In this document: positions 1 through 23,783 of the stretch, one piece after another
Layout: the number at the start of each line of letters is the position of its first letter
How positions within the stretch are numbered: position 1 is the first letter of the stretch
IMG/VR virus record: IMGVR_UViG_3300031999_000191
Location: 1 to 23,783 of that record
Length of the DNA: 23,783 bases
Direction: 5' to 3' (one strand)
DNA from: a virus
Made by a program: the position numbers and the translations under genes
The notes under the pieces: generated by a model
Database searches by the model: none
What the model was told of the DNA's origin: nothing
Seen by the model: the letters and a program-made list of their open reading frames with translations, nothing else

Positions 1-409
1 TCGCGGTCGTCAAGGCCACAATCGTCATCACGATCCCTTCCTGGCCCGCTGTCGGCGCGGCCAACGTCATCGCCGCCGCAGCGACTTTCGCGATCTTGTG
101 GACCCCGGGCGCGATCGTGAGTGCCCCGTTGACGCTGTAGGTATAGCTCCCCGGATTGGGGAACATCTCGATCGGGAAGTCGGCGGGCGGTCCCGTGATG
201 GCGTCAGCCAGCGCATTGTGCGCCTCGGCCTTGGTCCCACGGACTCCACGGGAGACCCCGATGAGGGCGTCTTTCACGTACTGAACGCCCATGAGTTCGT
301 TGTCAACGCGGAGTAACTGCTTGGCGACGAATCCGGTGTTCGACGTCACCTGAATCCATGTCGCGTTCGCGTCAATGTTCCCCGCTAGTGTGGTTGCTGT
401 CAATGCCAT
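1..409 (-). CDS. Virion-associated protein, paralog of the next gene (3' end cut by window edge)
   Basis: The open frame starts at the ATG at 409 and runs off the window, giving 136 codons without a stop. It begins MALTATTLAGNID and shares long blocks with the 440-1003 product, for example RGVRGTKA, AHNALAD, DFP, GSYTYSV and the APG-HK stretch; about half the residues match. The first half holds a segment of the type seen in many phage structural proteins (R-DNE, then V-RGVRGT--AH). The second half is probably beta-rich. It lies directly downstream of coat and the paralog, separated by 30 bases, so it is likely part of the head or neck. No enzymatic motif is visible. The exact role (decoration, stabiliser, head-fibre base) is unknown. 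Confidence 0.85.
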   Translation of the reverse strand, partial: MALTATTLAGNIDANATWIQVTSNTGFVAKQLLRVDNELMGVQYVKDALIGVSRGVRGTKAEAHNALADAITGPPADFPIEMFPNPGSYTYSVNGALTIAPGVHKIAKVAAAAMTLAAPTAGQEGIVMTIVALTTA

Positions 410-439
410 GTCGATTCTCCTTGTCGGTGAACCGACTGG

Positions 440-1003
440 TTATGACACATCCGCGACGGTGACGTTCTGCTTGTATTTCACCGCCCACTGTCCGTTGACC
501 GCGACCACCGTGATGCTGTCGCCGATCGCGCCACCGAAGGTGAACGTCTCAGCTTCGTCGGTCGTGGCGGGGGTCGCGGCGGTGATGATGTGCGCCTGTG
601 CGGTCAGCGCCACAAACATCAGCTCCAGCCCTTCCTGTGCGGTGGTGGGGATGGCGAGTGTCGAGAGCAACGCGCTGCCCTTGTTGAACTTATGGATACC
701 CGGGGCCACGGTGATCGCGCCGTCCACCGAGTAGGTGTAACTGCCCGCGAGCGGGAACTGCTCCACCGGGAAGTCGACCCACGGGCCGGTCACGAAGTCG
801 GCCAGCGCGTTGTGGGCGACGGCCTTTGTGCCGCGCACGCCCCGGAACACGGTCAGCATGACGTCGTTGATGCCCTGGATCTTGACGTACTCGTTGTCGA
901 TACGGGCGGGCTGGCCCACCACGCACCCAGAGGCCGAGGTCACCTTGATGGTATTGGTCATGCCGTCGATGGCGGCGGCGATGGTCGTTGCAGTCAAAGC
1001 CAT
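440..1003 (-). CDS. Virion-associated protein downstream of coat, unknown role
   Basis: 187 residues, starting MALTATTIAAAIDG, with AGGAC about nine bases before the ATG. Residues 1-75 carry R-IDNEYVKIQGIN followed by V-RGVRGTKA-AHNALAD, a pattern common in phage structural proteins that build small beta domains. Residues 85-187 look like a second beta-rich domain, with the repeated motifs GSYTYSVDGA and FTFGGAIGDSITVVAVNGQW. There is no signal peptide, membrane segment or catalytic motif. It follows the coat gene by 75 bases and precedes a close paralog, so it probably belongs to the virion head (decoration or neck-linked protein). This is inferred from position, not from a recognised named family. 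Confidence 0.85.
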   Translation of the reverse strand: MALTATTIAAAIDGMTNTIKVTSASGCVVGQPARIDNEYVKIQGINDVMLTVFRGVRGTKAVAHNALADFVTGPWVDFPVEQFPLAGSYTYSVDGAITVAPGIHKFNKGSALLSTLAIPTTAQEGLELMFVALTAQAHIITAATPATTDEAETFTFGGAIGDSITVVAVNGQWAVKYKQNVTVADVS

Positions 1004-1078
1004 GATACGGTCCTATTCTGGATGGGTGGCCGTGTGTCTTCCGACCCGCACGGCCCCCATCGTTCTGTGGTTGACGAA

Positions 1079-2296
1079 CTAGCCCTCGATGCGAACGGCC
1101 AACTCGGGACGCAGGCAGGCCCAGCCGTACAGCACGTCGAAGCGCGTGATCATCTCGTTCGTGCGGATGTCATACGCGGTGACGATGCGGACGCCGATGC
1201 CGGTCTGGTCATCCCCTGCGTAGTGCGCTTCATGCACACCCCGGGGGAGTTCGAGCGGTGCGGTCACGAGCGTAAACGCTTCCTTGTGGAAGGCGAGTGC
1301 GGAGCGACCCGAGACAGTCGTCGCCGCGCCCCAGGTCAGGACCGAGCCAGACACCGCGCTCTGCGAGACGGTCTGGAACTGGCCCGAGGAGGTAATCGCG
1401 GGAGAAATCTGAAGCGTCTCTGCCGATCCCCCCACCACCTTGTCGGCGGTCACGACAAACTGCTGCAACGCGCCGGTGGACTGACGGGACTGCGGGTTGA
1501 CGCTATTGACGTTGGTCGACCCCGAGTTGCCGATCGTGAAGATGTCACCCTTGTGGATGTCGCCGGTAATCCCGGTCACGACCAACGAGGACGTATTGTC
1601 CTGCGTGCCGCTGACGGTGCCTGCCGCATCCCTGGTGCCATAGACGTGCGTGCCGACGTTCTGATCCATGTACCAGTCAAAGCCCAACACGCCCTTCCCG
1701 AACCGGCCACGCCGGAAGCCTTCGGAAATGACCTGCTGCGGATTGAAGATCGAGAAGTTCGCGGCCACAGCCGACGCCTGCATGTTCGGCGTCACCACGA
1801 GATACCGCTGGTCATCCTGCGGAGCCGCCGAGTCGTCGAGCTTCACGCCCGCGCCCAGGTAATACCCATTGGCATACGTGGTCGCCGGAACGGTCCCGAG
1901 CGTGCCGACCGCCTGATAGACCTCCTTGTAGAGCTGGAGACCGTCGTAGTCAATCTGGTTCCCAATCGCGGACAGCGCCGGACGCAGCACGCGCTCGGAG
2001 TAGTTGTCCAACGACAAGGTGCGCTCCACCGAACTGAAGGGCAGATCGATCCCGACCAGGGAGTCGAGCTTCACCGGGACGCGAGTCTCGGTGGTCGCCT
2101 GGGGCTGGATGCCGGCGCCCTTGCGGACGATGTAGCGTGGCGGCTTGCGGGCGTAGATCGTGTCGCCAACCTTCGCGCCCGACTTGCCGAACATCGAATC
2201 GTACTGGCGGTTCACAAGACCCGTGAACGTCAGCATGTTGGTGAGCACTCTCAGAGACTCGAGAGTGATCATTTCTATGGTGAGCAAAGTATTCAC
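1079..2296 (-). CDS. Major capsid (coat) protein, P22 gp5-like
   Basis: 405 residues; P22 gp5 has 430. It forms the icosahedral head lattice. The N-terminal part reads LESLRVLTNMLTFTGLVNRQY followed by GAKVGDTI-ARKPPRY-VR-G, the characteristic opening of P22-type coat proteins (helix, then a strand with T-I-RKP). A glycine- and serine-rich middle section (about residues 220-330) would correspond to the inserted domain. The end, AYDIRTNEMITRFDVLYGWA-LRPELAVRI, is also typical. The chosen start is GTG at 2296 because AGG lies five to six bases upstream (AGTAGGTTACAGTG); the in-frame ATG at 2272 has no ribosome site. It follows scaffold by 30 bases, the P22 order portal-scaffold-coat. Confidence 0.93.
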   Translation of the reverse strand: MNTLLTIEMITLESLRVLTNMLTFTGLVNRQYDSMFGKSGAKVGDTIYARKPPRYIVRKGAGIQPQATTETRVPVKLDSLVGIDLPFSSVERTLSLDNYSERVLRPALSAIGNQIDYDGLQLYKEVYQAVGTLGTVPATTYANGYYLGAGVKLDDSAAPQDDQRYLVVTPNMQASAVAANFSIFNPQQVISEGFRRGRFGKGVLGFDWYMDQNVGTHVYGTRDAAGTVSGTQDNTSSLVVTGITGDIHKGDIFTIGNSGSTNVNSVNPQSRQSTGALQQFVVTADKVVGGSAETLQISPAITSSGQFQTVSQSAVSGSVLTWGAATTVSGRSALAFHKEAFTLVTAPLELPRGVHEAHYAGDDQTGIGVRIVTAYDIRTNEMITRFDVLYGWACLRPELAVRIEG

Positions 2297-2326
2297 TGTA
2301 ACCTACTCATTCTAAAGAACTTGCGT

Positions 2327-3361
2327 TCATCTCATTTGCCGACGCCGCTGTTCATCCGCGTTGCGTTTGGCGAAGAATCCTTGGATGTCTCCGGCTTTCG
2401 CGAGCGTGTCGTAGTCGGCGGTCGACGGGGTGGTGGCGCCCCGAAGCGTCTTCGGTGGCGGAGGGGCAGACGGCACCGGCACCTGGGGCGTCACGGGGAC
2501 GCTCGGAGGAGCCGTGGTCGTTGCCAGACGCGCCTGGAGCTGTCCCATCGCCATGAGCGCACGGTGATACGGCATTTGACGAATCGACTCGCACAAGGCG
2601 CGGTCTTTCGCGAGGGCATAGACCATCGCAGGCGCATCGGCGTTGTCGGGATCGTTTAAGACCTGTTTCTGCGCGTCGTTGATGAGAATGGAGGGGTCGG
2701 CAATCACCTCCATGAAGTCGGGATGATCCTTGACGAAGGCATCGCGCCGTTCAACCGCGTGGCGCGTGGCTTCGGCGACCTGGCGTTGCGCGTCCCGCGC
2801 CTCAGTCTTCCAGTCCACGAGAGCTTCGATAAACTCTTCGTTGGTGGAAAAGAGGAGCTCGCCAGTGGTGGGATGGAGATCTTCGGGTGTCGGCTTGGGT
2901 CGGAAGGCGAGGGGCGCCTGAGGCGGAGCCGCTGGCTGAGCTTGCGTGTCACTCTCAGCCGGTCGCAGCGTCCGGAGGACGGCGTTTTCGCCTTCGAGCC
3001 GTGCCGCACGTTCTTCGGCTTGTCGTGCGCGGACTCGGAGTTTCTTGATGGTCTGGAGCTTGGTATGGCTGGACCGAGCGGCCCGTTCCGTTGTCGGCTC
3101 GCCATCTTCGTCAAACTCGCTGTCTGGGACCGTCTCGTCCGTGGTCGCGACGGGTTCGGCTTCTGCCGGCGCCGCAGCGACCTCGGCGGGAGGCTCAAAC
3201 GGCAATTCGGGTGTCGGTTCGGCTTTCGCAGGGGTCAGCGTCTCAACGGACATCGTCATGGGTTCATTGGCCTCGCCCGACGACGGCGTCTCGGGAGCAA
3301 TCCCCAAGGCGGCGTTGATGTCGGCTTGCGTGCCAGTTGTGGTCATGAGGGTGATGGCCAT
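2327..3361 (-). CDS. Capsid scaffolding protein
   Basis: 344 residues, strongly acidic in the first 90 (many E, D, P, A). A predicted coiled coil follows at about residues 98-130 (KLQTIKKLRVRARQAEERAA), and a basic C-terminus ends RNADEQRRRQMR. Acidic, helical, low-complexity proteins with a basic tail between portal and coat are scaffolds. The protein would guide coat assembly inside the procapsid and leave before DNA packaging, the basic tail being the usual coat-binding element. The start ATG has a good AGGAGC six bases upstream, and that site overlaps the portal stop codon region, so translation of the two is probably linked. The sequence itself is not similar enough by eye to name a family beyond this role. 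Confidence 0.85.
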   Translation of the reverse strand: MAITLMTTTGTQADINAALGIAPETPSSGEANEPMTMSVETLTPAKAEPTPELPFEPPAEVAAAPAEAEPVATTDETVPDSEFDEDGEPTTERAARSSHTKLQTIKKLRVRARQAEERAARLEGENAVLRTLRPAESDTQAQPAAPPQAPLAFRPKPTPEDLHPTTGELLFSTNEEFIEALVDWKTEARDAQRQVAEATRHAVERRDAFVKDHPDFMEVIADPSILINDAQKQVLNDPDNADAPAMVYALAKDRALCESIRQMPYHRALMAMGQLQARLATTTAPPSVPVTPQVPVPSAPPPPKTLRGATTPSTADYDTLAKAGDIQGFFAKRNADEQRRRQMR

Positions 3362-3370
3362 AGAACGCTC

Positions 3371-5713
3371 CTACGCGCCCGGAGGCGCAGATGACCCCAT
3401 CACAGCCGATGGGTTGGCTGGCTCGGGCATCGGTGGCATCTCCACCGGGACCGGCACGGGGACAGGAGGTGGCGCAGTTGGTTCCGTGGGGGAGGACATC
3501 CCACCGCCAGTCGGGGCGGCTTGTTCGGCGTTCAACCGCGCCAAGTCGATCTCGACCAAGCGATCGACCGCTTTCATCCGGGCATCGAGGAGCGCGAGCG
3601 TCTGTTGCGTGACGATTTTCGACTCAGCGACAGACATCGCGGTATCGGCCTGGATTTGGGCGATGCGGATCTTGGTCTGGTTGTCTTCGGTCTTCGAGTT
3701 GAGAGCGTCAGTCTGCTCCTCAACCTTCTTCGTGAGCATGTCAATGAGGGCTTGCGCTTGCTCCATCTGCTGCTGAAGTTCAGGCGGAATCTTGGGTTTC
3801 GCCGATTCCGCGTCGTCTCGGAGCTCAGGAGGCAGGGCTTTCTGGAGTCTCGAGGCCGCACGCTTGGCAATCGGACTGTTCATCGTGCCAAAGAGCAGAT
3901 CCCCGAGGATGTTGGACATCGCGGGGTTCGCTTGCATGATGGACGTCATCGTTTGCTGGTCTTGATCCCGCTGCGACGCGAAGGAGATGCCTGCGGAGAC
4001 CCGGACGTCGTACCGGCCTATCGAGAGGTCGAAGATGCGGAGATGGGCGAGTCCTTGCGCCTGGGCCATGCGCTGGGCGGCTTCGGGATTGCCGGCATGA
4101 ATCAGGACTTCTCGCTGCTGGCCGTCCCGTCCGAGAATACGTTTCACCCGAGGGGTGTCGTAGTACTTGGGAATCAGGTCGAGTAACACGCGACCGGCGT
4201 GCCGTAACGCGATGGACTGATGGGCGGAGAAGTGCGAATTGCCGAGTTCGCCCTGTTTCTGACGGGCGATGATGGCGCGACCGCTCTGTTCAAGGCGCTT
4301 TTCCTGCGCTCCAACGTCATAACTGAAGCCGGAGGTCGCCCGGAGGTCGTTTTCGGCCTCTAGGGAGAGCATCGCCATCGCCTGGATGGGCGGTTCGGCG
4401 GTATTGCGCTGCGGAGGCCCGATCAGGTGTCCATCGAGGGCTTTGGCCTTGTACCGGAGGACGGAGAGGTTTTTGACGTTGGCGAGCTGCCATTCGTCCT
4501 CGTGGCTCTCAAGTTGGCCCTCTTCGGCGATGTAGGGTGCCTTCGGCGCAAGAGCCACAGCCTCAGTTTTGGCCGATTTCCAGTAATTCGACATCCGCTG
4601 GGAGTCAATCGAGTCCCGAATGATGCCTTTCCAGTCGACGGAGCCGTCATTGTCGATTTCCTCGCCATAGACGGGGAAAATCGGGATCCAGCGACCCGGC
4701 ATCTTGCGGCCAGCGGTCTTCGTCTCGTTCCCTTCGAGGATTCGGGCTCCGTTGATGAGCGCCCAGCACAGTTGACGGCCTTCGACCTCACGGGTACTGA
4801 CCGGAGTGGGGTCAATCTGCTGTTCGGCGACCATCTGCTGGAAGACGGGGTCGTTCATCTGGGCATCGTCGACCAACATGCCGTTCTGGAGGGCATGGAG
4901 GGTGCGTTTCTTCGGCTCCAGATAGTAGTATTCAGCCACCCGGGTCTTGCCTTCGGGCATCCACTGGTTGAACTTCTCTCCAGACCGGGCAAACACCTCA
5001 AGACTCTCTCGGGTATCCTTCCCAAACCGCAAATCATACTCAGGATTAGGGATATCTTCGACGATGAAGGCGTACCGAGCGTCTGACCCGTCCATTTCCT
5101 GCGAGGCGGCATCGAAATAGACCGTATTCGGGTTCCGGACGGACTTGATCCTGAGTTCCTGCTCGAAACTGGTGTCGTCCGCGTATTCAGGGACGATGCG
5201 GAACCAGCCTCGTCCGATGCGAACCTGGGCATCAGCGGCTCGCTGATAGGCGACATCGGCATCTGAGTTGGCTTCGATGTGCTGGATGATGCCTTGGAGG
5301 GCTTCGGCGAGGTCGGGGTCGGCTCCGGAGTCAACGGGGGTGATTTCGATGCCAGGACGGCCTTCGCGCATCTCGTTGGTGAGCTGGCGCACGTAGCCGG
5401 GGAGCCGGTTGATGGTGAGGCAGGGCCGTCCGTCTTCGGTGCGCTGCTTCTTGATCTTCTGGTCCCACTGGTCGGAGGCGAAGAAATCGAGGTCGCGGCG
5501 CTGGAGGGTGCGGAGTTTCGTCTCGGTATTGTCGATGGTCTGCCAGCGTTGTCTGGCGAGGACCAGAAAGTCGTCTTGGGACTGCTGAATCGAGCCTTCG
5601 GGGTCGTCGGTCTGACCGTTCTCGTCAGTGAGGACGCCACTCAGCACGTCAGGGGAGAGTTGGGGATTGGGAGTCGCGTCGAGGGAGGGAATGTTCGGGA
5701 CACGAGAGGCCAC
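3371..5713 (-). CDS. Portal protein, P22 gp1-like
   Basis: 780 residues; P22 gp1 is 725. The portal is the dodecameric ring at the capsid vertex through which DNA enters and leaves. The N-terminal section has RRDLDFFASDQWD and LTINRLPGYVRQLTNEMREGRPGI-ITPVDSGAD, the opening of the P22-type portal family. The middle has GRGWFRIVPEY, and a proline-aspartate stretch (NPNTVYFDAASQEMDGSDAR) matches the conserved clip region. From about residue 655 the protein is a long helix/coiled coil (the P22 barrel equivalent), ending in a proline-rich tail. The start is GTG at 5713 with AGGAG five bases upstream; no better ATG is near. It is the first gene of the head block, after a 117-base gap that may hold a promoter. 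Confidence 0.93.
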   Translation of the reverse strand: MASRVPNIPSLDATPNPQLSPDVLSGVLTDENGQTDDPEGSIQQSQDDFLVLARQRWQTIDNTETKLRTLQRRDLDFFASDQWDQKIKKQRTEDGRPCLTINRLPGYVRQLTNEMREGRPGIEITPVDSGADPDLAEALQGIIQHIEANSDADVAYQRAADAQVRIGRGWFRIVPEYADDTSFEQELRIKSVRNPNTVYFDAASQEMDGSDARYAFIVEDIPNPEYDLRFGKDTRESLEVFARSGEKFNQWMPEGKTRVAEYYYLEPKKRTLHALQNGMLVDDAQMNDPVFQQMVAEQQIDPTPVSTREVEGRQLCWALINGARILEGNETKTAGRKMPGRWIPIFPVYGEEIDNDGSVDWKGIIRDSIDSQRMSNYWKSAKTEAVALAPKAPYIAEEGQLESHEDEWQLANVKNLSVLRYKAKALDGHLIGPPQRNTAEPPIQAMAMLSLEAENDLRATSGFSYDVGAQEKRLEQSGRAIIARQKQGELGNSHFSAHQSIALRHAGRVLLDLIPKYYDTPRVKRILGRDGQQREVLIHAGNPEAAQRMAQAQGLAHLRIFDLSIGRYDVRVSAGISFASQRDQDQQTMTSIMQANPAMSNILGDLLFGTMNSPIAKRAASRLQKALPPELRDDAESAKPKIPPELQQQMEQAQALIDMLTKKVEEQTDALNSKTEDNQTKIRIAQIQADTAMSVAESKIVTQQTLALLDARMKAVDRLVEIDLARLNAEQAAPTGGGMSSPTEPTAPPPVPVPVPVEMPPMPEPANPSAVMGSSAPPGA

Positions 5714-5830
5714 TCGATCTCCTAGCGCGGAGAGCGTTTACACTCCGTCGCTCATACCTTGCGCGGTCTGGAGATGCGAGTCAACCGAATTATTGCAAGA
5801 CTGATGCCGACTGATGCTGACTAGGGCAGA

Positions 5831-6085
5831 CTACGCCTTCATTTTATTGAAAAAATCCTCGGCGACGGTATAGGGGATGCGCCGGCGAGGGATTTGGAGC
5901 TTGCCTTCGCCGATTTTGACGGAGGCCAGCATGGGCGGTTTGTCGTAGACGTACCGCTTGACGGTACTCTTGGCCCAGTCGTAGAGGACGGAGACTTCCT
6001 GCGTCGTGAGTTTGCGATCGTGACCTTCGGCGAGGTCCTGTTCGCAGAGATGCCTGAGTTCCTTCCGTGAGAGGGTGGCTTTCAT
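5831..6085 (-). CDS. Small helix-turn-helix (excisionase/MerR-like) DNA-binding protein
   Basis: 84 residues. Residues 27-75 follow the layout of the excisionase-type HTH: LTTQEVSVLYDWAKSTVKRYV (helix-turn-helix with the S-STV-R recognition helix), a short wing (VKIGEGKLQIPRRRI) and a closing helix. This family binds short operators, as Xis or activator proteins. The start ATG overlaps the stop of the upstream membrane-protein gene (ATGA), so translation is coupled. It sits in front of the portal gene in the late operon, which is an unusual place for an excisionase, so a regulator of late or packaging genes fits better. The HTH is seen in the sequence; the target is unknown. Confidence 0.75.
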   Translation of the reverse strand: MKATLSRKELRHLCEQDLAEGHDRKLTTQEVSVLYDWAKSTVKRYVYDKPPMLASVKIGEGKLQIPRRRIPYTVAEDFFNKMKA

Positions 6086-6267
6086 CGTGTGATCCTTCCA
6101 GCCAGGAATCCGACGAGTCGAAACGGGAAGGTGACGAGGGCGACCATCACCAGTCCCAGTTGCTTGAGAATGACGCGAGGCATGACCGTGTGGGCGATGA
6201 TCCGGGCTTTGATGGCTCGTCGCGCCCGCCAGAAAGCTCCGTCACGGGTTTTTTCAGCCCAACCCAC
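6082..6267 (-). CDS. Small single-pass membrane protein
   Basis: 61 residues from a GTG start at 6267, with AGAGG about eight bases before it. The first half is basic (K/R rich: KTRDGAFWRARRAIKARI). The second half is one hydrophobic segment, LGLVMVALVTFPFRLVGFLAG, ending GRITR. A basic N-terminus with one membrane helix suggests an inner-membrane anchor. The stop overlaps the next ATG (ATGA). It could be a holin-like protein, but it lacks the usual context next to an endolysin, so no function is assigned. It has no similarity I can name. An internal ATG (MPRVILKQ) would make it about 32 residues if GTG is not used. Confidence 0.6.
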   Translation of the reverse strand: MGWAEKTRDGAFWRARRAIKARIIAHTVMPRVILKQLGLVMVALVTFPFRLVGFLAGRITR

Positions 6268-6286
6268 GTTTATTTGCCTCTACCCC

Positions 6287-6314
6287 TTGACAAACGCGAT
6301 TTTGTGCGTACATT
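6287..6314 (+). promoter_or_regulatory. Sigma70-like promoter on the plus strand, antisense to the late operon
   Basis: A perfect TTGACA at 6287-6292 and TACATT at 6309-6314 (four of six consensus matches) are separated by 16 bases. It lies in a 192-base gap between two minus-strand genes and points away from their direction. No convincing plus-strand gene follows before 6460, so it might drive a short RNA or be a chance match. Confidence 0.4.
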
Positions 6315-6371
6315 TGCATTTATGCAGCCGAAAGGGATCGTACTAGTCTAAGAAGAGACCTGTACGTACAG
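6315..6371. promoter_or_regulatory. Two palindromes in the 6268-6459 gap (possible operators)
   Basis: TGCAT-TT-ATGCA (6315-6326) is a symmetric 12-base element directly downstream of the plus-strand promoter hexamer. CTGTACGTACAG (6360-6371) is a perfect 12-base palindrome. Either could be a binding site for a dimeric regulator, for example the HTH protein at 5831-6085. The rest of the gap (6268-6459) holds no gene I can support. Confidence 0.4.
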
Positions 6372-6459
6372 ACAGAGGGAAGGCACCAAGAGGGTGCGTG
6401 AGTGACCGCTTGACGGCCCTGAACTGAACCCTCATCGTCTTACCCCCCTTGGCACCACA

Positions 6460-6615
6460 TCAGTCATCGTCCTTGTCATCCTTATCCTTGCCCTTCTTCT
6501 TGGACGACCCGACCTTCGCGGCCTTGGCCGCAGCGGTCTTGGGCGAGTCGCCGGCCTTGATCCGGGCGTGGATGTTGGTATCGAGGGTCTTGTGTGAACT
6601 GCCCTGCTTCATCAT
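6460..6615 (-). CDS. Mini-protein of the KxGSSHKT family, acidic-basic tail
   Basis: 51 residues from ATG ATG at 6615 or 6612, with GAGGT six bases upstream. It starts MMKQGSSHKTLDTNIHARIKAG, then has an alanine-rich helix (KTAAAKAAKV) and ends in a lysine run and an aspartate/lysine tail. The block K-G(S/T)S-(H/K)KT--NI----K/H-G-P/S---A is shared with the 6958-7092 product. Such very small proteins are frequent in phage genomes, with unknown function. The highly charged tail suggests binding to nucleic acid or protein. One base separates it from the stop of the gene before it. Confidence 0.75.
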   Translation of the reverse strand: MMKQGSSHKTLDTNIHARIKAGDSPKTAAAKAAKVGSSKKKGKDKDDKDDD

Positions 6616-6616
6616 C

Positions 6617-6955
6617 TTAGACCTCGCGTTTGTACTTGTTGACGGGGGTCTCCAGCAGTCGTCGCTGGGGGTTGTACTTCTTGGCCTTCTCCTGCCTCGC
6701 CGCCTCGTTGATCTCGTTCTCCCGCGCTTCCATCGAATAGCCCTGGCTGATAGGACGGGCTGGGGCGTTGATGGCGCCTGGTTTCGGTGCCTTGAAGGGT
6801 GGATTCCCACCGCCCGGGTCGATCATCTTCTCGACCTTGTGCATCATGGGGCGATCTTTGAGGGTCGACTTTGGAAGGGGCGAGACACGGTCGAGTGGTC
6901 TCGGGAGTTCTTCCATCTGAGGTTCGGGACCGTGACGATAGGATTTCTTGGCCAT
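6617..6955 (-). CDS. Hypothetical phage protein, proline-rich and basic
   Basis: 112 residues, starting MAKKSYRHGPEPQMEELPRP. I chose the ATG at 6955 because GGAAAG lies upstream and because the longer open frame above it reads as a shadow of neighbouring genes. The protein is rich in proline, lysine and arginine, and its C-terminal half (about 75-105) looks helical (EARENEINEAARQEKAKKY). No domain or membrane segment is recognised. It starts two bases after the stop of the 6958-7092 gene and ends one base before the next start, so it is part of a tightly packed run of small late genes between TerL and the portal. It may be a minor internal virion protein, but this is a guess. Confidence 0.65.
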   Translation of the reverse strand: MAKKSYRHGPEPQMEELPRPLDRVSPLPKSTLKDRPMMHKVEKMIDPGGGNPPFKAPKPGAINAPARPISQGYSMEARENEINEAARQEKAKKYNPQRRLLETPVNKYKREV

Positions 6956-6957
6956 GG

Positions 6958-7092
6958 TTATCGCTTCTTTCCTTTGGGATGGGCGGTCGACAGCGCGATC
7001 GCAATCGCTTGGCGTTGCGGTTTGCCGTGCGCCATCTCGGTGCGAATATTCTGACTGATGATCTTCTTCGACGTGCCGTGCTTCAGTGGCAT
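6958..7092 (-). CDS. Mini-protein of the KxGTSKKxI family
   Basis: 44 residues: MPLKHGTSKKIISQNIRT, then EMAHGKPQRQAIAIALSTA and a basic end. This pattern (K-GTSKK-IS-NI--E---GKP--QA-AIAL) is a very common small phage protein type, present in many tailed-phage genomes with no known role. It is too short for standard gene finders. The start is two bases after the stop of the Tat-like gene and the stop is two bases before the next start, so spacing supports it. The protein is a paralog of the 6460-6615 product; the two sit two genes apart. Confidence 0.8.
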   Translation of the reverse strand: MPLKHGTSKKIISQNIRTEMAHGKPQRQAIAIALSTAHPKGKKR

Positions 7093-7094
7093 GG

Positions 7095-7310
7095 TTACCC
7101 CCAGTTGTCTTCGTTGAGTTCCTGCGAGGGCGAGAGCGAACAGGTGGTAGCACCATCGTCTTCATCGGCTGGCACAAGTGATGGGGCTGGCGCAGAAGGG
7201 GATACCGTGATCTGTGTGGCGGCGAAGGCCGCGAATGGTGCCGATGCAAGGCACTGGAGGATCGTGCGGCGAGAGACACACCCTTTTACGCAACGTGTGA
7301 GTTTTTTCAT
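7095..7310 (-). CDS. Small exported protein with Tat-like signal peptide
   Basis: 71 residues. The start ATG at 7310 overlaps the TerL stop (ATGA), which decides it over the longer frame. The N-terminus is basic (MKKLTRCVKGC), then SRRTILQ, close to the twin-arginine motif S-R-R-x-F-L-K. An uncharged stretch rich in A and F (CLASAPFAAFAA) follows, with a possible signal-peptidase site AFAA/TQ. The mature part would be about 40 residues, rich in proline and acidic residues. Export to the periplasm would be unusual for a gene in a packaging operon. It is not recognised as a known lysis or exclusion protein. Alternatively, the hydrophobic part may anchor it in the membrane. Confidence 0.6.
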   Translation of the reverse strand: MKKLTRCVKGCVSRRTILQCLASAPFAAFAATQITVSPSAPAPSLVPADEDDGATTCSLSPSQELNEDNWG

Positions 7311-8836
7311 CCGTTCATCCATCCCGTCTCGGCGCTTCTGGGATCCAGGACCATCGTGGCCTGGTCTCGGGTGACAACCGCGACCTTGGCTCGCGCTCGG
7401 CCACTGCGTACCCACATTCTGGTGCAGTCCTGGAGGTGATCATTCTGCTTCACGATCCGCCCCTTCTCATCGCGGCGATAGAGGCGGTACTCATCGAACC
7501 ACGCTCCGCACGACGAGAACACCTTGAGCTTCCCGGCACTCAGGAGCGTCCAGACATCTTGGATCCCCGATTCCACACTCTTGTCAGCGAGCTGCAAGTC
7601 GAGTCCGAGCTGTCGGTAGATGTCGACGAACTGCCGGCCATCTTGATTCGTAATCGCGGCGGCATCTCCCACGCCTGGGATCCACTTCCCTCGCGCTCGG
7701 ATGGCCTCGGCGTGAATCGGCGCTTCTGCGTGGCCGCGTTTATAGACCGAGTAGATGTAACAGGTCTGTGTCTCGCGATCTAACGCGCCCCAGACCGCAG
7801 CGGTCCAGTCCCAGCCCGTGTCTAGTGCGAACGCACGCGGCCAATGCTCGGGAATCTCGAACGGGGTGCAGCGAATCTCACTTTCAGGAATCGGATAGAT
7901 AGTCCCACTCCCGAGCGCCGGGATGCCTTTGCTTCGGGCTTCCCGCTGGTAGACGGGGAACTCTCGCAGCATCTCGGTCTTGGCCTTGTCATCCAGATGC
8001 GGACAGTCGTCCCAGTTCGCCATCACCGTGTAGCGTGACATCTCCGGGGTCTTCTCCGGCGCTTCGTCGCCACGGTCGTTCGCGCCAAAGACATGCACAT
8101 GTGCAGGCTTCAGGACACTCACGCCATCATCAATGACTTCCAGGGCGCTCCGCTCGAGCCATTCGCTCAGGAACGGCGTCAGGCCCATCAGCGGGGTCAT
8201 CGTCACAATCATCAGGCCATTGACGGTCATCGTCCGAATCAGCGACTCGCCATGAATCTCGGGTGGCGGTTCTTCGTCTTCCCAGATGACGTGCTTGGTG
8301 GTGCCTTGGAAGGCTTCGCGCTTCTGGTCGTAGCTTTTGATGTCGACCGAACTCATCCCGCCACTGCGATGCCTCACCCAGATGGTCGAGACCGCGCCGG
8401 AGATCCCTTGCTTCCGGGCAATCTCGTAGACCAAGGGCCGAGGAATCATCCCGCTCCACAGCTTCGTGTCAATCGTCGAGGTGGGGCCAAGGAGTGAGGT
8501 TTGGATGATGTCTCGCGCTGTGCCACTCGTATCGCCTGCGGCCCAGGCTTCGATGGGAGTGTCAAAGCGGCGTCCCTTCCACCATCTGGGATAGAGTCCG
8601 GTCAGATGACAGGTCAACTCGAAGGACGCGACGTCCGTTTTGCCAATCCGATTCGCAGCTAAGAAGAGGCGCTGACGCCAGGACGCGCCGGCCTCGAAGA
8701 ACGCGACGTGTTTGGGATACAGCGTTCTCCGGAGCGGTCCCTCATCAGGATAGTACTGATACCACCGGCAGCGAGCACGTTCGGCCCGGGCTTCCGCGAG
8801 TCCTTCAGGCGAGGCGAGATAGGTGAGCTCAGCCAT
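7307..8836 (-). CDS. terL: Terminase large subunit (ATPase-nuclease packaging motor)
   Basis: 509 residues from the ATG at 8836 (MAELTYLASPEGL). It pumps DNA into the procapsid through the portal and cuts it. The ATPase Walker A is AANRIGKT at about 60-67, Walker B with the catalytic acid is HVIWEDEE at 182-189, and the coupling motif VTMTP is at 211-215. The nuclease domain follows: ALDTGWDWTA with Asp339, and DHLQDCTR at 466-473, whose Asp466 and Asp470 match the usual late metal-binding acids. Length agrees with P22 gp2 (499). The start overlaps the stop of the upstream CxxC gene by eight bases. TerL-portal-scaffold-coat order agrees with P22-type phages, although a run of small genes separates TerL from the portal. 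Confidence 0.95.
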   Translation of the reverse strand: MAELTYLASPEGLAEARAERARCRWYQYYPDEGPLRRTLYPKHVAFFEAGASWRQRLFLAANRIGKTDVASFELTCHLTGLYPRWWKGRRFDTPIEAWAAGDTSGTARDIIQTSLLGPTSTIDTKLWSGMIPRPLVYEIARKQGISGAVSTIWVRHRSGGMSSVDIKSYDQKREAFQGTTKHVIWEDEEPPPEIHGESLIRTMTVNGLMIVTMTPLMGLTPFLSEWLERSALEVIDDGVSVLKPAHVHVFGANDRGDEAPEKTPEMSRYTVMANWDDCPHLDDKAKTEMLREFPVYQREARSKGIPALGSGTIYPIPESEIRCTPFEIPEHWPRAFALDTGWDWTAAVWGALDRETQTCYIYSVYKRGHAEAPIHAEAIRARGKWIPGVGDAAAITNQDGRQFVDIYRQLGLDLQLADKSVESGIQDVWTLLSAGKLKVFSSCGAWFDEYRLYRRDEKGRIVKQNDHLQDCTRMWVRSGRARAKVAVVTRDQATMVLDPRSAETGWMNG

Positions 8837-9188
8837 CGCGCTTCTCCCAGGCGCCGCAGACGTTGCCCACGTCTCGGCACAACAGTCCGGCGAAACTTCT
8901 CGCGCCCGGACCCGTGCGACACCACAGTTCATCGCGATAGTCGATGCTGTGCTTGCACGTCGCGCACGTTCGCATCAGTCCCATTCTCAACTCCCCGTTC
9001 TCGGTCACGAGTCGTGCATACTCCTGCTTGAAATAGGCGAGGAGGATCTTGAGGTCGTTGGTGTCCGTCTCGTGGCAGCGCACCGCGTCGGCGAGCGCCA
9101 CCACGAGTTCGTCTACCTGTTCATTCGACAAGGTGCAGTCATCGCTGGCCACCTCGTCGGCCCACTCCAGCATGTGTTCAACCGTCAT
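8829..9188 (-). CDS. Hypothetical protein with C-terminal CxxC...C...CxxW module
   Basis: 119 residues. The N-terminal 65 are acidic and helical (SNEQVDELVVALADAVR). The C-terminal part has TCATCKHSIDYRDELWC, then a short loop and two more cysteines ending VCGAWE. Four spaced cysteines ending C-x-W-E look like a small metal-binding module, probably zinc. The same module ends the early 18263-18874 product (CETCRHW...CNAWE). It lies between the glycosyltransferase and TerL genes and overlaps TerL by eight bases. The start ATG overlaps the stop of the 9185-9256 micro-gene. No known named function is recognised. Confidence 0.75.
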   Translation of the reverse strand: MTVEHMLEWADEVASDDCTLSNEQVDELVVALADAVRCHETDTNDLKILLAYFKQEYARLVTENGELRMGLMRTCATCKHSIDYRDELWCRTGPGARSFAGLLCRDVGNVCGAWEKRDG

Positions 9189-9256
9189 GGCGCACGCTCA
9201 TCGGTGTCGTACCCCTCGAGAAACCGTCGCGAATAGATCGCGTTGAGGTTAGCCAT
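9185..9256 (-). CDS. Possible 23-residue micro-protein
   Basis: The frame opens at the ATG at 9256, overlapping the glycosyltransferase end by a few bases, reads MANLNAIYSRRFLEGYDTDE and ends ATGA into the next start. The overlap on both sides fits the coupled style of this phage. No strong ribosome site is visible (GGGAG lies far upstream), so translation may depend on coupling. It may equally be a chance short frame. Confidence 0.35.
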   Translation of the reverse strand: MANLNAIYSRRFLEGYDTDERAP

Positions 9257-10043
9257 GGAAGGGATACGTCTCCCGGAGAGACCGCTCAATCGGCGCGTGC
9301 TGTGTCCGATTCCACTGATGCAGCAGTAACGGTTTCATCGTGCGCTCCTCCATCCAGATGCCCTCGGCGTCACACGAAAAGTCTGAGGCGGGCGCATAGC
9401 CCATGTGGACGCACTGGGTGTTCCGGTAGGGCAAGACGAGTGAGGTGGCGTCCTCATCAAGCGAGGCCCAGACATTGAGAGACGACTGGTCAAACCCCAC
9501 GACATCGTCACCCTGTCGCTCCGCGAGTTCTTCGGCATAGGTCTCAAGATACCGCATCAGTTCGCTGCGAATCCCCCCGAACGCACCGCAACAGATGACC
9601 GGCGTGTCCTCCAGCGTCTTGAGCCAGCCCGGGCCGAATCCGCGTGCGACCCACGCCCGATTGAACGGACAGTCCCGCACCAACACGTTCTCCTGCGTCA
9701 TCCACATCCCACGACTCAGGTCAATCCCGTCCAGCGACCCCTGGCAGGCCACGTCAAACACGTCAAGGCAGATCGCCTCCGTCACCGCCACGTTATGGAG
9801 GAGCCATGCTCGATAGTAGAGATTCCGAGCGACGTTAGGGCCAGCAGGATGCCGGTCCCCCGTGATGGGGAAGATCTCAATGCGGTACGTGTCACAGAGG
9901 GCTTCGAGGCTGAAGTCTCCCCCAGACAGCATCAGCACAATCCGCAGGTCCGGATTGAACCGCCGGAGACTCTCTGCCCAGATCTGCACATACTTCCGCT
10001 TGCTCTTCCGCTGGAGTTCGACGTAGCCCAGCACCACGCGCAT
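9249..10043 (-). CDS. Glycosyltransferase-like protein (nucleotide-diphospho-sugar transferase fold)
   Basis: 264 residues. The region ICLDVFDVACQGSLDG (about 92-106) matches the D-x-x-D-V metal/nucleotide-sugar motif of nucleotide-diphospho-sugar transferases, where it reads LTD-RDV-FQ. The preceding VARNLYYRAWLLHN and the later GDDVVGFDQSSLNVWA are also in the layout of this family, the latter matching its conserved D-Q-x-x-x-N. AAGGGA precedes the ATG, and the gene follows the methyltransferase by four bases, suggesting joint work. Phage sugar transferases alter either the host surface polysaccharide or the virion/DNA. The substrate is unknown. The GT fold is inferred from short motifs, so confidence is moderate. 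Confidence 0.65.
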   Translation of the reverse strand: MRVVLGYVELQRKSKRKYVQIWAESLRRFNPDLRIVLMLSGGDFSLEALCDTYRIEIFPITGDRHPAGPNVARNLYYRAWLLHNVAVTEAICLDVFDVACQGSLDGIDLSRGMWMTQENVLVRDCPFNRAWVARGFGPGWLKTLEDTPVICCGAFGGIRSELMRYLETYAEELAERQGDDVVGFDQSSLNVWASLDEDATSLVLPYRNTQCVHMGYAPASDFSCDAEGIWMEERTMKPLLLHQWNRTQHAPIERSLRETYPFHG

Positions 10044-10047
10044 CGTG

Positions 10048-10728
10048 TCATCCCTTCTTGTCGCGGACGGTCCACAGCCACGACCGATACTTTTCGCCCG
10101 GTTCGCGCTTCCGTCGATGCGTGCGCCCTAACACAAACCACGGACGCACCGCATGGCTCACGGTCCACCCGTCCACCGCCGCCACTACGTCAATCTGGCG
10201 CTCCACCAGATAGTCGTGGCCCGCCATCACCCCACCCACCCGGATCTTCGGCATCCATGCCGCCAGATCCGCCACCACATACTCAAACTGGTGGTTCCCA
10301 TCGAGATACACAAAGTCTAACGACCCGTCTGGCAGACGCGCCGCCGCCCGGAGACTGTCCTCACGCATCAGCGTACAGCCATACGGACGCAACCGTCGCT
10401 CCGCCGCCTCATACGCAGACTGGAACGCCGCATCCCCCATGACAGACCCGCCGCCCTCCTCAATCGGATGACGGTACTTGAATCGCTGGTTATACGCCGC
10501 ATATTGCGTCCACGAATCGACACACGTCAGGTGCAGTGAGGGATTCGCGTGACACAACTGTTCCGCATACACCCCCTCCCACACCCCCACCTCCACCCCC
10601 GTCGTGAACCCCAGGTCGTGAAAGTACGCCGGCAGGTCTGCGCGAATCGCGCCAGGAACCACCCACGGCATCGGCACCGTCGCATCCTGAGACGCATCAC
10701 GCCCCTGAAAGTACGCAGCCAGATTCAT
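10048..10728 (-). CDS. Class I SAM-dependent methyltransferase (Methyltransf_24 type)
   Basis: 226 residues. The SAM-binding motif I is VEVGVWEGVYAEQL (about 45-58), followed by an acidic residue at the end of strand 2 (CVDSW, Asp71). Later, SLDFVYLDGNHQFEYVVADL and KIRVGGVMAGHDY give the motif of the family that includes small-molecule and sugar O-methyltransferases (DG-H, then GG---HD). Phage DNA adenine or cytosine methylase motifs (DPPY, PC) are absent, so a sugar or protein substrate is more likely than DNA. GGAG lies eight bases before the ATG. It is followed four bases later by a glycosyltransferase-like gene, which suggests a shared glycan-modifying task. Confidence 0.8.
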   Translation of the reverse strand: MNLAAYFQGRDASQDATVPMPWVVPGAIRADLPAYFHDLGFTTGVEVGVWEGVYAEQLCHANPSLHLTCVDSWTQYAAYNQRFKYRHPIEEGGGSVMGDAAFQSAYEAAERRLRPYGCTLMREDSLRAAARLPDGSLDFVYLDGNHQFEYVVADLAAWMPKIRVGGVMAGHDYLVERQIDVVAAVDGWTVSHAVRPWFVLGRTHRRKREPGEKYRSWLWTVRDKKG

Positions 10729-10890
10729 GCCCGTCGCTCCACCCCTCCATGCGTGTCCATGTCGCCGACTCTACTCCCTCAAAGAGGCTCAGTCAAGCCC
10801 AATCGTCCCCCAGCTCGCCCCGATCCCTGAATCCTCCCCCTCCCTCCACCTCTCCCAAGACCGTAGACCCCCTGCCTCTCTCCTCTCACA

Positions 10891-10970
10891 CGACCAGACA
10901 GACCACGACCAGACAGACCAGACCGCAGGACCACAGACCAGGACAGGATAGACTCGGACCAGACAGACCA
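10891..10970. repeat. 15-base direct repeats CGACCAGACAGACCA
   Basis: Two perfect, contiguous copies lie at 10891-10905 and 10906-10920, and a third copy with one change (GGACCAGACAGACCA) at 10956-10970. Between them are degenerate pieces (CCACAGACCAGGACAGG). An inverted partial copy TGGTCTGTCTG lies at 12211-12221 in the divergent control region. Tandem protein-binding sites (terminase, replication initiator) would look like this. Confidence 0.85.
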
Positions 10971-11069
10971 GCAGCCTCAGCTCAGACTCGAGGCTCAGTC
11001 GTCGGGCAGCCTGGACCCGTACATAGATTTGGATGGGTAGCGCGTGTGGCTCGCGCCGCAGCCCCGACC

Positions 11070-11094
11070 GGGCCGGGGGGTGGGGGGCGTCGGG
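11070..11094 (+). other. G-quadruplex-type motif
   Basis: Four G-tracts of at least three (GGG, GGGGGG, GGGGGG, GGG) are separated by two, one and four bases on the plus strand. The pattern fulfils the usual G4 rule. In the long non-coding stretch it could stall polymerases or act as a structural signal. Confidence 0.6.
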
Positions 11095-11278
11095 CCGGTG
11101 GCCTGGACGGGTCAAGGCAAGGCAGGGCAGCATGGCAGGGCAGCAGCAGCCTACAGCCTAGCACCCATCCAGCCTCCCTGCTTGTCAGCGCAGGCGCAGG
11201 GCAGCCAGCCAGCGCAGCATCCCAGGTCATCAGAACGCCCATTATCAGACGTGGCACGTTCTAGGCGCAGATATGGGC

Positions 11279-11316
11279 GAAAGCGAAACAGAGCTCGCCG
11301 GCAGTCCTTCGCTTTC
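11279..11316. repeat. 9-base inverted repeat with 20-base loop
   Basis: GAAAGCGAA at 11279-11287 is the exact reverse complement of TTCGCTTTC at 11308-11316. There is no poly-T tract after either arm, so it is more like a protein-binding or RNA-processing site than an intrinsic terminator. It lies 42 bases beyond the end of the 70-residue zinc-protein gene. Confidence 0.5.
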
Positions 11317-11358
11317 CTGCATTCTAGGCCCGTACTCGAGAGCGAAGGTCCAGCCGGC

Positions 11359-11571
11359 CTACTTCTTCTTCGGCTGTGGATGGAAGGGCCGACGGGCAGG
11401 CGGCGCAGGGCTGACAGGCTGATCGTCGGCAGACGGCAAGACGGGCCCCTTGGCACGCCTGACCCCTTCCCGGTGGCATTGGCGGCAGCGATAGGACCGT
11501 TGGATCACCAACTGCCAGTCAGGAGCATGACCGTGCCTACAGGGGCGCGTTGGTAGTAATACCTCTTTCAT
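11359..11571 (-). CDS. Small zinc-binding (HNH-like treble-clef) protein
   Basis: 70 residues. Residues 11-40 contain CRHGHAPDW, then YRCRQCHREGVRRAK. The pairs C-x-HGH and C-x-x-C-x-R are the conserved start of many phage HNH/zinc proteins, but the second half with the catalytic His-Asn-His is missing; instead the protein ends in a proline- and lysine-rich tail. It is therefore probably a stand-alone DNA-binding zinc module rather than a nuclease. AGG lies seven bases before the ATG. The start is 34 bases past the end of the candidate small terminase gene, beside the GGTAATAC repeats, which may control it. Confidence 0.65.
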   Translation of the reverse strand: MKEVLLPTRPCRHGHAPDWQLVIQRSYRCRQCHREGVRRAKGPVLPSADDQPVSPAPPARRPFHPQPKKK

Positions 11572-11595
11572 GAGCCTGATATTACCAGATCGGGC

Positions 11596-11637
11596 GTGGT
11601 AATACTAGGTGGTAATACTAGGCTGTGTGGTAATACC
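11596..11637. repeat. 13-base tandem repeat GTGGTAATACTAG plus a third partial copy
   Basis: Copies at 11596-11608 and 11609-11621 are identical and contiguous. A third, GTGGTAATACC, is at 11627-11637. Related sequence (GGTAGTAATACC near 11551, and an inverted GATATTACCA near 11578) lies just downstream. The repeats cover the last codons of the candidate small terminase, including its stop, and reach toward the start of the zinc-protein gene. Confidence 0.8.
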
Positions 11638-12117
11638 AACCTCAGGGTCTGGCTGAGACTCGACTGAGACTGACTGAGCCGGCAGGAGTGCCACGGGCTG
11701 AGGCTCGGTGGCCTGGGCAAGGCGTTGATTGAGCGCCTCCAATGCCCTGAGCTCCCCTTCGTCCAGCTGGGCTAACGCTACGGCGGTCATGGCCTGTAGT
11801 CTGAGCGGTCCTCCGCCTGGCCCTGAGAGCTCGATGCTTTGGATGGCCTTGCCGAGGTAGCGGTCAAAGATGTCTATAATCATGCGCGAGTCGCCTTTGA
11901 GCGCCATTTGGAGAGACTTCCTGACGAGGCGCTGCGCGTTGGACTCGACTTGGCGGCGGTAGACTTCAATGAAGGATTCACGGATCTTGGGGTCGAGGCG
12001 CGGAGCTCTGGGTTGGGTCTCTCGGCGTCCTGGGGGTCTGCCGTTGGGGTTATTGGTACGGGGTCGGTCTGTTCTCGTCTGTTCTAGTCCCGGGCTTCCT
12101 AGGGCGTTTTCGGTCAT
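11605..12117 (-). CDS. Candidate terminase small subunit (DUF5681-like)
   Basis: 170 residues. The N-terminus has the NPNGRPPGRR element seen in DUF5681-like and small-terminase-like proteins. Residues 45-100 are helical (SFIEVYRRQVESNAQRLVRK, then LKGDSRMIIDIFDRYLGKAI), followed by QSIELSGPGGGPL. The string D---LDRYLGKP/A-Q--E--G is frequent in proteins annotated as terminase small subunits or their relatives. A small terminase recognises packaging sites and feeds DNA to TerL. The ATG has AGGAG ten bases upstream. TerL, however, is four genes and a non-coding block away (about 2.8 kb), unlike the usual adjacent pair. Its C-terminal codons run through the 13-base repeats. The role is an inference. 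Confidence 0.6.
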   Translation of the reverse strand: MTENALGSPGLEQTRTDRPRTNNPNGRPPGRRETQPRAPRLDPKIRESFIEVYRRQVESNAQRLVRKSLQMALKGDSRMIIDIFDRYLGKAIQSIELSGPGGGPLRLQAMTAVALAQLDEGELRALEALNQRLAQATEPQPVALLPAQSVSVESQPDPEVGITTQPSITT

Positions 12118-12395
12118 CTGGCCTAATCTCCTGGGACAGAATACGCCTGGACGGGGAAGAGGTCAAGGCGGATTCAGGGATCGTGGCGATTAGGTCAAGC
12201 GACCTAAAGCTGGTCTGTCTGTGGCCAGACTAGCGGGCTTCTGCTAAGTCATTGATTCTAGGGAAGATACGGACAATATCTAGCTGGAGCCAGAACAGTG
12301 AGCCAGACTAATCGGGCGTGGATGTGTAAATGGGCGTGTTTTTGAGGATCTGGTACGGTATGGGGGTTGCACTATGTCTCTGTGGAGGTAAGGCC
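12118..12395. promoter_or_regulatory. Divergent control region between late (minus) and plus-strand cassettes
   Basis: A 278-base gap between genes reading away from each other must hold promoters for both. It contains a hairpin/operator TTAGGTC-AAGC-GACCTAA (12190-12207), an inverted copy of the CAGACAGACC repeat (12211-12221), two copies of GCCAGACTA (12224-12232 and 12302-12310), and AGATA-N7-TATCT near 12265-12281. Promoter hexamers are weak (TTGATT at 12252-12257, then CAATAT), so activation by a phage or host factor is likely. Confidence 0.6.
12190..12207. promoter_or_regulatory. Inverted repeat TTAGGTC-AAGC-GACCTAA (operator or short hairpin)
   Basis: Perfect 7-base arms with a four-base centre, about 75 bases upstream of the candidate small terminase start. 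No T-run follows, so it is more likely an operator than a terminator. Confidence 0.55.
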
Positions 12396-12644
12396 ATGAA
12401 ACATGGCGAGAAACGGCCGTTCGAGTGGGCCTGTATCGGGCCGTATGCGAAAACGCCCAGTTACTACCACTCGTTCTACGCGGCGCTCCACAACGGGCAG
12501 TCCATCGTGCGAGCGGTTCTTGGACATGGGGACGACCTCGCCACGCATGGCGTGTATATCGTGGAGCGTGCGACGGGGCACACATGGACCGTGAATGCAG
12601 ACGAATCGCACACGTCACACGACGGCCGAACGGATATGGACTAG
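12396..12644 (+). CDS. Hypothetical early protein, first gene of the plus cassette
   Basis: 82 residues from the ATG at 12396, which has a strong GGAGG seven bases upstream; the longer in-frame ATG at 12330 has none. It begins MKHGEKRPFEWACIGPYAKT and has an aromatic, histidine-rich middle (SYYHSFYAALHNGQSIVRAVL) and an acidic end. GVYIVERATGHTWTVNADE looks like a short beta hairpin. No family is recognised. It opens a cassette of eight small genes transcribed on the plus strand. Confidence 0.75.
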   Translation: MKHGEKRPFEWACIGPYAKTPSYYHSFYAALHNGQSIVRAVLGHGDDLATHGVYIVERATGHTWTVNADESHTSHDGRTDMD

Positions 12645-12675
12645 GGGCGGTCACAGACAGACAAGGGGGGATGCG

Positions 12676-12906
12676 ATGGGGCGAAGGCTTGATTCGATGC
12701 GTTTGTATCTCGGGGACAATGGCCGATGCTTCTGCGGGGAGATGCGCTGCGCCGGAATGACCGCATTCTACTCGGGGCGCGACCTCAGCGGCCAAACGTT
12801 GTATCGGTTGCGGCCTGAAGATGACAAGGCACCCGGTCTGGAGTCGGACGGGTTCAAGTGTGAGTCGTGCGGAAAGCGAAACGCCACGCCGAAGCCTCGG
12901 GGATGA
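12676..12906 (+). CDS. Small cysteine-rich, zinc-ribbon-like protein
   Basis: 76 residues from the ATG at 12676 (AAGGGGGG upstream). Cysteines fall as CFCGEMRC near residues 19-26 and CESCGKRN near residues 63-70, consistent with one zinc-binding site formed from two loops. The middle has a G-DLSGQTLYRLRPEDD stretch. Such small zinc proteins are common in phage early operons, with unknown roles. The stop codon lies inside a hairpin (12891-12917), which may control expression of the following genes. Confidence 0.7.
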   Translation: MGRRLDSMRLYLGDNGRCFCGEMRCAGMTAFYSGRDLSGQTLYRLRPEDDKAPGLESDGFKCESCGKRNATPKPRG

Positions 12907-12917
12907 ACTGAGGCTTC
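12891..12917 (+). other. Intercistronic hairpin over the stop codon
   Basis: GAAGCCTC (12891-12898) pairs with GAGGCTTC (12910-12917) around an 11-base loop that contains the TGA of the gene before. Further CCG/CGG pairing is possible past a bulge. No T-run follows. Confidence 0.6.
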
Positions 12918-12956
12918 CGGGGCGCTTAGACGCGCATAACAGAGAGGGGAGCAGTT

Positions 12957-13235
12957 ATGAGATTCGGAGACGAAGTGGTAGTGATCGACAAGAACAACGG
13001 CAGGCCCTACGCTTGCCCGTCGCCCTGGAATCACGTCGGGACCGACGAGCAGGCGGTCTGCCTGGCGTGCCATCCACTGTTGCCGGTCACGATGCCGGCG
13101 ACCGTCGCGGTGGACCGGATCGCGGCGTTGCTCAACCGGCGCACCTGGACGGTTGACACGCTGGAAGTCGTCGCGGCGTTCGTCAGGATGACGGGACGCC
13201 AGATCGACGAGCCAGACGAGCAAGACGAAGCCTAG
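12957..13235 (+). CDS. Hypothetical early protein with acidic tail
   Basis: 92 residues: MRFGDEVVVIDKNNGRPYACP at the start, a CLAC motif in the middle (CPSPWNHVGTDEQ, then AVCLACHP) and a helical C-terminus ending EPDEQDEA. Three cysteines and a histidine could bind a metal (C-P then C-L-A-C-H). The ribosome site is GAGGGG, preceded by CAGA. No family is recognised. Helix-rich residues 50-80 (VAVDRIAALLNRR, VVAAFVRMTGRQ) may form a small dimerising domain. Intercistronic sequence after it holds a palindrome and a hairpin. Confidence 0.7.
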   Translation: MRFGDEVVVIDKNNGRPYACPSPWNHVGTDEQAVCLACHPLLPVTMPATVAVDRIAALLNRRTWTVDTLEVVAAFVRMTGRQIDEPDEQDEA

Positions 13236-13263
13236 CGGCTGATCCTTGCCGGTAGCCGATGGG

Positions 13264-13305
13264 CCGATATCGGGTTCACCGGCCTCCGGGAAGAATCATC
13301 TTCCC
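13264..13305 (+). other. Intercistronic palindrome and hairpin
   Basis: CCGATATCGG (13264-13273) is a perfect 10-base palindrome. GGGAAGA-ATCA-TCTTCCC (13288-13305) is a perfect stem of 7 with a four-base loop. Both lie just before the ribosome site of the next gene. Confidence 0.6.
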
Positions 13306-13324
13306 TTGACAGAGAGGTGCAGCG

Positions 13325-13663
13325 ATGGTGTTCAAGTTCTCGCCCAACGACAAGGGCAATCCTCCGGGCAAGCTGGCCGACTGTGAGATTCACTTCGCCG
13401 GTAACGGCTGTCTCGATGGGCTCAAGCTCATCGGGTTCGGGATCTGGGAGCGGCGTAACGGCACAGGCCGAAACGTGACGTTCCCGGCGCGTCAGTACTC
13501 GGTCAACGGCGAGCGGCGATCCTTCGCCCTGCTCAGGCCGGTCGCGGACGCCAGTTACCAGGAGCGATTGCGGGATCTGATTCTCCAGGCGTACAGCGAG
13601 TACGAAGAGCAGACCGCCGGCGCGTTCGACGGTGAGGCCGACATCCGACAGATCGCGGTCTAG
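13325..13663 (+). CDS. Early protein with SpoVG-like layout
   Basis: 112 residues. LADCEIHFAGNGCLDGLKLIGFGIWE, then NVTFPARQY and SFALLRPVADASYQERLRDLI, ending in a helix (LQAYSEYEEQ). The order strand, G-I/L-GF-IW, F-P-A/S-R, a P-V segment, and an I---I--AY helix resembles SpoVG, a small RNA/DNA-binding protein of bacteria and phages. The likeness is structural-pattern level only. In the phage it could be a small nucleic-acid-binding regulator. GAGAGGTG lies nine bases before the ATG, in the same block as for two other genes of this cassette. Confidence 0.6.
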   Translation: MVFKFSPNDKGNPPGKLADCEIHFAGNGCLDGLKLIGFGIWERRNGTGRNVTFPARQYSVNGERRSFALLRPVADASYQERLRDLILQAYSEYEEQTAGAFDGEADIRQIAV

Positions 13664-13670
13664 TCAACCA

Positions 13671-13694
13671 GGGGCCGGGACTGACACCGGCCTC
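13671..13694 (+). other. Intercistronic hairpin
   Basis: GGGGCCGG (13671-13678) pairs with CCGGCCTC (13687-13694), with one G-U, around an eight-base loop. It lies just after the stop of the SpoVG-like gene, 20 bases before the next start. Confidence 0.5.
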
Positions 13695-13715
13695 CCTTCT
13701 CAGGAGTCTGACGCG

Positions 13716-13934
13716 ATGATGGACACGCACACGTTCACCGATTCGACGCGGTACAAGATCGTCAGGTTCTACTTCCACGGACGACGGCGCATTCTCCAGT
13801 CCGGGCTAACGCTCGACGAAGCGCAGGCGTGGTGCGGTGATCCTGAGACAAGCTCAACGACCTGCACGAGCCTCGCAGGACGCCGACGCACGAAGAATCT
13901 AGGCCGCTGGTTCGATGGCTACCAGGAAGAATAG
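13716..13934 (+). CDS. Conserved hypothetical phage protein (YKIVRFYFHGRR family)
   Basis: 72 residues from ATG ATG at 13716/13719, with AGGAG ten bases upstream. The core, YKIVRFYFHGRRR, then LTLDEAQAWCGDPETSSTTCTS, and GRWFDGYQEE at the end, is a very common small phage and prophage protein of unknown function; the conserved string C-DPETSS-T-TS is diagnostic. It may contact nucleic acid, given the basic first part, but no experiment I know of shows it. It stands with other members of the usual small-gene set of this type (14020-14247). Confidence 0.8.
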   Translation: MMDTHTFTDSTRYKIVRFYFHGRRRILQSGLTLDEAQAWCGDPETSSTTCTSLAGRRRTKNLGRWFDGYQEE

Positions 13935-13946
13935 GCGTGAGCCTCG

Positions 13947-13984
13947 CCGGAGCCTTCGAGCCTCACCCGCTCGACAGGCTCCGG
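13947..13984 (+). other. Long intercistronic hairpin
   Basis: CCGGAGCCT (13947-13955) pairs with AGGCTCCGG (13976-13984). The inner TCGAG (13956-13960) pairs with CTCGA (13970-13974), leaving one bulged C and a 9-base loop: a stem of 14 pairs. Strong enough to affect transcription or RNA stability. No T-run follows it. Confidence 0.65.
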
Positions 13985-14019
13985 GGTGGCAATCAGGCCA
14001 GCCAGAGAGGGGAAACCGT

Positions 14020-14247
14020 ATGTCTCAGAATCGCACGTTCGTACAGCTTGACCAGGGGCGCGAAGTGCTCATCAGCTACCGCACCCCGGTCGCCGCGTTC
14101 ATCCCGGGCGTCGGGTATGTCAAGACCTCGCGGAAGTACAGCAAGACGACATCGCGCCACGTGAACCAGTACGCCATAAACGCCGTCGAAGTCAGCCCCC
14201 GCGAGTTTCAACGGCTGATCTCGCCGCTTGTCGTGGACATCATGTAA
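14020..14247 (+). CDS. Conserved hypothetical phage protein (LISYRTPVAAFIPG type)
   Basis: 75 residues from the ATG at 14020 (GAGAGGGGA ribosome site). The protein has VLISYRTPVAAFIPGVGYVK, then KYSKTTSRHVNQYA, a combination that recurs in small hypothetical proteins of many phages. A short beta-rich start and a helical end are likely. Role unknown. The stop overlaps the next start (TAATG), so the two are coupled. Confidence 0.75.
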   Translation: MSQNRTFVQLDQGREVLISYRTPVAAFIPGVGYVKTSRKYSKTTSRHVNQYAINAVEVSPREFQRLISPLVVDIM

Positions 14248-14450
14248 TGCGCTCCGATGTGCGCGTCCTCTTCGCTGACCTGGAGCCGGCGCCGTCGTTC
14301 ATTGTGGACTGCGGCCCGGACCCGCGCTCAACTGAGGACGAAGCCGGCCCCATTGAGGCCCGCCGTATCCTGGCCGAGCTCGCCCGCAAGATGGCCGAGC
14401 AGCCGACATTCGAGTTACCGATTCAGCATGGGCGCAGACGCGCTCTCTAG
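14247..14450 (+). CDS. Hypothetical protein coupled to the preceding gene
   Basis: 67 residues, MRSDVRVLFADLEPAPSFIV, with an acidic middle (GPDPRSTEDEAGPIE) and a helical end (RRILAELARKMAEQ). It starts inside the stop codon of the previous gene. No domain is recognised. Confidence 0.6.
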   Translation: MRSDVRVLFADLEPAPSFIVDCGPDPRSTEDEAGPIEARRILAELARKMAEQPTFELPIQHGRRRAL

Positions 14451-14458
14451 GAGATGAG

Positions 14459-14638
14459 ATGCGCGAAGATCCGATCACCTGGCAACTGACACCCGAAGCC
14501 AAAGCGCAGACCTTAGCGGCTGAGTGGGCGCGAGAGATTGGACTCCCACCGAATACCGCGTGGGAGCGGCAGATCGTCGAGCTTATCTTGGCAGCGTGGG
14601 CGACTCGCGATCCTAGACTAGAAAGGGACAGAACATGA
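14459..14638 (+). CDS. Small hypothetical helical protein
   Basis: 59 residues: MREDPITWQLTPEAKAQTLA, then a tryptophan-rich helix (AAEWAREIGLPPNTAWERQIVE) and LAAWATRDPRLERDRT. AGGAG lies five bases before the ATG at 14459, and the TGA overlaps the next ATG (ATGA). Good spacing on both sides supports it. No known family. Confidence 0.75.
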   Translation: MREDPITWQLTPEAKAQTLAAEWAREIGLPPNTAWERQIVELILAAWATRDPRLERDRT

Positions 14639-14859
14639 CACGAGATGATAAGCGTCGATTTATTCGTTCACTCACCTCATCCATCAGTCGCGATCTGTGC
14701 GCGAAAGTGCCGCAGATGCCGCCTGAGTGGGACGGACACGAACTCCGCAAACTCTTGGCCATCGCCTTCGCGCATCAGGTGTTTGACGGGGAAATGGGAA
14801 GCGGGCGCAGCAAACGAGTGCGGAACTTCGAGAACGAGCGCATCACTCGGAATCTCTAG
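14635..14859 (+). CDS. Conserved hypothetical phage protein (WDGHELR family)
   Basis: 74 residues: MTRDDKRRFIRSLTSSISRDL, then VPQMPPEWDGHELRKLLAIAF and a basic, asparagine-rich end RNFENERITRNL. The string MPPEWDGHELR and the closing R-Y/F-N-x-I/V-T-N-L are frequent in small phage proteins of unknown function. It is the last gene of the plus cassette and its final 17 bases overlap the end of the minus-strand NinB-like gene (14843-14859). Confidence 0.8.
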   Translation: MTRDDKRRFIRSLTSSISRDLCAKVPQMPPEWDGHELRKLLAIAFAHQVFDGEMGSGRSKRVRNFENERITRNL

Positions 14860-15286
14860 CTCCGCTAACGATAGTCGGATCCGGGTCCGGAATCGCCACA
14901 CCCAGCCGTTCGGCGGCGAACCTCCGGACCCGTTCAATGTACTCCGACATCTGCTGATCGGCTAGTTCCGTCGTCGAGCCCGCCAGCACCCGCGTATCGA
15001 CCACCACGCCATCCCGGTCGACTCGGGTTTCGATCTTAGGATTGCATTCCGCTTTCATCGCGGCGTGAGCCTCGGCTATCGTGTACCCGGTCGCTTCACT
15101 GATATGGGCCAGGACGACGCCGAAATAGTAGCGGTCACTCCGCCTGGAATGCGGGCGCCAGACGCGCACCGCCACCGGGCCATCGGGTTGCTCAAGAACG
15201 TCCGCCTCAAACGCGGAACGGTCGTCAAGATAGAGCTTGCCCTTCCTGATCTGTGCCGAGACGGTGATCGGCTTGTTACGTGCCAC
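14843..15286 (-). CDS. NinB-like recombination-associated protein
   Basis: 147 residues. Residues 48-80 read SRRSDRYYFGVVLAHISEA, then GYTIAEAHAAMKAECNP, the pattern (R-S--QNRYYW-V---I---TG, E-H--LK----P) found in NinB-like phage proteins. A second block at 104-122 has STTELADQQMSEYIERVRRF, and DPDP stands near residues 134-137. NinB is a single-strand DNA-binding, recombination-linked protein in lambda. It is the last gene of the early minus operon, next to a nuclease, which supports a recombination role. Similarity is by pattern, so the name is tentative. It ends in a convergent 17-base overlap with the plus-strand cassette. Confidence 0.6.
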   Translation of the reverse strand: MARNKPITVSAQIRKGKLYLDDRSAFEADVLEQPDGPVAVRVWRPHSRRSDRYYFGVVLAHISEATGYTIAEAHAAMKAECNPKIETRVDRDGVVVDTRVLAGSTTELADQQMSEYIERVRRFAAERLGVAIPDPDPTIVSGARDSE

Positions 15287-15584
15287 CGACCGCCTCTAAC
15301 GCCTCTTCTGGCGTCCGCACGACATAGACCGGGACCGGCCAGGTCGACACCCAGGCTTTCTGGGCTGGCGTCAGCACGCCCCCGGGCGTCTTGACTTCAA
15401 GGAGCCACATCTTCGCTGGCGCATGGGTCAGGGGACACCGGCCTTGACTCCCCCGCGCCACGAGCAGATCGGGACAGCCTCCGCCTTGATCGAGTTGGCA
15501 GACGGCATAGCCAGCCGCCCGGAGCGCCCCGACAATGGCCGGCTGAGTCGTGTCGATCTTGTGCTTGACGCGGAACGTCACCAT
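15276..15584 (-). CDS. VRR-NUC/Holliday-junction-resolvase-like nuclease
   Basis: 102 residues from the ATG at 15584. The PD-(D/E)xK core is clear: GGGCPDLLVAR (Asp39) and WLLEVKTPGGVLTPAQK (Glu63, Lys65), the order PDL ... E-x-K ... Q used by the VRR-NUC and archaeal Hjc-like family. These small nucleases cut branched DNA in recombination and replication. Upstream frames are rejected because GGGGGC precedes this ATG and the start overlaps the upstream stop by seven bases. It neighbours the NinB-like gene and belongs to the same coupled operon as ERF and the exonuclease. Confidence 0.8.
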   Translation of the reverse strand: MVTFRVKHKIDTTQPAIVGALRAAGYAVCQLDQGGGCPDLLVARGSQGRCPLTHAPAKMWLLEVKTPGGVLTPAQKAWVSTWPVPVYVVRTPEEALEAVGGT

Positions 15585-15775
15585 GCCCCCGTAATGGAAC
15601 GCTGGACAATCGCCCCGCCGCACTTATGGGCCGAGGTCAGTTTCGTCCGGGCCGAGTACGCCACCACGTTCCCGCACTCCGGGCACGTCATCCTCGGCAT
15701 CAGGGCTTTCCGCCGCTTCACAGCCCCGTAGCGCCACGAACGCCAGAGCTGGCCCCACCACTCTCGGAACGTCAT
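15578..15775 (-). CDS. Small zinc-binding protein
   Basis: 65 residues, MTFREWWGQLWRSWRYG, then CPECGNVVAYSARTK and HKCGG. The C-x-x-C, H/C pattern fits a small zinc ribbon; the tryptophan-rich basic start suggests nucleic-acid or protein contact. AGGAG is upstream of the ATG at 15775, which overlaps the stop before it (ATGA). Unknown role. Confidence 0.65.
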   Translation of the reverse strand: MTFREWWGQLWRSWRYGAVKRRKALMPRMTCPECGNVVAYSARTKLTSAHKCGGAIVQRSITGAW

Positions 15776-16059
15776 ACATCCTCTCCTGCGCCCCGTGGGG
15801 CGGTCTGCTGCACGGTTTCCTCGAAGCGGGGGCCGAACGTCCGCGAATGGGAGATGGTCCCCCAGATCCCACACTCACCGCAGCGCCAGTGGTCCTCAAA
15901 GGGATTCGGCGTGCGCGAGATGACAATCCGCCCAATCCCGCAGGCGTCACACGGCTCCGTCCCGGTCGTCTGGGACTCCCCAAAGAGCGTCCCTTGCTCT
16001 ACAGGTCGTCGAGGACGCGCTGCCATCGCTTCAGGTCGTTCCAGCTTTCGTCCAGGCAT
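15772..16059 (-). CDS. Small zinc-finger-type protein
   Basis: 95 residues if the ATG at 16059 is used; AAGGAG seven bases upstream favours it over the later ATG at 16026. It contains a basic start (GRKLERPEAMAARPRRP), then CDACGIGRIVISRTPNPFED and WRCGECGIWGT, two C-x-x-C pairs 22 residues apart that suit a zinc ribbon. The first 61 bases overlap the end of the membrane-protein gene in another frame, unusual even for this genome. The C-terminal half is probably disordered. Unknown function. Confidence 0.6.
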   Translation of the reverse strand: MPGRKLERPEAMAARPRRPVEQGTLFGESQTTGTEPCDACGIGRIVISRTPNPFEDHWRCGECGIWGTISHSRTFGPRFEETVQQTAPRGAGEDV

Positions 16060-16244
16060 CGGGCGACTCCTTCCCCGGCCCCAACAATCGCCCCGTAACA
16101 GACCCCGATGATGACGGCAATCGGGAACATCAGTACGGCCATCGCCCACCACGTCAGAAAGAGGATGACCTTTTGGACGCTAAGCCGTTTCGACGCGACT
16201 GAAGCGGGGTACGACGCTGGGCTGAGGCTGTGGAGCGTAGACAT
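15999..16244 (-). CDS. Small membrane protein
   Basis: 81 residues from the ATG at 16244 (GAGGG upstream). Residues 26-55 form one or two hydrophobic helices (VILFLTWWAMAVLMFPIAVI, then IGVCYGAIVGAG). A basic loop and a charged C-terminal helix (ESWNDLKRWQRVLDDL) follow. An early, membrane-bound phage protein could act in superinfection exclusion or membrane anchoring of replication; this is a guess. Its start is inside the HNH gene's last 91 bases. Confidence 0.6.
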   Translation of the reverse strand: MSTLHSLSPASYPASVASKRLSVQKVILFLTWWAMAVLMFPIAVIIGVCYGAIVGAGEGVARCLDESWNDLKRWQRVLDDL

Positions 16245-16525
16245 TGGACCCTCAATTGATGCGCGAGTTGATGACACGCAGGACAGAGCAAGAGACAGGT
16301 GTTCGGGTCCGTCCCGTCATTCCCTAATGACCTGGGCGGATCTTCGTGAACGTGCCCGAGATCGAGGAACATCCCGGTTCGACTGACCGGCGTGCGGCAG
16401 CGTTCGCAGGTTGAGTGTTCCCGCGCCCAGACGGTGTCACAGCACCACCGCCGGCGCTCGGCATAGGTGCGCTTCTTCCGAGCTTTCTCTCGAGCGATCG
16501 GTTCAGGTTTGGGGATTGGCTTCAC
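16154..16525 (-). CDS. HNH endonuclease
   Basis: 123 residues from GTG at 16525, chosen because GGAGG lies six bases upstream and the start overlaps the upstream stop (GTGA). Zinc ligands are Cys40-x-x-Cys43 and Cys81-x-x-Cys84. The HNH core is GHVHED (His58, His60), NTC (Asn75) and CHQ (His85). HNH proteins nick or cut DNA; in phages they occur as homing enzymes or as packaging helpers. Residues after about 91 read like an out-of-frame copy of the next gene (basic, serine-rich) and overlap it by 91 bases. The true end could be earlier if a frameshift or sequencing error occurred. Confidence 0.8.
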   Translation of the reverse strand: MKPIPKPEPIAREKARKKRTYAERRRWCCDTVWAREHSTCERCRTPVSRTGMFLDLGHVHEDPPRSLGNDGTDPNTCLLLCPACHQLAHQLRVQCLRSTASAQRRTPLQSRRNGLASKRSSSF

Positions 16526-16752
16526 AGGGTTCCTCCGAGACGTTTGGCGACCGACCACATCTCATCGGTTAGCGCGGGGTCGAGTTCCGCGAAGTTCCGA
16601 GCCGCACGTTTCAGGAGCGCGGCAGCAAGCACAAGATCGGTGTTGAGGCGCAACACGGTTCCCGCCAGCGTCGACAACGCTTCAATCCGGCAGGATTCGT
16701 CTAGGTCGAACGATGATAGAGACGCGATTAGCAACGCCACATCGTCAGTCAT
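16522..16752 (-). CDS. Small helical hypothetical protein
   Basis: 76 residues from the ATG at 16752 (overlap ATGA with the HTH gene before it). It is helical throughout: TDDVALLIASLSSFDLDESC, then VLRLNTDLVLAAALLKRAAR. No domain or metal site. Coupled start and coupled stop (GTGA with HNH) support it as real. Confidence 0.65.
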   Translation of the reverse strand: MTDDVALLIASLSSFDLDESCRIEALSTLAGTVLRLNTDLVLAAALLKRAARNFAELDPALTDEMWSVAKRLGGTL

Positions 16753-17027
16753 CGGTGCCCCTCCAGCGTATAGCGCCACACCCCGCCGCCGATGTGGTCC
16801 TTGTGGATCTGGTAGCCGTGGTGAAGCCGTAAATCACTCATCCGACCCGTGTACCGAAAGCAGATCTGGTTGAGGTCAGGGCCAGTCGCCGGCCCCTGGC
16901 GGAGTCGGGCCAGAATCCGCCACATCGCCGCATCGGTGCGCTCATGCTCAGACGTCATCACGGCACGATGCTGCTGGTAGACCGTCGTCAACCCGTCCCC
17001 GTCCAGCGGCAGGCGTGACTCGGTCAT
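16749..17027 (-). CDS. Winged-helix/HTH DNA-binding protein
   Basis: 92 residues from the ATG at 17027 (ATGA overlap). Residues 42-88 follow the helix-turn-helix pattern W-ILA-LR-GPATGPDLNQICFRY, then RMSDLRLHHGYQI and a wing, GGGVWRYTLEG. This W-I-L---G-AT---L--I---R-S/I-DLR--GY layout is a known phage winged-helix type (HTH_39-like). It probably binds DNA as an early regulator. It sits in the same coupled run as the nucleases. Confidence 0.75.
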   Translation of the reverse strand: MTESRLPLDGDGLTTVYQQHRAVMTSEHERTDAAMWRILARLRQGPATGPDLNQICFRYTGRMSDLRLHHGYQIHKDHIGGGVWRYTLEGHR

Positions 17028-17575
17028 GTGGGTGTCCCTTTCTGGCGGGCCTGCCACACGGCGAGGGCTTCGTCTACCGTGCGTATTATCTGCATGGCTC
17101 CATCGGTGTATCCCGCCCTGAACGCGGCTTCTTCGCGGTCTTTTACCGGGGTGAATGGGCCGTCCTTTTCTACCGGAGCGTCACGTAGTTGCGTGATGAT
17201 TGCATCGCGCTCGGTTAGTTGCTCCCGCAGGGCGTCCCGCTCGGCTTCGGCATTCAGCGCACGTTCTGTGGTGTGATCCTGCCAATGCTGCACTTGCGTG
17301 ATAAGGCCTTTACGCCGGTCAAGTTCGTCTGTTTGGGCCTTTACCATCTCTACAAGAGATTGGACTTCGGCGACCTGCTCCCGCAGGGCGTCACGCTCGG
17401 CTTCGGCTGCTTCGGCCCGACGTTCGTACTGCCCGATGCGCGCCCAGTGATCGTCCCGGGTAGCCTCGGCCTCCCCTTGCAGCCGTCGCACTTCACGGGC
17501 CAACGTGTCGAGGGCTGAGGGACCAACATTCGCAGCGGCGGCGGCGAGGGCGCGGTCGAGGTCATCGTTAGTCAT
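17024..17575 (-). CDS. Coiled-coil protein, paralog of the upstream gene
   Basis: 183 residues from the ATG at 17575 (MTNDDLDRALAAAA). Heptads run through most of the protein with repeats of the phrase AEAERDALREQ (about residues 66-75 and 113-122). The end is EAAFRAGYTDGAM, then EALAVWQARQKGT. Start and end match the next gene upstream, which shows tandem duplication. Long coiled coils in phages can be structural, or act as rod-like linkers for enzymes. The stop overlaps the HTH gene (ATGA). The start overlaps the paralog's stop by eight bases. No known family is certain. Confidence 0.75.
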   Translation of the reverse strand: MTNDDLDRALAAAAANVGPSALDTLAREVRRLQGEAEATRDDHWARIGQYERRAEAAEAERDALREQVAEVQSLVEMVKAQTDELDRRKGLITQVQHWQDHTTERALNAEAERDALREQLTERDAIITQLRDAPVEKDGPFTPVKDREEAAFRAGYTDGAMQIIRTVDEALAVWQARQKGTPT

Positions 17576-17606
17576 GTGTCCCTTTCTGGCGGGCCCGCCA
17601 CACGGC
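17032..17606. repeat. Duplicated 31-base segment and short coiled-coil repeats
   Basis: The 31 bases at 17032-17062 return at 17576-17606 with one change. Each begins at the 3' end of one coiled-coil gene (encoding VWQ/RARQKGT). Shorter, nearly identical pieces based on GCTCCCGCAGGGCGTC occur at 17221, 17377, 17699 and partly at 17870; all encode ERDALREQ-like heptads. This points to gene duplication followed by recombination inside the coiled coils. Confidence 0.85.
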
Positions 17607-18266
17607 CCGAGCCTCGGTGAGCGTGGCAATGCCCGTATGACACGCCTTCCCTGCGTTCCAGCCTGCCTTGAACGCGGCGTCTTCGCGCTCGGCCACCTGC
17701 TCCCGCAGGGCGTCCCGTTCTTTACAAGTGAGATCCCACGATGCTCGTAGTCCACGCTCCTGCGCCTCGATCTCTGCTTGCCAATGCTTGTCTGCCACAT
17801 CTAGTTGCGCTTGCAGCGCGTCCCGCTCGGCCTCGGCATCTGTGCGGTCAGTGAACATCTTGGCGAGTTGCTCCCGCAGGGCGGCGTTCTCGGCGTGAAG
17901 GGCTACGTTCACAGTCGCCACTAAGTCAAACCGAGAGCGATAATTGGCGTTGCTGACACACACCGCGTCGTAAGCGTCAGCGGTGGGACAATCGTACAGT
18001 TTCCGCGCAAGCGCGGCGCCCACCTCGGCTTCCACCTGTAACCGCGCGACCTGAAACCGGCGCTCTTTCAGTTCCGCAAACGTGGACGCCTCGCGGGAGG
18101 TGGCGGCGTCCCATTCGGCGCGGATACGCTCCACATCCCCTTGTAGCCGTCGCACGGCAGCGGCGAGGGTGCGGAGCCATGTGTCGTGCATACACTGGCC
18201 GGTGTTTACCGTTTCCAGATGTCGCTCGACTTCTACGAGGGCGCGGTCGAGGTCGGGGTTAGTCAT
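17568..18266 (-). CDS. Coiled-coil protein, larger paralog
   Basis: 232 residues from the ATG at 18266 (MTNPDLDRALVEVERHLE). It has the same start and end as the downstream gene: (M)TN-DLDRAL and AAFKAGW-AG, then VWRARQKGT. The middle is longer and carries TLAAAVRRLQGDVERIRAEW, DAEAERDALQAQLD and KERDALREQVAE. Heptad spacing supports an elongated helical protein. A cysteine-bearing segment (KLYDCPTADAYDAVCVSNAN) interrupts the coil. The start ATG overlaps the stop of the gene before (ATGA). The paralog pair lies between the replication fragment and HTH genes, but no role is known. Confidence 0.75.
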   Translation of the reverse strand: MTNPDLDRALVEVERHLETVNTGQCMHDTWLRTLAAAVRRLQGDVERIRAEWDAATSREASTFAELKERRFQVARLQVEAEVGAALARKLYDCPTADAYDAVCVSNANYRSRFDLVATVNVALHAENAALREQLAKMFTDRTDAEAERDALQAQLDVADKHWQAEIEAQERGLRASWDLTCKERDALREQVAEREDAAFKAGWNAGKACHTGIATLTEARAVWRARQKGTHD

Positions 18267-18874
18267 GTGCGTGGCTCCCATGCGTTGCAGGCAAAATCGG
18301 TTCGGGTGTGGACTCCGAAGAACTCGCACATGCCTTGGCCGTCTCCTCCGCATTCATCCCAGTGTCGACACGTCTCGCAGCGCATCCCGCGTAGCCGTTC
18401 GACTTCCGCTTCGGCGGCTTCGGCGCGGTGCCTCCAGTCCTCCCACTTGTCAGCCCACCAACGCTCTGATGCTTTGACGGCCTCCGCTTGGGCGGCAGCG
18501 AGTTCGGCGTAGGGTTCGCCCAAGATGGCCCGCGTCCGGTTCCACAGCGCGACCACTTCATCCTCGGTTTCGTCGTTGCTGCCACGGCTCAGGCCAATGC
18601 GGTAGCCGTAGCGGAACGTGGCTTCGCGCTCTCGTTCCCACCGTTCCCGGAGCGTTTCAACGTGTGCGGCCAGCGCATCCACGCACCCCGGCCCACGCAT
18701 CGCCGGGTCGGTCCCGAGCGCCTCGCCAGCCACGTTGACCATACGGATGACTTCCGTCGTCAGGAGGTCCAGCGCCTGCTCGCGCAGGTCGTCGGGGGAT
18801 TCGACACCGTGGCTGATGCGCCAGAGGTCTACAGCCCGGAGGCTGGCGATGGTGAGTGCCGTGTCAAGCGTCAC
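18263..18874 (-). CDS. Hypothetical protein with helical body and C-terminal cysteine module
   Basis: 203 residues from GTG at 18874 (GGAG seven bases upstream). The longer frame to 19051 or 18985 is rejected because it lies inside the gene before and lacks ribosome sites. The body is helical (LTIASLRAVDLWRISHGVE, AEAAEAEVERLRG). The end carries CETCRHWDECGGDGQGMC, then FACNAWE: two cysteines, a third, and the C-x-x-W-E finish seen also in the 8829-9188 product. This probably binds a metal. Unknown function. The start overlaps the previous stop by 11 bases. Confidence 0.65.
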   Translation of the reverse strand: MTLDTALTIASLRAVDLWRISHGVESPDDLREQALDLLTTEVIRMVNVAGEALGTDPAMRGPGCVDALAAHVETLRERWEREREATFRYGYRIGLSRGSNDETEDEVVALWNRTRAILGEPYAELAAAQAEAVKASERWWADKWEDWRHRAEAAEAEVERLRGMRCETCRHWDECGGDGQGMCEFFGVHTRTDFACNAWEPRT

Positions 18875-19208
18875 GTCGGGACTCCATTCTGGCTTTGATG
18901 GCGTGGTGGGCGGGGGTTTCACAGCGGGGGTGATGATCGCACCAGTCGCAGCCGTAGGGTCGATACGCGGCAGGAACGAGTTCATCAGGCCGGATCTCGT
19001 CCTCCCACCGTGCGCCTCTAAGCCACGTCGCTGGGTACGGAATAAATCCATCAGCCCACTGCTGGGTCATCATCTGCTGTTCGATGGCGTCGATGATCGT
19101 CTCCTGGAGCGGTGGAGAAGGGGCCAGTTTCTCCCATGCCTTCTCCGCGTCCTTCTTGGCGACCTTCCGAGGGTAGGCAGTCCAGAATGCTGTGAATCCG
19201 TCGTCCAT
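18864..19208 (-). CDS. Phage replication-protein (lambda O-like) C-terminal-type protein
   Basis: 114 residues from ATG at 19208 (AGGAG upstream, TGATG overlap). FTAFWTAYPRKVAKKDAEKA is the conserved FW--YP-K--K--A--AW motif, and DGFIPYPATWLRGARWEDE near residues 54-72 is the P-P-A-TWL----W-D motif found at the C-terminal end of phage replication initiators and helicase-loader partners. Here it stands alone without the usual N-terminal winged-helix domain. It could recruit the host helicase, or be a remnant of a larger initiator. A CDWCDHHPRCE motif follows, possibly zinc-binding. Confidence 0.75.
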   Translation of the reverse strand: MDDGFTAFWTAYPRKVAKKDAEKAWEKLAPSPPLQETIIDAIEQQMMTQQWADGFIPYPATWLRGARWEDEIRPDELVPAAYRPYGCDWCDHHPRCETPAHHAIKARMESRRDA

Positions 19209-19345
19209 CACCGCTCCTTACTCCACCCATCGATCCACTTCTCGAGCAGCCGGTCTGCCTGGGCATCCGCCCGTGCCGCCACGACACAGAGGCTCCAGGC
19301 CACAAACCAACCGGCCAGCACCACGGCGATGAGGATGTAGATCAC
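19208..19345 (-). CDS. Short single-pass membrane protein
   Basis: 45 residues from GTG at 19345 (GGAGG four bases upstream; GTGA overlap with the gene before). YILIAVVLAGWFVAWSLCVV makes one membrane helix, then a charged helix ARADAQADRLLEKWIDGW. A very small inner-membrane protein coupled between a zinc protein and the replication fragment. No known family. The longer frame to 19486 is a shadow. Confidence 0.6.
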   Translation of the reverse strand: MIYILIAVVLAGWFVAWSLCVVAARADAQADRLLEKWIDGWSKER

Positions 19346-19587
19346 ACGTCCTCCATCACCAGTGGGGGTCCGTAATCTCGCGTTTCCGCCGCGACCAAGT
19401 GCGTGAACTTCGGATCGTGCGGCTCCATCAACGGCGCGGCGCCGAACCCGACCACCACCTGGAGGTCGCAGCCCGGGCATTCCCACAAGTCACCATGCCA
19501 CAGGCCGCTCCCGTCAATGACCGCATACGAGTTCTTCTTGCAGCGCAGTTCGCGCTTGCAGGTCGCACAGACAGGCAAATGGTTCAT
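19342..19587 (-). CDS. Small zinc-binding protein
   Basis: 81 residues from ATG at 19587, which overlaps the exonuclease stop (TGATG) and has GGAG seven bases upstream; ATG at 19593 is possible but too close to GGAG. CATCKRELRCKKNSY, then WECPGCDLQ, is a two-loop zinc ribbon (C-x-x-C ... C-x-x-C) with VVVGFGAAPL after it. Unknown partner; likely a small accessory factor. Confidence 0.65.
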   Translation of the reverse strand: MNHLPVCATCKRELRCKKNSYAVIDGSGLWHGDLWECPGCDLQVVVGFGAAPLMEPHDPKFTHLVAAETRDYGPPLVMEDV

Positions 19588-20249
19588 CACCATGCTCCAA
19601 AGGGCAGTTTCTCGGCCAAGGCCATCGTCGCCATCACGTCGATGCGGCAGTGTTCGCGAATGAGCGCCCACGATGCCGGCGTGTTCTCTTCCGCCAGCGC
19701 AGGGCAGTCCTTCCCTTCAATCGGGTCATCCGGCAGTGTGATGCCGTACCGCTTGACCCAGAAACTCATCCGGCCTGCGCCCTTGATGCGCGAGTCGTCC
19801 TGAATCCCGTTGTAGCCGGTTTCCAGTTCGAGGTCGCGGATCCCAGGCGTCCCGTACTTCTTGAGCGACAACTCTGGATGGGGGACAGAGAGCAGCCTCG
19901 ACCGCGTCATCAGGATCGGCAGGTCGAAGGGGATGCACCGGAAGCCGCAGCGGAAATCCGCCCGTCTCCACTGATGCCAGAACCGCTCGAGCGCCGTCAC
20001 CTCGGCCTCGGTAGTCGGGCAGAGATGCACTTCGATCTCGCCATCGGGCATCGACAAGCCAATCGCGGTGATCAGACAGGTCGAGTGGTAGAGCGCCAGT
20101 TGCGACAGTTGGGCCGCTGTGCGCTCAATGATGCTCTGCTTCACTTTCTCGGGGTCGCGCAAGTTCGCCGCCGCCTCGACAGGTGGGAGGAAGGGCAGGC
20201 AGGCGATGTCGCCACGGGTCTCGATGTCAAACGCGAGGGTGTACGGCAT
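19587..20249 (-). CDS. DEDD-type 3'-5' exonuclease (DnaQ/PolB exo-like)
   Basis: 220 residues from ATG at 20249 (TGATG overlap with the ERF stop; the frame's extra upstream codon is TTG). Motif I is AFDIET (Asp8, Glu10), motif II is GFRCIPFDLPIL (Asp109), motif III is HCRIDVMAT (Asp204). The four acids bind two metals and remove nucleotides from 3' ends. At the usual Tyr of motif III there is His200, which sits four residues before the Asp, so the enzyme is a variant. Length suits a stand-alone domain. Coupling to ERF suggests end resection feeding single-strand annealing. Confidence 0.8.
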   Translation of the reverse strand: MPYTLAFDIETRGDIACLPFLPPVEAAANLRDPEKVKQSIIERTAAQLSQLALYHSTCLITAIGLSMPDGEIEVHLCPTTEAEVTALERFWHQWRRADFRCGFRCIPFDLPILMTRSRLLSVPHPELSLKKYGTPGIRDLELETGYNGIQDDSRIKGAGRMSFWVKRYGITLPDDPIEGKDCPALAEENTPASWALIREHCRIDVMATMALAEKLPFGAW

Positions 20250-21076
20250 CAAAACGCATCCGTCTCTTTCTTCCCAATCAGCGCAGCCGCGATGCAGATG
20301 GGCTCGTAGTGCGCTTTCGGGATGTCTTTGTCTGAACTGTAGCCCGACACCGCCAGCAACCAGTCGCGGTACTCGGGGGCCGAGAGTCCCTGGCCGCGCA
20401 CGATCGCAAACAACCGCTTCGCCTGCGCTTCAGAGATGGCCGGCGAGTTCTTCGAGGGACCAAGCCTAAGCTTCTGGGCCGGGGTTCCGTTCGGGAGTTG
20501 ATACACCGCCTGCATGTCGGCGAGGAGGTCCGGGTCGGGGCCGAAGTCCGGTTCGGCCAACGCGGGTTCGCCACCAGGAGGCGGAGGCATTCGGAGGGAC
20601 GGAGGCGCGGGCAGTGCTCGGGGATCTCGATCGGGCTTCTGTTCGGACCACTTCGCCCGGGGTTCGGGTGTCGCCTCGACGCCCTGCGCGTCGTCATCCT
20701 CTGCCGCCAGCCCGAATGCGGCCAGCAAGCTGTATCTCCGCGCAAACGAGAGCGCTCCGCCATACTGCTGACACGTCGAGCCCGCCGGCAGTCGCACCAT
20801 CCCGCAGGCAATCCACTGGCCGCTGGCGTGGAGGATCGTCGTTTCCACGCCTACCATCATGCCGTGCGCGGCCTCAAACGTCTCGACGGTCTGCACGAAG
20901 GACAGGCCCATCTCGCCGAGCGGCTTCCGCAGCGCAGCCACTACCTCGTCGAGTGGCGCGTACTTGTAGGAGTATTTCTCCAACTTGACTTCGTGCGTGC
21001 GCTTCGGCGCGACGAATGCCGCTTGCGCCAGCGCAATCGCCGGAGCAATCTTGTCAATCGCCTCACTGGTCGTCAT
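20249..21076 (-). CDS. erf: ERF-family single-strand DNA annealing protein
   Basis: 275 residues from the ATG at 21076 (ATGA overlap with the previous stop). The ERF domain covers about residues 10-135, with VKLEKYSYKYAPLDEVVAAL and the signature GGALSFARRYSLLAAFGLAA followed by EDDDA. ERF proteins anneal single-stranded DNA in phage recombination, as P22 Erf does. A proline-rich linker (about 135-190) leads to a helical C-terminal domain (AISEAQAKRLFAIVRG, EYRDWLLAVSGYSSD) often found behind ERF. The neighbouring exonuclease supports a recombination pair. Confidence 0.93.
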   Translation of the reverse strand: MTTSEAIDKIAPAIALAQAAFVAPKRTHEVKLEKYSYKYAPLDEVVAALRKPLGEMGLSFVQTVETFEAAHGMMVGVETTILHASGQWIACGMVRLPAGSTCQQYGGALSFARRYSLLAAFGLAAEDDDAQGVEATPEPRAKWSEQKPDRDPRALPAPPSLRMPPPPGGEPALAEPDFGPDPDLLADMQAVYQLPNGTPAQKLRLGPSKNSPAISEAQAKRLFAIVRGQGLSAPEYRDWLLAVSGYSSDKDIPKAHYEPICIAAALIGKKETDAF

Positions 21077-21312
21077 CGCGTCCCCTTCTTCAGCGCGGCC
21101 CACCGCTTCTTCATGCCCAGCGAGATGGCCTTCCGCGCCTTGCGCGACATGACTTTCTTGGGCTTCGCTGGCGTGTCCATCAAGTAGGGTTTCACGTCAG
21201 GGTAGGTCGTGAGCAGCGTGTTGATTTCTTCGCGCAAGCTCAAAACCTTGGTGAGTACGCCGATGTGGAGCAGGTCTTTCTGCTCCGCGTCCGTGTGTCC
21301 GGATCTGGCCAT
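21073..21312 (-). CDS. Small basic hypothetical protein upstream of erf
   Basis: 79 residues from the ATG at 21312 (MARSGHTDAEQKDLLHIGV). The N-terminal half is helical, and the C-terminal end is basic with a repeated-type motif MSRKARKAISLGMKKRWAAL. The R-K-I-S-x-x-K-K-R-W string is common at the ends of phage proteins that bind nucleic acid. Its stop overlaps the ERF start (ATGA). It is probably the first gene after the promoter at 21413-21441. Confidence 0.65.
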   Translation of the reverse strand: MARSGHTDAEQKDLLHIGVLTKVLSLREEINTLLTTYPDVKPYLMDTPAKPKKVMSRKARKAISLGMKKRWAALKKGTR

Positions 21313-21412
21313 GGAGTCCCCCTTCGGAAGTGTCGAGCGCGAAACCAACCCGGGACATCCGGGCCTTCCCAGAGACGCGAGTGACGTCTTCGTCTCGCGC
21401 CCGACGATGCTA

Positions 21413-21441
21413 AGGGTAAAGCATCACGCCACCCGTGTCAA
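21413..21441 (-). promoter_or_regulatory. Sigma70-type promoter for the recombination operon
   Basis: On the minus strand, a perfect TTGACA (21436-21441) and TACCCT (21413-21418) are spaced by 17 bases. It lies about 100 bases before the 21312 start and reads toward erf. It overlaps the stop codon of the zinc-ribbon gene. Confidence 0.6.
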
Positions 21442-21608
21442 GTCTTTTTTTCAGCCGTCTTAGAGTGAGACTGGGATGAGCCTAGAACCTTGACTACCGT
21501 GGGAATGATCCACGTTCGACCGCAGGTATCGCAACTCCCTTGGCCGCGCCAGAGCGTCACAAGGTCGGGAGAGGCTTCTCCGCAATACGGGCAGGTGAGT
21601 GGACGCAT
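21438..21608 (-). CDS. Small zinc-ribbon protein
   Basis: 56 residues from the ATG at 21608. Cysteines are paired: LTCPYCGEASPD, then GSCDTCGRTWI, the C-x-x-C ... C-x-x-C ribbon with a W-I strand after it. A lysine-rich tail ends at TGA (21438-21440). A weak ribosome site (GGAGA, 15 bases away) lowers confidence. Typical of phage proteins that bind transcription partners or nucleic acid. The different frame 21460-21684 is a shadow. Confidence 0.65.
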   Translation of the reverse strand: MRPLTCPYCGEASPDLVTLWRGQGSCDTCGRTWIIPTVVKVLGSSQSHSKTAEKKT

Positions 21609-21696
21609 GGGAAGTGGGCCGAAGTCTCCACCGCTCGGCCCGACACGGCATCAACTCCTCAACGCCAAGAGGGGAAAACGCCAAGGAGCAGGAGTC

Positions 21697-21882
21697 CTAC
21701 TTCGGGTGTGCGGCGAGCCAGTTCTCGCCCTCGGTCACAATCTCCAGCACGCGGTTGTTGAACTCTTTGATGATCTCCGCATCGGTGATGCCGAGCTTCG
21801 CGGCTTGCCGGCGACGGATAATCTCGAGGAGTTCGGGGATGAGGAGTTGGTTGATCAACGCCGCAATCAGACCTGGATTCAT
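21697..21882 (-). CDS. Small hypothetical phage protein of the lysis block
   Basis: 61 residues from the ATG at 21882 (GAGGT seven bases upstream). MNPGLIAALINQLLIPELLE, then GITDAEIIKEFNNRVLEIVT and a final ENWLAAHPK. A hydrophobic first part and an amphipathic second part are typical of small proteins found near phage lysis genes. It could be a holin-like or lysis-control factor, but it lacks a full membrane helix. Five bases separate it from the lipoprotein gene. Confidence 0.65.
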   Translation of the reverse strand: MNPGLIAALINQLLIPELLEIIRRRQAAKLGITDAEIIKEFNNRVLEIVTEGENWLAAHPK

Positions 21883-21887
21883 GGTGG

Positions 21888-22301
21888 TTACCTCGTGGGT
21901 GGCAGGAAGATGGCCAGCGCGACATCCACGGCGGACACCGCAGAGATGATGGCCGGGTTCTGGAGATAGGCGAGCGGGATCTGGCGCTTGACCTCACCCC
22001 AGGACGTCGCCACCGTGGTGCCCCAGCCCGCAGGCGTGGCTCCCAGGACTTTGGCGCTCTCGGTCGTCCAGGTGATGATGATCCGAGCCACGGGGGTCGG
22101 AATCGCGCCAGCGGCTTCGGCGGCGATGGCGGTCTTCTGCAATTCGCCCACGCGGATGGCGACCTCGTTGGCCGCATACGCCACCTTCCCGGCTGGCGTG
22201 ACGATGGTCACGGGCGTATGGCACGCACTCGCGACCACGATCGCGACAAGCGCGACCGCGATGAGCCATTGAACGGTGTTGAGAGAGACGCGCTCTTTCA
22301 T
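21888..22301 (-). CDS. Lipoprotein-like phage protein
   Basis: 137 residues. MKERVSLNTVQWLIAVAL, then IVVASAC: a basic start, a hydrophobic stretch and a cysteine after ASA, like a lipobox though Ala, not Leu/Val, occupies position -3. The rest is alanine-rich and helical (KVAYAANEVAIRVGELQKTA, then TTVATSWGEVKRQ). Similar proteins stand in phage lysis cassettes next to endolysins; in Gram-negative phages an outer-membrane lipoprotein would act in the last lysis step, but that role is not shown here. AAAGGA precedes the ATG by about seven bases. Confidence 0.7.
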   Translation of the reverse strand: MKERVSLNTVQWLIAVALVAIVVASACHTPVTIVTPAGKVAYAANEVAIRVGELQKTAIAAEAAGAIPTPVARIIITWTTESAKVLGATPAGWGTTVATSWGEVKRQIPLAYLQNPAIISAVSAVDVALAIFLPPTR

Positions 22302-22322
22302 GGGAGTCCTTTCAGATGATGG

Positions 22323-23177
22323 TTATTCGCACAGGTTGTAGACGCTCAGGCAACCGCTTTCTGTGCAGCGGCCCCACATGCGGATCTGATCTTCGTCGGC
22401 AGATTCGATATAACGCCTCACGTCCGCAACGGTGGCGTACGTCTTGCCGGTGTCCTCGCGCCATCCCGTCTGGAACCTATCGGGGATGATGTTGTTGCGG
22501 AAGAACGAGGGTTCGTAGTTGGGGTGTTTGCTGTCTAAGTTGGCCGCCTTGCTGTCGCGCACCGCCGCTTCCATTTCTAGAATGCGATCCCAGACCTCGG
22601 GCATGGTGTGGGTGAGGCGCCGGAGTTCACCCAGGTTCACCATGACGCACGGAAAGCAACCTACGCGGGCCGAGCCGGCCTTGTAGAGTGGATTCGGTGC
22701 CACGCCGTATCGCTTCATCAGGGCGAAGCACGCCTCGGCGGTCCAATCGAACAGGGGCCGCTCAATCCATGCGCCGAAGTTGTCGTTGTACACCCGGCGG
22801 GGCATCTTGCTGCGGGCCTGGCTTTCGTCGGCCCTAATGCCCTGGTACACCGTGGCATCACCAAAGCCCTGCTCGTCCATCCACGCGATGAAGGGCAGCA
22901 CCTTGAGTTCTTCGGTGCAGAATCTAGCCCTCACGGCGGGGATCATCTGCTTATGGGCCACGAGATCGAGCATCCCGTTGGCGTACTTGTGCGTCCGCAA
23001 CGTGACCAACTTCCCGCCCAGTAGCGTCTCGTTGATGTGCTGCACATAGGCATACGTCAGCGGATGCTCCCACCCGGTATCGCAAAACACCGCCGTGAAC
23101 TCGGGCAGGTTCTCCTTCGCCCACAGCACCAGCGCCGTGCTGTCCTTGCCGCCGCTGAACTGGACGATGTGGGTCAT
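22323..23177 (-). CDS. PAPS-reductase-like PP-loop protein
   Basis: 284 residues. The PP-loop FSGGKDSTALVLW (residues 8-13, SGGKDS) binds ATP or an adenylyl-sulfate substrate. The second motif is FCDTGWEHP, followed by Cys87 (RFCTEELK), GIRADES, then GCFPC (Cys174, Cys177). Extra cysteines at 271, 276 and 283 lie at the C-terminus. The family reduces phosphoadenylyl-sulfate or activates sulfur for DNA or tRNA modification; phage copies are common, with unclear substrate. Clustered cysteines suggest an Fe-S centre. It is one gene from the endolysin, unusual for sulfur metabolism, so it may act as an auxiliary metabolic gene or in DNA modification. Confidence 0.8.
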   Translation of the reverse strand: MTHIVQFSGGKDSTALVLWAKENLPEFTAVFCDTGWEHPLTYAYVQHINETLLGGKLVTLRTHKYANGMLDLVAHKQMIPAVRARFCTEELKVLPFIAWMDEQGFGDATVYQGIRADESQARSKMPRRVYNDNFGAWIERPLFDWTAEACFALMKRYGVAPNPLYKAGSARVGCFPCVMVNLGELRRLTHTMPEVWDRILEMEAAVRDSKAANLDSKHPNYEPSFFRNNIIPDRFQTGWREDTGKTYATVADVRRYIESADEDQIRMWGRCTESGCLSVYNLCE

Positions 23178-23178
23178 C

Positions 23179-23628
23179 TCAGACGATCGTGACGGTGACG
23201 AGTTTCCGGTCGGGGCGACGGGGGAACGTATCTACATGGCAGTATCCCATAGCGGGGCGCCACTCGATGAACATGATCAGCGACCCTGGGCGTTGCGCGG
23301 CCCGTTTCACTGCCGCCTTCAGGTGGCTGTAAGACAGTCGGAGGGCCACGATGTCGAGAGCGCGGCCTTCACAATGCTGGGACACCGCTGATGCCTTGTA
23401 CGCGGGAGCTAGTGAGGCATTATACTCCACGGTCCTGAATCCCGACACCACGACGATCGGACAGTCCGCGCCCAGTTCGATGCAGCACTCAGCACGGATG
23501 GCTTCGGCTTCGACCAGGAGGTCGGGGAGTCGATCCTTGCGGTAGATGACCGGGTACGGCGTTCGCGCCTCGTCATGGCAGGCCAATTCCTCAAGAGTGA
23601 AGTGTGCAGTGACGTAGGTGTCAGCCAT
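23179..23628 (-). CDS. Endolysin, peptidase M15A type
   Basis: 149 residues. It has HFTLEELACHDEA near the start, VSGFRTVEYNASL around 61-73, SQHCEGRALDIV (His85, Asp92) and GYCHVDT (His131). His, Asp and His are the zinc ligands of the M15 family, which cuts peptide crosslinks in peptidoglycan. No signal peptide is seen, so a holin must release it; the tiny membrane protein upstream may be that partner. GGAG is six bases before ATG at 23628. Confidence 0.88.
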   Translation of the reverse strand: MADTYVTAHFTLEELACHDEARTPYPVIYRKDRLPDLLVEAEAIRAECCIELGADCPIVVVSGFRTVEYNASLAPAYKASAVSQHCEGRALDIVALRLSYSHLKAAVKRAAQRPGSLIMFIEWRPAMGYCHVDTFPRRPDRKLVTVTIV

Positions 23629-23717
23629 TAGTCTCCACCCAGGCGCGTCAGGTTGTAGAGGACCACTAATCCAACCACGACCAGCACGATGATCCAGAGT
23701 CCCGCCAGGGCTGTCAT
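23628..23717 (-). CDS. 29-residue membrane protein (possible holin or antiholin-like)
   Basis: MTALAGLWIIVLVVVGLVVL, then YNLTRLGGD: one membrane helix, no charged insert. The stop overlaps the endolysin ATG (TAATG) and its start overlaps the stop of the gene before (ATGA). Tiny membrane proteins next to an endolysin may form the lysis pore, but the size is small even for holins. Inferred from position. Confidence 0.6.
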   Translation of the reverse strand: MTALAGLWIIVLVVVGLVVLYNLTRLGGD

Positions 23718-23783
23718 GATGGCCTCGTCATCGCCGCCGCGAGCCCCCGGAGCAGCGGATACAGTTCGGGATGCCAGCGAACG
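23714..23783 (-). CDS. C-terminal fragment of a protein cut by the window edge
   Basis: The frame reads VRWHPELYPLLRGLAAAMTR, then two more residues and a TGA whose bases overlap the next ATG (ATGA). Only 22 residues are visible. The overlap supports a real gene. Nothing more can be said. Confidence 0.5.
   Translation of the reverse strand, partial: VRWHPELYPLLRGLAAAMTRPS

Follow-up and report, generated by a model that had tools for sequence, protein, structure and literature searches.

A repeat-rich non-coding block between the terminase genes of a P22-like podovirus: a possible control spacer beside probable cargo genes

Between the probable small terminase gene (terS) and the large terminase gene (terL) of a virus genome fragment lie 630 bases with no gene in them and with far more repeats than shuffled versions of the same bases contain. 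What does a phage keep such a stretch for? The original prediction took it for a packaging or replication site. We think instead, with a probability of roughly 45%, that it is an ordinary intergenic control spacer, bordering cargo that was inserted between terS and terL. New in this analysis is the finding that two words, here called E1 and E2, are shared in inverted orientation by the block and the sequence 5' of terS. For now, what we have is chiefly a spacer that is well described.

Such a spacer could work as follows. On the - strand, the terS transcript would end within the hairpin behind a 70-aa ORF or beyond it, and a second transcript, starting near 10.77-10.80 kb, would carry the methyltransferase, a glycosyltransferase-like gene, a 119-aa ORF, terL and the structural genes. 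One regulator, from the phage or the host, would bind E1 and E2 at two promoter regions; these words point towards the downstream gene both at the block and at the divergent region (12.1-12.3 kb). The remaining simple repeats (GACCA, GCAGG, CCTCC) would most likely be slippage products in unconstrained DNA.

The block and its neighbours

The window, meaning the whole stretch of DNA that was analysed, is a virus record of 23,783 bases to which no second contig belongs. Portal, scaffold, coat and large terminase all match phage head-and-packaging families in profile searches, several of the portal's relatives are annotated as P22-like, and judged by its sequence the window is a piece of a P22-like podovirus genome. 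Among named phages, EBPR podovirus 1 has the closest large terminase (49% identical); searches with the portal and glycosyltransferase-like proteins found no closer kin, and those with the small terminase and the methyltransferase led to one and two distant loci, respectively. The genes from terS (12117) leftward to the end of the window lie on the - strand, and a small + strand cluster begins at 12330, so that 12118-12329 is a divergent intergenic region. From terS to terL the order is the 70-aa Cys/His ORF, the block, the methyltransferase, a 264-aa ORF and the 119-aa ORF (Table 1). The block had been placed between the terminase genes, which is loosely true, since two genes and the 119-aa ORF separate it from terL.

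Table 1. Features of the terminase region, by position in the window
Feature	Position	Strand	Basis or remark
Large terminase (terL)	7307..8932	-	family matches and comparison with named relative
264-aa glycosyltransferase-like ORF	9249..10043	-	resemblance by eye
Methyltransferase (PF13578, Methyltransf_24), probable cargo	10048..10728	-	family match; fourfold-site composition
Non-coding repeat-rich block	10729..11358	.	codon model, gap length, repeat excess vs shuffles
Sigma-70-like hexamers TTGACT-17-TAGAGT (weak)	10768..10796	-	40 bases upstream of methyltransferase start
E1, GGAGGATTCAGGGATCGGGGCGA	10815..10837	-	21/23 match to 12167-12189; points towards methyltransferase gene
15-base repeat array CGACCAGACAGACCA	10889..10971	+	two perfect tandem copies and degenerate copies; ACAGACC word x4
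G-quadruplex motif	11070..11094	+	motif search
Terminator-like hairpin, no U-run	11298..11358	-	directly after 70-aa ORF stop; arms GCCGGC..CCTTCGCT / AGCGAAGG..GCCGGC
70-aa Cys/His-rich ORF	11359..11571	-	coding score negative; no relative found
Probable small terminase (terS), DUF5681-like, 170 aa	11605..12117	-	sub-threshold PF18932 match and L002 synteny
E1 core, third copy, 1 mismatch	11974..11986	+	within terS, in its 5' portion; possibly chance
E1 copy, GGCGGATTCAGGGATCGTGGCGA	12167..12189	+	divergent intergenic region, 50 bases upstream of terS start
E2 copy, GCTGGTCTGTCTGTGGCCAGACTA	12209..12232	+	has CTGGTCTGTCTG in common with block array, inverted orientation

That terS probably encodes the small terminase we argue from its match to PF18932 (26.6 bits, against a cut-off of 27.5) and from the synteny of one relative, at locus L002, which itself matches PF18932 and has a terminase-like gene directly downstream; the fold model of the candidate, with a pLDDT of 49, was too poor to use in a fold search. 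The 70-aa ORF could conceivably encode a zinc-binding protein, a weak suggestion from its residues. GTRGTAATACY is present four times in an A+T-rich stretch (11548-11645) at the 3' end of terS, two of the copies forming a perfect 13-base tandem (GTGGTAATACTAG), and inverted copies (GATATTACCA) accompany them; the stretch folds well on the + strand (z -3.3) and looks more like iterons than the block does.

Within the block, neither strand carries a coding signal. A codon model was trained on 20 genes of the window, all of which it scores positive when they are left out in turn; it gives every ORF in the block a negative score. On this ground we reject a hidden gene, which bears out the claim that these bases are gene-free; they also make up the longest gap in the gene map, exceptional as had been said (gaps of 530, 375 and 374 bases come next). 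No Rfam family matches the block at its gathering score (the hits are chance-level animal RNA families, E 0.8-5), it contains no tRNA, and a structured RNA spanning all of it was rejected, since it folds no better than its shuffles on either strand. Searches of phage, plasmid and viral-contig collections, which may omit near-identical records, returned no relative of the block at the DNA level. Its GC content is 65%, with no A+T-rich stretch (A+T peaks at about 42% in 60-base bins). The predicted change in strand composition does fall inside it, with a local minimum of cumulative GC skew at 10989; the C-rich stretch, however, continues through the methyltransferase gene.

The repeats that had been described are all there. 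There are 45 repeated 8-mers (shuffles: mean 8.5, maximum 28), and the 15-mer occurs as two perfect adjacent copies (10891-10905 and 10906-10920) with a third, one mismatch away, at 10956-10970, or three matches where shuffles lead one to expect 0.08. Repeats of the GGCAGGGCAGC type lie at 11122-11145 and 11196-11219, the perfect 9-base inverted repeat GAAAGCGAA/TTCGCTTTC at 11279-11287/11308-11316, and the G-quadruplex motif where it was predicted. This last is less special than it looks: of the four such motifs in the window (1.2 expected), the - strand carries three, at 10220, 10572 and 10798, and two of these sit within the methyltransferase coding sequence; the block has one per strand. 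IMG/VR has no exact copy of the repeat pair. The terS-terL gaps of relatives are free of repeats in L008, L011, L013 and L014; that of L009 has two short pairs.

As for signals of transcription, the hairpin has a folding energy of -25.9 kcal/mol (z -2.3; z -2.9 in a 100-nt window), gains no stability in a longer window (11255-11361, z +0.4) and could pair alternatively, with GAAAGCGAA at 11279-11287 as its second arm. Promoter-like hexamers turned up three times in the 4.5 kb scanned, with 1.2 expected. Of a control spacer at a cargo edge, what we observe directly is the non-coding state, the repeats, the words in common, the hairpin, the gene order and the deviant methyltransferase composition; insertion history, promoter, terminator and regulator are the parts that we infer, the promoter and terminator steps because the hexamers are near chance and the hairpin has no U-run.

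Genes between the terminase subunits

In most of the relatives that we examined, terS abuts terL. The two adjoin or overlap in EBPR podovirus 1, MW202520 and L013 (in L013 with one small ORF between), and in P26218 and MW202557 a terS-sized gene occupies the place of terS beside terL. L011 has a split similar to that of the window, with two extra genes and a 462-nt gap from terS to terL.

Among 18 genes, the methyltransferase has the most deviant composition at fourfold sites (chi2 53.8, p 1e-11), and for that reason the block probably lies at the border of inserted cargo. G occupies 67% of fourfold sites in the methyltransferase, 15% in terS and 37% in terL; terS (in the opposite direction) and the portal also deviate, and the glycosyltransferase-like gene does so weakly. 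This last gene matched no family in our searches and owes its name to inspection by eye. The arrangement resembles the boundary of a phage moron, in that a foreign-looking gene, unlike its flanks in composition and with a spacer of its own upstream, separates genes that are neighbours in relatives; it differs in that the promoter and terminator that morons bring with them are here candidates, near-chance hexamers and a hairpin without a U-run. It may also be that the two probable cargo genes just belong to the late operon.

Words common to the block and the terS region

E1 and E2 came to light after the fact, when inverted repeats were sought around the block. Of the E1 core, GGATTCAGGGATC, the window has three copies (one with a mismatch) where 0.07 are expected, and the two E2 sites, 10949-10972 and 12209-12232, agree over 12-13 consecutive bases, with CTGGTCTGTCTG among them. 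ACAGACC, four times on the + strand of the block, is found twice on the - strand near the start of terS. Between block and divergent region, the E1 score was reached by none of 5000 block shuffles, and E2, the second match, has by itself a p of 0.04. What gives this sharing weight is that both copies are non-coding and face the downstream gene in the same way. It is nevertheless suggestive and short of proof, because among 5711 pairs of random real segments one unrelated pair equalled the summed score of E1 and E2 (the two further hits were the block and the divergent region themselves), and in a self-search of the whole window E1 has an E of 0.18. The order of E1 and E2 is swapped between the two places and their distances to genes differ; around terS in 11 relatives we saw no comparable inverted sharing, and IMG/VR has no exact match to E1. 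A functional site in the block is plausible because two non-trivial words recur in the 5' region of terS; the features computed here fit packaging and transcription control alike. Should both be sites of one regulator, they would show phage control over genes inserted between terminase subunits.

In the divergent region there is also an operator-like palindrome, TTAGGTC-AAGC-GACCTAA (12190-12207), with no other close copy.

Other readings of the block

The strongest competitor, somewhat less likely in our estimation, is that the spacer does nothing at all: unconstrained DNA grown by slippage beside an inserted gene pair, with relics of a duplicated promoter region. The low-complexity repeats of several different units, the folding of the whole block like its shuffles on both strands, and the lack of any conservation in the phage, plasmid and IMG/VR searches all speak for it. 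E1 speaks against it, being a word of no low complexity that has kept 21 of 23 bases between two sites, and so does the fact that phages rarely keep 630 idle bases.

The main rival with a function, an unlikely one, for which the nearness of the block to terS argues, is that it is part of a packaging site, in which the small terminase would bind the E1 and E2 sites flanking terS and the large terminase would make its first headful cut nearby. The 15-mer array and the common words amount to repeated, putative small-terminase sites, and the words span the promoter region and 5' end of terS (11974, 12066, 12170 and 12212) and recur in the block. The block, however, lies beyond the terS stop, some 250-880 bases downstream, unlike the pac sites of P22, inside terS (PMC9611059), and SPP1, across the terS promoter and start (PMC4737164), places that correspond to 12.0-12.3 kb in the window. 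Since published pac sites are so placed, the E1 and E2 copies at 11.97-12.23 kb, which alone lie there, would be better pac candidates than the block. Like SPP1, the window has words that recur over the small-terminase promoter region and the start of the gene; it differs in having the block 3' of terS, in its protein family and in offering a candidate drawn from sequence alone. With P22 it shares the same kind of portal and coat neighbourhood, whereas the P22 site is a 22-base sequence inside terS and the block is an intergenic array. Against a packaging role, too, are the absence of the E1/E2 arrangement from all 11 relatives compared and the finding that, in the one case tested, that of phage SF6 TerS, the DNA-binding domain little prefers such repeats (PMC4737164). 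If E1 and E2 were terminase sites all the same, they would provide a P22-like group that is poorly sampled with a packaging signal that can be tested. A bolder form of the idea, which we consider quite improbable, is a split packaging site, with the small terminase recognising two inverted E1/E2 clusters, one at the start of its own gene and one in the block about 1.3 kb away, the cargo spacer having become the second half of the signal.

Least likely of all is a replication origin with iterons, which the local skew minimum and the fourfold-site skews to its left (-0.63, in the adjoining gene) and right (+0.54, in terS) would favour, and against which stand a skew that reverts within 2-3 kb leftward and tracks single genes, cumulative GC-skew curves of three relatives with no common minimum, a GC-rich block with no A+T-rich unwinding region beside its repeats, and replication-protein matches at about 18.9-21.1 kb, those at 18864-19211 being about 8 kb off, so that the block is neither in nor beside an initiator gene, where iteron origins lie. 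A composite junction left by gene insertion would explain the strand-composition change inside the block without an origin, with which it is still compatible.

Elsewhere in the window, the protein encoded at 22323-23177 resembles PAPS reductase and DndC-type sulfurtransferases, at scores below curated cut-offs. At 17000-18300 there are related - strand ORFs that contain repeated 'ERDALREQ' stretches and are apparently duplicated genes, and two adjacent copies of a tail-type gene, at 9-410 and 603-1004, are 61% identical in DNA.
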